Shown piece after piece: positions 1-64,000 of a DNA stretch of 64,000 bases (positions are counted from its first letter, which is position 1; every line of letters starts with the position of its first letter). The notes beneath the pieces were generated by a model that saw only the letters and a program-made list of their open reading frames with translations, was not told the origin of the DNA and ran no database searches. The position numbers were made by a program, and so were the translations under genes. Source of the DNA: Planctomycetota bacterium (GTDB taxonomy: Bacteria; Planctomycetota; Phycisphaerae; Phycisphaerales; UBA1924); the NCBI GenBank assembly GCA_024280755.1, contig JAJRPN010000009.1:1-64000 (forward strand). The letters run 5' to 3'.

Positions 1-61
1 GGACCTCGGCCTCTCTGAGTTTGTTGATGATCTGTTCTGCTGAATGCCGTTTCCTGGCCAT
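1..61 (-). CDS. IS3-family transposase OrfA, N-terminal fragment
   Basis: Reading minus from the ATG at 61-59 gives MARKRHSAEQIINKLREAEV, running off the left edge. This is the characteristic start of an IS3-family OrfA, the helix-turn-helix DNA-binding half of the transposase; OrfB with the DDE catalytic site is normally made by frameshifting with OrfA. It is too short for the ORF track. The plus-strand ORF track line 21..536 runs antisense through it and is not a real protein in this part. Only 20 codons are visible, but the match to the family start is strong and the IS end next to it agrees. Confidence 0.8.
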   Translation of the reverse strand, partial: MARKRHSAEQIINKLREAEV

Positions 62-139
62 GATTGTCTGCCTTCCAAATACGCCCATTCTACGAGGATA
101 CTCGCATAAGGAATGGACTAGTTATTGGGGGGCAGGTCA
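1..139 (-). mobile_element. End of an IS3-family insertion sequence (partial)
   Basis: On the minus strand this stretch starts with a terminal-repeat-like end, TGACCTGCCCCCC, at 139 down to 127. An OrfA-type transposase start codon follows at 61-59. IS3-family ends typically begin with TGA followed by a C-rich block, and OrfA starts about 60-80 bases in, as here. The junction with the interrupted gene is placed at 139/140. The rest of the element, its other end and any target-site duplication lie left of the window, so the subgroup cannot be decided. Confidence 0.8.
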
Positions 140-536
140 GCCCGAAGATGCCATATGTATCGAAGCAAATGAATCGATGATTCAGCGGGTCTTGAGTAAT
201 TTGATTCTCAATGCGCGTGATGCTTCGGAGTTTGGGCAACGCATTGAGGTTGCTGTGAAGAAGCATGACAATGGCGTTTGGCTCCGTGTTTCTGATGAAG
301 GAATGGGGATGACTCGCGAAGTTCAAGAACGAGTTTTCGACCCGTTTTATACGACTAAACCCAGAGGGCAGGGGACCGGTCTTGGGCTGGCTGTTGTCGT
401 GGGTATTGTCCGAGAAATGGGTTCGAGCATTGAAGTCGCTTCGACTGTTGGGCTCGGAACGACGATCGCGTTGAGTATTCCGGTGATTGATTCGCATTCA
501 AAAGAGCATTTTCAGGTTCCAAACTCCCCTGAGTAG
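140..536 (+). pseudogene. Histidine kinase remnant (ATPase domain), truncated by IS3 insertion
   Basis: From codon PEDAICIEANES onward the plus frame encodes a HATPase_c domain. It has the N-box NLILNARDAS, the G1 box DEGMGM, FDPFYTTKP, and the G2 box GTGLGLA, ending in a typical LSIPV terminal strand. The upstream part of the same open frame is antisense to the insertion element and has no kinase similarity. There is no dimerisation/phosphoacceptor domain, so the fragment cannot autophosphorylate on its own. The insertion has evidently separated or deleted the front of a sensor kinase. Its partner regulator is not visible here. The remnant ends 60 bases before the pilT-like gene. Confidence 0.8.
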
Positions 537-599
537 CCATATAATGCGCGTGGCGTTCAAATCTTCTGACGAAAAGAAAAGACGAAAAGAGGTGTCGTG

Positions 600-1739
600 A
601 TGATTCGTGGTGCACTCAATATCAAGAAGCTGCTCGCAGCCATGGCAAGGCTCGATGCGTCCGACCTGCATATTAAGGTCGGAATCCCGCCAACCTATCG
701 CATCGGCGGTTCGCTTCGACCGATCGATGGCGATCCGGTGACCGAAGAAGAAGCGGATCATTTGCTCGATCCGTTGCTCTCCGATATTCAGAAGAAAAAA
801 TTTGAAGAGACCGGCGATCTTGATTTTGCTTGGCATCTCGAAGACTCTGATGGGCAAGGCGGCGATCGTTTCCGCATCAACCTCCTCCGATCTGGCAACC
901 ACACCCACGCGGCGATCCGGCGCGTCAAGGCAGATATCCCAAGTTATGCCGATCTTCACCTGCCAGATGTGTACTCACAGATCGTGCATCGTGAGCGAGA
1001 TGGATTAATACTCATCGTTGGCGTGACCGGGTCAGGAAAATCTTCAACACTCGCCTCGATGCTCGACGAAGTAAACGCCACGCGAGGCGAGAACATAATC
1101 ACCATCGAGGATCCCGTCGAATATCGATTCACGCCAAAGCAATCGATTATCTCGCAGCGCGAGATCGGCATTGATGTAGTGGATTTTCACGAGGCACTCC
1201 GCCATGTCGTGCGTCAAGATCCTGATGTGATTTTCATCGGCGAGATGCGCGATCAAGAAACCGTGCTCTCTGCGATCCAAGCAGCCGAGACCGGGCATTT
1301 GGTCTTTGCGACTTTGCACACTGCCGATACAATGGGCGCGTTCGGGCGCATGCTCGAGTTCTTCCCGCAGGACGAACGCGCGTTCGTTCGCAACTCGTTG
1401 TCAGCAACACTCAAAGCGATTTGCGCACAAAGATTGATCCCGGCCAACGACGAAATCACAGGCTCGAAGGTTGTGCCCGCCGTCGAGATCTTGTTGACCT
1501 CGCCGATGGTTCGTGAACTTATTCGTGATGAGCGAGATTCAGATCTTCCTTCGGTTGTAGCATCGAGCCGCGAGGAAGGAATGATTTCGTTCACCCAACA
1601 CTTTGCTGAGCTTGTTGAGAAGGAATGGGTGACCATGTCGACCGCCAAGGAGTACGCGCCAAATCGCGACATGCTCGAATCGATCCTCAAGGGCGTCGAA
1701 GTCAAGGCAGCATCGCTGGTCGGCCGAATCAAGGGTTGA
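600..1739 (+). CDS. PilT-like type IV pilus retraction ATPase
   Basis: This is a GspE/PilT-family secretion ATPase of about 380 residues, the usual PilT length. An N-terminal domain (residues 1-120, with the DASDLHI motif) is followed by Walker A GVTGSGKSST near residue 142. The acidic motif is IEDPVEY, Walker B is DVIFIGEMRD near 209-219, and the PilT hallmark appears as AAETGHLVFATLHT. The family powers disassembly of type IV pili at the inner membrane. GTG 597 and ATG 600 are adjacent; the AGAGG at about 588-592 fits ATG 600 better. No other pilus gene is in the window, so the pilus itself is encoded elsewhere. The 3' end is convergent with the response regulator on the other strand. Confidence 0.85.
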   Translation: MIRGALNIKKLLAAMARLDASDLHIKVGIPPTYRIGGSLRPIDGDPVTEEEADHLLDPLLSDIQKKKFEETGDLDFAWHLEDSDGQGGDRFRINLLRSGNHTHAAIRRVKADIPSYADLHLPDVYSQIVHRERDGLILIVGVTGSGKSSTLASMLDEVNATRGENIITIEDPVEYRFTPKQSIISQREIGIDVVDFHEALRHVVRQDPDVIFIGEMRDQETVLSAIQAAETGHLVFATLHTADTMGAFGRMLEFFPQDERAFVRNSLSATLKAICAQRLIPANDEITGSKVVPAVEILLTSPMVRELIRDERDSDLPSVVASSREEGMISFTQHFAELVEKEWVTMSTAKEYAPNRDMLESILKGVEVKAASLVGRIKG

Positions 1740-1748
1740 ACCCTTGCT

Positions 1749-3179
1749 TCACCCTGCTTGAGCATGTTCGTCAGGGTCGATCCCGAGCTGTTTCATCTTC
1801 TTATAGAGCGTCGTTCGGTTGATGCCAAGAACATCAGCCGTCTGCTGACGGTTCCACTCGTTGGCTTCGAGTGCGCCCAGTACAAACTTGCGCTCAGGTT
1901 CGAGCATCGCATCATTGAGCGTCATTGGAATCCAAGCCTGCTCGTCTGACTGCGTGGTGATCCGCATCGGTTGTGCTTCTGATTCAAGCACGACCGGCGG
2001 CAAGTCGTCAAGCCCGATCGTCTGCGAACGCGTCAACACCGCAGCCCGCTCGACAATGTTTGACAACTCGCGTACATTGCCAGGGTACGCATAACGGCGA
2101 AGCACATCGAGCGCATCGGGGGTGAACCCGGTAAACTGTCGCCCCAACTCGCTCGCTTGCAGATCAAGGAAATGCTCAGCGAGGGTTTGGATATCGCCAA
2201 CACGCTCACGCAATGGCGGCATCTCAATCTTCACAACATTGATCCGGTAGTACAAGTCTTGACGGAACTCGCCCGATGCAACCAACTCTTCGAGCGCCTG
2301 ATTGCTCGCAAGGATCACCCGAACATCGACCTCGATCGTTTCGTTCGATCCAACAGGCTCAAACTTGCGTTCTTGAAGCACACGCAAGAGCTTGAGCTGC
2401 ATCGCCGGCGAGGCGCTGTTGATCTCATCAAGAAACAGCGTCCCGCCGTCTGCGGCGAGAAACTTGCCGACCTTGTCCGCGTGCGCCCCGGTGAATGCGC
2501 CCTTGACATGTCCGAAGAGTTCAGATTCGAGCAGCGTTTCGGGGATCGATCCGCACGCGAGTTCAACATAGGGCTGCGCCTGGCGATTCGATGCCTGATG
2601 GATCGCGCTGGCGATCATGCTTTTTCCCACACCTGATTCGCCGGTCATCAATACGGTTGTTCGAGAGTTGGCAACAGCGTGCACAGTTTCCGAAATCTTG
2701 AGCATCCGATGATCGCCTCCGACCATGTTGCCAAGCCCGAAGGTTGTTTCGAGCCGAGTCCGCATGGTGGTGTTTTCGCGGGCAAGTTCGTGATGGCGCA
2801 GTGCGCGTTCGAGCCCGAGCCGAAGCTCGTCGTCGATGACAGGCTTGGTGAGGAAATCGACCGCGCCCAATCGCAATGCTTGCACAGCCGTCTCGACGGT
2901 GCCATAGCCGGTGAGCATGATGACCGATGTTTGACGGTGTGCTTTGATAATCTCACGGAGCAGTTCAAGCCCGCCCATCTCGGGAAGGTTGATGTCGCAG
3001 ATCGCCACTTGGTATGCGCCCGCGGTGCTCTCCTTGGCTTGATTCAGTTCATGGAGCGCAGCCGACGGCGAATAGACAGCCGCCGCCTTGCACCCCTCGT
3101 TGTTAAAGAACTGTGCGAGCGAGTCAGCAACGATTGGATCGTCGTCGATAATCAGAATGCGTGGATGATCAGTGGTCAT
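1749..3179 (-). CDS. Sigma-54-dependent response regulator (NtrC/AtoC type)
   Basis: The protein has 476 residues in three domains. The receiver domain carries acidic pocket IDDDP, phosphoacceptor D62 in CDINLPEMGG, conserved Thr/Lys region LTGYG and LTKP. The AAA+ domain has Walker A GESGVGKS near 180-187, the sigma-54-contacting GAFTGA loop at about 227-232, and Walker B LFLDEI. The C-terminal Fis-type helix-turn-helix contains RQQTADVLGINRTTLYKKM. It therefore activates RpoN-dependent promoters when phosphorylated. Its start overlaps the stop of the upstream kinase gene by one base (TAATG), so the two form a coupled pair. Targets are not evident; the neighbouring pilT-like gene is possible but unsupported. 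Confidence 0.92.
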   Translation of the reverse strand: MTTDHPRILIIDDDPIVADSLAQFFNNEGCKAAAVYSPSAALHELNQAKESTAGAYQVAICDINLPEMGGLELLREIIKAHRQTSVIMLTGYGTVETAVQALRLGAVDFLTKPVIDDELRLGLERALRHHELARENTTMRTRLETTFGLGNMVGGDHRMLKISETVHAVANSRTTVLMTGESGVGKSMIASAIHQASNRQAQPYVELACGSIPETLLESELFGHVKGAFTGAHADKVGKFLAADGGTLFLDEINSASPAMQLKLLRVLQERKFEPVGSNETIEVDVRVILASNQALEELVASGEFRQDLYYRINVVKIEMPPLRERVGDIQTLAEHFLDLQASELGRQFTGFTPDALDVLRRYAYPGNVRELSNIVERAAVLTRSQTIGLDDLPPVVLESEAQPMRITTQSDEQAWIPMTLNDAMLEPERKFVLGALEANEWNRQQTADVLGINRTTLYKKMKQLGIDPDEHAQAG

Positions 3180-4078
3180 TATTTTCCGATTTCCATATCG
3201 CCAATGCTCTGGCCCTCGTCGGGTTCACTTACCGATGGGATACACACCCGAAGCACAGCCCCAGGGCGTTTGGAAGTCGCTCGATCGTCTCGTATGGTGA
3301 GCGTAATAATCCCTTCGAGCTGTTCGACGATCTGATGCGCCATCGAAAGCCCGATGCCCTGATGGTTATCAGTGGTGGTGATACCATGCTTAAAGGCTCG
3401 GTTGTTGCGTACGCTTGTGTCGAGCCCGATGCCGTCGTCGAATATTTCGATGACGGTTTCTTCTCGTTTGGTGTCTACCCGTGCGATGATCTCGATCAAG
3501 CCGCCCGGATCGAGTGAGTCAGCCTTAGTGGTCTTCGCAATAGACTGCACCGCGTTGAACAACCCATTGAGCACGACGGTGTACATCGGCCCAGCGGGCA
3601 ATCTTCCCGCGCGTGGGTCAATCCGCACTTCAATCCGCACGCCTGCTTGGCTCGCCAACGGGCGAACAACATCCACCGCGTGATCGATCACCATCGCAAT
3701 CGTCACCACACTCGACACGCCAAGCAAAGGCGAACCGATCGGGACAGATTTAGAACGCATCGCAGCATTGACCATCGAACTCATCCGTTCGAGTGTCGAT
3801 AGCACCGTTTTGATCTGCTCGCGTGCCTTAGTGATGTCATCGAGATCCCGTGCGCGATCTTCTTCTGGCAATGCCGCCGCAGCAAGCCCGAGCCAACGCA
3901 TCGAACCGTCAAGCATATTGCTCAGATCATGCGCTAGCACTGTCAACTGATCGGCAGCCACTGGTCCAGACGACGGATCACGCACCTCAAGCACACCCGG
4001 CGGACGGATGGTCTTCTTCTCTGGCGTAGGGTTCTGGTTGGAATCATCGGGCGTCGGATTGTTAGTGTTGGTACTCAT
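3179..4078 (-). CDS. Cytoplasmic sensor histidine kinase partner of the adjacent sigma-54 regulator
   Basis: About 299 residues when started at the ATG at 4078, which has AGGTG just upstream. The track's longer start (4174) adds 32 unconvincing residues. A Pro/Asn-rich N-terminus leads into a dimerisation helix with phosphoacceptor His in LAHDLSN (about residue 50). The HATPase domain has N-box NGLFNAVQS, G1 FDDGIGL and G2 GIGLSMAH. There is no transmembrane segment or obvious sensor domain, so the signal is intracellular or comes through a partner. It is translationally coupled to the response regulator downstream, which is presumably its phosphotransfer target. Confidence 0.85.
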   Translation of the reverse strand: MSTNTNNPTPDDSNQNPTPEKKTIRPPGVLEVRDPSSGPVAADQLTVLAHDLSNMLDGSMRWLGLAAAALPEEDRARDLDDITKAREQIKTVLSTLERMSSMVNAAMRSKSVPIGSPLLGVSSVVTIAMVIDHAVDVVRPLASQAGVRIEVRIDPRAGRLPAGPMYTVVLNGLFNAVQSIAKTTKADSLDPGGLIEIIARVDTKREETVIEIFDDGIGLDTSVRNNRAFKHGITTTDNHQGIGLSMAHQIVEQLEGIITLTIRDDRATSKRPGAVLRVCIPSVSEPDEGQSIGDMEIGK

Positions 4079-4222
4079 TACACCTATTTTCGGCGACAAT
4101 ACCACCATCAGTTCCTTCCATGTGGTCATTTCACCACACACAACCAACTCGGACCTGTTGCGTCTAGACAACACGGCATAACCGGGGCGATCAAGTCAGT
4201 TCTCGGACGAACACAAACAATG

Positions 4223-4250
4223 AAAAAACGCCCCGGCGAACCGAAGCGTA
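4223..4250 (-). terminator. Rho-independent terminator downstream of ileS
   Basis: Read on the minus strand, ACGCTTCG-GTTCGC-CGGGGCGT can form an 8-bp stem (two G-T pairs), followed by a run of T residues. It lies about 50 bases beyond the ileS stop codon and in the direction of ileS transcription. Confidence 0.55.
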
Positions 4251-4295
4251 TTCTCTTCTCTTGGTGGGATGGGCTTCCAGCCCGTCTCTTATCTC

Positions 4296-7200
4296 TTACT
4301 CGACCCCAACCGCCTGGGCATCACGATCCGAGAGCATCCCGCCATCAGAGCGAAGCTTCACCGTTCCGTCACGCTTCCATGAACGATCACACCGAGGCTC
4401 TTCACGCAAATCGGTGACCATAGTTTCGCCAGAGGTCAGCAATTCCACACGCGATACACCACAGAAGTCGGCGAGGTCGTCCATGTTGAACTTGCTCAGC
4501 ACGCCATCGCTGTCCACGATTTGTAGCCCGGCATCAAGCGGGTTATCGATACCCTGTTCAACGCGGGATTGCTCAAGCACTTTCTGTGCATCTTCAAGCA
4601 TGCTCATGACAGTCGCCCAATCGCCCGATGCTTTCGCACCTGTTGGCGAAGGGAACGCCGTGAGATGAACGCTCTGGGTCGCATCCTTCGAATCGATCTT
4701 GTGCAACGAGCGATACGCCTCATCAGCGGTATGACACATCACCGGCGTGAGCAGCTTGGCCAACCCATCGGTCATGATGAACAACGCCTGCTGCGATTGC
4801 TTACGACGATCAGAGTCCGAAGAATCACAATACAACCGATCCTTCACCGCCGAGAGATATTCGCCCGAGAGCGTGGTGTTGCAGAAGTTGTAGATCAACT
4901 TGTGCACTTCATGGAAGGCATAGGTGGTGTACGCATTGATGACCTTGGTTTGCAGCGAATCAAACTCGCCAAGCACCCAAGCCTCGAGGCTTGTTTCATC
5001 GAACGAGATCGAATCGTCGGCTTCAAACTCGTTGAGATTCGAGAGCATGAACTTGAAGGTGTTGCGCACCTTACGATAACTCTCGCCAGCGAGTTTGAAG
5101 AACTCCTCGTCAACCTTGACATCGTTTTCATACGCGATCCCGCACACCCACCATCGCAGGACATCAGCCCCGAACCGATCGAACAAATCCTTGAGCGACG
5201 CGCCCTTAGATTTGGACAACTTCTTGCCGTCCTTGTCGACCATGAATCCGTGCGTGAGCAGCGTCTTAAACGCCGGCTCGCCCATGACACCCAATGAGGG
5301 CAACAACGAAAGCTGGAACCATCCACGATGTTGATCAGAGCCTTCGAGATAGAGATCGATCGGGTAATCGACGCCATCGGATCGCTCACGCATCACGGCG
5401 TTCCACGATGAGCCGGATTCAAACCACACATCAAGGATGTCTTGGCCCTTACGCAGATCGCTGATTTTTACTGACCCGTCGTTGAGCGCAGCTGGCGCAT
5501 CGGGATCGGTGCTTGGTTCATAGGCTTCGAGTAAGGTCTCGGGCGATTCGGAGAACCACGCATCGGAGCCTTTGGTACGAACAATATCCGCGATCACTTT
5601 CGAGGACATCTCGGTCATGAACGCGCTGTCGTCGGGCATGGTGAACGCTGGGATCGGCAAGCCCCAGGCGCGTTGGCGCGAGATGCACCAGTCCGGGCGT
5701 GAATCGAGCATGCCTCGCATCCGGTTCTGCCCCCAGGCCGGAACGAACTTGACGCGCATGCGTTTGTGATAAGCCAACACATGCCTGAAGCGGCTGTCCA
5801 TTTCGGCAAGTTCTTCGCCAGTTAACTTATTATTTTGTTGCTCTCTTGCTGCTTCCTTGCTCACAGTTTCTTGCTCTTGTACGATACTTTCTTGTGCAGG
5901 CGTGAGAGGATTGTGAAAGTCAAGCCCGATTGAATCAAGCGCCATTTGACGCAACCCAAGACCATCGCGCTTGGTCGGCTTATTTACATCCACAAACCAC
6001 TGCTCCGTGCTCCGGAAGATCACAGGCGTTTTGCTCCGCCAGTCATGCGGATAACTATGCATGAACTTGTGTGAGAAGAACATGTGCCCGGACTCAGTAA
6101 GCCTTTGTGCGATGAGATCATTCGCGTCCCAGATCGACATGCCCGTGATCCACTCGGGGACGGTTTCGTCGTAGGTGCCGTCGCCTTTGACCGGGCAGTA
6201 GACGGGCAACCCGACACGCAACCCGGTGATGTAGTCGTCGCTGCCATGCCCAGGCGCGGTATGCACCAAGCCCGAACCATCTTCGAGTGTCACATAGTCC
6301 GCATGCACGACGCTATAGCAGTTGCTCGTGTCGGCATCGGGCTCGCCCGAAGGCGTGGGGGCGCTGTCGCGGAGCGGATGGATATATCGCAACCCTAAAA
6401 GCTGCTCGCCTTTGCAGGTCGCGAGCGTTTCGACATCTTCAGCCTTGGCCGCTTTGCAGACCTTCTCGACAAGCTCGCTCGCCATCACGGTGATGTTGCC
6501 ATCGACGCGCACCAGCGAATACTCAAACCGTTCATGCACCGCGATCGCCAAGTTGGCTGGCAAGGTCCAAGGCGTCGTCGTCCAGATCATAAAACTCGGT
6601 TTCGCACCTGGGCGATCGTCTTCGCCGAGTCCGAATGCTTCATAAACAGCACCGCCGTCAGCTGCTTCGAAATCAACATACACCGACAAGTCTTCACGAT
6701 CCTGATACTCAAGCTCTGCATCGGCAAGCGCCGTCTCATTGGCGATCGACCAATGCACAGGCTTGAGCGCTTTGTAGACCAAGCCTTGTGCGCACAAACC
6801 CGAGAGTACATCAAGCACCGCACCCTCAAAGCGAGGCACCATCGTCAAATACGGATTCTTGTAATCGGCGCAGGTCAGCAAGCGTTCCATCTGTCCGGTT
6901 TGCAGCTTCACCTGCTTGGAGGCATAAGTCTTGCATTCCTTTCGCACCGCCATGCGCCGCGTGTCGTCATCAAGCCCTTCGAGCTTTTTGAACTTGCCCG
7001 ACTCAACCAGATCGGTCATCACCTTGTGCTCGATGGGCAAGCCATGGCAATCCCAACCTGGAACGAACGGAGTGTTGTAGCCATCCATGAACTTGCTTCG
7101 AACCACGAAGTCCTTGAGACACTTGTTCATCAGGTGCCCCAGATGAATCGACCCGTTGGCATACGGCGGTCCATCATGAAAGACGAACTTCTTGTCGAAC

Positions 7201-7379
7201 CCCTCAGCCTTCTCGCGCATCGCTTTGTACAAGCCCTGCTTGTCGGCGAGTTGGTTCCACCGTTTGAGCGATGCAGGCTCGTTCTGCACAAGATTCGCCT
7301 TCATCGGGAACCCGGTCTTGGGCAGGTTGAGGGTTTTCTTGTAGTTTGGTTTGTTGTCTGTTGTTTGTGTGTCGGACAT
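4296..7379 (-). CDS. ileS: Isoleucyl-tRNA synthetase
   Basis: A class I aminoacyl-tRNA synthetase of 1027 residues, a little longer than the ~940-residue bacterial form. It charges tRNA-Ile with isoleucine in the cytosol. The HIGH-type motif is HDGPPYANGSIHLGH, the editing-domain region includes WTTTPWTLPANLAIAV, and the KMSKS-type motif is KLSKSKG. Part of the extra length is an insertion rich in Gln, Glu and Lys between two catalytic blocks (around TPAQESIVQEQ). The C-terminal zinc-binding finger is degenerate: CDRSW stands where most bacterial enzymes have CPRCW, and no second Cys pair follows. It stands alone, with a likely terminator about 50 bases downstream. Confidence 0.97.
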   Translation of the reverse strand: MSDTQTTDNKPNYKKTLNLPKTGFPMKANLVQNEPASLKRWNQLADKQGLYKAMREKAEGFDKKFVFHDGPPYANGSIHLGHLMNKCLKDFVVRSKFMDGYNTPFVPGWDCHGLPIEHKVMTDLVESGKFKKLEGLDDDTRRMAVRKECKTYASKQVKLQTGQMERLLTCADYKNPYLTMVPRFEGAVLDVLSGLCAQGLVYKALKPVHWSIANETALADAELEYQDREDLSVYVDFEAADGGAVYEAFGLGEDDRPGAKPSFMIWTTTPWTLPANLAIAVHERFEYSLVRVDGNITVMASELVEKVCKAAKAEDVETLATCKGEQLLGLRYIHPLRDSAPTPSGEPDADTSNCYSVVHADYVTLEDGSGLVHTAPGHGSDDYITGLRVGLPVYCPVKGDGTYDETVPEWITGMSIWDANDLIAQRLTESGHMFFSHKFMHSYPHDWRSKTPVIFRSTEQWFVDVNKPTKRDGLGLRQMALDSIGLDFHNPLTPAQESIVQEQETVSKEAAREQQNNKLTGEELAEMDSRFRHVLAYHKRMRVKFVPAWGQNRMRGMLDSRPDWCISRQRAWGLPIPAFTMPDDSAFMTEMSSKVIADIVRTKGSDAWFSESPETLLEAYEPSTDPDAPAALNDGSVKISDLRKGQDILDVWFESGSSWNAVMRERSDGVDYPIDLYLEGSDQHRGWFQLSLLPSLGVMGEPAFKTLLTHGFMVDKDGKKLSKSKGASLKDLFDRFGADVLRWWVCGIAYENDVKVDEEFFKLAGESYRKVRNTFKFMLSNLNEFEADDSISFDETSLEAWVLGEFDSLQTKVINAYTTYAFHEVHKLIYNFCNTTLSGEYLSAVKDRLYCDSSDSDRRKQSQQALFIMTDGLAKLLTPVMCHTADEAYRSLHKIDSKDATQSVHLTAFPSPTGAKASGDWATVMSMLEDAQKVLEQSRVEQGIDNPLDAGLQIVDSDGVLSKFNMDDLADFCGVSRVELLTSGETMVTDLREEPRCDRSWKRDGTVKLRSDGGMLSDRDAQAVGVE

Positions 7380-7692
7380 GATCGGTCAATCTCCAGATCC
7401 TTGCGTGATCGCAACGGTCTTCATCGTATGGCTTTGGTTTGTGTTTTTGAACGCGATTCGTGCTGATCGAGTCGTATTTCGACGATCAGCAAGCCCCGGC
7501 AAGAGCAGGTGCGATGCACCCGTGCCCTCAACGGGGCAGCATAATTCGGATGGATATTCGAATCGTCTTGGTGGTGGGGGCGTTCATGGCAATAAGCATA
7601 GCCAATTCATCGTCCAATCCAAGCCCAGTACGCACCCAAACCACGAAAAAACCCGGACGAATCCGGGTCTGAAAGAGTTTGTTGGGCTCGAT
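7380..7692. other. Intergenic region between ileS and the DUF2617-like gene
   Basis: About 313 bases without a convincing gene. It must hold the ileS promoter and leader (minus strand), and it holds a clear terminator for the upstream minus-strand gene at 7645-7668. The plus-strand ORF 7351..7890 runs antisense through two genes and looks like a shadow. I looked for a T-box leader before ileS and did not recognise one. Confidence 0.5.
7645..7668 (-). terminator. Rho-independent terminator of the DUF2617-like gene
   Basis: Minus-strand reading ACCCGGA-TTCG-TCCGGGT followed by TTTTT: a perfect 7-bp GC-rich stem with a tetraloop and a T tract, 24 bases after the stop codon at 7693. Confidence 0.85.
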
Positions 7693-8247
7693 TTAGAGGT
7701 GCTCGAAGAGCGATTGTGTCCGCAAGACCAATCCCTCGCGGGCGATCAGATGGAAGCTTTGGACATGGATTTCTTTGGCCAGCCTTTGAACCGCCAAGAT
7801 GCTCATGCACGGGCCCATCTCGTCATCCCATCGGTAGACCAGCGAATCTTCCTCGCGTGCGAACTCGTCGAGTTCTTCGAATGTGGATAAGTAGATGTTT
7901 GTACTCAGTTGCTCTGTCTGCACCGAGGTCATGTAGTTGAGATCAGATCGCGCGAACCGATGCTCAAACTCGCGTTCGCCAGCACACAAAATCGATTCGA
8001 CGATCCCAGTGTCAGGAAGACCATCGGAGGTCTCAGAAACGATCTCGCAGGCGCACGCGCCCGAGATTTCGAATCGGCAAAGGTGTCGCCCCTCCATGAT
8101 CCATGCTTCAAACTGGTAAGGCCCGAATCGGATCTCCTTGTGGTCATGAATCGTGAAATGCTCTGGATGCAAAGGGCGGGAATAGAGGATTGTCTGATAC
8201 GACTGGAGACAAGACGGTAATGCGTGTGTGGTTTTTGTTTGGGTCAT
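7693..8247 (-). CDS. Conserved hypothetical protein, DUF2617-like
   Basis: 184 residues from the ATG at 8247; the track start at 8346 adds 33 residues of poor quality. The segment LYSRPLHPEHF followed by a mixed alpha/beta region resembles the start of DUF2617 proteins, a family of unknown function known in planctomycetes and plants. This match is from memory of the family pattern, not a search. There is no signal peptide or membrane segment, so it is probably cytosolic. It is a monocistronic gene with its own terminator. No catalytic motif was recognised. Confidence 0.55.
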   Translation of the reverse strand: MTQTKTTHALPSCLQSYQTILYSRPLHPEHFTIHDHKEIRFGPYQFEAWIMEGRHLCRFEISGACACEIVSETSDGLPDTGIVESILCAGEREFEHRFARSDLNYMTSVQTEQLSTNIYLSTFEELDEFAREEDSLVYRWDDEMGPCMSILAVQRLAKEIHVQSFHLIAREGLVLRTQSLFEHL

Positions 8248-8444
8248 GTGGTCATGGATTCCTTCCCATGCCTGATGGTGAAAGTGGTCCCCGGTAGAGG
8301 CGTGTGAAACCTCTATCAACAGTTTCGATACGATTTTCTCGCCCAAAGGGCAATTGAGTCGATCGAAGAGAAGAGCTTATAGGACGGAAAGCATTTTCCC
8401 AAGCCCAAAATAGAAAAGAGGGCGAAATACCTATTTTTATGCAC

Positions 8445-8486
8445 TTCATCCACAACATCATCCATTTATTCACATGTGTTCCACAA
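8445..8486 (+). other. Cluster of DnaA-box-like sequences
   Basis: Within 42 bases lie CATCCACAA, TTATTCACA (fits the relaxed DnaA consensus TTWTNCACA) and GTTCCACAA, in an AT-rich intergenic stretch. A perfect TTATCCACA on the minus strand occurs at 7882-7890, inside the neighbouring gene. No dnaA, dnaN or other origin-linked gene is in the window, so an origin is not claimed; regulation by DnaA or chance is possible. Confidence 0.25.
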
Positions 8487-8496
8487 CGGGTAGCAT
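8469..8496 (+). promoter_or_regulatory. Possible sigma-70-type promoter before the HEAT-type gene
   Basis: TTCACA, a 16-base spacer and TAGCAT lie about 25-50 bases upstream of the GTG start at 8520. The -10 match is only moderate (4 of 6). Confidence 0.25.
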
Positions 8497-8519
8497 ATAT
8501 CATGATAAACTAGTCGCTT

Positions 8520-10742
8520 GTGATCGCTTCCAAACAAGGTGCAAACTTGTCCAATGTCGGCTCTCAATCCAACCACCCGGTGCAGTTCGCTGCAAAGCTG
8601 CCCATGCGCCAACGAATCGCTGCCTTGAGTGAGGCGATTCAGGTTGCACCTCAAGAATCTCGCGAAGAACTCGCAATGATGCTCATCGAGTTGGCAAGTT
8701 TCCAATCTGGGCATACACACGGACAAAGTGGCACACAGGACATCGGCTCACAATCCGCAGCAAGCCCAATCGAACTCATCGCTCGCCTGCCCGCCCGTTG
8801 GCGCGATCGACACGCAGACGACGCAATGCTCGCAGTAGCCAAATCTTGGAACGAACTCTCGATCCCGATGAAAGAACTCGGTGCAGGGCTCGGGCGAGAT
8901 CGCTGGCTTCGTGCAGCCAGAACGCTCTCGATAGATCCAGACCCGCATGCAAGGCTCGCCGTCGTTTCGCTTGCCCACGATACAGCCGATCCCGGTTTCG
9001 CCAAGCTTGTCGGGCAGCTGCTCGCGGACGAAAATCAAACAGTGCGCAAAGCAGCCGACAAAGCGTTTATGCGTTTGACAATGGTCATGCTCGAACACTT
9101 GCCCGCGTATGTGCTCGGTGAGGATTTGGCCAAGGTCGCAGCAACACCCAAGATCTCGCTGCCGGTCGATCCGGCGGTGCTTGAACTCGAACGATGTATT
9201 TTGCTCAGTGCGATCGCTGACGCAGCGTGGTCGTTTGCGGCGCACCGATGCCGATCACCATTGCTCAGCGCATTGTTGGTGATGGATCGTGCAGTCTCTA
9301 CGCCGATGGAGCGCGAGATCACCGCACGGATGCGCCGCTTGCTCAGCGAACGCAATCATCCGAGCCATTCCCCGATGCGGACGGTGCTTCGTCGCACGCC
9401 ATGTCCGATCTTGCGTGAACGCGCCTTGCGTTGGTTGACGATCGGACCAATTGGTACAGCAGCGATTGATCGCCTTGCCACAGCGGACTCGCTCGATGAG
9501 CACGAGATTGTGCTTCAAAAATCACACCTTGCGATTCGCCCCAAGCGAGGCGCTCGGCTCGCAAGTGTTCGTCACAATACACGCCAGCACAATGGTCGGC
9601 TCGAACTTGTTGAAGACGGGCCATTGCCCATAGGCGATAACTATCATCAGCTCAGCGATCGCTCGCGGCTGGGGTTGATTCGGATGTCGTCGTTGATTTC
9701 GATCGACGATCAGGCCCGCCGGGCATTGCTCGAGCCCGCACTGGCCGATCCAAATACGAGCGTTCGGCTCAACGCATGCGACTCATGCTCGTCGATCGAT
9801 CTACCAGATTACATGTACGATGTCGAGCCGACGGTTGCTCGTCATGCCTCGCTCAACTGGTCATCGGTTGGCAACGCTGCACCGCGCACCAGCGGGCCAG
9901 CATGGAAACACCGGATGCAGGTCGCTGCGATCAATGCCCGTTCACCCCATGCGTGGGTTCGTCGGGTAGCGGGTGAAGAAGCAGACCGATTGACCCCGAT
10001 GCGATCAGATATACCCAGCTCAAGATTGCAAGCTCGGCGGATGTACAATGCAGATCCTGCGGGGTTTGTTCGTTCTATCCGCGATCAACTCGCCAACCCT
10101 GCAACGCTGTGCGATGGGTTGATGCTGATTCGGATTATGGGCATTGAGCACCGATTCGAGCTTGACCTGATCTCTATTTTACAGAGCGAACAGTGCGACG
10201 CCCGCGCCCGGGCGACTGCGGTAATGGCATTGGGTGCGGTCGATTCGAACGCTGCCAAGTACATGCTCAGCGAAGCGATTGGCGATGCGGATGCCCGGAT
10301 CCGCTCGAACGCGGTTGAGTCCATTTCTCGTTCGCCGAATCAGTTGCTCGAACTCAAAGGCGATCCGCATCATCGTGTTCGTGGGAGTGCAATCCGCCGA
10401 GTGATCCGAGAGTCTGGTTCGTCGCAACTAATACACACGCGAGCCGCCGGACAAGCACTCTTAGAAATGCTCCACGATGATCGCCCGATGCATCGGCTCG
10501 CCGCGACCTGGGTCGCCCAGCGCACGCTCACAGGAAACTCTCGCCAAGCGATGGGAGCGGTTTGGAAGCCTCTGGTTTCGGAGATCGAATCGCTGGCAAT
10601 GCGGAGCAATGAATCTTGCGAAGAAGGAGCGAAGATCCAGACGCGTGCATCGAGCTGTATCCACCGGATTTCGAGCGATCTCAAGTCGCAATATCATGCC
10701 CATGAGCAGGCGATCAATCAGCGGGTGATGGATATTCAATGA
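8520..10742 (+). CDS. HEAT-repeat-like protein of unknown function
   Basis: 740 residues with recurring helical units typical of HEAT/PBS-lyase repeats. Examples are DPHARLAVVSL (~140), DENQTVRKAADKAF (~170), DPNTSVRLNACDS (~415) and DADARIRSNAVESI near residue 590. Such solenoids usually act as protein-binding scaffolds. There is no signal peptide or transmembrane helix. The GTG start at 8520 has no strong ribosome binding site, so the exact start is uncertain. The stop overlaps the ATG of a small membrane-protein gene (ATGA), so the two are translationally coupled and probably act together. No catalytic motif is visible. Confidence 0.7.
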   Translation: MIASKQGANLSNVGSQSNHPVQFAAKLPMRQRIAALSEAIQVAPQESREELAMMLIELASFQSGHTHGQSGTQDIGSQSAASPIELIARLPARWRDRHADDAMLAVAKSWNELSIPMKELGAGLGRDRWLRAARTLSIDPDPHARLAVVSLAHDTADPGFAKLVGQLLADENQTVRKAADKAFMRLTMVMLEHLPAYVLGEDLAKVAATPKISLPVDPAVLELERCILLSAIADAAWSFAAHRCRSPLLSALLVMDRAVSTPMEREITARMRRLLSERNHPSHSPMRTVLRRTPCPILRERALRWLTIGPIGTAAIDRLATADSLDEHEIVLQKSHLAIRPKRGARLASVRHNTRQHNGRLELVEDGPLPIGDNYHQLSDRSRLGLIRMSSLISIDDQARRALLEPALADPNTSVRLNACDSCSSIDLPDYMYDVEPTVARHASLNWSSVGNAAPRTSGPAWKHRMQVAAINARSPHAWVRRVAGEEADRLTPMRSDIPSSRLQARRMYNADPAGFVRSIRDQLANPATLCDGLMLIRIMGIEHRFELDLISILQSEQCDARARATAVMALGAVDSNAAKYMLSEAIGDADARIRSNAVESISRSPNQLLELKGDPHHRVRGSAIRRVIRESGSSQLIHTRAAGQALLEMLHDDRPMHRLAATWVAQRTLTGNSRQAMGAVWKPLVSEIESLAMRSNESCEEGAKIQTRASSCIHRISSDLKSQYHAHEQAINQRVMDIQ

Positions 10743-11053
10743 TTCAAGATTCTGGACCAAGCACTCTTTTTACGCCGGCGATTGATGCGGCCTCATCGTC
10801 GGGCTTTGGTGTATCACCAATCCTCTTGATTGTTGGAGGCATGCTGTTGATCGGTGTGTACTTGAGCTATGTGCTTCGCCATCGAAGGAATGTCGACCCG
10901 CGCGAGCTTGCTTTTCGCAAGATATCCCGAAAGATGGGGTTTTCAAATCGACAGATCAACTTGCTCCGCCAGCACGCGATCTCGATGGGGCTCAGCTCAC
11001 CCGTTGGCGTGGTGATGAACCCTAGGCTGATCACGCAAGCGTTGGGCGAATAA
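10739..11053 (+). CDS. Small single-pass membrane protein coupled to the HEAT-type gene
   Basis: 104 residues. A short Ser/Pro-rich N-terminus precedes one transmembrane helix (ILLIVGGMLLIGVYLSYVL, about residues 28-46). The remainder is a basic cytoplasmic domain of about 55 residues with two predicted helices (RKISRKMGFSNRQINLLRQHA). The start overlaps the previous stop by four bases. It could tether the HEAT-type protein to the inner membrane; that is inference from coupling only. I do not recognise the family. Confidence 0.65.
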   Translation: MIQDSGPSTLFTPAIDAASSSGFGVSPILLIVGGMLLIGVYLSYVLRHRRNVDPRELAFRKISRKMGFSNRQINLLRQHAISMGLSSPVGVVMNPRLITQALGE

Positions 11054-11073
11054 TCCGTTGAATACAAACAGAG

Positions 11074-11532
11074 TTAGTGAGCAACGAGTTCGATATTGAT
11101 ATCGAAATCGGATACACCAGTTCTCGTTCGGAGTTCGGCCAAGATCGATTCTGGGATCGAGTCGATGATCCTTTGGCTCAGATCTATAGGCACATCCATA
11201 ACCTGCCCGTCTTTGAGTAGCAGATGGACATGTTCGCCGATATCGCCATCGTATCGACAGGCGCCGCCCGAGCTTGGACTCGGGATTCTTCGTGCGAGCT
11301 TGCATAACACCAGTGCATCAAGTGTGTTATAGATTGTTGCTTGGCTGACCTCTGGGTCAATTGCGTGAACCAGATCCATCAACTCGTCGGCTGTCGGATG
11401 AGCGGTGCAGCTGCTCAATACCTGATAGACCACCTCACGCTGGCGCGTGGTACGAAGCCCATGATTAGCAAAGATCTCCCGGAGTTCATCGGGAGCAATG
11501 GGCTTAGAATGGGTTTGAGGATCGGAAGCCAT
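11074..11532 (-). CDS. Fur-family transcriptional regulator
   Basis: 152 residues from the ATG at 11532 (the track start 11559 adds nine residues). It has the Fur winged-helix pattern: GLRTTRQREVVYQVL, HPTADELMD, and the recognition region VSQATIYNTLDAL. It then has a metal-binding-type segment EHVHLLLKDGQVMDVP. The CxxC pairs that hold the structural zinc in most Fur, PerR and Zur proteins are missing; the position usually HHHLxCxxC reads HVHLLLKDG. It may thus use a different metal site, or none. Fur-family proteins control metal or peroxide responses; which one applies here is not clear. It is monocistronic. Confidence 0.85.
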   Translation of the reverse strand: MASDPQTHSKPIAPDELREIFANHGLRTTRQREVVYQVLSSCTAHPTADELMDLVHAIDPEVSQATIYNTLDALVLCKLARRIPSPSSGGACRYDGDIGEHVHLLLKDGQVMDVPIDLSQRIIDSIPESILAELRTRTGVSDFDINIELVAH

Positions 11533-11618
11533 GTATTGAGTATTACCGATTTGAGTCAATAGAGCGCGTAAAAACCGTGATTCGGGCTGAAATTGTAGAT
11601 ACGAAAGAAGGGATAGGG

Positions 11619-12104
11619 TTACGAATCCGTAGCTTCGACGGGCTTGGGCGCCGAGATAAACATGCGTCGATGGGCGATGCCAGCCTCTTGGAACTCATGG
11701 CCTTCGACCGACCAGCCGAGCTTATCATAAAACGACATCGCATCAAGCTGGGCATGGCAGTACAGGCTCGAAAGCCCGAGTTCGCCAAACCCGCGAGCTT
11801 CGATCGCAATCATCAGTTTTTGCCCGATTCCGCTGCCTTGAAGCTGTTTATCAACGCATACTTGTTGAATTTTGCCCGTTGATTCATCCTCATCAATGAA
11901 CAAAGTCGCTGCACCAACGACCTTCTCGCCGCTTGGATGATCAGTAATTGCGACAAAGTGCTCGCATTTTTCCTCGCGTCCAGGAGCGATATTGCAGTAA
12001 TCTTCGATGGTATAGCCCAAAGGAGCAAGCAAAACCGCAGTTCGCAGCGAGATCTCTTGCGAATACAAAGGATCGTTCATTGAGATGTGCTTGATTCGAA
12101 CCAC
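11619..12104 (-). CDS. GNAT-family N-acetyltransferase
   Basis: 161 residues, the usual length. The acetyl-CoA-binding motif A is seen as QQVCVDKQLQGSGIGQKLM (about 84-102). It is followed by the motif B region ALDAMSFYDKLGWSVEGHEF-like pattern, in which LDAMSFYDKLGW is the conserved end of the fold. The substrate cannot be told from the sequence. Small diffusible substrates and protein termini are both common for the superfamily. It stands between the Fur-like gene and the metalloprotease, all on the minus strand, separated by enough space for separate promoters. Confidence 0.85.
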   Translation of the reverse strand: MVRIKHISMNDPLYSQEISLRTAVLLAPLGYTIEDYCNIAPGREEKCEHFVAITDHPSGEKVVGAATLFIDEDESTGKIQQVCVDKQLQGSGIGQKLMIAIEARGFGELGLSSLYCHAQLDAMSFYDKLGWSVEGHEFQEAGIAHRRMFISAPKPVEATDS

Positions 12105-12156
12105 GAGATAGTCTCCCCTAACCTATGCCAGAATGTAGCACAAATATCTGGGTTTG

Positions 12157-12176
12157 TCACCCCATGACGGGGGTGA
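12157..12176. repeat. Inverted repeat upstream of the acetyltransferase gene
   Basis: TCACCCC and GGGGTGA are separated by a short loop. It lies between the metalloprotease stop (12223) and the acetyltransferase start (12104). It has no T tract on the minus strand, so it could equally be an operator or part of a terminator. Confidence 0.3.
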
Positions 12177-12222
12177 TTTGGGGTGTTTGTGTATGAATCT
12201 GCAAGATTTACACACGAAAAGG

Positions 12223-13557
12223 TCAAGGCAAGAACTTGCCCGGCCAGTTATCGCATTCGATCAGCTCTGGGGTCGGAACCCGATCTGTACCTGAGACGAG
12301 TCGGCTCCAGTTGATGTTGTCCCAGTCGTCATGATCTCGGAGCAGATCACAGTTCGCATCATAACAGCCTGAGCTTGAGCCGCAGGGGGCGGTGGCGAAG
12401 GTTGAGTTGCAGTTGATATTGAGTGCATAGGGATTGGGATCGAGGATGGTGTCATTGTTCCAGTCGATCGCGACCGATCCGTTGACACCATTGAGTTCGA
12501 GCAGGGCGTTTTCATTGAGATCGATGTTTACGCCATGAGAATAATCTAAGACACCGTTGCCGACTGAACTGCCGGTGATATCTATCCCATTAAACTGGTG
12601 GCGGTAGTTCATGACCGAGTTGTAGTTTGGCTTGCGGTTGCGGTTCTCAAACCCGCCGTGTCGGAGTCCGAGATTGTGCCCGAGTTCATGTGCAATCGTG
12701 TTGGCCATGTTGACGGTTGAGTTGTAGTCGACCATCGTGACCATAAAATCATCGCCGTTGAACTCGGCGACCCCCGATGAGCGGTTGAGGGTTGAGTTGT
12801 ACCGATCACCAAAGATCGCGTAGTGAAAGTACCCCTTGCGGATCGGGTCGAAGTGCTTGGCTTTGTAGTTGTTAAAATCACTATCGAACAGAATAAACAC
12901 CGGCGAGCCTGGAAGCTGGTTCCCCCCCGTGAATCCATTGCCCTGTCCATAGTCAAGATGGATATGGATGCCATCAGGTAAATCATATGGATTCGCGGTT
13001 GATGCGTTGAAGAACGCGTTGGCGAGTCTTGCCTCAACCGCAGGCGTCGGGCGATAGTTCTCGTCGCGTCCTTCGAAGTTGCCCGCAAACCAATCGCACT
13101 CGATGAAAATATCCTTCATCACCGGCGACGCACCCGTCAGAAACAGCCCATCAACCGTGCCCAGAACCTCGTCGCCGTCGCTGAGAAAATCACCATCGGT
13201 ATCCGCGTTCAATGGATCGGTCCCGGTTCCGAAACTGTCCATATAGATGCCATCATCGGTTTCGACAAAGTCCGGCAAGCGATCGCCGTCGGTGTCGGTC
13301 AGGTCTGGGCATCCGCCGATGAAGTATTGAAGGAACAGCGAGATGTCGAAGAACTCAAGGTTGCCGTTGTTGTTCAGATCAACCGCGAGATCGCCCTCAA
13401 GATACGAATCGAGGAACGCGGAGACATCGAAGAAGTTGAGTTCATTGTCGAAGACGATATCCGCCGGGCAATAGGGCGAGCTTTGAGCGATTGTCGCTGA
13501 GGGAACAAGTGCAACGATCGCGATCGAAAGAGCGCACGAAGAAAGCAAACGATTCAT
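12223..13557 (-). CDS. Secreted metzincin-type zinc metalloprotease with dockerin-like and calcium-binding repeats
   Basis: 444 residues from the ATG at 13557, which has GAGGT upstream and a clean signal peptide (MNRLLSSCALSIAIVAL...ATIAQ). After it come two dockerin/EF-hand-like repeats (ELNFFDVSAFLDSYL and NLEFFDISLFLQYFI) bounded by Cys. Two thrombospondin-type-3 calcium loops follow (DTDGDRLPDF and DTDGDFLSDG). The catalytic site is HELGHNLGLRH (HExxHxxGxxH, zinc binding), with a Met-turn candidate SVMNYRH downstream. It is predicted to be exported and calcium-stabilised. FFDVSAFL-type repeats are common in Phycisphaerae exoproteins. The role of the repeats at the N-terminus is unknown. 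Confidence 0.85.
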   Translation of the reverse strand: MNRLLSSCALSIAIVALVPSATIAQSSPYCPADIVFDNELNFFDVSAFLDSYLEGDLAVDLNNNGNLEFFDISLFLQYFIGGCPDLTDTDGDRLPDFVETDDGIYMDSFGTGTDPLNADTDGDFLSDGDEVLGTVDGLFLTGASPVMKDIFIECDWFAGNFEGRDENYRPTPAVEARLANAFFNASTANPYDLPDGIHIHLDYGQGNGFTGGNQLPGSPVFILFDSDFNNYKAKHFDPIRKGYFHYAIFGDRYNSTLNRSSGVAEFNGDDFMVTMVDYNSTVNMANTIAHELGHNLGLRHGGFENRNRKPNYNSVMNYRHQFNGIDITGSSVGNGVLDYSHGVNIDLNENALLELNGVNGSVAIDWNNDTILDPNPYALNINCNSTFATAPCGSSSGCYDANCDLLRDHDDWDNINWSRLVSGTDRVPTPELIECDNWPGKFLP

Positions 13558-13619
13558 ATCAAACCTCATTAGACAAAGGAGTGGCAAACAGTCTCGGTCT
13601 AATGCTCTCGGCTTAATCA

Positions 13620-13645
13620 ACAAAGAAAGCCCAGTAATTTGGGCT
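13620..13645 (-). terminator. Possible terminator downstream of ispG
   Basis: Minus-strand AGCCCA-AATTAC-TGGGCT followed by TTCTTTG, 37 bases beyond the ispG stop. The stem is short (6 bp) and the T tract interrupted. Confidence 0.45.
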
Positions 13646-13681
13646 GATTCCTATCTTGGATTTCCTAATGTGGGGCGAGTC

Positions 13682-15004
13682 TTATTCGCCTTCGATGGTG
13701 AGTGGGGTGTGCCCCATGCGTGTCGCCGCCATCTTTTCCCAGCCTGAGCCAAGCTCGCCTTCAGGATCGGGAGGCACAATGTCTACCTTCTTCTCGCCGA
13801 GCTTCACTTCGCCCGATTGAACCTTGTTCTGAAAATCTTTGCACTCAGCGAGCAAGCGATCGAGGATTTCGATTTCGGGAACGGTCGCGACTTTTTCGCC
13901 TTGGACATAGATAATGCCCTTGCGATCGCCAGCGAACACCGCGACATCGGCGCCCTCTGCTTCGCCCGGCCCATTGACCACGCATCCCATCACGGCCACC
14001 TTCATCGGCACAATGATCTCTTCTTTGAGTTTGTCGTTGACCTCTTGAACGAGGTTAAAAAGATCGACCTGGATTCGGCCGCAGGTGGGGCAGGCGATCA
14101 GCTCGGCCCCGATGCGTTCGCGTTTGCCGATGGTGTAGAGGAGTTCTAAACCATCTTCGACTTCATAAATCGGATCGTTCGCGTACGAAATACGGATCGT
14201 GTCGCCAATCCCATTGGCCATGAGTGTGCCGAGCGCAACGACGGATCGGATGCACCCGGTTTCCTTCGGTCCAGCGTGCGTCACACCCAGATGCAAGGGG
14301 TGGGGGAAGCGTTTAGAGATTTCGGTGTAGGCATCGATCACCAACGATGCGTCCATGGATTTGGCGCTGATGGCAATGTCATAGAAATCTCGCTCATAGA
14401 AGATATCAAGATATTCTTCGAGCTTGGCGATCATGATGGCCATCATGTAGCCATGCTTGTTGTCGCCGAAGACGGCACCGAGTTCTTTGGCGCGGGCTTG
14501 CTTGTCTTTTCGCTCAATGATCGAGCCTTCGTTGACCCCGACGCGGATCGGGATGCCTCTGCCTCCATTGGCGTCCTTACAGGCATCAATCACTTCTTCG
14601 ACCTGTTTGCGATCGGTGATGTTGCCTGGGTTCAATCGGATCTTATGTACGCCTGCGTCGATGGCTTCGAGTGCGCGCTTGAAGTGAAAATGGACATCAG
14701 CCACGATCGGCACGGTTGTTTGATTGAGGATTTCTTTGAGCGCCTCGGTGTCCTTCTTCTCAGGCACGGCGACGCGAACAATATCCGCGCCGGCAGCCGT
14801 CAGCTTGTGAATCTCAGCGACGCATTTGTCGATCGTGTAGGTGTACCCAGCCGTCATGGTCTGGACGCTGATCGGAGCAATGGTGCTCAGCTCGGTGAGT
14901 CCTTTGGAGAGGCGATGATCTTGTGCGATCCCGCCCCCGATCTGGATGATCCCGGTGCGATCGTCGCCGACGAAGATAGGTCGAGTTGGGTTTCGTGGTT
15001 GCAT
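13682..15004 (-). CDS. ispG: (E)-4-hydroxy-3-methylbut-2-enyl-diphosphate synthase
   Basis: 440 residues of the IspG/GcpE family, which converts methylerythritol cyclodiphosphate to HMBPP, the penultimate step of the MEP isoprenoid pathway. The TIM-barrel half includes SVQTMTAGYT, ADIVRVAVP, VADVHFHFKRA and KIRLNPGNI. The C-terminal half carries the three cysteines of the 4Fe-4S cluster in ACPTCGR and MGCVVNGPGEAEGAD. It is a bacterial two-domain type without the large plant/chlamydial insertion. The start at 15004 has no strong ribosome binding site. A palindromic dispersed element lies only 28 bases upstream, where the promoter should be. Confidence 0.97.
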   Translation of the reverse strand: MQPRNPTRPIFVGDDRTGIIQIGGGIAQDHRLSKGLTELSTIAPISVQTMTAGYTYTIDKCVAEIHKLTAAGADIVRVAVPEKKDTEALKEILNQTTVPIVADVHFHFKRALEAIDAGVHKIRLNPGNITDRKQVEEVIDACKDANGGRGIPIRVGVNEGSIIERKDKQARAKELGAVFGDNKHGYMMAIMIAKLEEYLDIFYERDFYDIAISAKSMDASLVIDAYTEISKRFPHPLHLGVTHAGPKETGCIRSVVALGTLMANGIGDTIRISYANDPIYEVEDGLELLYTIGKRERIGAELIACPTCGRIQVDLFNLVQEVNDKLKEEIIVPMKVAVMGCVVNGPGEAEGADVAVFAGDRKGIIYVQGEKVATVPEIEILDRLLAECKDFQNKVQSGEVKLGEKKVDIVPPDPEGELGSGWEKMAATRMGHTPLTIEGE

Positions 15005-15032
15005 TGGAAGATTCTAGGTCGGTTGTATCTGT

Positions 15033-15113
15033 ACGAGCCGCGACCGTGAGGGAGCGGTCTTGATTTTCGAGCATATTCCAAGAGAAGACCACTCCCTCAC
15101 GGTCGCGGCTCGT
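15033..15113. repeat. Palindromic dispersed element, copy 1
   Basis: Left arm ACGAGCCGCGACCGTGAGGG... (15033-15060) and right arm (15086-15113) are reverse complements over 28 bases with one mismatch, around a 25-base centre. A second copy occurs at 18393-18476 in opposite orientation. It could form a very stable hairpin. The type resembles REP/MITE-like miniature elements, but no family was recognised. Confidence 0.9.
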
Positions 15114-15135
15114 TGAGGATGAGAATTTGGGGTGC

Positions 15136-15164
15136 CACTACTCGCCGCCTTCGGCGCAGTAGTG
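15136..15164. repeat. Hairpin, CACTACT arms
   Basis: CACTACT-C-GCCG / CGGC-GC-AGTAGTG, a near-perfect inverted repeat with a one-base bulge, 23 bases from the larger palindrome. Confidence 0.6.
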
Positions 15165-15188
15165 CCGGTGTGGCAATGACAATCGAAG

Positions 15189-15218
15189 CCACTACTGCTC
15201 CCTACGGGCGAGCAGTGG
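15189..15218. repeat. Hairpin, CCACTACTGCTC arms
   Basis: CCACTACTGCTC and GAGCAGTGG form an imperfect inverted repeat that shares the CCACTACT sequence with the previous hairpin. It overlaps the 3' end of the zinc-ribbon membrane protein gene and could end its transcription, although there is no T run. Confidence 0.5.
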
Positions 15219-15975
15219 AACTCGGATCAGATTCTTGTGGGCGGATTCTGTTGGCGTATTTGCACCGCCGAAGCCCGAGGTAGGGGAAAACTTCGAAGGC
15301 CAAGAGGCTCACCGGGAGGCAAAACAGGAGGGCATTCCAGGCAAGTATTCGATAGATGATGCTGAGCCAATGGTCACGATCCAGATAGCCACGGTCAATG
15401 GCTAAGCCAAGAAAGAAACCCACGACAATCACCGTGCCAACAGCCAGCGGGATCAATATGAGTGCAGTCGAGGCATATCCGGCCAATGCCCAGGACACTT
15501 CTCGGTCAACCCGGTATCCACGCCGCTTTGCAGCGAACCGGATCCGGCTCGATGCGATCGCGCTGTAGGTAAAACCCAGAAGCCAGTACATCACGCTCAC
15601 CATACCGAAACCGACTACTGCGCCGAACAGAGATATATATTTGCTGACGAATGGTATCGGAAGCAAGACCAAGCTGAAAATCCCCATCGCCAACAACGGC
15701 GTAATGGCAGCAAAGCTGATCCCGTCGCCTTCGTCAAATCTCATCTCGTCGATCGTCCGCTTTGGATGCCGAAGCACGAGATACCAAGTCTTGATCATCG
15801 AAAAAATCGATGCCTTGCGCTGCCAAGGCGTGCCGGGACGATCTTTGGCTAAGCTTTCTTCGATGGGCTTGCCACACTCGGGACATTGGGTATCAAGGTC
15901 TAAGCCTTCAAGGACATACCCGCAAGCCTGGCACAGAAGCGTGTATTCATCTTTCCAAAGTGTCGGTTTAGCCAT
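15202..15975 (-). CDS. Zinc-ribbon multi-pass membrane protein (paralogue A)
   Basis: 257 residues from the ATG at 15975; the track start at 16071 adds a low-complexity Ser stretch that is antisense to the neighbour. The N-terminus holds a zinc ribbon (CQACGYVLEGL...CPECGKPI). About four to five hydrophobic segments follow between residues 75 and 235. The C-terminus ends in a basic tail with YLGLRRCKYANRIRP. The start overlaps the end of the neighbouring paralogue by eight bases, so they are in one operon. Function is unknown; the layout (zinc ribbon plus membrane domain) resembles uncharacterised planctomycete membrane proteins. Confidence 0.65.
   Translation of the reverse strand: MAKPTLWKDEYTLLCQACGYVLEGLDLDTQCPECGKPIEESLAKDRPGTPWQRKASIFSMIKTWYLVLRHPKRTIDEMRFDEGDGISFAAITPLLAMGIFSLVLLPIPFVSKYISLFGAVVGFGMVSVMYWLLGFTYSAIASSRIRFAAKRRGYRVDREVSWALAGYASTALILIPLAVGTVIVVGFFLGLAIDRGYLDRDHWLSIIYRILAWNALLFCLPVSLLAFEVFPYLGLRRCKYANRIRPQESDPSSTARP
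15239..15284. repeat. 46-base direct repeat, copy 1 (3' end of paralogue A)
   Basis: Identical over 46 bases to 15990-16035. It encodes the shared C-terminal GLRRCKYANRIRP segment of the two zinc-ribbon paralogues. Confidence 0.8.
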
Positions 15976-16767
15976 CGGTTTGCTCCTGCGGGCGGATTCT
16001 GTTGGCGTATTTGCACCGCCGAAGCCCGAGGTAGGCGAAGAACTTGAAGAAGAGGAAGCCGGGGATAACAAGTGTGTATAGGGCTAAGTTTGCGGTATAG
16101 ACCCATTGTGGTGGGCCTTGATAGAGAGGTCGGTTTTCGTTTATAAAAACCAGAGACGGCGTCATCGTGTAGACCAAGGCGTAGCCAAGGAGTTGGGCAA
16201 ACAAGAGTCCAAAGGCGCAGAGAAGCCAACCAACAGAACCATGCCCGGTGATCGCTTTGCTTATTCCAATTGTGACTCGGTAGCCCTTGCGATTGCCGAA
16301 GAAGCGAAGGCCTCTCGTTTCGATGAATGTCAGTATCAAGAAAAGGAAAAATGGGGCATTTGCAAAGACAAAAAAACGGCAACGAGTGTAAATGAGGACG
16401 GTGCATCGTAATCATCATACATTTTTCTTGGTAAGTACGCAGGGAGCATCCAGCCGACGGTGGCAATGAGGCTTGCGGTGATAATCGTAATGATCGCAAG
16501 CCATCGTGGATGAGTGGGTGTTTCCATGTCTAGGAGTTGTTTCGGATGCCTGAGCGTCATCCACCAAGTTTGCACCAACGACTTCACCCCCGGCTTCTGC
16601 TGCCAAGGGGTGCCGACGCGCCGCTCGGGCAAACTCTCCGCGATCGGCTTGCCACACTCCGGGCAAGGCCCAGCCGTGTCGAGCCCTTCGAGCACATACC
16701 CGCACTTTTCGCATAGGAGCGTATATTCATCTTTCCAATCTCTATTGTGGGGAGTAGGTTTGCCCAT
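15968..16767 (-). pseudogene. Zinc-ribbon membrane protein (paralogue B), split by a frameshift
   Basis: The ORFs at 16336..16767 (zinc ribbon CEKCGYVLEGL...CPECGKPI plus first membrane part) and 15968..16339 (membrane part plus the GLRRCKYANRIRP tail) together match paralogue A from end to end. The first ends at TGA 16338-16336 and the second has only a TTG pseudo-start there. A run of seven T on the minus strand (16370-16376) lies upstream; one extra T would join the frames and give about 265 residues, close to the 257 of paralogue A. The split may be a real mutation, a homopolymer sequencing error, or a slippage-dependent gene. I treat it as broken pending evidence. Confidence 0.7.
15990..16035. 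repeat. 46-base direct repeat, copy 2 (3' end of paralogue B)
   Basis: Identical over 46 bases to 15239-15284. Nucleotide identity here exceeds that of the rest of the two genes, as expected after recent gene conversion. Confidence 0.8.
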
Positions 16768-16805
16768 GCAAGAACAGTAGGGGGGATGGGCCGTATACTT
16801 GCGGC

Positions 16806-18377
16806 ATGAAGATTCAAGTAATTGTGATCGCGATCTTGTTGGCCATCGTGCTTGGTGTGCCCTTTCTCATGAGTGCGGGCAAAAAGGGCACTGGGCATCA
16901 ACCCGGGACGCGGACATTGATTATCGTTACGCCGCATGTGCCTCAGATTCGTGATGAGTTTGGCTATGGGTTTGTGCAATGGCATGAGCGTGAGTATGGC
17001 GAAGCCGTCAGTATCGACTGGCGGACGCCCGGAGGCACCTCCGAGATCCGCAAACAGCTCGAAGCGATGTTCAAGGATGCACTCAAACGCGGGGCTGAGG
17101 GCGATGGGTTTTCGATTGATGGCGATGGTGTGCTCAAGCTCGAATCAGGGACGATTCCCTTTGACATCATGTTTGGTGGCGGATCGTTCGATCACGGCAT
17201 GGTCAAACGCGGGGTCACGGTTTCAGCCAAGAAGACCACCGGCTCGACGACGACCAACTTCGAACTCTCGGCTTCGATGTCTCGTCCTGCAGATTTTACA
17301 CAGGCCGAACTCGATGTGCTGTTCGGCGAGAACGCCATCGGGCCACAAGAGTTGTACGACCCTGAGCAATACTGGATCGGCACGGCACTTTCGAGCTTTG
17401 GGATTGTGTACAACAGCGATGTATTCGCCAAGTTGGGCATCGAGAATCCGGATTCGTTTGCGGATCTGACCGCGCCAGAGTTGGCCGGTTGGATTGCGCT
17501 TGCAGATCCGCGTCAGTCTGGGTCGATTACGACAACCTTTGATTCCATCCTCGGCAACGAGGGCTGGGAGCAAGGATGGCGGACACTCCGCGCCATGAGC
17601 GGCAACACGCGGTACTTTACCAACTCTTCGACCAAGCCTCCGATTGATGTCTCGCAGGGCGAAGCGGCAGCCGGGTTGGCGATTGATTTTTATGGGCGCG
17701 GGCAGGCACAGGTTATCAAAGACTCCGGCGGGGGCGATCGGGTGGGCTATGCCGACCCGGCGGGCGCGGTGTATGTTGATGCCGATCCGATCTCGATTAT
17801 CAACGGCGGCCCAGACTACGAACTCGCAGTGCGGTTCGTTCGATACTGCCTGACCGATGAGGCCCAGGCGCTCTGGCAGTTTCGAAAACAAGATCGAGAC
17901 AACCCACTGGGCCCCGATGGAAAACCAATGGGCCCGCGATGGCACGAGCTTCGGCGGATGCCCGTCAAGCGGTCGATGTACGAGCAGTATGTCGAATACT
18001 TTGTCGATAAGGCCGACCCGTTCGAGTTGGTTTCGGATGTCAAGAATCCGGGTTGGCGCGCTGGTGTCAAGGTGATGATGGGATGCTTCGGGATCGACAT
18101 TGCCAATGAATGTCGAAAGGGGTACGGCGCACTCAACGAGGCGATCGCATCGGGTAAGTTCAGCGATGAAGAACTCGCCGAGCTTGATGAGTTGTTCTAT
18201 GCGTTCCCAGAGACCGAGATCGAAGGCGAGATGGTGCCATTCACCGAAGCAAACTATCGCACGGTGCGGAATGTTTGGCGAGATTCCCAAGCCCAAGCCG
18301 AGCTTGAGATCGAATACTCCGCATTCTTCCGGAATAACTATCGCGAGGTTGTTCGGCGGGTCAAAGCGAAGAAGTGA
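16806..18377 (+). CDS. Extracellular solute-binding protein (ABC transporter type)
   Basis: 523 residues. A membrane-anchoring or signal segment (IQVIVIAILLAIVLGVPFLM, residues 3-22) leads to a periplasmic-binding fold. It includes LIIVTPHVPQIRDEFGYGF near the start, the GIVYNSD strand, FADLTAPELAGWIALADPRQSGS, and AVRFVRYCLTDEAQALW near 345. The pattern is like the iron/phosphonate/spermidine-binding group (SBP family 1). The ligand is unknown. There is no lipobox Cys, so it may be anchored by the uncleaved helix. No permease or ATPase gene is adjacent, so it is an orphan binding protein or serves a transporter encoded elsewhere. The 3' end runs into palindrome copy 2. Confidence 0.8.
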   Translation: MKIQVIVIAILLAIVLGVPFLMSAGKKGTGHQPGTRTLIIVTPHVPQIRDEFGYGFVQWHEREYGEAVSIDWRTPGGTSEIRKQLEAMFKDALKRGAEGDGFSIDGDGVLKLESGTIPFDIMFGGGSFDHGMVKRGVTVSAKKTTGSTTTNFELSASMSRPADFTQAELDVLFGENAIGPQELYDPEQYWIGTALSSFGIVYNSDVFAKLGIENPDSFADLTAPELAGWIALADPRQSGSITTTFDSILGNEGWEQGWRTLRAMSGNTRYFTNSSTKPPIDVSQGEAAAGLAIDFYGRGQAQVIKDSGGGDRVGYADPAGAVYVDADPISIINGGPDYELAVRFVRYCLTDEAQALWQFRKQDRDNPLGPDGKPMGPRWHELRRMPVKRSMYEQYVEYFVDKADPFELVSDVKNPGWRAGVKVMMGCFGIDIANECRKGYGALNEAIASGKFSDEELAELDELFYAFPETEIEGEMVPFTEANYRTVRNVWRDSQAQAELEIEYSAFFRNNYREVVRRVKAKK

Positions 18378-18392
18378 ATACGAATAACTCCC

Positions 18393-18476
18393 AACGAGCC
18401 GCGACCGTAAGGGAGCGGTCTTTTCTCGGATGAGAGTTAGAAAATCAAGACCACTCCTTTACGGTCGCGGCTCGTT
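18393..18476. repeat. Palindromic dispersed element, copy 2
   Basis: Arms at 18393-18421 and 18448-18476 are reverse complements with two mismatches. The arm sequence matches copy 1 (15033-15113) almost exactly, and the 26-base centre matches copy 1 at its ends when inverted. It sits between two convergent genes (solute-binding protein and obgE), where it could serve as a bidirectional terminator. Confidence 0.9.
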
Positions 18477-18491
18477 AAGAGATGCCAAGGT

Positions 18492-19589
<1,098 letters not shown>

Positions 19590-19613
19590 TTAGGCGCACA
19601 TTCTCCTCAAGGA

Positions 19614-19641
19614 TCAAGTCTTGGTCAATACCGGCCGATAA
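19614..19641 (+). promoter_or_regulatory. Sigma-28 (FliA)-type promoter before the PilZ gene
   Basis: TCAAG, a spacer of about 15 bases and a perfect GCCGATAA -10 box. This matches the flagellar sigma-28 pattern (TAAA/TCAAG - N15 - GCCGATAA). The distance to the PilZ start (19688) leaves a leader of about 40 bases that carries the ribosome binding site. Confidence 0.6.
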
Positions 19642-19687
19642 GCAACACCAGAAACCATCAGAAAACACCCGAATAGAGGAGTTCGAC

Positions 19688-20077
19688 ATGACTACCCACC
19701 CAATCAACCGTCGCGAGTTTGAACGATTCGCAGTCAACCCAGGCTATACCAGTGCCGGTGTTCGGCTACACCCAGACGAAACAACCTTCACCCGCGAAGG
19801 ACATGTCTACGACATCTCCGAAGGCGGGATCTGCTTTGAACTCGATATCCCAGTCCAGCCGGGCGATACGATCTCGATGCGGGTGGATATCCCATCAAAT
19901 GTTGGTGATACCGGGCCAGGGCGTGCGGTATTCCTCACCGGCAATGTTGTCTGGTGCGATGCCGATGAGCCAGGACCGGCCAAGATGGCGATGGTCATCA
20001 CACGCTACGATCGCGAGGGCGACAAGCAACGCATGATCCGTGCACTGAGCGGCACAGGATACCAACGAGCAGCATAA
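19688..20077 (+). CDS. PilZ-domain protein, probable c-di-GMP receptor
   Basis: 129 residues from the ATG at 19688, chosen for the GAGGAG just upstream; the track start at 19586 covers the promoter. It is a single PilZ domain with both c-di-GMP-binding signatures, RRREFER-type RxxxR (REFER, residues 9-13) and DISEGG (DxSxxG). It then has a beta-barrel with VQPGDTISMRVDIP and GNVVWCD. In flagellated bacteria such proteins often tune motility or motor speed (YcgR-like), and the sigma-28-like promoter in front supports a motility role here. It is convergent with the TlyA-like gene, and a terminator lies between. Confidence 0.85.
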   Translation: MTTHPINRREFERFAVNPGYTSAGVRLHPDETTFTREGHVYDISEGGICFELDIPVQPGDTISMRVDIPSNVGDTGPGRAVFLTGNVVWCDADEPGPAKMAMVITRYDREGDKQRMIRALSGTGYQRAA

Positions 20078-20105
20078 TATTCTCGCTCCAACTCGAATCA
20101 ATAAG

Positions 20106-20124
20106 CGCCCTTCAGGGTGTTTTT
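20106..20124 (+). terminator. Terminator downstream of the PilZ gene
   Basis: CGCCC-TTCA-GGGTG followed by TTTTT, 30 bases after the PilZ stop. The stem is short but GC-rich with a T tract. Confidence 0.6.
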
Positions 20125-20770
20125 ATATGTGTGCGGGTGGCGGGTTGTCGATTGAGTATTGGCTCGAAACAAGCACGAGCCATTCCGGGTTGCCCTTGCC
20201 TTTGAGTTTGCCCTTTTTCATCTTGCCACCGAGCACCGGGCTTTTCGTCCAGCCTTGCACGGTGTATCCAAGATCACCAAGTGAATCTCGCACAGATTCG
20301 GCGATCTCTTGGGCGCGATCAGGATCAAGAATCCCGCCATCGCCGAGTTCAGATTTGTCGGCTTCATAGTGAGGTTTGACGAGCGAGATGATTCGTCCAT
20401 CGGGTTTGAGCCATGCTGCCGCCGCGTGCAACGCTCGGCTCTGGCGCGTCCAGCCAAGATCAATCACACCGAGATCGATCCCGCCTTGCTCGATGACTTC
20501 GCTTGGTGTATCAAGATGCAATGCGTTTGAGCGTTCATGGATGACGACGCGATCATCGGTGCGGAGTTTCCATGCGAACTCGCCATAGGCAGTGTCAATG
20601 GAATGGACACATCGCGATCCGCTCTGAAGGAGGCAATCGGTGAATCCGCCCGTCGAGCATCCGAAGTCTGCACAGAGCATCCCGGTTGGATCGAAGTTAA
20701 AGTCACTGAGTGCGTGGTGGAGTTTGAGCCCGCCTCGGGAAACAAACACGGGGTCTTGGGTATCGCTCAT
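20123..20770 (-). CDS. TlyA/FtsJ-like rRNA 2'-O-methyltransferase without S4 domain
   Basis: 215 residues. It begins directly at the VSRGGLKL linker that follows the S4 RNA-binding domain in TlyA (hemolysin A) proteins. It continues with the FtsJ/RrmJ methyltransferase fold: SAM motif ADFGCSTGGFTDCLL, YGEFAWKLR, the IDLGVIDLGW strand, and LVKPHYEA with the catalytic-type Lys. TlyA methylates 16S and 23S rRNA riboses. The roughly 60-residue N-terminal S4 domain is absent and no alternative upstream start exists, since the gene overlaps the end of lpxI by four bases. Substrate recognition must therefore differ or depend on a partner. Confidence 0.8.
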   Translation of the reverse strand: MSDTQDPVFVSRGGLKLHHALSDFNFDPTGMLCADFGCSTGGFTDCLLQSGSRCVHSIDTAYGEFAWKLRTDDRVVIHERSNALHLDTPSEVIEQGGIDLGVIDLGWTRQSRALHAAAAWLKPDGRIISLVKPHYEADKSELGDGGILDPDRAQEIAESVRDSLGDLGYTVQGWTKSPVLGGKMKKGKLKGKGNPEWLVLVSSQYSIDNPPPAHI

Positions 20771-21753
20771 TTGAGTTCCGTCGTCACACGGGCCGTATCG
20801 GTTTGAGGCTTAAAGACCGAATCTACACCGTTTTGGGCCGGATCGGGCATGGCAGGCTGCGAGATCGGTGCGTGCGAAACTGGTACACCAACAATCGAGA
20901 TCCCGAGTTTGTCCGCTTTTTCGAGCATGGCAAATCGATCGAGCATGATGACATCGCCCGCTGCGATCGCCAAGCAGGTGCCGCCGTGCTTGTGCAGGTT
21001 TTCGAGGGTTTGAAGCCCAACGGTTGGTACATCGGATCGACGATCGTGCTGGGCGCGTGCGCCTTTGACGAGTGTCCACCCGCCGCGTCGGCACAGGTTG
21101 CCTGTGCGTTCGATCATCCGGTCGGTGCCTTCGACCGCTTCGACCGAGATCACATCGCGATCGCGGACGGTGAGCGATTGACCAATATCGAGCCGAAGCA
21201 GTTCGGTGAGCAAAGGCCAGACAAACTCGATGTCTGCGCGTTGATTGGAGGTGGGCTTGGTCGTGGTCATCACGCCGGGTTCGGAGAGTTGGTTCATGAT
21301 GGGGAATGTTGAGTCGATGAGGGATACTCCGTTCCGGTCAAGTTCGTCTGCGATCACTTTGAGCACCGCGTGCGAACGCCTGTCATGACGAAGATGCTTG
21401 TACCACGCCACGGCTGTCGTGATATCAGGAATATTTTTGATCAGCTTCCACTTCTGGTGCATCAGCTTCGCTTTGTCTACTCGTCCAACCATAATCGCGT
21501 GATGCACGCCCATGCTGTTGAGCCGATTGCCCCACGAACGCATCCGCAGGAGCCCGACATCTCGAAATGATGTACACATGCCAGGGAGTTCATCGTCGTA
21601 TTGTAGATGAAGCCCGAGTCCATGCACCTCGTGTCCCATCTCGATGAGACCTTTGGCAACGAAGATCGGGAGATCGCCGCCGCCTGCGATTAATCCGATC
21701 GGGGCAGGTGGAGGCGGGGGATCTGGCAAGATGGCAAGGGAAGCAGCAGCCAT
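20767..21753 (-). CDS. lpxI: LpxI-family UDP-2,3-diacylglucosamine pyrophosphatase
   Basis: 328 residues. Family signatures are IGLIAGGGDLPIFVAKG near residue 20, GVHHAIMVGRVDK near 105 and ITTAVAWYKH. Near the C-terminus it has TLVKGARAQHDRRSDVPTVG and LAIAAGDVIMLDR. LpxI converts UDP-2,3-diacylglucosamine to lipid X in lipid A synthesis and replaces LpxH in many bacteria. Its presence supports an outer membrane with lipid A. A Pro-rich N-terminal stretch (DPPPPPAP) precedes the domain. It is coupled to the TlyA-like gene downstream by a 4-base overlap. Confidence 0.85.
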   Translation of the reverse strand: MAAASLAILPDPPPPPAPIGLIAGGGDLPIFVAKGLIEMGHEVHGLGLHLQYDDELPGMCTSFRDVGLLRMRSWGNRLNSMGVHHAIMVGRVDKAKLMHQKWKLIKNIPDITTAVAWYKHLRHDRRSHAVLKVIADELDRNGVSLIDSTFPIMNQLSEPGVMTTTKPTSNQRADIEFVWPLLTELLRLDIGQSLTVRDRDVISVEAVEGTDRMIERTGNLCRRGGWTLVKGARAQHDRRSDVPTVGLQTLENLHKHGGTCLAIAAGDVIMLDRFAMLEKADKLGISIVGVPVSHAPISQPAMPDPAQNGVDSVFKPQTDTARVTTELK

Positions 21754-21959
21754 TGAGTCGTGTTGATACCTTTGTATGAATCTGAACGGATGAGGAATGG
21801 TGGAAGATGGGTCGAAACCGATTCTATGAATGACAATCTCGGCTTGATGGTGGACTTCTCTGCAAAAGACGACTTGTTAGTCTTCGCTATATCATGTTGT
21901 GGCATAGGTTTAGGACGAGTTGAGTCTATGCCTTGATTTAGCCGATAGGAAAGAATCCT

Positions 21960-22193
21960 ATGGGCATTCGTGCAACCCCATCTCGATCACCGCGTGAAAC
22001 CTTCACCGATACGCCCGGTCAACGCCCTTGGCTCGGGGTGCAGTTCACCTGTGCTGGTGCATATCAACGGGTTTTCCGTAGTGCCGATGGCGAAAAATAC
22101 CTCGCACGATGCCCACGCTGCGGCAAGTCGATCACCTTTCGCGTTGGTGAAGGCGGAACGAACCAACGATTCTTCGATGTGTCGTGTCGATAA
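21960..22193 (+). CDS. Small zinc-finger-like hypothetical protein
   Basis: 77 residues with a CxxC knuckle (ARCPRCGKSITFRVG) and a further Cys at each side (FTCAGAYQRVF, VSCR). The pattern suggests a small zinc-binding domain. I have the impression that it is a planctomycete-restricted family. The start ATG at 21960 follows AGGAAAG. A GCCGATAG sequence 23 bases upstream resembles a sigma-28 -10 box, but the -35 is absent. It is followed by a second hypothetical gene in the same direction. Confidence 0.6.
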   Translation: MGIRATPSRSPRETFTDTPGQRPWLGVQFTCAGAYQRVFRSADGEKYLARCPRCGKSITFRVGEGGTNQRFFDVSCR

Positions 22194-22238
22194 AGCCAGG
22201 TCGAGAACAAACCTGACGAAAGCGGATACACTCTCCCT

Positions 22239-22787
22239 ATGGCATCAACATCCGCTCCCTATGACATTATTCGTACACAAGATGTATGCGCCCAGACCGG
22301 ACGCGCACTCGGGGTCGGCGAGGAACACATCGCTGCATTGATCGATTCGCTCGATGATGAGCCTTTGGTCAAGGTGCTCTATACGCTCGACGCATGGGAG
22401 AAAGGCCCGAACCTGCCTCCCAATACCGCTCTTTTCGGGTTCTGGAAACGAACGGTCCCTGAATCTGACGAACAACCCAAGCAGTTGGTTTCCGAAGACG
22501 AGATGTTCGATCTCTTCGAGCAGCTCGGCGAAGCCACCGAACACAAACAACTCGCGTTTCGCTACCTGCTCACGCTGATCTTGATGCGCAAGAAGAAGGT
22601 CATTTTTGAGCGATCGACACCCGCGACGAAAGAGACGCAGGGTGTGCTTATTGTTCGGCTGCGACAGAAGGGCGGCGAAGGTCAGCTTTTCGATGTGATT
22701 GATCCTGGGCTTGATAACGAGACAATCGCTCAAGCAACCGAAGAACTCGGGCAGGTGATGAATCTTGATGCCGAGGGAGGACTGTAA
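22239..22787 (+). CDS. Hypothetical protein, 182 residues
   Basis: Predicted to be soluble and mainly helical, with the central segment FRYLLTLILMRKKKVIFE and a C-terminal strand-rich part VLIVRLRQKGGEGQLFDVIDP. No known motif was recognised. It overlaps the lipoprotein gene downstream (TAATG, one base), so it is translationally coupled to an envelope protein gene. This coupling suggests a role connected with that lipoprotein; nothing more can be said from the sequence. Confidence 0.65.
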   Translation: MASTSAPYDIIRTQDVCAQTGRALGVGEEHIAALIDSLDDEPLVKVLYTLDAWEKGPNLPPNTALFGFWKRTVPESDEQPKQLVSEDEMFDLFEQLGEATEHKQLAFRYLLTLILMRKKKVIFERSTPATKETQGVLIVRLRQKGGEGQLFDVIDPGLDNETIAQATEELGQVMNLDAEGGL

Positions 22788-23680
22788 TGCGATTTGCGTT
22801 TCGATTCGTATTGATCTTGCCGATGCTGGTTCTGATTGGATGTTCGTCTACGGACAAGGTTGATGTGACCAAGCTTGGCGATCCGCCATCGACGCTTGAG
22901 CTTGCCGAGAAGCATAACCAGCGAGTTGAGCCGCTCGGGACCCTCTGGGCACGCATCAGCCTGCGCGCGAAGGGGACATACGCCAACGGCGAGTCATACG
23001 AAGAACAAGGTGAGGGGCATCTGCAAATTGATAAGCCCAGCAAGCTCTCGATCACTATCGGCAAGCTCGGCGAGACCTACTTCGCCTTCGGTGCCAACGA
23101 GGAGGACTATTGGTCGTTCGATCTCTCGAACGCTGATCATAAAACCATGCTGATCGGGAAGCTCGATCTGGCAACACCTGAGAAGATCGCAGCACTCGGA
23201 CTGCCGGTCTATCCGGGCGAGTTGATCGCCTTGACTGGGCTGATGCCCATTGACCTCTCTCAAGCTGGTGGCACACGATGGGCTGATGATGGCAAATCTG
23301 TTGGTATCACCATGCCATCACGATGGGGCTCGTTTACGCTGTGGGTTGATCCGAGGACAAGCTTTGTGGTTCGCTCGCAAGCCTTTGATCGGGCGGGCGA
23401 ACTCATCGCGACCGCGACGCTTTCTCGGTATAAAGAATCACCTGTGCCAGGATATGGAACGGTTATGGTGCCCGGCAAGATCGAGATCACGAATCCGAAC
23501 GACAGCGGGTGGGTTCGGATTGAGTTGTCTGAGCCTCGGAGCAAAGCGATCAAGTCTCGGGTGTATCAGCCGAGAAAACTAGTGCGGGCGTATCGCGTGC
23601 ATGAAACGGTTGATCTTGATGAGGCCTTCGATGTTCTGCCAACATCAGCACCTGCACCTGAGACGGGCGCTGACGATTGA
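22787..23680 (+). CDS. Outer-membrane-type lipoprotein, possibly LolA/LolB-like fold
   Basis: 297 residues with a lipoprotein signal peptide (FRFVLILPMLVLIGC, lipobox LIGC, Cys at residue 19). The residue after Cys is Ser, which favours outer-membrane sorting under the E. coli rule; that rule may not hold here. The mature part is beta-rich (GTLWARISLRAKGTY, GHLQIDKPSKLSITIG, YFAFGANEEDYWSFD), like the beta-sheet of LolA/LolB-type lipoprotein carriers and related DUF4292-like proteins. The identification is by pattern only. It is coupled to the hypothetical gene before and to the RDD gene after. Confidence 0.6.
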   Translation: MRFAFRFVLILPMLVLIGCSSTDKVDVTKLGDPPSTLELAEKHNQRVEPLGTLWARISLRAKGTYANGESYEEQGEGHLQIDKPSKLSITIGKLGETYFAFGANEEDYWSFDLSNADHKTMLIGKLDLATPEKIAALGLPVYPGELIALTGLMPIDLSQAGGTRWADDGKSVGITMPSRWGSFTLWVDPRTSFVVRSQAFDRAGELIATATLSRYKESPVPGYGTVMVPGKIEITNPNDSGWVRIELSEPRSKAIKSRVYQPRKLVRAYRVHETVDLDEAFDVLPTSAPAPETGADD

Positions 23681-25275
23681 AACAACAATCACTTATTCAA
23701 AGCCTCGCACTTTGGGTCTTGATGCTGATCGGACTGCTCACGAGCAGCTTGGCATCGGCGCAGGTTCTCATTGCGAGCAGCCTTGATGATGTCCACACGC
23801 ATGCGTGGGCGGTGTATGCAAACTCGAACGATGAGATTCTTCTTGTGCATCTGCCGCCACGCGATGGTGATCTAGAAGCACGGATCCCGATCGATCCCGC
23901 ACTCCCCGGAGAGCTTCATGCGGTGCGAGCACTCAACAAGTTCCCAGATGGTCTTGCAGCCATCAAGAATCGGGTCTTTGTTGTGTTTCCAGAGGTTACA
24001 GTGGGGGATCGCACGATTCGTCGGGTGTATTCTGGGCAGGCTTTCGCATCGCCGGTGGGATCGGTGTGGTCTTTTTTGCCCTCAGGCCGACTCGACTCTG
24101 AGCCTGCAATCCAAGCGACTGGTGAACTGATTGATCTTGTAGCAACGAGTGAATCGCTCTGGGCTTTGATCAAATCGGAGGATGAATACGCATTGATGAC
24201 GCTGGCTGCTTCGAGTTGGGAAGCTGTTGAGCTGCCCACTGTTCAAAGACCAAGTTGGCGGATCTCGGCTGCGGGAGATCGGCTTATTGCGATCGACCTT
24301 TCAGATGAGAAGAGCATGCAAGCATTTGAGCTTGATGAGACTCAATCATCGTGGACATCCCAATGGATATCGGCTCGCAAGCAAACGGGCGAGATTGAGA
24401 GTGTTGCGGGGGTACATGGTGTGTATGTGCTCAGCCGAGATGAGCAAGGGATGGTTGAAGTTCAGACTTGGTCTCAAGCAGGGATCTTCACGCTGGCGAC
24501 CGGGCTTGAACTGCCAACCAATATCAAACTCGCCCCGCTGGGCTCGGTGAATAGGCTCGTTGGCGTTTCAGAACATGTTTCTGACAGCATAGAAGTGACT
24601 GGGACTCCTTCATCGCCCCAGTCGACTATTCAGGTGTATGAGATTGATCTTGCGGATGGGTCTGTGGTGTATGCAGGTGATCCGGTGGTTTCGTCGCCGG
24701 TGAGCGTTGCCGAGATGCGGTTCTTGATGGGCATGATGGTGCTGATCATGGTCGGGGTGCTGGTGGTGGTCATCATGCCCGACAAGGCCGACGCGATGGG
24801 TATCCCAGACGGATTCGCCCTGGCCGATCCTGGTCGTCGGCTGATGGCGACGATGTTTGATGTGTTTCTTGTGTCGTTTCTTGTTGGGCTGCTCTTTGAT
24901 GTGCGGGTGATCGAGATTATTACGCTCAGCGTGATTGTTCGTTCAGATTCATCATGGTTGGTGATTCCGTTGGTGCTGATCACTGGGATTGTTGCGATGT
25001 CGTTAATGGAGTGGCTCTTGGGCGCTTCGCCGGGCAAGTGGTTGATGGGAATTCGGGTGGTTCGTGGACAGGGCGGAACAATGCAGCGGATTCCGCTGCG
25101 GGCTGCGATCGTTCGCAATGTGATCAAATGGCTTTTGCCTCCGGTTGCAGCGTTGGCGTTGCTCGATCCAGAAATGCTCCACCGGGGCGATCGGGTGACG
25201 AGAACGCTCGTTGTCGCCCCGATTGAAGGCTACAAAGGTGAAGATCCGTCTAAAGATACCGATTTTGAGGATTGA
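23677..25275 (+). CDS. RDD-domain membrane protein with exported N-terminal domain
   Basis: 532 residues. TTG start at 23677 overlaps the lipoprotein stop (TTGA). A signal peptide (LALWVLMLIGLLTSSLASA) leads to an exported domain of about 310 residues with repeated short strands. A transmembrane helix (LMGMMVLIMVGVLVVVIM, ~350-367) comes next, then an RDD domain with RRLMATMFDVFLVSFLVG and SPGKWLMGIRVV. RDD proteins are multi-pass membrane proteins linked to transport, some as Na+/H+ antiporters; the function here is unknown. An ATG at 23719 is an alternative start. It forms an operon with the two upstream genes. Confidence 0.75.
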   Translation: MKQQSLIQSLALWVLMLIGLLTSSLASAQVLIASSLDDVHTHAWAVYANSNDEILLVHLPPRDGDLEARIPIDPALPGELHAVRALNKFPDGLAAIKNRVFVVFPEVTVGDRTIRRVYSGQAFASPVGSVWSFLPSGRLDSEPAIQATGELIDLVATSESLWALIKSEDEYALMTLAASSWEAVELPTVQRPSWRISAAGDRLIAIDLSDEKSMQAFELDETQSSWTSQWISARKQTGEIESVAGVHGVYVLSRDEQGMVEVQTWSQAGIFTLATGLELPTNIKLAPLGSVNRLVGVSEHVSDSIEVTGTPSSPQSTIQVYEIDLADGSVVYAGDPVVSSPVSVAEMRFLMGMMVLIMVGVLVVVIMPDKADAMGIPDGFALADPGRRLMATMFDVFLVSFLVGLLFDVRVIEIITLSVIVRSDSSWLVIPLVLITGIVAMSLMEWLLGASPGKWLMGIRVVRGQGGTMQRIPLRAAIVRNVIKWLLPPVAALALLDPEMLHRGDRVTRTLVVAPIEGYKGEDPSKDTDFED

Positions 25276-25417
25276 ACCTCTTTCGATTACTCAAGCAGAG
25301 ATGATATTGAGTGGTTGATGAAGCCCAGAGCCCCAAAAGTCCGATGAAGGTTATCAGGCAGCCTCTGCGCGGTGTGTGTGTTTGCACACCCAAGGGGATG
25401 CTGTGGAAGGACTTTGC

Positions 25418-27925
25418 GTGGCGGACGAGCCAAACACACAACCCGAAGGCGTTGAGATCGATCAGGCAGTTGGTGTCGAGACGGATCAATCAGCCGAGCA
25501 GGCGAGCTTTGTGATGCCCGAAGATCCGGTCGCTGCGCTCAAATCTGGATGGCGTGATGTTTGGCAGGTGCCTGCGCTGCTTGTTGGTGCGGGGATGTTG
25601 ATGTTTGGCGTTGCGTTTTCGATTTCGGGTTCGCCCGAGCCTGATATGTCGCCGACGATTACGGTCGCGAATCGGTTGATCGAGAACGAAGAGTATGAGC
25701 GTGCGATCGAGCTGCTCAACACCAAGGTGTATCCTTGGGTTTCTAAACCAGAATCGCCAACTGTCGATAAGGTGCAGTATCACCTTGCCAAAGCCCGATC
25801 GATTTTTCGCGGGCAGCGCAAGCTCCACCTTGATGACGACCGGAACCATGTCGCGATCATCCGCGAATATCTCGAAGCCGAGCGGATCGGCGGGGCGTTG
25901 GGCCCCAAGGATGCCGCCTCGCTTGCCAAGACCTATATCGCACGCGATGAGCTCGATCAAGCGATTCAGCGGGCGCGTGGTATCCCCGAATCTCAGCGAT
26001 ACCTCCGAGATTCGGTCCATCGTGAAGCGGTGAACTCGATGCTCGATCGGGTGGTTCCAGAGACTGTGCCCGCGATGAACCTGCTCGCTGATATGCTAAT
26101 CGATCCAAACTTACCAGTAGCGGATCGTGTTTGGGCACTTGAAACACAAGGGAATGTCCGCCTTGAGCAAGGGTTTGCCGAGGAGACAATCACTCGAATC
26201 TTGCGTGCGATGCCTCGGCTCGAACGCGCGGGCGTCGAAGGAAGATCTCGGCTGCATCTCATCTTGTCCAAAGCGTACAACATGACCGGCGCGATGGACC
26301 AGGCGGGCGTTCAGGCAGCTCATGCAAGAACGCTCTCGGTTAGTGGCGAGCCTCACTATCCAGAGATCCTGCTGATGGAAGCGATCATTGAAGATTCAAA
26401 GGGCAATACCGCTTTGGCTCGTGATCTTTTTAGTGAGATCGTGAGCAACTATTCCAGCTCGACCGCGTTGCCTTTGGCGTTGCTTGGTCTTGGCGAGACC
26501 GAGGCAGGGCTTAATGAGCCGGAGCTTTCGTACGAAGCATATGAAACCCTTGTGGATCAATACGATGCCTATGGGATCGAATCGTACCCTTCGAGGAATC
26601 AAGTTCTCGAATCGTTACTCGATCGAGCGAGTGATTCATTATCTGCGGGGGCTTCGGAAGAATCGATTCGCTATGCAACATTGGCCGATCGGTTGTATCG
26701 GGGTCGTGATATTCCCAGCGGCGTCCTCATCGCTTTGGCGATGGGGCATCAGGCATCGGCAGAGGCTTTGCTCGGCAAACCGATAAGCGAAGTGCGAACT
26801 TTACTTGGGCTTGATCCGTCGAATCGTGCGGAGGTTCAGCGCCATTTAATGTCTGCTGCGACAAACTATCGTGTTCATGCAGAGCAGCATGTGGTTGCCA
26901 ATCTACCTGTATACGCCGATTCGCTTTGGCGTTCGGCGGATCTCTTTGATCGCGCTGGCGATCAGCCTGAAGCGATTCAGGCGTTTAAGGTGTTCGCCGA
27001 GTCGATGCCTTCGGATCCTAAGCACGCCGAGGCTTTGTTCCGCTTGGCCGAATCACTCCGGGCATTGGGCGATTTTCAGGCAGCGTCGGATGTCTATAAA
27101 GGATTGATCGCTGATCGTGAGAGCAGCGCAGGAGCAGACATCGGACCATTCGCAGACGCGAGCCATGTGCCTTTGGCGCAGGCGTATTTGTATGATGAAG
27201 ACCTGTCGAATGATGCAGAAGCAGAGAAGTTGCTCACCACCGCACTCAACGGCTCGATGGGAACCTCGAAGACACAACTCTTTCGCGATGCCCTTCTCGA
27301 ACTTGGTGGATTGTACGATCGCACCGATCGAGCAGAGCGGGCGATCGAACGCTATGACGAGTTCATCGCGCGGTATCAGGATGATCCTGAAGCCGGGACG
27401 GTGTATTTCAAGCTCGCAGACGCCCATCGTCGGCTCGGCGATCAGATCGAGGCCACGCTCGATGAAGCGATGCCGGCAGCCGAAAAAAACCGCCGAATCG
27501 CCAGTGTTGCCAAGCATCGCCACGACGCGATCAAGCAATATGAGATGGCCATCGGGACACTGGGTCAACGGGCTGATGCACACCTTGGGCTCTTCGAGTC
27601 GATCGCATTGCGAAACTCGTATTTTTATCTCGGCGACTGTGCCTTTGATCTCGGTGAGTATGACAATGCGATCCGGTATTATGATCGCGCTCGCGATCGG
27701 TATGTCGCCGATCCAGCGTCGCTTGTCGCGATGGTTCAGATCGTCAATGCGTATATCGAGACCAAGCAGATCGGTCGGGCGCGAACCGCAAACGACCGAG
27801 CCAGACGGTTTTACGAATCGGTGCCAGATACGGTTTGGGATGATCCGAACCTGCCTATGGACCGGTCCGACTGGGAGCGTTGGCTCGATTCGAGCGCGGT
27901 GCTTCTTGCTCAGTCTGATCAGTGA
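25418..27925 (+). CDS. Membrane-anchored TPR-repeat protein
   Basis: 835 residues from GTG 25418, which has GGAAGGA seven bases upstream; the track start at 25376 lacks one. The N-terminus is acidic and cytoplasmic, then one transmembrane helix (VPALLVGAGMLMFGVAFSI, ~52-70). The rest is a long periplasmic solenoid of tetratricopeptide-like repeats (ENEEYERAIELLNTK, AGDQPEAIQAFKVFAE, DRAERAIERYDEFIARY, DLGEYDNAIRYYDRA). It would serve as a scaffold in the periplasm. It lies directly before the flagellar cluster but is separated from it by an intergenic region, so a flagellar role is only a possibility. Confidence 0.8.
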   Translation: MADEPNTQPEGVEIDQAVGVETDQSAEQASFVMPEDPVAALKSGWRDVWQVPALLVGAGMLMFGVAFSISGSPEPDMSPTITVANRLIENEEYERAIELLNTKVYPWVSKPESPTVDKVQYHLAKARSIFRGQRKLHLDDDRNHVAIIREYLEAERIGGALGPKDAASLAKTYIARDELDQAIQRARGIPESQRYLRDSVHREAVNSMLDRVVPETVPAMNLLADMLIDPNLPVADRVWALETQGNVRLEQGFAEETITRILRAMPRLERAGVEGRSRLHLILSKAYNMTGAMDQAGVQAAHARTLSVSGEPHYPEILLMEAIIEDSKGNTALARDLFSEIVSNYSSSTALPLALLGLGETEAGLNEPELSYEAYETLVDQYDAYGIESYPSRNQVLESLLDRASDSLSAGASEESIRYATLADRLYRGRDIPSGVLIALAMGHQASAEALLGKPISEVRTLLGLDPSNRAEVQRHLMSAATNYRVHAEQHVVANLPVYADSLWRSADLFDRAGDQPEAIQAFKVFAESMPSDPKHAEALFRLAESLRALGDFQAASDVYKGLIADRESSAGADIGPFADASHVPLAQAYLYDEDLSNDAEAEKLLTTALNGSMGTSKTQLFRDALLELGGLYDRTDRAERAIERYDEFIARYQDDPEAGTVYFKLADAHRRLGDQIEATLDEAMPAAEKNRRIASVAKHRHDAIKQYEMAIGTLGQRADAHLGLFESIALRNSYFYLGDCAFDLGEYDNAIRYYDRARDRYVADPASLVAMVQIVNAYIETKQIGRARTANDRARRFYESVPDTVWDDPNLPMDRSDWERWLDSSAVLLAQSDQ

Positions 27926-27964
27926 GTGTTTTTTGCGCACAAACTGGTGAAATCCGCGCCAACA

Positions 27965-27972
27965 GCCGATAA
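27965..27972 (+). promoter_or_regulatory. Possible sigma-28 -10 element before the flagellar cluster
   Basis: A perfect GCCGATAA, followed by CCA, about 105 bases upstream of the FlgN-like gene. No clear TAAA -35 stands 15 bases upstream. The same GCCGATAACCA occurs before fliN (46012). Confidence 0.3.
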
Positions 27973-28076
27973 CCAAATAGGCCGAGAGATATGGGAATGG
28001 ATTCCCGCGTCGGCCTCGTAGTGCGAGCACTCATTTGAGGCTCTCCCTATAGAGTTTCTGCTGAAAAGGGTCACGG

Positions 28077-28550
28077 ATGACCAAGCCAGATCTGACACCA
28101 AAGCTCAACGCTCCCGGAGCCCGTCTGCATTCGCTTGTTGATCAAGCGCAGATTTTGATGGATCAACTCACCGTTCTGTCGGATGGGCAGAGTGAAGCCA
28201 TCGAGGGCGGCGATGTCGCACAGATCGTTGAAATCGTGAGCAAGCGAGACCCGGTTGTTCATGGGCTGGTCAATGTCGGCGAAGAAATCGGTGCATTTAT
28301 CGAAGATCCAGAGATGATCGCCAAGGTGAGCGACAACGAGCGATCGAAGGCGATGGCGAGAATCGCATCGATCGAACACGCGATGAAACGATTGCGAGAG
28401 CGTGATGCTCAAGATCAAGTACAGATGAAAGCAACCCGCGACGCGATGGCTGAGCAGTTGTCCAATATGGGGACGAATCAGTCCGCATTGCGTGCCTATT
28501 CAGGGCGTCCAAGCACGCCCAATCCCATTCTTCAAGATCGGCAAGGATGA
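28077..28550 (+). CDS. FlgN-like flagellar chaperone
   Basis: 157 residues, almost wholly helical, with the FlgN pattern. An N-terminal helix (LHSLVDQAQILMDQLTVLSDGQSEAIEGGDVAQIVEI) is followed by the KRDPVVHGLVN segment and a charged coiled coil. FlgN chaperones the hook-filament junction proteins FlgK and FlgL in the cytosol before export; those two genes are not in the window. Similarity is at the level of fold pattern and context, since it opens the flagellar operon. AAAGGG precedes the start. The stop overlaps the kinase gene (ATGA). Confidence 0.6.
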   Translation: MTKPDLTPKLNAPGARLHSLVDQAQILMDQLTVLSDGQSEAIEGGDVAQIVEIVSKRDPVVHGLVNVGEEIGAFIEDPEMIAKVSDNERSKAMARIASIEHAMKRLRERDAQDQVQMKATRDAMAEQLSNMGTNQSALRAYSGRPSTPNPILQDRQG

Positions 28551-29560
28551 TCCCTATGGCGCATGCGATAGAAGAGCAGGTTGATCAAGGCACTGATGCG
28601 ATCGGTGACGGTCTTTCGACGACAGATCTTGGTGAGCTGATGTCGGCTTTTACAGAGGTGACGACCAAACTCGAACGGACGCACGGGCAGCTTCGATCAG
28701 AAGTAAGCCGATTAAGCACAGAGTTGCATCAGGCCAATGAGGCGCTCGAACGCTCGCGCCGATTGGCTGCTTTGGGCGAGATGGCTGCTGGGATCTCGCA
28801 CGAGATCCGCAACCCGCTTGGGTCGATCCAGCTCTATGCCAATATGCTTGTCGAAGATCTTTCAGCGATGCCTGAGCAGTGTCAGATTGTTCGAAAAATC
28901 GGACGAGCGGTGCGTGGGCTTGATGAAATTGTTGGCGATGTGCTGACCTTTGCCCGAGAAATGAAGGTGCATTGGCACCCGTGCGAAACATCGGCATTGA
29001 TCGAGTGTTCGCTCGAGTTGTGCTGTGCTGAGATCGGCTCGGCTGTGATCCGATCTGATTTAGAGCATGATTCTTTCGAGCTGCTGTGCGATCCAACACT
29101 GATCCAACAGGCATTGGTCAATATTTTGCGGAACGCTGGCGAAGCCAACCGTGTGGGCGGCGGGCAAGAACTTGTGGTTTCGGTCGAAGCAGTCGTTTTC
29201 GAATCAGACAACCAGCAGGTCGAAGGCGTGAAGTTTTCGGTATGTGATCAGGGCGATGGGATGCCTGAGAATGTAATCGAACGGATGTTCAATCCATTCT
29301 TCACAACCCGCGACACGGGCACGGGGTTGGGCTTGGCGATTGTCCATCGGATTATCGAAGCCCATCAAGGCAAGGTAGAAGTAACCAATAACTGTTCGAA
29401 CAGTGGTTTAAGCACTAGTTCAGGCAGGGGTGCAACCGTCGAGTTGTATATTCCAAAGACACCTTCGTTGGTGGTCTCACGGAGCGATCAGGCTTTGGAG
29501 AGCGCAGAGATCGTGATCATGCCACAGCGTCAAGCAGTGCAAACTCATGGGGTAAGTTAA
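28547..29560 (+). CDS. Flagellar sensor histidine kinase (FleS/FlrB-like)
   Basis: 337 residues without a transmembrane segment. A coiled-coil region (residues 30-75) leads to the dimerisation domain with phosphoacceptor H85 in GISHEIRNPLGSI. The HATPase domain has N-box NILRNAGEAN, G1 CDQGDGM, FNPFFTT and G2 GTGLGLAIVH. In polar flagellates a cytosolic kinase of this type phosphorylates the sigma-54 activator of mid-level flagellar genes, and the next gene here is such an activator. Start at 28547 overlaps the previous stop; ATG 28556, with AAGGA upstream, is equally likely. Confidence 0.88.
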   Translation: MIPMAHAIEEQVDQGTDAIGDGLSTTDLGELMSAFTEVTTKLERTHGQLRSEVSRLSTELHQANEALERSRRLAALGEMAAGISHEIRNPLGSIQLYANMLVEDLSAMPEQCQIVRKIGRAVRGLDEIVGDVLTFAREMKVHWHPCETSALIECSLELCCAEIGSAVIRSDLEHDSFELLCDPTLIQQALVNILRNAGEANRVGGGQELVVSVEAVVFESDNQQVEGVKFSVCDQGDGMPENVIERMFNPFFTTRDTGTGLGLAIVHRIIEAHQGKVEVTNNCSNSGLSTSSGRGATVELYIPKTPSLVVSRSDQALESAEIVIMPQRQAVQTHGVS

Positions 29561-31138
29561 ATGTCGAAAATGATTCTTGTAGTTGATGACAAAGAAATGA
29601 TGCGCGACTCGATCGGGTCAACACTCACCCGTGCGGGCTTTGGAGTTCGTACCGCGTGCGATGCCAAGTCTGCGCTCAAAGAGATCGCTTCGCGTCGTCC
29701 AGATGCGGTGGTGACCGATCTTAATATGCCAGGCATGACCGGCATCGAACTCGCTGGTGAGATCCAAGAGATCGATGACGATCTCCCTGTGATCCTGATG
29801 ACCGCGTTTGGAACGATCGAAACAGCGGTGCAGGCGATGAAGAACGGTGCATATGATTTTATTACCAAGCCGTTTGAAGGCGATGAACTGATCATCTCGA
29901 TCAAACGCGCGATCTCGCATGCCTCGGTTGTTCGTGAAAATGCGATCCTCAAAGCCAATGTCGGGCGATCGAATCACGCGAATCGTGAAGGGCTGACAGG
30001 TTTAGATCGGCTTATTGGCGACTCGGATGCGATGCGTAAGGTTCGCGAGCAAGTGCGGGCGGTCGCGTCGAGTCATGGGACAGTATTAATCACTGGCGAG
30101 AGCGGCGTTGGCAAGGAAGTCGTTGCCCATGCGGTGCATGATTTGAGCCCTCGTATTGAGTCGCCGTTCCTCGCGGTCAACTGTGCCGCCCTCAACGAGA
30201 GTCTGCTCGAATCTGAACTTTTCGGGCACGAAAAAGGTGCTTTTACGGGTGCGGACAAGCTCCGTAAGGGGCGATTCGAGCTTGCTGATACCGGCTCGTT
30301 GTTGCTTGATGAGGTGTCGGAAGTGTCGCCTCAGATTCAGGCGAAGCTTTTGCGAGTGCTTCAAGAACGGGCTTTCGAGCGTGTTGGGTCGAGCAAGACG
30401 ATCGGTGTGGATGTGCGAATCATCGCAACAAGCAACCGAGATCTGCCACACGCAGCATCGATGGGTGAGTTCCGACAAGACTTGTTCTATAGGCTCAATG
30501 TGCTTCCGATCCAGATCCCAGCATTGCGAGAACGGCTCGCGGATGTTCCGATTTTGGCGCAATATTTTATTGATCATATCTGTCAACGAGACGGGCGAAA
30601 ATGTACCCGGTTTGATGATGGCGCGATTGATCTACTTCGTGGATATCGCTGGCCGGGCAATGTACGCGAGTTGCAAAATATCTGTGAGCGTGCGGTTGTA
30701 CTCAGCGACAGCAAGTCAACCACGATCGCTCATACACTGATCGAACCTTGGCTGATGACCTCGCGCCCGATGCCCAAGGCAACGCCTTTGCGTGCTTCGA
30801 ACATGAACGGCAACGCTTCACGAATGGCTGAAGCCAAGCCAATGAATATGCCAAGTGGGGCATCAATGGTGAGCAACGGGTTCAACTCGATGAGTTCATC
30901 GAGTGTTGCTGAACCCAAGCCAATGGGACAGAGCGGCTTTGAATCTGGACATCAGACGCAGACGCTGCCCGGAGATCGAACCTTGGCAGATCTTGAGCGA
31001 GATATGATCGTTGCGACATTGCAGCGGTTTAACGGCCATCGTCAGAAAACCGCCAAGGCACTTGGGATCGGTGTGCGAACACTTGGGCTCAAGCTCAAGA
31101 AGTGGAAAGAAGAAAGCTTGGTTTCGCCAAACCTTTGA
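29561..31138 (+). CDS. Sigma-54-dependent flagellar response regulator (FleR/FlrC-like)
   Basis: 525 residues. The receiver domain has VVDDKE, D53 in VTDLNMPGMTG and ITKPF. The AAA+ domain has Walker A GESGVGKE, sigma-54 loop GAFTGA, and Walker B LLLDEV. A variable Met/Ser-rich linker (about 395-465) follows, then a C-terminal Fis-type helix-turn-helix (GHRQKTAKALGIGVRTL). It starts immediately after the kinase stop and ends about 30 bases before a good sigma-54 promoter that drives flgB. It is therefore the likely activator of the structural genes downstream. The second sigma-54 regulator in the window (1749-3179) has a shorter linker. Confidence 0.9.
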   Translation: MSKMILVVDDKEMMRDSIGSTLTRAGFGVRTACDAKSALKEIASRRPDAVVTDLNMPGMTGIELAGEIQEIDDDLPVILMTAFGTIETAVQAMKNGAYDFITKPFEGDELIISIKRAISHASVVRENAILKANVGRSNHANREGLTGLDRLIGDSDAMRKVREQVRAVASSHGTVLITGESGVGKEVVAHAVHDLSPRIESPFLAVNCAALNESLLESELFGHEKGAFTGADKLRKGRFELADTGSLLLDEVSEVSPQIQAKLLRVLQERAFERVGSSKTIGVDVRIIATSNRDLPHAASMGEFRQDLFYRLNVLPIQIPALRERLADVPILAQYFIDHICQRDGRKCTRFDDGAIDLLRGYRWPGNVRELQNICERAVVLSDSKSTTIAHTLIEPWLMTSRPMPKATPLRASNMNGNASRMAEAKPMNMPSGASMVSNGFNSMSSSSVAEPKPMGQSGFESGHQTQTLPGDRTLADLERDMIVATLQRFNGHRQKTAKALGIGVRTLGLKLKKWKEESLVSPNL

Positions 31139-31171
31139 GGCTGAGCAGGTTATTGAGCCGGTGAGAGCGGT

Positions 31172-31187
31172 TGGTATGGGCTTTGCG
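31172..31187 (+). promoter_or_regulatory. Sigma-54 (-24/-12) promoter of flgB
   Basis: TGGTATGGGCTTTGCG fits TGGCACG-N4-TTGCA with invariant GG and GC exactly ten bases apart. It lies 24 bases before the flgB ATG and right after the gene for a sigma-54 activator. Confidence 0.75.
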
Positions 31188-31210
31188 AAAGGCCGTAGTG
31201 GAGTACGATA

Positions 31211-31651
31211 ATGGGCATTAGCGATCTATCAACATCTGGAGCCATGCCAACATTGGAAAAGATGTTCCTGTTCGCTGGGCAGCGCCAAAGGCTGATCGCC
31301 AACAACATCGCCAATATCGACACGCCGGGCTTTCAGAGTTCGGATGTTGATCCCAAAGATTTCCAGAAGATGCTCGGGGAGGCGATCGATTCTCGGCGGA
31401 CAAAGAACGGGGGGGCGTTTGGTGAAATCGAACTCAAACGCAACAGTTTGGTACACATGCGAGGCTCGCAGATGATCCTCAATCCTGTGTCATCTGGCAC
31501 GGGCGGGGCGTTTCATGATGGGAATGATCGAGATCTCGAAAAGTTGATGCAGCAGTTGGTTGAAAACGCATCAACATTTCGGATTGCAGCAGATTTGATG
31601 CGAAAAAGTCAGTCTCAGCTCAAACTCGCAATTGGTCAGCGTGTGCTCTAA
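31211..31651 (+). CDS. flgB: Flagellar proximal rod protein FlgB
   Basis: 146 residues, typical length. The N-terminus contains the rod/hook family motif IANNIANIDTPGFQSSDVD (residues 31-49), here after LFAGQRQRL. The C-terminal helix (LMQQLVENASTFRIAADLMRKSQSQLKLAIG) packs in the rod. FlgB joins the MS ring to the rod in the periplasm and is secreted by the flagellar export gate. GGAG precedes the ATG. It is the first gene of the structural operon, followed by flgC and fliE. Confidence 0.95.
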   Translation: MGISDLSTSGAMPTLEKMFLFAGQRQRLIANNIANIDTPGFQSSDVDPKDFQKMLGEAIDSRRTKNGGAFGEIELKRNSLVHMRGSQMILNPVSSGTGGAFHDGNDRDLEKLMQQLVENASTFRIAADLMRKSQSQLKLAIGQRVL

Positions 31652-31681
31652 GAGGCTTCTCTAAAAAGGATAGGATGAACA

Positions 31682-32083
31682 ATGTACGGCTCACTCGATA
31701 TCTCAACTTCAGGCATGATCGCACAACGCACGCGGATGGCTGTGATCGCCTCAAATATTGCCAATGTGAATACACTCGAAAACGCCAAAGGCGAATATGA
31801 TCCGTACCTTCGCCGATCGGTGATGCTCTCGGCAGATAGCGGCGATGGGCAAGGGCTCGGGGTTCGTGTTTCGGATATTCAGATCGAGGCGGGTGCTTTG
31901 CGTCAGGCGTATCGTCCGAGTCATCCGCATGCCGACGCCAATGGGTATATTAATGTGCCCGATATCGATACAACCAGTGAATGGGTGAACGGCCTCGAGG
32001 CTTCGCGGGCGTATGAGGCCAATGTTGTTGCAGCCGAAGCGACCAAAAGCATGTTGGCCCAGGCGTTGCGTTTGTTGGCTTAG
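31682..32083 (+). CDS. flgC: Flagellar proximal rod protein FlgC
   Basis: 133 residues. Begins MYGSLDISTSGMIAQRTRM with the conserved IASNIANVNT (residues 23-32) and ends with the typical EANVVAAEATKSMLAQALRLL helix. The middle YINVPDIDTTSEWVNGLEASRAYEAN is the classic FlgC signature. It forms part of the proximal rod in the periplasm. It follows flgB by 30 bases. Confidence 0.96.
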   Translation: MYGSLDISTSGMIAQRTRMAVIASNIANVNTLENAKGEYDPYLRRSVMLSADSGDGQGLGVRVSDIQIEAGALRQAYRPSHPHADANGYINVPDIDTTSEWVNGLEASRAYEANVVAAEATKSMLAQALRLLA

Positions 32084-32152
32084 TGTGCTATCTTCTTTAC
32101 GAACCAATCTTGTCTTCTTGATCAACAGGACTCTTGACGAACGGAACCAACT

Positions 32153-32467
32153 ATGAGCGACCCACTCGGATTCATTTCAGGCGCGGCTAATGCGAATCGA
32201 TTACCTGCTGCGGGTTTAGGACAATCCAAGCCAGCGAATGGGCAAGGCCCAAACTTTAAGTCGCTGCTGATGGAGAACTTGAATCAAGTCAACGCGATGC
32301 AAGCGGACGCGGGCAAGGCAACCGAAGACTTGATGACCGGTAAGCGGAACGATCTTGAAGGCGTAATCGCAGCGACCGAGAAGGCCGATACGGCGTTCAA
32401 GATGCTCCAAGCAATGCGCAATCAGGTCATGGAAGCGTATGAAGAAGTCAAGCAGATGAGAGTCTGA
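32153..32467 (+). CDS. fliE: Flagellar hook-basal body protein FliE
   Basis: 104 residues. The C-terminal FliE helices are clear: NQVNAMQADAGKATEDLMTG, DLEGVIAATEKADTAFKMLQ and AMRNQVMEAYEEVKQMRV. FliE is the adapter between the MS ring and the rod. It ends the short flgBC-fliE transcription unit; a terminator stands 27 bases after the stop. Confidence 0.95.
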   Translation: MSDPLGFISGAANANRLPAAGLGQSKPANGQGPNFKSLLMENLNQVNAMQADAGKATEDLMTGKRNDLEGVIAATEKADTAFKMLQAMRNQVMEAYEEVKQMRV

Positions 32468-32493
32468 TCGAAGGCTAAAACAAGAGATACATG

Positions 32494-32515
32494 CCGAGCA
32501 TTGCTCGGTTTTTTT
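32494..32515 (+). terminator. Rho-independent terminator after fliE
   Basis: CCGAGC-ATT-GCTCGG followed by seven T. A perfect 6-bp stem with a strong T tract, so it probably separates flgBC-fliE from fliF onward. Confidence 0.8.
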
Positions 32516-32611
32516 ATAGATGTGCGCAAGTCCTGCATGCCTCAATATTCCGCAAAAAAGTATAACTGTGTTGTGATGCTCAGCGCACACATCGGCCGAT
32601 GATGCCTTCAC

Positions 32612-32627
32612 TGGCGCGGTTCTCGCG
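32612..32627 (+). promoter_or_regulatory. Probable sigma-54 promoter of fliF
   Basis: TGGCGCGGTTCTCGCG: GG and GC have the correct spacing and the -24 block is good (TGGCGCG), but the -12 block is TCGC instead of TTGC. It lies downstream of the fliE terminator and about 50 bases before the fliF ATG. Confidence 0.5.
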
Positions 32628-32677
32628 TGCTAGGGGTGCAAGGATTGCGCCCGTTCGTGGCAGGAGGCCCAAGAGCG

Positions 32678-34381
32678 ATGGATCAAGTACGCCAAGCAAT
32701 GGCAAACATTCAACAGCAGGTCGGCAAGATGACCGCCTCGCAGAAGCTTTTGCTCGCGTCGCTTTCGGTTATCGCGGTCATGACCCTCTTTCTAGTCTCT
32801 CAATACGCAGCCAAGCCCGCGATGGTCAATCTGATGGCGATCGATGGGCAGGTCGATACTGTCCGCTCGCTTCAAATGGGTGGCTTCGATGTGCAGATGG
32901 TCGACGGGCAGGTTGTGGTGCCTCAGGGGCAGCAACGCTTAGCGATCTCTTATCTCGCAGAAACCGGGCAACTGCCAGGCGATACGACTTTGCTCTTTGG
33001 GAACCTGGTCGGGTCTCAAGATTGGAAAGCTTCGAGTGCGCAGCATCGTCAGCAGTTTAATATCGCGAAACAGAATGAACTCGCGCTCACCCTTTCGGGC
33101 TTTGGCTCTATTAAAAAGGCGAGTGTGATTCTTGATATCCCGATGGCTTCTGGGCTTGGGCGGGCCTCTCGGTCGGCGACAGCATCGGTGACTCTGTTTA
33201 CGAGTTCGGGGGGGGCTGTGTCTCAAGCACTTGTAGACTCCGTTGCTCAAATGGTTTCAGGTGCGGTATCAGGATTGTCGCCGAGCAGCGTGCAGGTTAT
33301 TGATGGAACCAATGGCCGGGCCCGGCGAGTGACCGATGAGAGTTCGCGTTCATCGGGGCGATATCTTGAGTATGCAACCGAAGTTGAAAAGCATACACAG
33401 CAGAAGATCGAATCGATGTTCGGGCATATCCCAGGCGTGATTGTCTCGGTGACAGCACAAGTCGATATCACGGCGGTGCAGTCTTCAGAAAGCTTCTACA
33501 TGCCCAAGGGCGAAGGTTCGATCTCGGCGATCGCCAGCGAGACAACAAACACCAATAACTCTAAGCAGGCGAGCCGAGGCTCGGAGCCAGGAGTGCGATC
33601 GAATCAAACCGCATCAATCAATACCGGCGGCGGGTCTGGGACATCAACCGAAACCGAGACTGGCGAGACGACATTTCAAAACGCATTCGGTCAACGAACA
33701 AAGAGCGTTGCTGATCCTCGGGGGATGCCTACAAAGGTGAATGCTTCAGTGATTTTTCCGCAGGAATATATCCAAGGGATTATCGCCAGCACACGCCCTG
33801 TTGTTGAAGGCGAAGAGCCAGCCCCGGTCACCAAAGAAGAAGCAGAAGAGTTTTTTAGACTTGAGAAAGTTATCTTTGAGAATCTGATTCAGCCTCACCT
33901 TGTTGGCATCGGAGCCAATGGCGTAATCACGCAGGGGAGCCTGATGATTTCGATGGCTCCGATTGGAACATCGTTGATCCAGGGCGGGGTCATGCAAGGC
34001 GGCGGCGGGTTCATGAGTTCACTCACTGGCGGCAGTGGAAGCGGGGCCCTCGGGTCATCAAGCAAGTTGATTGAAACCGTACTCGTTGGCGTCCTTGCAG
34101 TTGTTTCGCTCGGGATGATGGCGATGATGGTCAAGCGATCGAGCAATAAGATCGAGTTGCCAAGCGCACAAGATCTTGTTGGCGTCCCGCCGCACCTCGA
34201 ATCCGCCGGCGATATTGTTGGTGAAGCGAGCGAGGGCGAGCATGTGATGACCGGGATCGAGATCGATGATCAGTTGATCGAGGTTCAGCAGATTCGCGAG
34301 CAGGTCGCCGAGTTGATCAAGCAAGATCCAGAATCCGCAGCCGGGCTCGTCGAGCGTTGGGCTGAACATGTTGAAGTGTGA
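32678..34381 (+). CDS. fliF: Flagellar MS-ring protein FliF
   Basis: 567 residues from the ATG at 32678 (AGGAGG upstream; the track start 32627 lies in the promoter). The first transmembrane helix is LLLASLSVIAVMTLFLVSQYA. The ring-building motifs follow, including DTVRSLQMGGFDVQM, AISYLAETGQLPGDT and KASVILDIPMASGL. The long low-complexity Ser/Thr/Gly loop is at about 290-345. A second helix (LIETVLVGVLAVVSLGMMAMMV) comes near 480, and the FliG-binding cytoplasmic tail is at the end. FliF forms the MS and C-collar base in the inner membrane. Confidence 0.95.
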   Translation: MDQVRQAMANIQQQVGKMTASQKLLLASLSVIAVMTLFLVSQYAAKPAMVNLMAIDGQVDTVRSLQMGGFDVQMVDGQVVVPQGQQRLAISYLAETGQLPGDTTLLFGNLVGSQDWKASSAQHRQQFNIAKQNELALTLSGFGSIKKASVILDIPMASGLGRASRSATASVTLFTSSGGAVSQALVDSVAQMVSGAVSGLSPSSVQVIDGTNGRARRVTDESSRSSGRYLEYATEVEKHTQQKIESMFGHIPGVIVSVTAQVDITAVQSSESFYMPKGEGSISAIASETTNTNNSKQASRGSEPGVRSNQTASINTGGGSGTSTETETGETTFQNAFGQRTKSVADPRGMPTKVNASVIFPQEYIQGIIASTRPVVEGEEPAPVTKEEAEEFFRLEKVIFENLIQPHLVGIGANGVITQGSLMISMAPIGTSLIQGGVMQGGGGFMSSLTGGSGSGALGSSSKLIETVLVGVLAVVSLGMMAMMVKRSSNKIELPSAQDLVGVPPHLESAGDIVGEASEGEHVMTGIEIDDQLIEVQQIREQVAELIKQDPESAAGLVERWAEHVEV

Positions 34382-34409
34382 GTGAATACGAGGTCTCAAG
34401 AAGTAAGAT

Positions 34410-35447
34410 ATGGCACGCAAAGTAAACGAATCCATTTCAAATGACATCAGCGAGATTGATGGAGTCACCAAGGCTGCAATTCTCATGCTCGCTATTGGCT
34501 CCGATCCGGCTGCCGATGTGCTTCGTCACATGGGCTCAGATAAAGTGGAAGAGGTTACGCGTGAACTCGCCAGCCTAGGGCGTGTGTCCGATGAACTTCA
34601 AAATGCGGTGATTGAAGAGTTTTACAACATCTCGATCGCGACGCAGTATGCCAATGAAGGATCGCTTTCATACGCCAAAACGCTCTTGCAAAACTCGCTC
34701 GATCCTGGTGTGGCCGAGCGCCTGCTTTCGCAGATCCAAACCCAGGTGCAAAAAACACCATTTAGTTTTTTACAGCGGGCCGAGTCTGACAACTTGCTCA
34801 CCTTTATTCAAGAAGAGCATCCCCAGACGATCGCGTTGATCTTGTGCCATCTTTCGCATCATAAAGCCTCCGAGATTCTCATTGGTTTGGCGATGGAAAA
34901 GCAGCTCGAAGTGATTAAGCGAATCGCCAACATGGAACAAACAAACCCAGAGGTGATCCGCGAAGTCGAGCAAGGGCTTGAGAGCCGATTGAGCAACATG
35001 CTCATGCAAAGCATGGAAAAAGCGGGCGGCGTGCCGACGGTTTCAGAGATCCTCAACTTGGCCGATCGTGCGACCGAAAAGACGATCATGGAAGGGCTCG
35101 AATCGGACGATCCTGATCTAGTCGAAGAAATCCGCAGGTTGATGTTTGTGTTCGAAGATATCAAGCTTGTCAACGACAAGGGCATCCAAGCAGTACTCAA
35201 AGAGGTCGAGAACGACGAACTCTCCCTCGCGCTCAAGACTGCATCCCAACAGTTGCAGCAGAAGATTTTTACCAATATGTCCGAGCGAGCAGCTGCGATG
35301 GTGCAAGAAGATATGGAGTTCATGGGTCCGGTCCGAGTTTCCGATGTCGAAGCTTCCCAGCAACGGATTGTCGATATTGTCCGTCGTCTCGAAGAGTCTG
35401 GCGATGTGATCATCGAAGGACGCGGCGGCGATTCAGAAATGGTTTGA
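34410..35447 (+). CDS. fliG: Flagellar motor switch protein FliG
   Basis: 345 residues, the normal length. The N-terminal domain binds FliF (DGVTKAAILMLAIGSDPAADVLRHM). The middle armadillo domain has EEHPQTIALILCHLS, the EHPQ motif. The C-terminal torque domain has IRRLMFVFEDIKLVNDKGIQ, ELSLALKTASQQLQQKIF and NMSERAAAMVQEDMEFMGPVRVSDVEASQ with the charged torque residues. It couples the stator to rotation at the cytoplasmic face. It would normally bind FliM, which is not encoded in this window. Confidence 0.97.
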   Translation: MARKVNESISNDISEIDGVTKAAILMLAIGSDPAADVLRHMGSDKVEEVTRELASLGRVSDELQNAVIEEFYNISIATQYANEGSLSYAKTLLQNSLDPGVAERLLSQIQTQVQKTPFSFLQRAESDNLLTFIQEEHPQTIALILCHLSHHKASEILIGLAMEKQLEVIKRIANMEQTNPEVIREVEQGLESRLSNMLMQSMEKAGGVPTVSEILNLADRATEKTIMEGLESDDPDLVEEIRRLMFVFEDIKLVNDKGIQAVLKEVENDELSLALKTASQQLQQKIFTNMSERAAAMVQEDMEFMGPVRVSDVEASQQRIVDIVRRLEESGDVIIEGRGGDSEMV

Positions 35448-35498
35448 TCCTTGATCAATGTGTTGGTGGGGTGAGAAGTTGTATACGGAGCAGGCACG

Positions 35499-36293
35499 AT
35501 GGGATTGATCAAACGCGCAGACATCGAAGACTACACACGCGACGCGTATGTGATGGATCTGGCAGATCTCGAAAAGCGAGGGCGCGCGGTTGTTGATGCT
35601 GCAAATGCAGAGGCACAAAGCATCTTGAACCTTGCCAACGCTAAGCGAAAACAGCTCATCGCTTCAGCAGAAAAAGAGGGCTACGACAAAGGGCACCGTG
35701 ATGGATATGAGCAGGGCTACATCGATGGTGTGGTCAACGGCGTAGAAGATGCCAAAAAAGATCGAACCGAAGTGCTTGATCAGCTGATGGAGATCTGGAC
35801 TTCTCAACTTGATGCGTTTGAAAATCAACGAGATGCGATGCTCGAACAGGCTCGCACGCAAGTTGTTGAACTGGGCGCATTGATCGCTCAGCGTGTCACC
35901 AAGCGAATCGTTGAACTTGATCCAACTGTTGTAATCAAGCAGATGGAATCTGTCCTCTCGAATGTTACCGAATCGACCAGGCTCGTTATCGCGGTGCATC
36001 CTGATGATATCGGAATGGCTCAAGAAGCATTGCCCAAGCTCATCGAACGCTTTGCGACTTGTGAACATGCCCAAGTGGTCACCGATGCAACAATCAAGCA
36101 AGGATCATGTGTGACAAGAACAGCGACCGGGGGCGTGATTGATGCGAGCATCTCGACACAGCTCGATCGGATTCTCGATGCACTCTTGCCGCGTATAGAG
36201 ATTGCCGATGCTCCTGCGGAAGAGGATACGGAATCACAGGACAATGATGCAAAAAATAATGCAAGTCACGATGCGAAAGAAGATGCAGCATGA
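35499..36293 (+). CDS. fliH: Flagellar export ATPase regulator FliH
   Basis: 264 residues. The N-terminal half is a coiled coil with a small GxxxG-like run (GYDKGHRDGYEQGYIDGVVNGV, ~65-86), a feature of FliH. The C-terminal half contains the FliH/V-ATPase-E-like domain (LVIAVHPDDIGMAQEALPKL; VVTDATIKQGSCVTRTATG-like fold with GVIDASISTQLDRI). A Glu/Asp/Asn-rich tail ends it. FliH holds the FliI ATPase and links it to the C ring. It overlaps fliI by four bases. Confidence 0.88.
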   Translation: MGLIKRADIEDYTRDAYVMDLADLEKRGRAVVDAANAEAQSILNLANAKRKQLIASAEKEGYDKGHRDGYEQGYIDGVVNGVEDAKKDRTEVLDQLMEIWTSQLDAFENQRDAMLEQARTQVVELGALIAQRVTKRIVELDPTVVIKQMESVLSNVTESTRLVIAVHPDDIGMAQEALPKLIERFATCEHAQVVTDATIKQGSCVTRTATGGVIDASISTQLDRILDALLPRIEIADAPAEEDTESQDNDAKNNASHDAKEDAA

Positions 36294-37705
36294 ATCTGTT
36301 CCTGCGCGAGCATGACGCACTATCGCAGATCGAGCCCATGGGCATCGCTGGACGCGTGAGTTCGGTGCGCGGGTTGACACTTTTAGCGACAGATCTCGCG
36401 GTACCGATCGGATCGCTTGTCGAGATCGATTCACCAAGACAAGCATCGATCAAGAAAACGATCGCTGGCGAAGTCGTCGGGTTCGAAGCGGGGCACACGA
36501 TCATCATGCTCCTCGCCGATACCACCGGGATCATCCCTGGCGCAACAGTTCGGCTCAAACAGATTTTTCAAGCAGCTCCGGTTTCGCACGCGATGCTCGG
36601 ACGGGTCATCAACGGGCTCGGCGAACCGATTGATAGCCTCGGGCCAATCGCCCAAACGATTCATCGCCCACTTAATCCATCACCGATCAGCCCGATGGAT
36701 CGCAAGCGGATCGATCAACCATTGCGGACAGGTGTTCGAGCGATTGATCTGATGACGCCGATGGGGCGTGGGCAACGCCTTGGCATCTTTGCAGGGCCCG
36801 GTGTTGGCAAATCGACACTGCTTGGACAAATAGCACGAGGAACCGATGCCGATATCAATGTCATCGCACTGATTGGCGAACGCGGGCGAGAAGTATTGGA
36901 CTTTATCGATCACTCGCTTGGCGAAGAAGGACTCAAACGCTCGGTCGTGATCGTGGCGACAAGCGACGAGTCGCCGTTGTTACGAATTCGAGCCGCCAAA
37001 CTCGCCAGCACCACCGCCGAGTATTTTCGTGACGGTGGGCATGATGTGATGCTGATGATGGATTCGGTCACGCGTTTCGCACACGCCCAAAGACAAGTCG
37101 GACTCAGCGTTGGCGAGCCACCGGCAACCAAAGGCTACACGCCTTCTGTGTTCTCGACGCTGGCAACATTGCTCGAACGAGCCGGGTGCATCAAGCTCCC
37201 AAACGGGCGCAATGGCTCGATCACGGGGTTGTACACGATCCTTGTCGAAGGCGACGACATGACCGAGCCGATCTCCGATGCTGCTCGTGGGATTCTTGAT
37301 GGGCACATTGTGCTTAGCCGAAAGCTTGCACATAAGGGGCATTTTCCTGCGATTGATGTGCTTGATTCGGTCTCGCGTGTCGCAGGTGATGTCTCACAAA
37401 GCGGGCATATCGCTGGGCGTCAACAGTTTTCCAAGCTCATCGCCGCCCATCGAGAGATCGAAGACCTGCTCCAAATCGGTGCATACGCATCTGGATCGAA
37501 CCCCGAAGCCGATACCGCGATCGACATGATCGATGTCATCAATGAGCTGCTCCAACAGCGGACCAACGAACAAGCCCCGTTCCAGCCAGCGTGTGATCTG
37601 ATGGTCAAGCTCGCTTTTCAATCTGGCGAGATGATCCAACAACGACGCTCCCTTGGGCAAATCAACCAACAACATAACCAACAACATAATCAACAACAGG
37701 CGTAG
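36290..37705 (+). CDS. fliI: Flagellum-specific export ATPase FliI
   Basis: 471 residues, F1-beta-like. Walker A AGPGVGKSTLLGQIARG, Walker B-type VMLMMDSVTRFAHAQRQVGL, the GEPPATKGYTPSVFSTL motif and SITGLYTILVEGDDM are all diagnostic. FliI energises the export gate in the cytosol together with FliH and FliJ. A short Gln/His/Asn repeat (NQQHNQQHNQQQ) ends the protein. The start overlaps the fliH stop. Confidence 0.97.
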   Translation: MNLFLREHDALSQIEPMGIAGRVSSVRGLTLLATDLAVPIGSLVEIDSPRQASIKKTIAGEVVGFEAGHTIIMLLADTTGIIPGATVRLKQIFQAAPVSHAMLGRVINGLGEPIDSLGPIAQTIHRPLNPSPISPMDRKRIDQPLRTGVRAIDLMTPMGRGQRLGIFAGPGVGKSTLLGQIARGTDADINVIALIGERGREVLDFIDHSLGEEGLKRSVVIVATSDESPLLRIRAAKLASTTAEYFRDGGHDVMLMMDSVTRFAHAQRQVGLSVGEPPATKGYTPSVFSTLATLLERAGCIKLPNGRNGSITGLYTILVEGDDMTEPISDAARGILDGHIVLSRKLAHKGHFPAIDVLDSVSRVAGDVSQSGHIAGRQQFSKLIAAHREIEDLLQIGAYASGSNPEADTAIDMIDVINELLQQRTNEQAPFQPACDLMVKLAFQSGEMIQQRRSLGQINQQHNQQHNQQQA

Positions 37706-37728
37706 GTGACCAATAGAAACAAACGACA

Positions 37729-38193
37729 ATGGCTCGATTCCAGTTTAAACTCCAACCCGTGCTCGACCAACGCCAACGCGAAGAACGCGACGAGCAGCTC
37801 GTCGTCGCGCTGCTCGAACGCGAGCGGCTGGCATTGGAATCGCGTATCCGCCAATGTCAGCTTATGATGGAAGATGAACGATCAACACTCAGCGCCGCGT
37901 TGGCGACCGGGCAAAGCGTTGATCTTCGAGCGGTCAAAATGCAAGCGGGCGCCACGCTTGGGCATAACTTCGATGCTCAGCGTGCGGTTCTCGAACTTGC
38001 CGGCGTATTTCATAAACTCAAAGCTGCCCGTCAAGAACTCGGGCAGGCAGCAGCCAGAAGAAAAGCAATCGAACTCCTCCGCGATCAACAACTCGAAGAG
38101 TATCAAAGAGCAATCAACCTGAAAGAATCACAAGAACTCGACGAAATGACCGTGATGCGGTTTCGCCGAACAACTGATGGAATCAAGCTATGA
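37729..38193 (+). CDS. fliJ: Flagellar export chaperone FliJ
   Basis: 154 residues of continuous coiled coil, starting FQFKLQPVLDQRQREERDEQL, the typical FliJ opening. FliJ is the stalk-like subunit of the FliI ATPase and escorts substrates and chaperones. The length is normal. It lies 23 bases after fliI, and its stop overlaps the next start by four bases. Confidence 0.85.
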   Translation: MARFQFKLQPVLDQRQREERDEQLVVALLERERLALESRIRQCQLMMEDERSTLSAALATGQSVDLRAVKMQAGATLGHNFDAQRAVLELAGVFHKLKAARQELGQAAARRKAIELLRDQQLEEYQRAINLKESQELDEMTVMRFRRTTDGIKL

Positions 38194-38879
38194 AAACACT
38201 CACCAAAGCAATCCTGGTCATCGCGATACTCAACTTGCTCGCAGTGCTTGCTGGAGCCGGGTGGTTGTTCTCGTCGGGTCGAATCAACAAAGCCCGCATG
38301 ACAAACATGACCATGCTCTTCAACGAGCCAGTCGCTATCGAAGAAGCCAAGCTCAAAGCCGAGCAGGCACAGATCGACAAGGAACTCGCCGAGCAGATCA
38401 AGCCTTTGCCCGCTATCCCCCTCAACGCCCAAGAACGCAACCTTGTCCGCGTCGAGATGACCCAGATCGACCGCCAAAGGCTCGATCGGATGAAGCGAGA
38501 GGTTAAAAATCTTCAAGACACCCTCCGCCGAGAGCGAGAACTCTTGATCCTCGATCGAATCGATCTTCAGAAGGAAAAAGAGGAGTTCGGTGCGATGCGT
38601 GATCGTCTGGCAGGGCTCGAAGGCGGCAAACAGTTCAAAAAATCACTCGCCACGATCACAGGTATGAAATCGAAGGATGCCAAGACCGTGCTGAGTAACC
38701 TGCTGGGGGATTCGAAGAAGGAAGAGGTGGTCACTTATCTGAGTTCGATGGGCGATCGTGAACGGACGAGTATCTTGACCGAGTTCGTCAAATCGGGCGA
38801 AGATCAGTTGGCAGCCGATTTGCTTGAGTCTATCAGACTGCGTGGTTTAGAAAGCACGCCTTCTGATAAGGCCGATTAA
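38190..38879 (+). CDS. MotE-like flagellar protein (membrane-anchored coiled coil with MgtE-N-like domain)
   Basis: 229 residues. One N-terminal transmembrane helix (AILVIAILNLLAVLAGAGWLF) comes first, then a coiled coil (about 100-150). A C-terminal domain follows that resembles the MgtE N-domain (MKSKDAKTVLSNLLGDSKKEEVVTYLSSM, RERTSILTEFVKS). This layout and the place between fliJ and fliK match MotE, a periplasmic chaperone for the stator protein MotC in other bacteria. The identification rests on architecture and position. A bespoke role in export or stator assembly is possible. Confidence 0.6.
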   Translation: MKTLTKAILVIAILNLLAVLAGAGWLFSSGRINKARMTNMTMLFNEPVAIEEAKLKAEQAQIDKELAEQIKPLPAIPLNAQERNLVRVEMTQIDRQRLDRMKREVKNLQDTLRRERELLILDRIDLQKEKEEFGAMRDRLAGLEGGKQFKKSLATITGMKSKDAKTVLSNLLGDSKKEEVVTYLSSMGDRERTSILTEFVKSGEDQLAADLLESIRLRGLESTPSDKAD

Positions 38880-40454
38880 ATGCACCCAACACTACTCGAT
38901 AACACACACACTATTGGCAATGCACCAACACAGAGCACGCGATTTGTGCGCTCAGACGGCGCATCTGATGCGCTCGGCTTTGCGCAAGTTATGCAGGCTT
39001 TCGAAGCCGAGCAACAATCGCTCAGTGCAGATCGGGCTGATCGTAACCAAGCAGGTACTCAATCTTCAAGCGAGGATCAGCTTATTGAGCAAGACGAAGA
39101 GTCAGATCCAACTTCTTATGAAGAGAAGCCCAGCGATCAGTCTGCTCAATCTGATCAACAACAATCCCAAACAGATCGCGCCGAACAGACAGGCAATGTC
39201 GATCAAGCTACAAACAGCAATGCCGAGCAGGTCCAGCCAACTCCGAGTGACGCATCGAGCAGCCCTGTTACCACTGATGCGAAGAATCAGGTCAATCATC
39301 CACAAACGAATACGACCCAGCCTCAACAAAGCCAGGCGAGCCAAATACAAACAACTGGCCAGGTGAATGTTGGTGATGAATCAGCGTTTCGGCTGCTCGA
39401 AAACCAGAGCGACCAAGCCCGTCTGACAATCAAAGGCGTTGTCCGATCAATGACCCACGCGGCCGACGCAAATCTCACCGCGCTCGCGGTGAATACTCGG
39501 CTTGGACAAGATCAACCGATCCAAGAACCAACAGTGCAAGTGCCCGCTCAGACTCAGCCGATTCAACCACCTACAGATACGCAACGCTCGCAGGCATCGT
39601 CTCAGCAAAGTCCCCAGCTTCAAACGCCTGATCTTCCTGCTACGCCTCAGGTGATACCCGCCAACTCGCTCCCAACTCAACATGTCCAGGCACAACCAAG
39701 AAGCGAGATTCAACAACCAATTCCAGCACAAGCATTACCAGAATCTGGGCAAACCCAAAGCCAACGATCAGATGTGGCGAGCATGGTTTCGCAAGTTGTT
39801 CCTAGTGCTCAGCCGCAAGAAGCTTCTGCAATCAGCTTGAGCGCACGCAATCTCGCGGGGATCAATCGTACGCAGAATCAACAAGTGATTCGCACAGTGA
39901 CCAGCATCGATTCGGGCAATGTTGGCAATCAACCAAACAGCACCGATTCAGGATCGCAAGTCGGAAAGATGCAGCCGACGGAGATGCTCTCCGAAACACG
40001 CCGGGCATCGGTAATGGCCCAGGTCCAGCGTGGGTTGGCATCATTGCTCCGTTCGGGCGACAATGAAATGACACTCAAGCTCACGCCTGGACACCTCGGC
40101 GAGATCCGAATCCAGATCAAAACCCAAGGCGATCAACTCGCGATACGATTTGAAACCTCGTCCCAAGAAGCGACCCAATACCTCAACGCGAGCGTGAAGG
40201 ATCTGACATCCAACCTGCTCGCCAAAGGCATGAATCTCCAATCGGTTGAGATCAATCACGAGGCTCCGGAAGAATCAGCAAACACCAACGAACAAAATGG
40301 TACAAACCCGGATGCTCGATCATCAGACCGCGATCATCAACAATCCAATGAGCACTCATCCCATCAACGAGCCAACGAGGCGTTCGATGATGATCTGCAA
40401 TCCGACCAACCCGAATCCGTCTGGACCGAACTCGGCCTCGACGCAATCGCATAA
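38880..40454 (+). CDS. fliK: Flagellar hook-length control protein FliK
   Basis: 524 residues. The first ~370 residues are Gln/Ser/Thr/Pro-rich and mostly disordered, the molecular-ruler part. The conserved C-terminal substrate-switch domain is at about 385-450: NEMTLKLTPGHLGEIRIQIK, GDQLAIRFETSSQEATQYL and LTSNLLAKGMNLQSVEI. FliK is exported during hook assembly and switches the export gate to filament substrates via FlhB. A Ser/Asn/His-rich tail follows. The ATG follows immediately after the previous stop (TAAATG). Confidence 0.92.
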   Translation: MHPTLLDNTHTIGNAPTQSTRFVRSDGASDALGFAQVMQAFEAEQQSLSADRADRNQAGTQSSSEDQLIEQDEESDPTSYEEKPSDQSAQSDQQQSQTDRAEQTGNVDQATNSNAEQVQPTPSDASSSPVTTDAKNQVNHPQTNTTQPQQSQASQIQTTGQVNVGDESAFRLLENQSDQARLTIKGVVRSMTHAADANLTALAVNTRLGQDQPIQEPTVQVPAQTQPIQPPTDTQRSQASSQQSPQLQTPDLPATPQVIPANSLPTQHVQAQPRSEIQQPIPAQALPESGQTQSQRSDVASMVSQVVPSAQPQEASAISLSARNLAGINRTQNQQVIRTVTSIDSGNVGNQPNSTDSGSQVGKMQPTEMLSETRRASVMAQVQRGLASLLRSGDNEMTLKLTPGHLGEIRIQIKTQGDQLAIRFETSSQEATQYLNASVKDLTSNLLAKGMNLQSVEINHEAPEESANTNEQNGTNPDARSSDRDHQQSNEHSSHQRANEAFDDDLQSDQPESVWTELGLDAIA

Positions 40455-40475
40455 TCATACCTGAAGGACTCCGCC

Positions 40476-41087
40476 ATGAGCTCTATCGACGCCTTTACGC
40501 CAAACTCATCGACCGCAACAGCATCTTCCGATGCGTTCTCCACGCTGACAAGTGGTCAGTTTCTTCAAATCATCTTTACCGAACTCCAAAATCAGGATCC
40601 ACTGGAACCAAACGACACCAGCGCGATGCTCGATCAGCTCTCTACGCTGCGTGCGATCGAATCCGATACACAGATGGTTGCTTCGCTCGAGCGCATGGTG
40701 GTTCAGAGTGAACTCGCGTCGGCATCACAGCTCATCGGCTCGCTCGTCTCAGGCATCACCCTCGACAATCGGCGTGTGTCCGATCTGGTGATCTCCGTTT
40801 CGATGACCCAAGATGGCCCGGTGCTCAATATGTTCGATGGCTCACGGATGTTCTTCCGCAATGTCGACGAGATCGTTGGCCCGATCGATGACTTTATTGA
40901 TGATGACATCGACGATGACATTGATGATGATATCGACAACGATGATGATATCGATGATGACACAAACAACGATACGAACAGAATCAAGCCTCACATTATC
41001 GATGTGAACCCAGACGATGCCCAGATCGATACTGATCCTGGAATCGATATCGACCCTGTTCGGAAAACCGTATCGAGCAATGTCTAA
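40476..41087 (+). CDS. flgD: Flagellar hook cap protein FlgD with Asp-rich tail
   Basis: 203 residues. The N-terminal half is classic FlgD: FLQIIFTELQNQDPLEPNDTSAMLDQLSTL, the NQDPLEP motif, and LERMVVQSELASASQLIG. After a short beta domain the C-terminus is replaced by a highly acidic repeat of Asp with Ile and Asn (residues ~138-200), which is unusual for FlgD. FlgD caps the growing hook, is exported and then lost. The acidic stretch could bind calcium outside the cell. It is followed by a TIGR02530-like gene. Confidence 0.93.
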   Translation: MSSIDAFTPNSSTATASSDAFSTLTSGQFLQIIFTELQNQDPLEPNDTSAMLDQLSTLRAIESDTQMVASLERMVVQSELASASQLIGSLVSGITLDNRRVSDLVISVSMTQDGPVLNMFDGSRMFFRNVDEIVGPIDDFIDDDIDDDIDDDIDNDDDIDDDTNNDTNRIKPHIIDVNPDDAQIDTDPGIDIDPVRKTVSSNV

Positions 41088-41117
41088 CACGCTCATCAAC
41101 GCACAGCGGCGGGGCAG

Positions 41118-41612
41118 ATGAAATCTATCGAAACCGAACTTCTCGAATCACTTGGCGCTGGTGTGCATCTCTTAGATGCGCACCATGCCGCTATGCCTAC
41201 CAGTGGTGCAGACTTCGGTTCGCTCCTTGGCGACGCACTCAACGGGAAGCCTAAGACAGAGCTTGGCGTCCGCTTTGGGCCTGCGGTTTCAGGCATGTTC
41301 GGCATTGATCAGCAGAAGAAAATTGCCCACGGGATCGACCGGGCAGCAGCAAGCGGTGTGGATCATGCGCTCATTTTGCACGATCAGCGAACGCTGCGCG
41401 TTGATGTGCGCAATCGGGTCGTGCTTGATGTGTACAAGCTTTCAGATCACGAGGTTATCGACGGGATCGACGGCTTTGTATCGCTCCAAACATCTGAAAA
41501 CAAAGAAGATCCTGCGAGTATCGATACATCCGATACGGGCGGTTTTCGTCCGGCACGCGTTGTGCGAAACGCATCGCTGGTGCATGCCCTTGCTGGACGC
41601 GCACCAGATTGA
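41118..41612 (+). CDS. Flagellar operon protein, TIGR02530-like
   Basis: 164 residues. The middle part RAAASGVDHALILHDQRTLRVDVRNRVVLDV matches the core of the small TIGR02530 family, found between flgD and flgE in many bacteria. In those its function is unknown. Here it stands exactly in that position. The N-terminal 80 residues contain no motif I recognise. It is likely cytosolic or an export-linked factor for hook building; this is inference from position. Confidence 0.7.
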   Translation: MKSIETELLESLGAGVHLLDAHHAAMPTSGADFGSLLGDALNGKPKTELGVRFGPAVSGMFGIDQQKKIAHGIDRAAASGVDHALILHDQRTLRVDVRNRVVLDVYKLSDHEVIDGIDGFVSLQTSENKEDPASIDTSDTGGFRPARVVRNASLVHALAGRAPD

Positions 41613-41669
41613 CCGCTCTGAATCAATACACCGATCGTTTTCATTCGATCGGGTACGGAAGGATACTCA

Positions 41670-43415
41670 ATGGCTCTCACTACCGCACTCTTCGCAGGGT
41701 TGTCAGGACTCAACGCTCACTCGGCCAAGCTCGATGTCATCGGTAACAATGTTGCCAATGTCAATACAACCGCGTTTAAGAGTTCACGCATGCTCTTCGA
41801 ATCGCTCTTTTCTCAGAGCCTCGGGTTTGGTACAAGCCCAAGCGAGATTCGTGGCGGCGTAAATCCCAAGCAGATCGGTAACGGCGTCGGGATCGCAGGG
41901 ATCCAACGAGATTTTAGTGCTGCGGGTTTTACAGGCACGGGTGATCTTCGCGATATGGCGATTGATGGTAACGGGTTCTTCCTCGTTCAAAGAGCGGGCG
42001 TGAACTTCTATACGCGGGCAGGCACCTTCCGCCAAGACTCCGATGACAACCTTGCCACCGCGACCGGCGAAAAACTCCTCGGCTACGCAGTCGATGAAAA
42101 CTTCAATATCCTCACCGGCGAGCTTGTTCCGATCAACATCCCCGTCGGCAAGCAGACTATCGCCGAGGCAACACGAAACATCGCACTTGTTGGGAATCTT
42201 AACAAGGACGGAGATATCCCAACCCAAGGAACGATCATCGATCTGATGGGCACCGAAACCGCAGGGTTTTCAGCGGTTGGCGGCGGGTTTATCGATTCCA
42301 CAACACTGCTCATCAATATCGAAGATCCAGATTCTCCTGGCTCAGGCACCCCAGCATTCGCAGCGGGGCAGTCGATCCGGTTCCGAGGCGACGATGGCGC
42401 AACGCGCGGCGGCACAGACCTCCCCGACGGCACACTCGATATTACCGCGTCGACAACCGTTCAAGAATACATGGATTTTCTTGCGTCGACCATCGGTATT
42501 CAAACCACCGGCTCGGCAAACCCAGACGGCAATACGCCGGGCGTGACCGTCGATCCGCTCACTGGTGTGATTCGCATCGTAAGTAATGTCGGCACAGTCA
42601 ACGATCTCGTCATCGCACCAGGCAATATCGAACTGCTCGATTCTGCAGGCGGTTCATTGGGCGCACCGTTTGTAACAGACAAGGTCGCGTCAGCCGACGG
42701 CGAGAGCATCCGAACAACCATTGTTGGATATGATTCACTCGGTACTGAGGTTTCGGTCAATGTCTCGATGGTGCTCGATTCAACACCCGATACTGGCCCG
42801 GTCTGGAGATATTTCATCGATTCGCAAGACGACACCGGCGGCTCGTTCGCCTTGTCGACAGGAACGATGGGCTTCGATACCAACGGCCAGCCAGATCCAG
42901 ACGACTCAGAAATCTCCCTCACCATCGACCGTTCAGATACTGGTGCAGATCCACTTCTCAGTTGGACCATCCAACTGCTCTCAGATAAGGGCAACACCAC
43001 ATCGCTCGCGGCTTCGCCATCAAGCATGATCGGATTGACCATCGACGGGCTCCCACCAGGAACGCTTCAATCGTTTGCAGCTGGTGAAGATGGAGTGATC
43101 TTTGGTCGATTCTCCAACGGTGCCGTGAAGACAATGGGGCAGGTTGTCCTTGCCAACTTCACCAACCCCGCAGGGTTGATCGATGAGGGTGGCAACTTGT
43201 TCACCACCGGGCCAAACTCTGGCCCAGCCTCGATTGCGCCTCCGGGAGTCCTCGGTATTGGTTCGCTCGTCTCAGGTGCGCTCGAACTCTCCAATGTTGA
43301 TCTCGGTGAAGAGTTCACCAATATGATCCTCACCTCGACGGGCTACTCGGCTTCGTCGCGTGTGATCAGAACAGCGGACGAACTCATGCAGCAGCTTCTG
43401 GTATTGGGCCGATAA
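41670..43415 (+). CDS. flgE: Flagellar hook protein FlgE
   Basis: 581 residues, longer than the ~400 of E. coli but within the range known for hooks with extra outer domains. The N-terminus is diagnostic: ALFAGLSGLNAHSAKLDVIGN, NNVANVNTTAFKSSR and GVNPKQIGNGV. The C-terminus carries LSNVDLGEEFTNMILTSTGYSASSRVIRTADELMQQLL. The centre is rich in Asp/Gly/Thr, typical of a surface domain. It is exported and polymerises into the hook. A short inverted repeat (CCGATCG/CGATCGG) lies just before the ribosome binding site AAGGA. Confidence 0.95.
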   Translation: MALTTALFAGLSGLNAHSAKLDVIGNNVANVNTTAFKSSRMLFESLFSQSLGFGTSPSEIRGGVNPKQIGNGVGIAGIQRDFSAAGFTGTGDLRDMAIDGNGFFLVQRAGVNFYTRAGTFRQDSDDNLATATGEKLLGYAVDENFNILTGELVPINIPVGKQTIAEATRNIALVGNLNKDGDIPTQGTIIDLMGTETAGFSAVGGGFIDSTTLLINIEDPDSPGSGTPAFAAGQSIRFRGDDGATRGGTDLPDGTLDITASTTVQEYMDFLASTIGIQTTGSANPDGNTPGVTVDPLTGVIRIVSNVGTVNDLVIAPGNIELLDSAGGSLGAPFVTDKVASADGESIRTTIVGYDSLGTEVSVNVSMVLDSTPDTGPVWRYFIDSQDDTGGSFALSTGTMGFDTNGQPDPDDSEISLTIDRSDTGADPLLSWTIQLLSDKGNTTSLAASPSSMIGLTIDGLPPGTLQSFAAGEDGVIFGRFSNGAVKTMGQVVLANFTNPAGLIDEGGNLFTTGPNSGPASIAPPGVLGIGSLVSGALELSNVDLGEEFTNMILTSTGYSASSRVIRTADELMQQLLVLGR

Positions 43416-43450
43416 GTAGTCAAGATTCAGAGCGGGAGTTAGGAACTGAA

Positions 43451-43648
43451 ATGATCGCGGTCACACGACTCAACGGGCAAAAATTTGTCCTCAATGCAGA
43501 ACTGATCAGGACGATCGAAGAGAGTCCGGACACGATTATCACATTGATCTCCGGCGAGCACCTCGTCGTCAAAGAGCCAAGCAAGGAAATCGTCAAACGC
43601 GTCATCGAGTTTGAGCGATCATTGCGTCGGTTATGCTCGCCCGCATAG
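43451..43648 (+). CDS. FlbD/SwrD-family flagellar protein
   Basis: 65 residues, the complete length of the family. Diagnostic features are MIAVTRLNGQKFVLNAELI, the IEESPDTIITLISGEHLVV stretch, and EPSKEIVKRVIEFERSL. In Bacillus subtilis the homologue SwrD increases motor torque. It often sits after flgE, as here. It is cytosolic. GGGAG is ten or so bases upstream of the ATG. Confidence 0.88.
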   Translation: MIAVTRLNGQKFVLNAELIRTIEESPDTIITLISGEHLVVKEPSKEIVKRVIEFERSLRRLCSPA

Positions 43649-43788
43649 ACCCAGCGTCCGAATATCTCTTTTCGCACCCTCTAATCCGCCGAATCCTACG
43701 GTGTTGATTAAGAATATCCCCAGCCACGACGATAAGCGGAATATGTGTTGGTTGCTCGGATGCTTCCCCAACACATGGAGGATTTGCG

Positions 43789-44562
43789 GTGGACTTAGCT
43801 ACTGTCATTGGACTTGTTGTTGCGCTTCTGTCGGTTGGACTCGCCATCGTGCTTGGTGGCGACCCGCTTGCGCTGATCAATATTCCATCTGTCGTGGTGG
43901 TCTTAGGTGGTGCTACCGGTGCGGTGATCTGTGCCTTTCCGCTCGCCAAAATTCTCAAAGTCCACACAGTCATCCTCAAATCCGTATTCAACGACACATC
44001 TGATGTCGGCGAAGTTATCAAAGAACTCGTCAAGTTTGCTGAGATCGCTCGACGCGAAGGTATCTTGAGCCTCGAAAATCATCTCGACGACATGAAAGAA
44101 GAGTTTGTTGTTCGCGGCATCAAAATGGCTGTTGACGGCACAGACCCAGAACTCATCCGCGTCATCATGGAGACCGAACTCGAAGGACTCATGGAACGCC
44201 ACATGAACGGCAAGATGATCCTCGATCAGTTTGCTAAATATGCACCAGCTTTCGGGATGATCGGGACGCTCATGGGGTTGATCTTCATGCTCGGTTCGAT
44301 GGACGACCCGGCATCGATTGGTCCAAGTATGGCTGTGGCTCTGATTACGACGCTCTACGGTGCGGTGATCGCCAATGTATTTGCCGGCCCACTCGCCGAC
44401 AAGCTCTACTGCAATGACCAGGCAGAAATCTTGCTCAAGACGGTCATTATCGCCGGGGTCATGTCTATTCAATCCGGTGACAATCCTCGCGTGGTCGAGA
44501 GCAAGCTCTTGACTTACTTGCCACCATCAGAGCGTGCAGCGGTTTCTTCAGAAGCTGCGTAA
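43789..44562 (+). CDS. motA: Flagellar stator protein MotA
   Basis: 257 residues from GTG 43789, with GGAGG upstream. It has four transmembrane segments: two near the N-terminus (VIGLVVALLSVGLAIVLGG; INIPSVVVVLGGATGAVI) and two near 145-200 (FGMIGTLMGLIFML; VALITTLYGAVIANVFAGPL). The long cytoplasmic loop contains REGILSLENHLDDM and the charged residues that contact FliG. With MotB it forms an ion-conducting stator. The ion, proton or sodium, cannot be told confidently. It follows flbD after 140 bases that may hold a promoter. Confidence 0.95.
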   Translation: MDLATVIGLVVALLSVGLAIVLGGDPLALINIPSVVVVLGGATGAVICAFPLAKILKVHTVILKSVFNDTSDVGEVIKELVKFAEIARREGILSLENHLDDMKEEFVVRGIKMAVDGTDPELIRVIMETELEGLMERHMNGKMILDQFAKYAPAFGMIGTLMGLIFMLGSMDDPASIGPSMAVALITTLYGAVIANVFAGPLADKLYCNDQAEILLKTVIIAGVMSIQSGDNPRVVESKLLTYLPPSERAAVSSEAA

Positions 44563-44602
44563 ACAACGATGATCGCCGAGCCAATATGGCGGGAGGTGTT
44601 TG

Positions 44603-45352
44603 ATGCCTGAGAAAAAAAAAGCACCCAAAGCAGAAGTCCCCGAGTGGGTACTCACCTTTGGCGATTTAATGTCGCTGTTGCTGTGTTTCTTTATTCTGCT
44701 CGCAGCATTCTCCGAACTCAAAAAACCACGCGAATACCAGGACATCATTGAATCAATCAACGAGGCAATGGGCGCGAGCGGCGGCATGGGCATGGCCCAC
44801 ATACTTGAGCGGCTCGATAACTCGATGATTACCGACCGCGATGAACGAGCTCGGCGCGATGGTGATAAGAAAAGCACCGATGAGAATGTCGAATCCAATG
44901 TGCCCGGCAAAGAAGAACAGGTCAATGTCGTCCAAGAAGGTGCCCGCCATGCCATCGGTGCATCGATCATCTTTGACGCTGGGAGCTATCAGCTCACCAA
45001 GCGAGATCAAGACCTTATCCGTACGCTCATCGCCCCCAAGATTCGAGGACTCAACTACATCTGTCCAATCGTCGGGCATGCCTGGGGCATCGAAGACAAG
45101 CGTGTGTCTGGCGGCATGGGCTTTGACGAACTGGCGTTCAAGCGTGCGAAAACAGTCAAGGAGTTCCTCGTCCGAGAAGGTGGGGTAGATCCAACGATTC
45201 TGCGGGTTGAATCGGCTGGCAACACCGAACCAAACAGCCTGGGCTCTGGCGGGCAAGAGGGCGATTCAAATCGCCGAGTACAGATATATCAAACCGGGCG
45301 GACTGTCGAACAAACACACCCGGATCCAAACTTCACAGGCGCAGGCGGATAA
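44603..45352 (+). CDS. motB: Flagellar stator protein MotB
   Basis: 249 residues from ATG 44603, with GGGAGG six bases upstream. The N-terminal helix has the ion-binding Asp (WVLTFGDLMSLLLCFFILLAAF, D21). The plug and linker follow. The OmpA-like peptidoglycan-binding domain comes in the C-terminal half (IIFDAGSYQLTKRDQDLIR, SGGMGFDELAFKRAKTVKEFL, GDSNRRVQIYQTG). The domain anchors the stator to the cell wall. This is notable because many planctomycetes were once thought to lack peptidoglycan. It pairs with motA. Confidence 0.95.
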   Translation: MPEKKKAPKAEVPEWVLTFGDLMSLLLCFFILLAAFSELKKPREYQDIIESINEAMGASGGMGMAHILERLDNSMITDRDERARRDGDKKSTDENVESNVPGKEEQVNVVQEGARHAIGASIIFDAGSYQLTKRDQDLIRTLIAPKIRGLNYICPIVGHAWGIEDKRVSGGMGFDELAFKRAKTVKEFLVREGGVDPTILRVESAGNTEPNSLGSGGQEGDSNRRVQIYQTGRTVEQTHPDPNFTGAGG

Positions 45353-45379
45353 CCCGCAGACGCGATCCGAGGTAGAACG

Positions 45380-45919
45380 ATGGCCGACGAAGAAACCAAA
45401 GTAGAAGGCACCGAAGAAGAAGGTGGCGAGCCTAAAAAGAGCGGGCCATTGAAGACGATCATTATCGTTGCCGCGATGATGATTATCGAAGGTGCTGGGG
45501 TGTTCTTTCTCGTATCCTCTATGGGCGGGCCAAGCATGGTCGAAGCAACCCAGCTCGAAGGGCTCGAAGGCACCGGCGAAGAAGCACCCGTCGAGATCGA
45601 ACTCGTCAAAGAACGATTCCAAAACATGCAAACCGGACGCGTTTGGGAATGGCGTGTCGAGATATTCTTGCGTGTGCGTCAGAAGAATGTCGACGAGATT
45701 GTCGCCATCCAAGAACGAGATCCTGCAACGATTAAAGAGGGCGTCGCGATGATTTTCCGCCGAGCCCACGATCGCCACTTGCGCGAGCCCGGGCTTGAAA
45801 CCATCACCCGTCAGCTAACGACCTATCTCAACGAGATTTTCGGGCTTGATGCCGATGGGCTGCCTCGGATCGATCGCGTGATCATCCCAGAGTGCAAGGG
45901 CTTCCCCGCCGACGCGTAA
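45380..45919 (+). CDS. fliL: Flagellar basal body-associated protein FliL
   Basis: 179 residues: an acidic N-terminus, a single transmembrane helix (TIIIVAAMMIIEGAGVFFLV, ~26-45) and a periplasmic FliL domain. The domain has the conserved segment IVAIQERDPATIKEGVAMIFRRA and the end EPGLETITRQLTTYLNEIFG. FliL surrounds the stator and supports motor torque. It is in the motA-motB-fliL group, 27 bases after motB. Confidence 0.85.
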   Translation: MADEETKVEGTEEEGGEPKKSGPLKTIIIVAAMMIIEGAGVFFLVSSMGGPSMVEATQLEGLEGTGEEAPVEIELVKERFQNMQTGRVWEWRVEIFLRVRQKNVDEIVAIQERDPATIKEGVAMIFRRAHDRHLREPGLETITRQLTTYLNEIFGLDADGLPRIDRVIIPECKGFPADA

Positions 45920-46011
45920 ATCGTATCAATCATCGCTTGGGCAGCAAATATTGCGCATAAAGATTCATTGTGCGCGATACGCGCAAAAGTTGGACATCAT
46001 CACCATTCGCG

Positions 46012-46019
46012 GCCGATAA
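46012..46019 (+). promoter_or_regulatory. Possible sigma-28 -10 element before fliN
   Basis: GCCGATAACCA, identical to the sequence at 27965-27975, about 60 bases before the fliN ATG. No convincing -35 is present. Confidence 0.3.
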
Positions 46020-46078
46020 CCATTCTGTCAGCATCCGGTGTGGTTGCTGTGCGCCGGTTTATCGATGGAATCCACCGC

Positions 46079-46723
46079 ATGTCTGATGAGATTGAAAACA
46101 ACGCAACCCCCGAAGATCAGCCTGAATCTCAGCCAGAAGATGCGCAAGCTGATGATGGCAAAGTAGATGCGGCAGACATCGTCGGCGAAGATGCCGAGAT
46201 GACTCCCGAAGAAGCCGAGACACTCGCCGCCGCGATGGCCGCGATTAATCAGGTTGGAGACTCGCCCGCTTCATCCGAGGCAGACATCGTCGGCGAAGAC
46301 GCCGAGATGACCCCCGAAGAGGCCGAGACACTTGCCGCTGCGATGGCTGCGATTAATCAAGTTCAAGGCGTCGCCGATTCAGTCGCTCCGCCAGAGCCCT
46401 CGCCGATGGCTGGAGCAAATGCACAATCCTTTGAAGCTCCAGAGTTTGGAGGTAATTCATCATCGGGTCCCAAAGAAGGAATCGATCTGCTTTCCGATGT
46501 GCATCTCAATGTACGAATCGAACTTGGCAGGACCAAAATGTATGTCGAAGATGTTCTTAAGCTCAGCGACGGCGCTGTTGTCGAACTCGATAAGCTCGCA
46601 GGCGATGCCGTCGATGTCTTTGTAAACGATCGGCTCGTCGCTAAAGGCGAGGTGCTCGTACTCAACGATATGTTCTGTGTTCGTGTGAGCGAGATCGTGG
46701 ACATCACCTCGGTGGAGGCATAA
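46079..46723 (+). CDS. fliN: Flagellar motor switch protein FliN with duplicated N-terminal motif
   Basis: 214 residues from ATG 46079; the track start at 45968 includes noncoding leader. The C-terminal 80 residues are a complete FliN/SpoA domain (LSDVHLNVRIELGRTKMYVED, KLSDGAVVELDKLAGDAVDVFV, NDRLVAKGEVLVLNDMFCVRVSEIVD). It builds the base of the C ring, where it binds FliH and, normally, FliM. The N-terminal extension contains the same 27-residue unit twice (DIVGEDAEMTPEEAETLAAAM...), 36 residues apart. No fliM gene is adjacent, although fliM usually lies between fliL and fliN. Confidence 0.92.
   Translation: MSDEIENNATPEDQPESQPEDAQADDGKVDAADIVGEDAEMTPEEAETLAAAMAAINQVGDSPASSEADIVGEDAEMTPEEAETLAAAMAAINQVQGVADSVAPPEPSPMAGANAQSFEAPEFGGNSSSGPKEGIDLLSDVHLNVRIELGRTKMYVEDVLKLSDGAVVELDKLAGDAVDVFVNDRLVAKGEVLVLNDMFCVRVSEIVDITSVEA
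46175..46255 (+). repeat. 81-base repeat unit 1 in fliN
   Basis: Encodes DIVGEDAEMTPEEAETLAAAMAAINQV-type peptide; the peptide is identical in unit 2 (46283-46363) while the DNA differs at several third codon positions. Confidence 0.85.
46283..46363 (+). repeat. 81-base repeat unit 2 in fliN
   Basis: Second copy of the unit in 46175-46255, same reading frame, same 27 residues. Confidence 0.85.
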
Positions 46724-46800
46724 AACACCACCAAGTTCGTTCGGACTAAACATCACCAACACAGGCGGAGGATCCGCCTTGCAACAGCCAGGATGGCGAT

Positions 46801-47778
46801 ATGCAAAGAACCACCAAAGTAATCAATCTCTTCGTCGCCGGACTCTTCGCCGCGATGGCAACAACCAGCATCGCGCAGGTTGGACCTTATCCGACCGATG
46901 TGCCTCAACAAACTCCACTCGTGGATCAAAGCGCATTCGCTCCGCCATCCACAACGCCCTCAGCGAGTCAATCAGCCCGGCCAGTGATTGATGCCATGTT
47001 ACAATCTGCTGCCAGCGATTTTCGTTCTGCACAATCGCCATCAACTACCAGCAGCGTTGTACGCGATATCCAAGCCCAAACCAGTTCGCTGCCAATCGGT
47101 AAACCCGCGAATTTGCCAGATCGCACCACGCTCATTGGAGCAGATGAATCGCAAACCGGCTCGCCGATCATTGATAAAGGGTATATCCAGACCATCGCAG
47201 CACTTGCAGGAGTAATCTTGCTGATTTTGGGGCTCGGACAGGTCTACAAACGCCTCGCTCGATCACAAGGCGGACTCGCTGGACAACTCGGCGCAGGCGG
47301 GAGTGCACCATCCGGGATTATTGAAGTGGTCGGGCGATATCCAATCTCCAAAGGCATGACCCTCGTCGTCCTCAAGTTCGATCGCCGGGTGTTGCTGCTC
47401 TCGCACGCCTCGCCAACCAAAGGAAAAAACGGACAGGCTGGAACAATGCAGGTCCTCTCCGAGCTGTCTGACCCAGAAGATATCGCATCAATCTTGCTCA
47501 AAACCAGAGGGGCATCGGGAGATCTGATCGCCCAATCATTCGAGCAAACACTCCGCGAAGCGGACGATCTTACCGATGATCATCTTCGCGGGATCGAGCG
47601 TGGCAACTCAGAAGTAAACCCTGTCCGGTTCCCAACGCGTCGAACCGCACCTGTACGAACAATCGCCAATGATGAAGGCGATCGTGCAGAGTTATGGTCT
47701 TCTGGGCAAGATGCTCAAGCTGCTGCCGGTGTGCTTCGCCGACGCTTGGCGTCTATGCGTCGGGAGATCGGCGAATGA
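46801..47778 (+). CDS. fliO: FliO-like flagellar export protein
   Basis: 325 residues. A signal peptide or first helix (VINLFVAGLFAAMATTSIAQ) is followed by a Ser/Gln-rich periplasmic region. One transmembrane helix (IAALAGVILLILGLGQVYKRL, ~126-145) leads to the FliO cytoplasmic domain with GIIEVVGRYPISKGMTLVVLKFDRRVLLLSHA. FliO assists FliP ring assembly in the export gate. It is longer than E. coli FliO because of the periplasmic part and a charged tail. The stop overlaps the fliP start (ATGA). Confidence 0.85.
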   Translation: MQRTTKVINLFVAGLFAAMATTSIAQVGPYPTDVPQQTPLVDQSAFAPPSTTPSASQSARPVIDAMLQSAASDFRSAQSPSTTSSVVRDIQAQTSSLPIGKPANLPDRTTLIGADESQTGSPIIDKGYIQTIAALAGVILLILGLGQVYKRLARSQGGLAGQLGAGGSAPSGIIEVVGRYPISKGMTLVVLKFDRRVLLLSHASPTKGKNGQAGTMQVLSELSDPEDIASILLKTRGASGDLIAQSFEQTLREADDLTDDHLRGIERGNSEVNPVRFPTRRTAPVRTIANDEGDRAELWSSGQDAQAAAGVLRRRLASMRREIGE

Positions 47779-48860
47779 GCCGACTCCTCTGTTTCATCTT
47801 GTGTTTCTTCATGCTCGCAGGCTTTGCGGGCAATGTTTCTGCCCAGGTCGGCCCGCAACGCCCGTCGGCTCAACAATCGACAGCTCCATCAAATCGAGCA
47901 ACTATCCAGCCCGGTTCGCTCAATGAGTTCAATCCGCTCAACTTGCTCAACGATGCCGGCTCGCTCTTGCAAGGTGCAAACAATCTTGGTGCAGGTTTAA
48001 ACCCATCCTCGCCAGCCCCATCAACTGGAGCAGATGCACAACGCGGCGGGCTCTCCGTCGCTGTCAACATCATGTTGCTGTTGACTGTGATCGCACTTGT
48101 CCCCTCGATCATGCTCATGACCACCAGCTTTGTGCGCATCATGGTGGTGCTTGCCTTGCTCCGCCAAGCGATGGGCACACAGTCATTGCCCCCGGCGCAG
48201 GTCGTGACAGGTTTGGCGTTGTTCATGACCGCTTTGGTGATGAAACCAACCGTCGATCGGATCTGGATCGATGCGGTCGTGCCTTATCAGAACGGCGAGA
48301 TCCGTGAGATCGATGTGCTTTGGGAGAAGGCATCGACCCCTATGCGAGATTTCATGTTCGATCAGATCGAAGCGACCAACAACTGGTCAAGCCTGTACAT
48401 GATCCTCAACTACCAAGGTATCGATACATCCGAGCCTGAGACAATCACCCGGGCCGATATCACCACCACCACACTGATCCCTGCCTACATGCTTTCAGAG
48501 CTTAAAGTCGCATTCCTGATGGGATTCCGGGTGTACTTGCCATTCCTTGTGATCGACATGGTCATCGCGAGTTTGCTGATCTCGATGAGCATGATGATGC
48601 TTCCGCCGGTCATGATCTCGCTGCCATTTAAGCTCATGCTCTTTGTAATGGTCGATGGCTGGTCCTTGATCGTGGGCAGCCTGCTTGAGAGCTTTGTTCA
48701 AGAGGGTGCCGGCCCAAGAGCAAGCGCGGCAACTGCATCGATGATGTTAATGCTCCCGATCATGTTGATCTGCAAAATCACCCATCCGTCAGAATCGGAT
48801 GGTCATCAACTCGGTGTTTCCAAAGGATTTTGGTTCAGGAGAGTGTCCGATGGTCTATGA
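47775..48860 (+). CDS. fliP: Flagellar export gate protein FliP
   Basis: 361 residues from the ATG at 47775 that overlaps the fliO stop; the track start 47694 is antiframe extension. A signal peptide (LLCFILCFFMLAGFAGNVSAQ) and a Gln/Ser/Asn-rich periplasmic region of ~80 residues precede the conserved core. Core motifs are ALVPSIMLMTTSFVRIMVVLALLRQAMG, ALVMKPTVDRIW, AFLMGFRVYLPFLVIDMVIASLL and SLPFKLMLFVMVDGWSLIVGSLL. FliP forms the pentameric heart of the export gate. The C-terminus has an extra tail of about 25 residues that overlaps fliQ. Confidence 0.95.
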   Translation: MSRLLCFILCFFMLAGFAGNVSAQVGPQRPSAQQSTAPSNRATIQPGSLNEFNPLNLLNDAGSLLQGANNLGAGLNPSSPAPSTGADAQRGGLSVAVNIMLLLTVIALVPSIMLMTTSFVRIMVVLALLRQAMGTQSLPPAQVVTGLALFMTALVMKPTVDRIWIDAVVPYQNGEIREIDVLWEKASTPMRDFMFDQIEATNNWSSLYMILNYQGIDTSEPETITRADITTTTLIPAYMLSELKVAFLMGFRVYLPFLVIDMVIASLLISMSMMMLPPVMISLPFKLMLFVMVDGWSLIVGSLLESFVQEGAGPRASAATASMMLMLPIMLICKITHPSESDGHQLGVSKGFWFRRVSDGL

Positions 48861-49107
48861 CGAATCCTCGATCCAGCTCATCCGCGATGCGTTGATGGTC
48901 ACGCTCAAAATTGCAGCGCCGCTGTTGTTGTGCGGGATGATCATCGGCTTGATAATCAGTCTGCTCCAATCGGTTACCTCGATCCAAGATCAGACATTGA
49001 CCTTTGTGCCCAAGCTCATTGGTGTGATTACGGTCGCTATTATTCTGCTTCCTTGGATCATCGGCCGCATCTTGATCTTTACCGCTGAGATGCTTCAACT
49101 CTTCTAA
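48850..49107 (+). CDS. fliQ: Flagellar export gate protein FliQ
   Basis: 85 residues from ATG 48850, with AGGAG upstream inside the fliP end. Two transmembrane hairpin helices (LKIAAPLLLCGMIIGLIISLLQ, LIGVITVAIILLPWIIGRIL) bracket the conserved SVTSIQDQTLTFVPKL. It belongs to the FliPQR export-gate complex in the inner membrane. It overlaps fliP by 11 bases. Confidence 0.95.
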   Translation: MVYDESSIQLIRDALMVTLKIAAPLLLCGMIIGLIISLLQSVTSIQDQTLTFVPKLIGVITVAIILLPWIIGRILIFTAEMLQLF

Positions 49108-49116
49108 ACCCCTTGC

Positions 49117-49938
49117 ATGGAGATCCCGCATCGGGCTATGGAGAACATCGAATCTATCTTGGCGCACGGCATCCCATTCCTCATGGTGCTCGCACGAATC
49201 ACCGGGTTGTTTTTATTCACCCCGATGATCACCAGTAGCACCATCCCCCGGATGTTTAAGGTCTTGCTCGCATTCATGTTTACGATCGCGATCTATCCGT
49301 TTGTGCCCGTGATGACACTGCCAGCAACGATGGACATGCCTTCATTAGCACCGATGCTGTTCACCGAACTGCTCATCGGGCTGGCAATCGGTCTCATCGC
49401 AGGAATCCCCATGATGGCGATCCAAATGGGTGGCTACATCATGGGGTATCAGATGGGGCTCTCGCTCGCTGAATCGTTTAATCCAGAACTCGATACCAAC
49501 TCGAGTGTGATCGGACAGTTGTTATTCTTCTTGAGCATCTTCCTCTATATATCTGTCGGCGGATTCGAGACCATCTTCCTTATCCTCGCCGATTCATTTC
49601 ATACGATCGGGTCGGGGACATTCACCGCGGGCGATACGCCTTTGGAGCTTTTGGTTGATGTGCTCGATTCAGGCTTCGAGCTTGCGATCCGAGTCGCGGC
49701 ACCGATCATGGGTGTGGTCTCGATGTTGATGGTCGCGATGGGGTTCATCATGAAGACGATGCCTCAGATTAATATCATGAGTATCGGTTTCTCTATTCAG
49801 ATCCTCGCTGGTCTCAGCACGCTCATGGTACTGATTGGCACCGTCGGGTTGATCGCGGGCGACGAGATGCTTCGCGTGCTCGAGTTGCTCAACAACTGGG
49901 TCCAGAGCTTTGCCATGATCGGGATGCGTCATGGATGA
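49117..49938 (+). CDS. fliR: Flagellar export gate protein FliR
   Basis: 273 residues (or 266 if the ATG at 49138 is used, which fits the family start better; neither has a clear ribosome binding site). Six transmembrane segments, with the conserved pieces LMVLARITGLFLFTPM, FTELLIGLAIGLIAGIPMMAIQMGGYIMGYQMGLS, and RVAAPIMGVVSMLMVAMGFIMKTMPQINIM. FliR caps the FliPQR core of the export gate. It overlaps flhB by eight bases. Confidence 0.94.
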   Translation: MEIPHRAMENIESILAHGIPFLMVLARITGLFLFTPMITSSTIPRMFKVLLAFMFTIAIYPFVPVMTLPATMDMPSLAPMLFTELLIGLAIGLIAGIPMMAIQMGGYIMGYQMGLSLAESFNPELDTNSSVIGQLLFFLSIFLYISVGGFETIFLILADSFHTIGSGTFTAGDTPLELLVDVLDSGFELAIRVAAPIMGVVSMLMVAMGFIMKTMPQINIMSIGFSIQILAGLSTLMVLIGTVGLIAGDEMLRVLELLNNWVQSFAMIGMRHG

Positions 49939-51052
49939 CCTCGGCGAAAAAACCGAAGACCCAACCAACAAGAAGCTGAGTGATTCTCGCCAGAAGGGGC
50001 AGGTTCCCAAGAGCCAAGACCTCTCGGGCGCGTTCTCGCTTCTGGGCGGGCTGATCATATTTCTTGTCCTGGGTCCAACTATCTCAGGCATGTTCTTGCG
50101 ACTCATGAAGAAAATGCTCGGTGGCGAAATTTCCGCCGATATCGTCTCCATCGAATCGATCTACAATGCGACCAAGGTTGCAACATATGAAGGGATAATG
50201 GTTGTTTTTCCGGTGCTTGTCCTTGCAGCACTCGTCTCGTATGTGAGCAACTTCATTCAGGTTGGGTGGTTGGTTTCCTTCGATCCGATCCAGCCCAAAC
50301 TCAACAAGCTCTCGCCGATCAGCGGGATCAAACGAATCTTCGGCATCCGAGGGCTCATGAAAACGGTCGTGAATCTGCTCAAACTTATCGTGATGATCGC
50401 GGTGTCTTGGTGGTTCATCAAGGCGCACCTCGATACCATCGCGCTTTTACCAATGCTGATGGCGATGGAAGCGATCAATGCGATCTTACGGATGATCTTC
50501 CAGCTTGCGATGATCTTGGCGATCTTGCTGATCGCTATTGCGTTGATCGACTTCATCTTTCAACGCTATCAGCACACCAAAGACCTGCGGATGAGCAAGC
50601 AAGAAGTTAAGGACGAACGAAAATCAATGGACGGCGACCCGATGCTCAAAGGACGACGCTTACAGATGGCCCGTGAGATTGTCATGCAGCAGCTTGGGAA
50701 CAATGTCCCTCAGGCCGATGTCATTGTGACCAACCCAACCCATTTTTCGGTCGCGATCAAGTATGACCCAGAAACTATGGCAGCCCCAAAGATTACCGCC
50801 AAAGGGGCAGATCTGATCGCATTTCGGATTCGCCAGATCGCTCGCCAGAACGATGTCCCGATTATCGAACGCCCGCCTTTGGCTCGTGCGTTGTATTGGG
50901 GCATGGAGGTCGGGCAAGAGGTCTCGCTTGAGCATTATGAAGCGGTGGCCGAGTTATTGGCATTTGTCTATCGCATCGATGGGCGGATGGAAGAGAAGAT
51001 GAACAAGAGAATTCAGACCCAAACACCAGCAGAAGAACCCGTAGGCGTATAA
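49931..51052 (+). CDS. flhB: Flagellar export switch protein FlhB
   Basis: 373 residues. It opens with GEKTEDPTNKKLSDSRQKGQVPKSQDL, the family start. Four transmembrane segments lie between about 30 and 215, then the cytoplasmic domain. The self-cleavage site NPTH is at N268 in VTNPTHFSVAIKYD. GMEVGQEVSLEHYEAVAELLAFVY ends the domain. FlhB switches the export from rod/hook to filament substrates with FliK. It is coupled to fliR and followed by flhA 56 bases later. Confidence 0.96.
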   Translation: MDDLGEKTEDPTNKKLSDSRQKGQVPKSQDLSGAFSLLGGLIIFLVLGPTISGMFLRLMKKMLGGEISADIVSIESIYNATKVATYEGIMVVFPVLVLAALVSYVSNFIQVGWLVSFDPIQPKLNKLSPISGIKRIFGIRGLMKTVVNLLKLIVMIAVSWWFIKAHLDTIALLPMLMAMEAINAILRMIFQLAMILAILLIAIALIDFIFQRYQHTKDLRMSKQEVKDERKSMDGDPMLKGRRLQMAREIVMQQLGNNVPQADVIVTNPTHFSVAIKYDPETMAAPKITAKGADLIAFRIRQIARQNDVPIIERPPLARALYWGMEVGQEVSLEHYEAVAELLAFVYRIDGRMEEKMNKRIQTQTPAEEPVGV

Positions 51053-51108
51053 CCTGTAGGCAATCATTTCTGGTTGAAGCTACACGGATGTAGGAGACCA
51101 AGACGAGC

Positions 51109-53295
51109 GTGGCAGAACAGCAGCAAAACACGATTATTTTTCCAGCATGGATGCTCAAGGTCGCCGAGTTGCGATCCCTGATTGTGCCCATTGGGTTTGT
51201 ACTGTTGATCTCGGTTTTGTTGGTGCCATTGCCACCGGCATTGCTCGATATCATGATCTCGCTCAATATCTCACTCGCGGTCATCGTCCTGCTGACCACG
51301 CTCTATATGAAACGGGCGCTCGAGTTTAGTGTGTTCCCGTCCTTACTCCTTGCTACCACACTGCTTCGGCTTGTGCTCAATATCGCCTCGACCCGATTGA
51401 TCCTCACCGCAGACGCTGCAAGCCCAGAAGAAGCAATGGGGGTGGCCGGCAAGGTCATCAGCGCGTTCGGCTCGTTTGTCGCGGGCGATTCGCTCTTTGT
51501 GGGTGTGATCATCTTCTCGATCCTGATGATCGTTCAGTTCATGGTCATCACCAAGGGTGCCGGTCGAATCGCAGAGGTCGCTGCTCGGTTCACACTCGAT
51601 GCCATGCCCGGTAAGCAGATGGCGATTGATGCCGAGCTTTCCAATGGGATGATCGAAGAATCCGAAGCCCGTCAACGCCGAGACGAAATCTCACGCGAGG
51701 CAGATTTTTTTGGTGCGATGGATGGTGCGTCCAAGTTTGTCAAAGGCGATGCCGTTGCTGGTCTGATCATCACCGTGATCAATATCGCTGGCGGCTTTGC
51801 CGTCGGTACCGTCGAACGCAACTGGCCAGCCGGGCAATCTGCTGAGGTCTTCACCCGCTTGACTATTGGTGATGGATTGACATCCCAGGTGCCCAGCTTC
51901 ATTATCTCGATGGCGGCCGCATTGATTGTGACGCGCTCAGGGGACAAGAACGAACTCGGGTTGGAACTCACCTCCCAACTCACCTCCCAGCCAGTTGGGA
52001 TGATGATCACCGCCGGGTTCCTCGCAGCGTTGTCATTTACACCATTGCCGACCGTGCCGTTGCTCATGACTGCGATAGCGATCGCAGGCATTGCCTACGC
52101 CATGATGCGATTGACCAAATCGCGTGCGTCGCAGGTGATGTCAGAAGAAATCGCCCAAGCAACAGCCACCCCGATGGAAGCGCCACCCGTCGAAGACCTG
52201 CTCAAGATCGATGTGCTTGAACTTGAAGTGGGCTATGGATTGGTCCCACTGATCGACACCACCCAAGGAGGCGATCTGCTCGATCGTATTAGCGCGGTTC
52301 GTCGTCAGCTTGCAGTCGAGCTCGGATTGGTCATGCCTCCGGTTCGGATCCGCGACAACATGCAGCTCTCGCCGGGGGAATACCGCGTGAAAATCCGAGG
52401 CAATACCGTCGCTTCAGGGTCTGTCGAAACAAGCAAACTCATGGCGATGGACTCTGGTTTGGTGACCGATGCGGTTGATGGCATTCCAACGAAGGAACCC
52501 GCGTTTGGTCTCGATGCACTCTGGATCGATCCACAGCTTCGCCCACGCGCCGAAATGCTCAACTACACCGTGGTCGATCCAACAAGTGTGCTGGCGACGC
52601 ATATCACCGAGATTGTCAAGACCTACGCCGACGAACTGCTCACCCGCGAAGAAGTGAACAACCTGCTCGAAGGACTCAAAGAGAAGGCAGGCAAACTTGT
52701 CGAAGAGACCGTCCCCGGGATCATCAAGACCGGCGAACTCCAGAAGGTGCTGCAATCGTTGCTCCGCGAGCGGGTCCCTATCCGTGATATGGAAACCATC
52801 CTCGAAACCCTTGCTGATTGGGGCACCAAGACCAAAGATTTAGATGTCCTCGTTGAGTATGTCCGCAACGGGCTCCGCCGAACGATTTGTTCGATGTACG
52901 CCTTGCAAGACGAGCAGGGCGATCTCTCGCTTTTGTGCGTGACCCTCGATCCCGGGCTCGAAGATCAGATCAACTCATACATCGAGCGAGGCGGGCAAGG
53001 GACAACTTTAAATATGCCCGCACGGATTGCGCGAGAGATCGCCACCAAGGTTGCGGAAGGTTTGGGCAGCGTTGGCGCTCGCGGCGGGTTGCCCGTTGTG
53101 ATCGCATCGCCTCAGGTTCGCAACGCGGTTTGGCAGATCGTCGAGCCTCATGTCCCTGTGGTTGCGGTACTTGGATACAACGAGGTGGTCGCCGGGATCA
53201 ATGTCGAATCGGTCGCGTTGATTGCTCCGATCGGGCAAGAAACAACCCCCGTCCAACCCCAAGGCGTCGGGGCATCGCCGCAGGTCGTTGCCTGA
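51109..53295 (+). CDS. flhA: Flagellar export gate protein FlhA
   Basis: 728 residues from GTG 51109 (AGGAG upstream). Eight transmembrane helices occupy the N-terminal half, with the FHIPEP-family block ALEFSVFPSLLLATTLLRLVLNIASTRLIL and KQMAIDAELSNGMIEESEARQRRDEISREADFFGAMDGASKFVKGDA. The cytoplasmic ring domain follows (ELEVGYGLVPLIDTTQGGDLLDRI, VIASPQVRNAVWQIVEPHVPVVAVLGYNEV). FlhA forms the nonameric export ring and docks chaperone-substrate complexes. It is followed by flhF. Confidence 0.97.
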   Translation: MAEQQQNTIIFPAWMLKVAELRSLIVPIGFVLLISVLLVPLPPALLDIMISLNISLAVIVLLTTLYMKRALEFSVFPSLLLATTLLRLVLNIASTRLILTADAASPEEAMGVAGKVISAFGSFVAGDSLFVGVIIFSILMIVQFMVITKGAGRIAEVAARFTLDAMPGKQMAIDAELSNGMIEESEARQRRDEISREADFFGAMDGASKFVKGDAVAGLIITVINIAGGFAVGTVERNWPAGQSAEVFTRLTIGDGLTSQVPSFIISMAAALIVTRSGDKNELGLELTSQLTSQPVGMMITAGFLAALSFTPLPTVPLLMTAIAIAGIAYAMMRLTKSRASQVMSEEIAQATATPMEAPPVEDLLKIDVLELEVGYGLVPLIDTTQGGDLLDRISAVRRQLAVELGLVMPPVRIRDNMQLSPGEYRVKIRGNTVASGSVETSKLMAMDSGLVTDAVDGIPTKEPAFGLDALWIDPQLRPRAEMLNYTVVDPTSVLATHITEIVKTYADELLTREEVNNLLEGLKEKAGKLVEETVPGIIKTGELQKVLQSLLRERVPIRDMETILETLADWGTKTKDLDVLVEYVRNGLRRTICSMYALQDEQGDLSLLCVTLDPGLEDQINSYIERGGQGTTLNMPARIAREIATKVAEGLGSVGARGGLPVVIASPQVRNAVWQIVEPHVPVVAVLGYNEVVAGINVESVALIAPIGQETTPVQPQGVGASPQVVA

Positions 53296-53442
53296 TTCTT
53301 AACATGATGCGGATCGGTGCCCGTTGCGGGTGGTGCGCGGGGCTTGGATCGTGTACAGTGGTCGTACGAAACACCCGCTTTGATGAGCGGATGACACCAC
53401 GCCTGCGCTGTGGGCGCTCGAAAACTTTGCCAGGACGGCCAA

Positions 53443-55032
53443 ATGAAGCTCAAAACCTACACTGCTGAAACAATGGCCCAAGCACTCGCCCATGTCCGCA
53501 AGGACTTGGGCAAAGATGCCATGATCTTGCATACCCGTAGCTTCCGCGTTGGATCATGGCTCGGGCTCGGCGGCAAGAACATGGTCGAGATCACCGCATC
53601 GTCGCCGACGGTTGCTTCTCACCAGAAAGTTCCGCGAGTCATGCCTCAGGTTGTTCGCCAGCAGGCACCTGCACAACTGCCAGTCCAGATGCCCGCTCAA
53701 ACCATCGAAACAAAGCCCATCGTGCGCGAACCCGAGATCGTGATTCAGCGTGGTCGAACCGTAACACGCCAACGATTAACCCATGCCATGCCTACCAATG
53801 TGCAGGTTGATTTGCCTCAAGATCCATCGGCTCAGATTAATGATGAGCGCGGACTTCATGGCCGCGATGCACTCTTTGCAGACGATGCACCTCAAGTTCC
53901 ATCTCCCAAGGCACCAAGATCTCCCAAATCAAACGATCCATCAACACCAAGGTTTGCAGATCAACCAGTGGTCTCGGCCATGATCCCACAGAGCAAACCC
54001 AAGCCCAGCCCAAAGATCAATGCTCCAAAGATCAAAGGGGCAGCATCGGCTGAGACTCAAACCAACGACGAGCTGAGAAACCAGATCGATTCACTCCAAA
54101 AAATGATGGGGCAGGTTCTCGAATCAACCCGCAAGACCGCGGTCGCAGTGGGGACGGGCAATGCAGATGCAGCACTGCCCAATGGCGAGATGCCCGCCCC
54201 CCTGTTTGCGCTCTATGCGAAGATGATCGACAACGATGTACCTGTGGACCTTGCAGATAATTTGGTCGGCTCGCTGCGAGATCGGCTCGATACAATCGAA
54301 CTCAAAGACCCATTGATCGTCCGCCAAGCACTATTACGAGCAATCGAGCAGACGATCCAGGTGCGTTCTGAGTCTTTATTGACGATTGACCACAACTCAT
54401 CCACAGGTCGTCCACGCGTGATCGCATTGGTTGGACCAACTGGGGTTGGAAAAACGACCACTGTCGCTAAACTCGCTGCTACCTACAAGTTACGCCACGG
54501 AAAAAATGTTGGGTTGATCACATCTGATACCTACCGGATTGCTGCGGTTGAGCAGCTACGAACCTATGCAGGGATTATTGGATTGCCGCTCAAGGTTGCC
54601 AATACTCCAGAAGAACTCGCCCAAGCGGTCGAGGAACTGAGCGACTGCGATATCGTGGTGATTGACACTGCCGGACGATCTCAGAATGATGCCCGCAGGC
54701 TCGAAGAGCTTGCCGAGTTTACCCAAGCAGCCAATCCAGACGAAACCCATCTTGTTTTATCCACAACAGTTGGGGATAATGTTTTGAGGAAGACTGCCCA
54801 AAGATTCAAGGCTTTAGGCCCTGACCGGTGTATCCTTACCAAGCTTGATGAAGCGGTGACCACCGGACCTATTGCGGGTCTCTCTGACCGGATCGGTTTG
54901 CCGTTGAGCTTTATTACCATCGGCCAGGAAGTGCCCGATGATTTAGAGCCCGCTCGCGCCGATCGTTTGGCGCGTTGCGTGCTCGACGGCCCGGAAGCCG
55001 TGGTTCGGAGATGGAGCGAGGATAACGGATGA
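53443..55032 (+). CDS. flhF: Flagellar placement GTPase FlhF
   Basis: 529 residues from ATG 53443 (AGGA upstream); the track start at 53410 adds 11 residues. The N-terminus is the FlhF start MKLKTYTAETMAQALAHVRKDLGKDAMILHTR. The middle is a long Pro/Gln/Lys-rich disordered linker (about 60-220). The SRP-type NG domain follows, with G1 GPTGVGKTTTVAKLAA, SDTYRIAAVEQLRTYA, DTAGRSQND and LTKLDEA. FlhF recruits flagellar assembly to the pole in polar flagellates. It is coupled to flhG by a 4-base overlap. Confidence 0.93.
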   Translation: MKLKTYTAETMAQALAHVRKDLGKDAMILHTRSFRVGSWLGLGGKNMVEITASSPTVASHQKVPRVMPQVVRQQAPAQLPVQMPAQTIETKPIVREPEIVIQRGRTVTRQRLTHAMPTNVQVDLPQDPSAQINDERGLHGRDALFADDAPQVPSPKAPRSPKSNDPSTPRFADQPVVSAMIPQSKPKPSPKINAPKIKGAASAETQTNDELRNQIDSLQKMMGQVLESTRKTAVAVGTGNADAALPNGEMPAPLFALYAKMIDNDVPVDLADNLVGSLRDRLDTIELKDPLIVRQALLRAIEQTIQVRSESLLTIDHNSSTGRPRVIALVGPTGVGKTTTVAKLAATYKLRHGKNVGLITSDTYRIAAVEQLRTYAGIIGLPLKVANTPEELAQAVEELSDCDIVVIDTAGRSQNDARRLEELAEFTQAANPDETHLVLSTTVGDNVLRKTAQRFKALGPDRCILTKLDEAVTTGPIAGLSDRIGLPLSFITIGQEVPDDLEPARADRLARCVLDGPEAVVRRWSEDNG

Positions 55033-56030
55033 GCCAAGCAGTTTCGGCACACAACTCCAACCCGCATGAAGGTCCTGGGGGACAAAATCAAATGGGGCAA
55101 GCCAACGGTGACGACCAGGCATCTCGATTGCGCGAACTGGTCAGCTCATTAGGGCAGCCCAGCGTTGATGAGTTTGCGCAAGATACAAGCAAGCTTTCGC
55201 CTCCGGTTCGTCGTATCCCCATAGTTGCCATTGCATCTGGCAAAGGCGGCGTCGGCAAAACAAACACCTCGGTCAATCTCTCGATCGCACTCGCCAAACA
55301 CAACCGCCGAGCTATGTTGCTCGATGCCGATATCGGTTTGGCCAATGCTGATGTGCTTTGTGGTTTGATGCCCAAGGCAAGGCTCGAATCCGCAGTTGGC
55401 GACGCTGCTACTTTTTCACTCGAAGATCTTGCGATTGATGCTCCTGGCGGGTTTCGCCTGATCCCGGGTTCAGTCGGTATTGGTCGCGTCGGCGAACTCG
55501 ACGACGCAGAGCGCGGCGTGTTGCTCAATCGGCTCAACGATCTTCAAGCGCACAACGATGTCATCATGATCGACACCAGCGCAGGGCTCGGCCCTTCGGT
55601 GACCGCGTTTATTGATGCAGCGGACGCGTGCCTGATGGTTGTGACTCCCGAGCCAACCAGTATCGCTGATGCCTACGCCCTGATCAAGGTACTTGTTGCC
55701 CAAAGCGCCGAGCGACCCGGACACAAGCTTCCGACCTTGGCGTTGATTGTGAATCAGGCGGTCAATGAAAAGGAAGCCCAAGCGGTTCACACCCGGATCT
55801 CGGGGGTCTGCGATCGATTCCTCGGCTATCAGCTTCCGATGATCGGGTACATCCGCCGTGATAAGAAAGTGATAAAAGCGATCAAGGCGAGAACACCCTA
55901 TATGATCGACGCGCCCAAGTGCAACGCATCGCGTGATATGGGCGAACTGGCGGCATCGCTCATCGATTGGCTGGGAATCGAAGGGCGTGCGAGTGCTGCC
56001 CCCCGCCGACGATTCTTCGGGCGGGGTTAA
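55029..56030 (+). CDS. flhG: MinD-like flagellar number regulator FlhG (FleN)
   Basis: 333 residues. An N-terminal Gly/Gln-rich stretch includes the FlhF-activating-type segment DDQASRLRELVSSL (~35-48). The ParA/MinD ATPase follows: Walker A variant ASGKGGVGKTNTSVNLSI, DADIGLANADVL, IMIDTSAGLGPSV, TPEPTSIADAYALIK. FlhG limits flagellar number and, with FlhF, sets position; some homologues also curb the sigma-54 regulator. The presence of the flhF-flhG pair suggests polar placement. A terminator follows 31 bases after the stop. Confidence 0.92.
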   Translation: MSQAVSAHNSNPHEGPGGQNQMGQANGDDQASRLRELVSSLGQPSVDEFAQDTSKLSPPVRRIPIVAIASGKGGVGKTNTSVNLSIALAKHNRRAMLLDADIGLANADVLCGLMPKARLESAVGDAATFSLEDLAIDAPGGFRLIPGSVGIGRVGELDDAERGVLLNRLNDLQAHNDVIMIDTSAGLGPSVTAFIDAADACLMVVTPEPTSIADAYALIKVLVAQSAERPGHKLPTLALIVNQAVNEKEAQAVHTRISGVCDRFLGYQLPMIGYIRRDKKVIKAIKARTPYMIDAPKCNASRDMGELAASLIDWLGIEGRASAAPRRRFFGRG

Positions 56031-56060
56031 ACCATTGGAAAATCAGTAGATAGCGAGAAG

Positions 56061-56084
56061 ATCCGCAGTTGCGGATTGCTTTTT
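56061..56084 (+). terminator. Rho-independent terminator after flhG
   Basis: ATCCGC-AGTT-GCGGAT followed by TGCTTTTT. A 6-bp perfect stem with a T run, 31 bases after flhG. It probably ends the long flagellar transcript. Confidence 0.7.
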
Positions 56085-56097
56085 CGTGTGGATTCTT

Positions 56098-56113
56098 TGG
56101 CGCGTGCTTTGCG
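56098..56113 (+). promoter_or_regulatory. Sigma-54 promoter before the small membrane-protein gene
   Basis: TGGCGCGTGCTTTGCG matches TGGCACG-N4-TTGCA with correct GG/GC spacing, differing only in positions 5 and 16. It lies 14 bases after the flhG terminator and 85 bases before the ATG at 56198. Confidence 0.7.
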
Positions 56114-56197
56114 TGAAAGATCGTCAACGGGCATGATGCGCACGAAATGCGCATTGGGGCTTGTGTATGCTGATGATTCCGCCGATGGAGAGCGTGT

Positions 56198-56569
56198 ATG
56201 AGTGATTATTCTGATATTGAAATTGTGGAAGATAGCACAGCACTCGATTCGAGTGAATACCTCGCGGATATCCCGACAAAGCTGACCTCTGGTGTGCTTG
56301 GATTGATGGGATTCATGACGGCATGTCTCGTTGGACTCTTGGCGGGCAACCCGGGGATCATCATCCTCGGGCGGGCATTGATCGCGATGGTGTGCTGCGC
56401 GTTTGTCGGCAAGATCCTCGGAGCGGTCGGCGAGGTGTGTGTTCGTGAGTTTGTCAATCGGTACAAGTATGATCGCCCAGAGCCGACCATACCTCAGCAG
56501 CTTGCCGATCTGGATATGGAAAAACAGGCGCATGAGTCGATGGTCAAGAACATGAAAAAAGCTGCATAA
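56198..56569 (+). CDS. Membrane protein of unknown function with sigma-54 promoter, flagellar context
   Basis: 123 residues. An acidic N-terminus (EIVEDSTALDSSEYL) leads to two closely spaced transmembrane helices (TSGVLGLMGFMTACLVGLLAG and GIIILGRALIAMVCCAFVGKIL). A cytoplasmic charged helix near the C-terminus (QQLADLDMEKQAHESMVKNMKKAA) ends it. I do not recognise the family. The gene lies between flhG and fliA and has a good sigma-54 promoter and its own ribosome binding site, so it is probably a member of the flagellar regulon. Possible roles are a polar anchor, a motor accessory or a regulator; none can be shown here. Confidence 0.6.
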   Translation: MSDYSDIEIVEDSTALDSSEYLADIPTKLTSGVLGLMGFMTACLVGLLAGNPGIIILGRALIAMVCCAFVGKILGAVGEVCVREFVNRYKYDRPEPTIPQQLADLDMEKQAHESMVKNMKKAA

Positions 56570-56623
56570 AAAGTACATGTTTGCTACCACATCGGGCATG
56601 TTGATTTGATATACTCATGTCAG

Positions 56624-56644
56624 CCCGAGCAAGGATCGCTCGGG
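56624..56644 (+). repeat. Inverted repeat in the leader region of fliA
   Basis: CCCGAGC-AAGGATC-GCTCGGG, a 7-bp perfect stem, 131 bases before the fliA ATG at 56775. It has no T run, so it is more likely a leader structure or operator than a terminator. Confidence 0.4.
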
Positions 56645-56774
56645 GGGACAATTCACGCTTTTCGAGTTACGGGTTTGAGCACTATCGGACGGGTCAGAAA
56701 TGATCTTTGATGACGGTGAAAACCAAGTTCGATTCACGAAAAGCAACCTGTGTCAAGGGTCAAGGAGCCGACCA

Positions 56775-57629
56775 ATGACTGCGATGAGATCAAAATTTTC
56801 TTCACGCAACTCCGCACAGCATGCTGTGTCGAGCGGCCTACCTACACGCTTTGACGAAATGGAAATGCGTGATGTCTGGGTGTTGTATCAGTCGGGTTCG
56901 ACCGACGAGCTACGCAACTTCTTGATGGAGAAGTTTCTCCACCTTGTGCGATACAACGCCGAGCGGATTTATCAACGATTGCCCGATGAGGTCGACCTTG
57001 AGGACTTGATGTCCGCGGGGCTCTTTGGGTTGATGGATGCCATCGATGCCTACGACCTTGAGCGAGGCGTGAAGTTCGAGACTTACTGCGCCCCGCGTAT
57101 TCGTGGCGCGATTCTTGACGAGTTGCGTTCGATGGACTGGGTGCCCCGTTTGGTGCGTCACCGGACATCGAAGGTCGAAGCTGCCAAGCAGCAGATCCAG
57201 ATGGAACTCGGGCGCAAGGCGACTGATGTCGAAATCTCCGGGCGACTCGAAATCGACGACAACGAGTATATCAAATACAAGCGAGATTCGAGTGCTGTCT
57301 CGGTGACGAGCATCACCCGCAAGTGCTATCAGTCTGAAGGTTCGCGTGAACTCCGCGAAATCGATGTCATCAAGGACGAGCACCAGACCAGTCCGGTCAA
57401 GCTCATCCAAAGGCGTGATCTCAAAGATCTGATGACCAAAGGCTTGACCAGAGCAGAACGATTGATCGTGGTGCTGTATTACTACGAAGGCATGACGATG
57501 AAGGAGATCGGCACGACGCTCGATCTCTCCGAATCGCGTGTTTCACAGATGCACTCGTCGATCTTGGCAAGACTCAAAGCCCAGATGCAGCATCGCATGC
57601 GTGAGCTTGAGCCGATGAAAGCGAACTGA
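56775..57629 (+). CDS. fliA: Flagellar sigma factor FliA (sigma-28)
   Basis: 284 residues from ATG 56775, which has AAGGAG eight bases upstream; the track start 56700 lacks one. Region 2 includes RIYQRLPDEVDLEDLMSAGLFGLMDAIDAYD and FETYCAPRIRGAILDELRSMDWVPRLVR, characteristic of FliA/SigD/WhiG. Region 3 has GRKATDVEISGRL. Region 4 has RLIVVLYYYEGMTMKEIGTTLDLSESRVSQMHS. It directs transcription of late flagellar and motility genes. No anti-sigma factor FlgM was recognised. A strong terminator follows. Confidence 0.95.
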   Translation: MTAMRSKFSSRNSAQHAVSSGLPTRFDEMEMRDVWVLYQSGSTDELRNFLMEKFLHLVRYNAERIYQRLPDEVDLEDLMSAGLFGLMDAIDAYDLERGVKFETYCAPRIRGAILDELRSMDWVPRLVRHRTSKVEAAKQQIQMELGRKATDVEISGRLEIDDNEYIKYKRDSSAVSVTSITRKCYQSEGSRELREIDVIKDEHQTSPVKLIQRRDLKDLMTKGLTRAERLIVVLYYYEGMTMKEIGTTLDLSESRVSQMHSSILARLKAQMQHRMRELEPMKAN

Positions 57630-57655
57630 GTCTGGTTCAACGAGGATTATTTTCG

Positions 57656-57684
57656 AACCGATCATCTGTGTGATCGGTTTTTTT
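57656..57684 (+). terminator. Rho-independent terminator after fliA
   Basis: AACCGATCA-TCTGTG-TGATCGGTT followed by TTTTT: 9-bp perfect stem. It marks the right end of the flagellar cluster. Confidence 0.88.
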
Positions 57685-57721
57685 ATGTTTACTTTTTGAA
57701 GACCGAGGCCTTCACTTGTCC

Positions 57722-58198
57722 ATGAGTATCGATGCATACATCGCGATGGGGAGTAACTTGGGCAATCGCCACGCAAATATTCAGGGCGGGCTTGATGCGA
57801 TCTCGCTGTTGGCGTCGACGAAGATTGTGCGGTGCTCAACGATCATCGAGACCGATCCGATCGGGCCTGGCAAGCAAGAGTGTTATTTAAATGGTGTGGT
57901 GCATATCGAGACTGATTTTGAGCCTCGGGTGTTGCTCGATGCGCTGCTCCAAATCGAAGCGGGGTTCGGGCGAGAGAGAGCCAAGGAAGTTCGATGGGGT
58001 TCACGGACCCTCGATCTCGATGTGTTGGTCTATGGTGATTTGGTGATCGATGAACCGGGTTTAGAGATCCCCCATCCGCGTTTGCACACACGCTCATTCG
58101 TGCTGGTGCCATTGGCCGAGATTGCTCCGGATCTCATGCTCCCCGGGTATAAAAAAACACCCCAAGCGTTGCTTGAGGCGTTTGAATCACTGGATTGA
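57722..58198 (+). CDS. folK: 2-amino-4-hydroxy-6-hydroxymethyldihydropteridine diphosphokinase
   Basis: 158 residues, the normal HPPK length; TTG 57716 is a possible alternative start. Signatures are YIAMGSNLGNRHANI, the substrate region ETDPIGPGKQECYLNGVV, and LLQIEAGFGRERAKEVRWGSRTLDLDVLVYGD, with PHPRLHTRSFVLVPLAEIAP at the end. It transfers pyrophosphate from ATP to the pterin in folate synthesis. It is a single gene after the flagellar terminator and is convergent with the recombinase gene. The terminator of that gene overlaps its 3' coding end. Confidence 0.94.
   Translation: MSIDAYIAMGSNLGNRHANIQGGLDAISLLASTKIVRCSTIIETDPIGPGKQECYLNGVVHIETDFEPRVLLDALLQIEAGFGRERAKEVRWGSRTLDLDVLVYGDLVIDEPGLEIPHPRLHTRSFVLVPLAEIAPDLMLPGYKKTPQALLEAFESLD
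58151..58178 (-). terminator. Rho-independent terminator of the recombinase gene, inside folK
   Basis: Minus-strand CCTCAAGC-AAC-GCTTGGGG followed by TG and seven T. The stem is 8 bp with one wobble. It lies 27 bases beyond the recombinase stop, within the last codons of convergent folK. Confidence 0.7.
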
Positions 58199-58204
58199 TT
58201 TGCC

Positions 58205-59230
58205 TTAGCCGGCTTCTGCTCGTGGGTGAGCATCTTTGTAGGCATCTTCGACGCGTGCTGTCGAGAGGTGGGTATAGATCTGGGTGGTCGAGAGCGATTG
58301 GTGCCCGAGGAGTTCTTGGACAGATCGTAGGTCGGCACCATTGTCAAGCAGGTGTGTCGCAAACGAGTGACGCAGGGTATGTGGTGAGATGGTTGGATCG
58401 AGTCCAACGGTGCGGAGATATTTGTCGAGCTTTCGGCGGACCGAACGCGAGGAGAGTCGGCTGCCATGCTTGTTGAGGAACAACGACAATGACTCTTCGC
58501 CAGCGTCGCGGGCTGCCCAGATCGGTGCGAACTTCGCATCGTTGTTCATCAGTTCGATGTATCGGCGGATAGCACCGAGAGCATGCGAACCCAAAGGCAC
58601 GATGCGTTCTTTGCGTCCTTTGCCTCGGACATGCATCGCTTCATTCTCGAAATCAAGATCGTCGTGGTTGAGCCCGACAAGTTCGGAGACACGGATGCCG
58701 GTGGAGTAGAGTGTTTCGAGCATCGCACGATCGCGCCGGCCAAGCACATCGTTCTCGTTTGGTGCTGCTAGGAGACGCTCGATTTGTTCGATGGTGATGG
58801 CCTTTGGCAATCGCTTCGACTGGCGAGGCGTGCGGATGAGTGTCATCGGGTTATTGGTCGTAAAGCCCAGGCGATTGCCCCATTTGTAGAACGAGCGGAG
58901 GGTTGCGATTTTGCGTGCGAGGGTGGCGGGGGAGTAGCTTTGCTCGCCGAGGAATCCGAGGAATCCACGGATGAGATCAGCGTCTGCTTCGCAGATCATG
59001 GTAGTGATGGTCGGGCGATCGATCTTGCCCACAACATCATTGCCCGTCGCAGTGCGTGATTTGAAGGCGAGTTCTTCAGCTGCCTGATCAAGGGTGATGC
59101 CGGTATCTTCGCAAAGATATTCGATGAACTGACGCAAATCTGCACCATAGCACCGAGCGGTGTATGGCGAAAAATGTCGTTCATCGGTGAGATAGGATGC
59201 AAAGCTTTGGGTGATGGGAATGGTGGTCAT
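58205..59230 (-). CDS. Tyrosine recombinase, XerC/XerD type
   Basis: 341 residues from ATG 59230 (GGAG upstream). The N-terminal SAM-like domain reads FASYLTDERHFSPYTARCYGADLRQFIEYL. The catalytic domain shows Arg in YSTGIRVSELVGL, the HxxR box in SPHTLRHSFATHLLDNG, His in LGHQSLSTTQIYTH, and the nucleophile Tyr in the same strand. The length, a little over 300, and overall pattern fit the Xer proteins that resolve chromosome dimers at dif. Which of XerC or XerD it is cannot be told. It does not adjoin any phage or integron genes, so an integrase role is less likely. Confidence 0.9.
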   Translation of the reverse strand: MTTIPITQSFASYLTDERHFSPYTARCYGADLRQFIEYLCEDTGITLDQAAEELAFKSRTATGNDVVGKIDRPTITTMICEADADLIRGFLGFLGEQSYSPATLARKIATLRSFYKWGNRLGFTTNNPMTLIRTPRQSKRLPKAITIEQIERLLAAPNENDVLGRRDRAMLETLYSTGIRVSELVGLNHDDLDFENEAMHVRGKGRKERIVPLGSHALGAIRRYIELMNNDAKFAPIWAARDAGEESLSLFLNKHGSRLSSRSVRRKLDKYLRTVGLDPTISPHTLRHSFATHLLDNGADLRSVQELLGHQSLSTTQIYTHLSTARVEDAYKDAHPRAEAG

Positions 59231-59300
59231 GGGCGGACTCCGAGAGATCCAAACAGGATCGGTGGGTGGCAATGGGATCGGTACAGTGATTTCTTTTGTG

Positions 59301-59600
59301 CTATCGGTCGTTCGATGGACCGGCTGAAGGTGTATCTACCTGATGATGGATAACTATTTCTGATGCGATGAGTTCTGCATCTGCCCAGGTCAGCTCGATG
59401 TTCGGATCGTCGGCGATTTCTGCCAATCGTTCGAGGAGATCGCCGGTTTGTTGGGGTGCGCAGGCAAACCGCCAGAAGTGGGGTGGCCTTTGTAGGGTGA
59501 CACAAACCATATCGCCAGCACTGTTATCTGGACCTGGACGATCAGCCTCAGCTTTTTTGCTGGTCGAGTAGTTTGGATGTTTTCTGTGTTGGTCGGTCAC
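59301..59600 (-). CDS. Small hypothetical protein
   Basis: 99 residues. Soluble, with a Lys/Ser/Asp-rich N-terminus and an ordered part MVCVTLQRPPHFWRFACAP, then LLERLAEIADDPNIELTWADAELIASEIV. No motif was recognised. It lies 70 bases upstream of the recombinase gene in the same direction and could share its transcript. I think it is real because the codon pattern resembles its neighbours and there is no competing ORF, but this is a judgement. Confidence 0.5.
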   Translation of the reverse strand: MTDQHRKHPNYSTSKKAEADRPGPDNSAGDMVCVTLQRPPHFWRFACAPQQTGDLLERLAEIADDPNIELTWADAELIASEIVIHHQVDTPSAGPSNDR

Positions 59601-59638
59601 TGATGCACTCCGTTAGAGACGGGGCATCAGCTGCCCAG

Positions 59639-60436
59639 TCAGGGATTTGGGCGCCTTGTGTTGCGCATCGAGCGCGACAGGCGGAGCCATTCCTCGTCAA
59701 TCAAACGACCCACCGCGTGGTGGGCAGCAAACTGCGTGTACAAATCCATGCTTGCGGTATACACCCGCCAGGCGAGTGCCGAGTTCTGATTGCTGCGTCC
59801 ATCTGCATATGACTTGACAGCCATCAAGACTGAGTGGTCTCGGGCATCGAGGTGTTCGGAGACAACCGAGACAGGTTCACCCGCGAAGGAGAGTCCGTCA
59901 TAGGTGCCAAAGTCGGAAAACGACATCGTGAGTGCGCGAGTATCAAGGCGAGACTTGGCCGCGTTGGCCATCGAGCCCGGTCGGGCATAGAGGGCAAGGG
60001 CGAGCCCGATGATTGGCGGGTCGTATGGGTCATAGGCGGTGATCGATCCGGCGAGGACGGCGTCTGCACCCAGATATTCTGCGATTTTGTGAGCATCTGC
60101 GGAGGATTGGATTCCGTTTTTGAGTCCCAAAGCTCGCATTGCTTCGAGTGAGCGGTTGAGCGATAGGCAGCGGACGCCTCGGATGCCTTGGGCAGCTGCG
60201 ACGAGTGAGTCTCCAATATCCATCGAGTCGGCTACTGATGTTCCTGATTCGTTGATCGGTGGGATCACCGCCCAAAGCACATCGCCCAAAGCGGTGTCAT
60301 AGGGAGAAACGATGACTCCTGGAGGAAACATCTCGTCGCGCTTCTGGTTCATAGCGCATCCGGGCATGTTGATCGATGTGATCAACACAAGGGTTGCGAG
60401 AAGAACCGAAGCAAGCATGGTCTGTGCACTTGTCAT
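59639..60436 (-). CDS. Putative lipoprotein of unknown function
   Basis: 265 residues from ATG 60436 (AGGA upstream); the track start 60541 covers hairpins. The signal peptide TMLASVLLATLVLITSINMPGC has a plausible lipobox (MPGC). The mature domain starts PPGVIVSPYDTALGDVLWAVIPPINESGTSVADS. It continues with DAHKIAEYLGADAVLAGSITAYDPYDPPIIGLALAL, a fold reminiscent of exported proteins that bind or assemble at the outer membrane (CsgG- or TolB-N-like). Resemblance is weak and no function is claimed. It is downstream of a TolB-like gene in the opposite sense of operon order (60554-62179) and on the same strand. Confidence 0.6.
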   Translation of the reverse strand: MTSAQTMLASVLLATLVLITSINMPGCAMNQKRDEMFPPGVIVSPYDTALGDVLWAVIPPINESGTSVADSMDIGDSLVAAAQGIRGVRCLSLNRSLEAMRALGLKNGIQSSADAHKIAEYLGADAVLAGSITAYDPYDPPIIGLALALYARPGSMANAAKSRLDTRALTMSFSDFGTYDGLSFAGEPVSVVSEHLDARDHSVLMAVKSYADGRSNQNSALAWRVYTASMDLYTQFAAHHAVGRLIDEEWLRLSRSMRNTRRPNP

Positions 60437-60515
60437 GGCGTCCTGCCGAATACAAAGACGAGCATCCATTCTCGCCTGAAGGTTCGATCCCGAACGAGTG
60501 TTCGGGGTGAAACTC

Positions 60516-60539
60516 GCCCAATGTTTTTCAACATTGGGC
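60516..60539 (-). terminator. Perfect inverted repeat, possible terminator after the TolB-like gene
   Basis: GCCCAATGTT-GAAA-AACATTGGGC on the minus strand, 10-bp perfect stem, 15 bases beyond the stop of the TolB-like gene. There is no T tract immediately after it. A second hairpin CCCGAAC-GAGT-GTTCGGG (about 60489-60506) follows. Confidence 0.5.
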
Positions 60540-60553
60540 AAGTGGTGGGTGGG

Positions 60554-62179
60554 TTAGTTTCCGGTTTCGTTCTCGGTTGGGAAGGTTGCAAACGAGTCGG
60601 CCAAGTTTGGCATCATCACGCTTGCAGCCCGGATCGCTGGCGAGAGTTCCATCGACCAAAGATGGTCTTGGCCATCCATGTTGGAGACGAAGTAAATATC
60701 GTTGTTGCGTCCCCAGACTGGCATCAGGTCGATGGTATCGCCATTGGTAAGTTTGATCTTGCCGGTGCCTCGGGTCGAGACCATCCAGATGGTGGATGAA
60801 TCTGGGCGAGCGGTTGTTCCCTCGGACCATGATTCGGAGTTTGGAACTGCTGCGAAGGTGACGAACTTGCCATCGGGTGACCATGATGGGTTGATGAGTG
60901 CCTGGTTTGGAGCTGTCGCGATTTCTGTCTCTCGGCTTGCTGTCCCAGGATTTGGATTATAATCGAGTGTCCAGATCGAGAAAGCACGGTCGCCGCGTTC
61001 GCGTGAGCGTTGGAAGAGGATCTGATCTGCACCAGCGAGCCCGGTGCCTGCTACCGGGCACCACTCCGGGAAGAGTCCGAACCCGATGAACTGTGACCCG
61101 GTATCTGCGAGGACATCCTTGATCCAGATTTCCCAGCGTCCTGATTGTTGGCCAAGGCGACAGAATGCGATCTGCGTGCCATCGGGCGACCAGGTTGGGT
61201 GGAGATCATTGGCTGATTCATTGGTGAGTTGAACAACCTTGCCGCCTTCGAAAGGCATGATGTAAAGATCCCATGTGCCGCTGCGGTCTGATGCGAAGGT
61301 GATGAAGTTGCCGTCAGGTGAAATGGAAGGCATGACATCTTGTGCCGGGTCATCGGTCAGGCGGGTGACAACTGAACCATTGACTGACTTGATGTAGAGA
61401 TCTGCGGTCGGACGGTGCTGTGTCGAGGCAAAGATAAGATGGCGGCCGTCGGGTGTGACGATGGGATCGAAATCTGAACCTGCGTATGAGCTGGTGACCT
61501 GTCGCACATTGACGGTTGCGCGGGTCGCGTCGCCGTTGGTTTCGGAGGGAAGTTCTACACCCATCGCGTTGGCGTAGACGAACGCGGAGATATCGCCCGA
61601 GCGAAGAGCAGCGGGGGATGCTTTGTCATCGGTGAAGTATGGAGCACGCTTGACAGGGTTTGGTGCGTCTGCGTTTCCGAGTTGCATTTCAAAGTCTGGA
61701 TCTGTGTTGGTGGTCGTTGCTGAGCCGCCCGAGTTGTTGGCGGTAAACCCATTGTTAAAACCTGTGCTTTGGTTGTCTGGGGTGAAACCGTCGTTTGAAG
61801 CAAAGGTATTGGTCGGTGCTGGTGCAGCGGTTGACGCTGGGAAAGTGTTGGTTTCGTAGGGAGTCTGGTATGCTGGCGGGGTGAAGGAACTGGCGATTGG
61901 CTGCGAGTTCAGCGATGCGCTCGAGTTGCTCTGGAGGGTGGTCGAGTGGGAAGGGGTGAGTTGGGTGAATGATGTAGGCTCGGTATTGGCGACGAAGTAG
62001 GTGTTGGTCCGTGCTTGGGCAAGCTCGTTGCGTGCCTGATCTTTTTGGAGCTGGGATTGCTTGTTTTTGTTCCAGAATCCGGCCCGCTTTGCGCCGCATG
62101 CCGGGAGAACTGCGATTGTTCCTGCGAGTGCGAGGATGGTGAGCGGACGCATTGTGTGTTGGAAAGGTGTGCGGTTCAT
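60554..62179 (-). CDS. TolB-like lipoprotein with PD40 beta-propeller repeats
   Basis: 541 residues from ATG 62179; the track start 62341 adds a poor N-terminus. A lipoprotein signal (LTILALAGTIAVLPAC, lipobox LPAC) is followed by a long Asn/Thr/Ser/Pro-rich linker to about 190. A beta-propeller of TolB type then follows with repeated blocks: DFDPIVTPDGRHLIFAST, MPSISPDGNFITFASDRSGTWDLYIM, HPTWSPDGTQIAFC and NPSWSPDGKFVTFAAVP. Related propellers read envelope state in the periplasm. No pal or tolQRA genes are next to it, so it is not a standard Tol operon. Its role is unknown. Confidence 0.8.
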   Translation of the reverse strand: MNRTPFQHTMRPLTILALAGTIAVLPACGAKRAGFWNKNKQSQLQKDQARNELAQARTNTYFVANTEPTSFTQLTPSHSTTLQSNSSASLNSQPIASSFTPPAYQTPYETNTFPASTAAPAPTNTFASNDGFTPDNQSTGFNNGFTANNSGGSATTTNTDPDFEMQLGNADAPNPVKRAPYFTDDKASPAALRSGDISAFVYANAMGVELPSETNGDATRATVNVRQVTSSYAGSDFDPIVTPDGRHLIFASTQHRPTADLYIKSVNGSVVTRLTDDPAQDVMPSISPDGNFITFASDRSGTWDLYIMPFEGGKVVQLTNESANDLHPTWSPDGTQIAFCRLGQQSGRWEIWIKDVLADTGSQFIGFGLFPEWCPVAGTGLAGADQILFQRSRERGDRAFSIWTLDYNPNPGTASRETEIATAPNQALINPSWSPDGKFVTFAAVPNSESWSEGTTARPDSSTIWMVSTRGTGKIKLTNGDTIDLMPVWGRNNDIYFVSNMDGQDHLWSMELSPAIRAASVMMPNLADSFATFPTENETGN

Positions 62180-62421
62180 CTTGTGAGCCTCTGCTTTGAG
62201 CGTGTGGTGGTCTCGTTTTTTTGGGCGTCGGGCTCCGCCCGTTCGTCCTGTCATTGCATATGCCGATGAATGCTCAATCTTGAGCTCGGCTCGCAACAGG
62301 TGGTGCATGCAGATCTCCGATCCACGACAAACATCACCCATGTAAAATCCTTTATCGGACGGGAAGGGTGAAAATCTTGAAGGGAGATAACCTCGCAGGG
62401 ACTTATAAATGGATATAGCAC

Positions 62422-62461
62422 AAAAAAGTGTTGGGCGGGCCCCACCACAGGCCCGCCCAAC
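62422..62461 (-). terminator. Strong rho-independent terminator of the small ORF at 62519
   Basis: Minus-strand GTTGGGCGGGCC-TGTGGTGG-GGCCCGCCCAAC with T-rich tail CACTTTTTTG. The stem is 12 bp and perfect. It lies about 60 bases after the small gene's stop codon. Confidence 0.85.
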
Positions 62462-62518
62462 AGGAGAGAGATACTGGTATCTCTACAGAATGGTTCGGTT
62501 TGATATTTTGAGTACCCT

Positions 62519-62806
62519 TTATACAACCCGCCGGCGGGACATCATCGCTGGGGTGTCGCCAGGGCGATCCCACCGGGCGTGTCGCCCTCGGGGTTGCTGG
62601 GCTGAGATGAGGTGATCAAGATAGGTATCAAGCGATTTTTGCTCGAACTGCTCGAGGTAATCAGCGGTTGCAGAGGTGTTGATGGAGATAATTTGATCGA
62701 CAACCTGTGTGCGTGAGAGCTTGATAGGCGGTGCCGGCAGGAGGTCTGCGTTTTTATCAGCGGATTTGGTGTTGATGGACTTTGTCCATGAAAAGAGGTC
62801 GGTCAT
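62519..62806 (-). CDS. Small hypothetical protein with Arg/Pro-rich C-terminus
   Basis: 95 residues from ATG 62806, chosen for GGAG eight bases upstream; the track start 63028 extends through the promoter region. The N-terminus is TDLFSWTKSINTKSAD and the middle part helical (SRTQVVDQIISINTSATADYLEQF). The C-terminus is basic with PRGRHARWDRPGDTP, which resembles a conserved tail of small planctomycete proteins I have seen. No function is known. It has its own terminator, so it is likely a separate transcript. Confidence 0.55.
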   Translation of the reverse strand: MTDLFSWTKSINTKSADKNADLLPAPPIKLSRTQVVDQIISINTSATADYLEQFEQKSLDTYLDHLISAQQPRGRHARWDRPGDTPAMMSRRRVV

Positions 62807-63163
62807 CTGGTGAGTCTCCATACTCGTTTGCTCGCACACGCAATGAGTTGGCAGCCTTGCCTTCTCCCGTGTGCTTGCTCGATATCGGGAGGTTTGTGCG
62901 CACACGAGGAGCGGATAACACACTCGGACCCATGATCGCGCGAAAATTATGCGCAGCGGGCGCAGGATCGGCAGCCCCACGGTGATGATCATGAAAGGAG
63001 CATGGTTGTGAGGTGTTCGTTCGTGCATGTTGTTCCATACTCCTTACGGGTTGCTTCGCCGTACTTTCACGCTACCATCGAGCCTTACAGCACGCCAATC
63101 TCGATAGGAAATCTTGGTGTACCAATTGGTATTCCAAGGAGTAGATTTTCAGGAGCATCCATC

Positions 63164-63538
63164 ATGAGCACACCAACCGATCGCGTCTATTCAGAGTCTC
63201 ACGAATGGCTCAAGGTCGATGGCGAAATCATCACCATCGGGCTGACTACCTTCGCGGTCGATCAACTCACCGATGTCACCTTCGTCGAAATGCAACCCGA
63301 TGGCACCATGGTCGATCCGGGTGATTCGGTCGGCGAGGTCGAATCGGTCAAAACGACCTCTGATATTTACTCGCCCGTCGGAGGCGAGATCATCGAGGTG
63401 AATGATGCCCTCGGGGAAAACCCCGAAATGGTCAACTCCGATCCATATGGTGATGGCTGGCTTGTGAAGATCAGAATTGAAGATCAGGGCACGCTGGGCA
63501 ACTGCATGGATGCCGAAGCATATGACGCGACACTCTGA
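63164..63538 (+). CDS. gcvH: Glycine cleavage system H protein
   Basis: 124 residues from ATG 63164 with AGGAG upstream; the track start 63002 includes the promoter. The family pattern RVYSESHEWLKVDGEIITIGLT is clear. So is the lipoylation site, K63 in EVESVKTTSDIYSPVGGEI, and the end NSDPYGDGWLVKIRI. GcvH carries the methylamine intermediate between the P, T and L proteins of glycine cleavage. No gcvT or gcvP gene lies in the window, and the following gene is an ABC ATPase, so it is not in a gcv operon here. Confidence 0.95.
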   Translation: MSTPTDRVYSESHEWLKVDGEIITIGLTTFAVDQLTDVTFVEMQPDGTMVDPGDSVGEVESVKTTSDIYSPVGGEIIEVNDALGENPEMVNSDPYGDGWLVKIRIEDQGTLGNCMDAEAYDATL

Positions 63539-63610
63539 TGACGCATCACTCCGAGCCGAGTGTTTCTAGCACGATGCAACCCGATCGTGTGATTTCCTTA
63601 TAAGACTTCT

Positions 63611-64000
63611 ATGATCAATGCCACTGGCGTTCATAAATCATTCGCCATCGGCACACGCAAGGTCCACGCTCTGCGAGGCGTGGATTTAACCATCGACAAA
63701 CCGGGGTTCTATGCCATCATGGGGCGATCAGGATCGGGCAAGTCCACGCTCTTGCACATGCTCTCGGCGATGGATCGACCAGACAAAGGCCAGATCATCG
63801 TCTCTGGCAAAGCAATCCATTCGATGAGCGAATCCCAAGCGACGATGTTCCGGCGCAAGGACATCGGGGTGATCTTCCAAGCCTTCAACTTGATTCCAAC
63901 AATGACCGCATTGGAGAATGTCCAACTGCCGGGTTTGCTCGCGGGGGATCAATCCAAAGAACTTATGAATCGTTCGCATGAGTTGCTTGAGCTACTCGGG
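63611..64000 (+). CDS. ABC transporter ATP-binding protein, LolD/MacB-like (partial)
   Basis: The first 130 residues of an ABC ATPase, running off the right edge and not in the ORF track. ATG 63611 is 72 bases after gcvH. It has Walker A GRSGSGKST and the Q-loop in VIFQAFNLIPTMTALENV, which is typical for the LolD/MacB/FtsE branch (FQxFxLxPxxTxxENV). A substrate such as lipoproteins (LolCDE) or peptides (MacB) cannot be told without the permease. LPS and lipoprotein genes in this window make lipoprotein sorting plausible. Confidence 0.88.
   Translation, partial: MINATGVHKSFAIGTRKVHALRGVDLTIDKPGFYAIMGRSGSGKSTLLHMLSAMDRPDKGQIIVSGKAIHSMSESQATMFRRKDIGVIFQAFNLIPTMTALENVQLPGLLAGDQSKELMNRSHELLELLG

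Follow-up and report, generated by a model that had tools for sequence, protein, structure and literature searches.

A type 1 FlgV-like gene with its own candidate sigma-54 promoter between flhG and fliA in a planctomycete genus

The open reading frame (ORF) that separates flhG from fliA in this planctomycete of the Phycisphaerales is very probably flgV of type 1, equipped with a sigma-54 promoter of its own, through which RpoN and an NtrC-type activator would express it together with rod and basal-body genes, and followed by a fliA gene with a promoter of the housekeeping type. The FlgV family itself is known; what appears to be new is a sigma-54 promoter conserved within the genus. FlgV is a protein with two transmembrane (TM) helices that is encoded between flhG and fliA and has been described in C. 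jejuni, H. pylori and B. burgdorferi (PMC10655999, PMC11607428). In H. pylori it makes up a ring where the MS and C rings meet (PMC10655999), and in B. burgdorferi it is located in the basal body and its loss results in fewer and shorter filaments (PMC11607428). Throughout the text, the window is the whole stretch of 64,000 nucleotides of DNA that was analysed. The genes and signals that define the locus are as follows.

55029 to 56030, plus strand: flhG, a MinD-like ATPase of flagellar number control, 3' of flhF, with ParA/MinD-family Pfam and NCBIfam matches
56187 to 56190, plus strand: ribosome-binding site GGAG of flgV, read from the sequence and GATGGAG-like in most congeners
56198 to 56569, plus strand: flgV, with an ATG start, encoding a 123-residue two-TM protein of the FlgV family between flhG and fliA
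56775 to 57629, plus strand: fliA (sigma-28), passing the NCBIfam cut-off of FliA_WhiG

The identity of flhF, the remaining member of the group, is given by a match that passes the TIGR03499 cut-off.

The predicted protein and its assignment

flgV is present as a single copy in its own genome. The earlier note had described a 123-residue membrane protein with two helices, a description that agrees with the ORF, with an AlphaFold2 model built from 33 homologues and with hydropathy, which likewise gives two membrane helices. The helices of the model span residues 25-49 and 53-92 with pLDDT values mostly above 90, and above 90 in the membrane part. The protein is made of an acidic N-terminal extension, TM1 (about 29-49), TM2 (about 53-77, with Arg59) and a polar, helical cytoplasmic tail that ends in MKKAA. 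Model and hydropathy place a short periplasmic turn between the TM helices and a tail in the cytoplasm, the topology of FlgV type 1. Across the 33 aligned homologues, F39, G46 and P94 are invariant, Arg59 inside TM2 is an arginine in 29, and Lys72, a polar residue in the final part of TM2, is lysine or arginine in 19. The C-terminal peptide reads MVKNMKKAA in this genus; proteins of other families mostly have only an AA-type end.

Searches of Pfam, NCBIfam and PHROG returned no family match for the protein. NDUF_C2 (E 0.0046), TIGR03750 (E 0.0066) and other weak Pfam and NCBIfam matches were under the cut-off and were set aside as generic two-helix resemblance. In the PDB the profile matched nothing, a search by sequence gave one irrelevant match at E 1.9, and the best match by fold (E 0.57, hairpins of complexes I and IV) was not significant. 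The gene was left unassigned because Pfam and NCBIfam hold no model for it, and for the same reason FlgV has probably been overlooked in most genomes.

The assignment to FlgV rests on topology, the TM2 arginine, gene order and published descriptions of the family. An arginine in TM2 is the mark of type 1, the homologues of which include Phycisphaerae at e < 1e-5 (PMC11607428). Type 1, exemplified by BB0268 of Borrelia burgdorferi and distributed in Spirochaetota, Bacillota and PVC (PMC11607428), shares with the window protein the two TM helices with the arginine in the second, a polar cytoplasmic tail, perhaps also its basic and hydrophobic end, and the location of the gene between flhF-flhG and fliA in a flagellar superoperon. 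The window protein differs from it by an acidic N-terminal extension of about 25 residues that is specific to this group, by a tail that is helical rather than disordered, and by a putative sigma-54 promoter dedicated to the gene, whereas Borrelia flgV lies within the flgB superoperon and is reported to be sigma-70 driven. Furthermore, type 1 proteins carry an acidic residue at the start of TM2 (PMC11607428), unlike the window protein, in which this segment is N51-P52-G53; D or E near this position is found in some order-level homologues. Type 2, represented by HP1033b of Helicobacter pylori and by C. jejuni FlgV (PMC10655999), is also a small two-TM protein encoded between flhG and fliA. However, FlgV of Campylobacterota has GFFxG in TM1 and no arginine in TM2, whereas the window protein has Arg59 and a TM1 (LGLMGFMTACLVG) without GFFxG. 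The earlier note had expected a flagellar function outside the known genes; this expectation gives way to a gene that fits FlgV, with Phycisphaerae among the published homologues (PMC11607428).

A very short protein with a weak sequence signal and no family model, compared with FlgV by description, could also be an analogous two-TM anchor for the pole or for FlhF/FlhG at the membrane, similar to FlgV only in size and gene order and not homologous to it. This is the least probable of the alternatives considered here, given that the gene occupies the same slot between flhG and fliA, that the protein has the same topology and the TM2 arginine (29/33), and that FlgV homologues extend to Phycisphaerae (PMC11607428). 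An anchor of FlhG in particular fits poorly with a gene that stays beside fliA even where flhF and flhG are missing. The location of FlgV in a ring and its role are known from other bacteria, and by analogy the type 1 protein of the window may play the same role.

Distribution and gene order

The protein was found in 49 of 60 relatives besides the window genome (E <= 0.001). Almost all relatives from the family and the order with readable neighbours have the order flhF-flhG-ORF-fliA, often with a folK-like gene next. A profile search of 392 genomes across the phylum recovered the protein in 71, and most of the more distant matches that were checked, which belong to other classes, again adjoin fliA, with flhG (mostly) or flhA on the other side. 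Conservation beside flhG, the absence of which the earlier note had named as grounds for giving up its reading, is thus seen as an flhG-ORF-fliA arrangement that persists throughout the order and through most of the phylum.

We used flhA as a marker for flagellated genomes. It is present in 56 of 61 genomes. Of these, 51 have flgV, which was detected by sequence in 49 and by profile in G034 and G046. Of the five flhA genomes in which flgV was not found, G008, G020 and G027 are incomplete or fragmented assemblies, and G042 and G054 have a divergent flhA. Among the five genomes that lack flhA, four also lack flgV, and the fifth (G005) is a fragmented assembly. Since its presence and absence track flhA, flgV travels with flagella. 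Gene order and this spread support the view, already taken from the window alone, that the product is a membrane protein associated with flagella. Note that the two order-level loci with a divergent flhA (L129 in G054 and L130 in G042) have no detectable flgV between flhF/flhG and fliA and possibly belong to a different flagellar system.

In five loci (L104, L105, L126, L133 and L134), flgV is placed directly between flhA and fliA, with no flhF or flhG between them, and the link to fliA is therefore the more stable one. This adjacency and the published co-conservation of FlgV with sigma-28 (PMC11607428) would both be expected of a membrane regulator or anchor of sigma-28, a two-TM protein outside the motor ring that would retain FliA or link FliA activity to assembly. 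We consider such a function unlikely, as adjacency alone is no sign of interaction, Borrelia keeps flgV without having sigma-28 (PMC11607428), and the position of FlgV in the basal body and its ring seen by cryo-ET come from two phyla (PMC11607428, PMC10655999). We retain the assignment to the motor protein FlgV.

A sigma-54 promoter upstream of flgV

The gap between flhG and flgV contains three features.

56060 to 56087, plus strand: weak terminator-like hairpin (56060-56077) and T tail after flhG, 1 found against 0.7 expected in shuffles
56098 to 56112, plus strand: putative sigma-54 -24/-12 promoter TGGCGCGTGCTTTGC, GG-N10-GC, 85 nt 5' of flgV, aligned in 18 of 18 congeners
56137 to 56153, plus strand: palindrome TGCGCA-N5-TGCGCA, lying at about +12 to +29 relative to the expected transcription start

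The promoter sequence agrees with 11 of the 12 scored consensus positions, includes the TGGC and TTGC cores and is the only exact match to TGGCNCGNNNNTTGC in the 64 kb window. However, 29 of 100 shuffles of the window also give at least one exact match to TGGCNCGNNNNTTGC, so the match alone proves little. The site is convincing because its position upstream of flgV is shared by all 18 congeners. Its GC is usually 83-95 nt from the flgV start (full range 83-120, with one at 59), and its flanks have diverged while the site itself has not. Shuffles of individual loci give p values of 0.003 to 0.19 (the weakest cases being L020 and L021), which combine over 17 loci to about 5e-15, a value that is overstated because the loci are related and their independence is inflated. 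Both the 'almost perfect' -24/-12 promoter of the earlier note and its attribution to the membrane protein are borne out, and we infer that sigma-54 (RpoN) acts at this site. The terminator that the same note had placed before the promoter fared less well: the hairpin and T tail are there, but the structure is weak, no better than shuffles and inconsistent among congeners, only some of which show anything similar, and we rejected it as a conserved feature. In the whole genome, 53 sequences match TGGCNNGNNNNTTGC and 27 match the reversed control, so that about half of such matches are background.

In relatives outside the genus, the -24/-12 site was not seen in the gap upstream of flgV; the dedicated promoter would then be a variant of regulation that, in the material examined, is confined to this genus. 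The same observation, the often short gap in those relatives, the weak terminator and the 29% of shuffled windows that hold such a site would all be in line with a fortuitous match and with expression of flgV by readthrough from the flhB-flhA-flhF-flhG operon. Chance and readthrough are nevertheless a very unlikely account of a site that all 18 congeners have at a nearly constant distance between diverged flanks, with a palindrome at a fixed distance from it. Overall, a sigma-54 promoter of flgV is the reading that we carry forward.

Between the -12 element and the start of the palindrome there are 24 nt. Of the 18 congeners, to which this count refers, 17 have the core CGCA-N5-TGCG at a distance of 21-26 nt from the same element, with spacer letters that vary. 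In its exact form, TGCGCA-N5-TGCGCA, the palindrome has just two occurrences in the 3.0 Mb assembly. The palindrome may be an operator or enhancer, or a 5'-proximal hairpin in the RNA. As DNA it fits TGC-N11-GCA, the form of NtrC-type sites, and as RNA it would fold into a hairpin that starts some 12 nt from the 5' end. The counts of paired positions mildly favour pairing, but a palindrome conserved as DNA would produce an identical signal, and these counts cannot tell the operator from the hairpin. A role as a regulon-wide site for a sigma-54 activator was rejected, as among 30 exact -24/-12 loci inspected in the genome only flgV has it. A copy with one mismatch, TGCGCAGAATCTGCGCG, is situated between csrA and a fliW-like gene (G000:C25:47128-47283; L158, L159).

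RpoN, activators and other candidate sites

The assembly encodes RpoN and four strong sigma-54 activators, two of them in the window. One is encoded with a kinase just 5' of flgB.

28547 to 29560, plus strand: histidine kinase in an FlgS-like position, with HisKA and HATPase_c, kept in 11 of 11 congener loci
29561 to 31138, plus strand: NtrC-family sigma-54 activator with receiver, AAA+ and Fis-type HTH, a candidate for flgV and flgB
31172 to 31186, plus strand: second candidate sigma-54 promoter, TGGTATGGGCTTTGC, GG-N10-GC, 10-24 nt before flgB in 12 of 12 loci compared

In all 11 congener loci the activator is 70-91% identical and is encoded next to the kinase. In the FlgS-FlgR/RpoN circuit of Campylobacterota, a kinase, an NtrC-type activator and RpoN control the middle flagellar genes. 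The same three components are present here; the pair differs in lying directly 5' of flgB, and its targets are presumptive. Most likely, RpoN and an NtrC-type activator turn flgV on with the rod and basal-body genes, and the activator is probably the one encoded with this kinase. Since the palindrome was not found at flgB, an activator shared by flgV and flgB is unproven. Another NtrC-family response regulator is encoded on the minus strand of the window (1749-3179).

Two further sequences were considered. At 32612-32626, about 50 nt before the likely start of fliF (32678) and after a terminator-like hairpin, TGGCGCGGTTCTCGC may be yet another sigma-54 promoter, in which TCGC replaces TTGC, and similar sites are found in about half of the congeners. 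A candidate before fliE, TGGCACAGGCATTGCG, is also conserved in congeners, but it falls within the conserved 3' end of flgC (MLAQALR codons); conservation of the protein accounts for that of the site, which we rejected.

The fliA gene and its leader

Conserved elements also occupy the leader of fliA.

56607 to 56615, plus strand: conserved extended -10 TGATATACT of a putative sigma-70-type fliA promoter, from the flgV-fliA gap aligned in 18 congeners
56624 to 56644, plus strand: leader hairpin CCCGAGC-AAGGATC-GCTCGGG with GGA in the loop, a CsrA-like site with compensatory stem changes
56757 to 56772, plus strand: second hairpin GGTC-AAGGAGCC-GACC with the fliA Shine-Dalgarno in the loop

The start of fliA is most likely at 56775 and not at 56700, since the Shine-Dalgarno and ATG of the former are conserved. 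fliA would keep a separate promoter of the housekeeping type, and with a conserved extended -10 of its own before fliA, flgV and fliA look uncoupled. Rfam returned nothing in 55900-57000. In 14 aligned congeners, the loop AAGGA of the leader hairpin is invariant and changes in its stem are compensatory. The genome has two csrA genes, one of which adjoins a gene that resembles fliW on visual inspection. The candidate leader sites and these genes suggest that CsrA may control the sigma-28 mRNA. In one congener (L010), tandem repeats of TTGTCAAGGGCCAG multiply AAGGG motifs in the fliA leader.

Implications

It is possible, though we offer this only tentatively, that in this genus flgV left the flhBAFG operon and became a sigma-54 unit by itself, with a palindrome positioned within the first 30 bases of its transcript, sigma-28 keeping its own promoter and a CsrA-type leader. 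The dosage of FlgV would then follow the timing of rod and basal-body assembly without depending on FliA, and the protein would be a regulated checkpoint component and not a constitutive structural part. Flagellated planctomycetes repeatedly carry this gene, which had no annotation; the analysis gives it a name and assigns it, at the strength stated above, to a family of flagellar ring proteins that was defined only recently. The regulation of planctomycete flagella has been little studied, and the putative promoter, the palindrome and the fliA leader provide concrete sites at which it can be tested.
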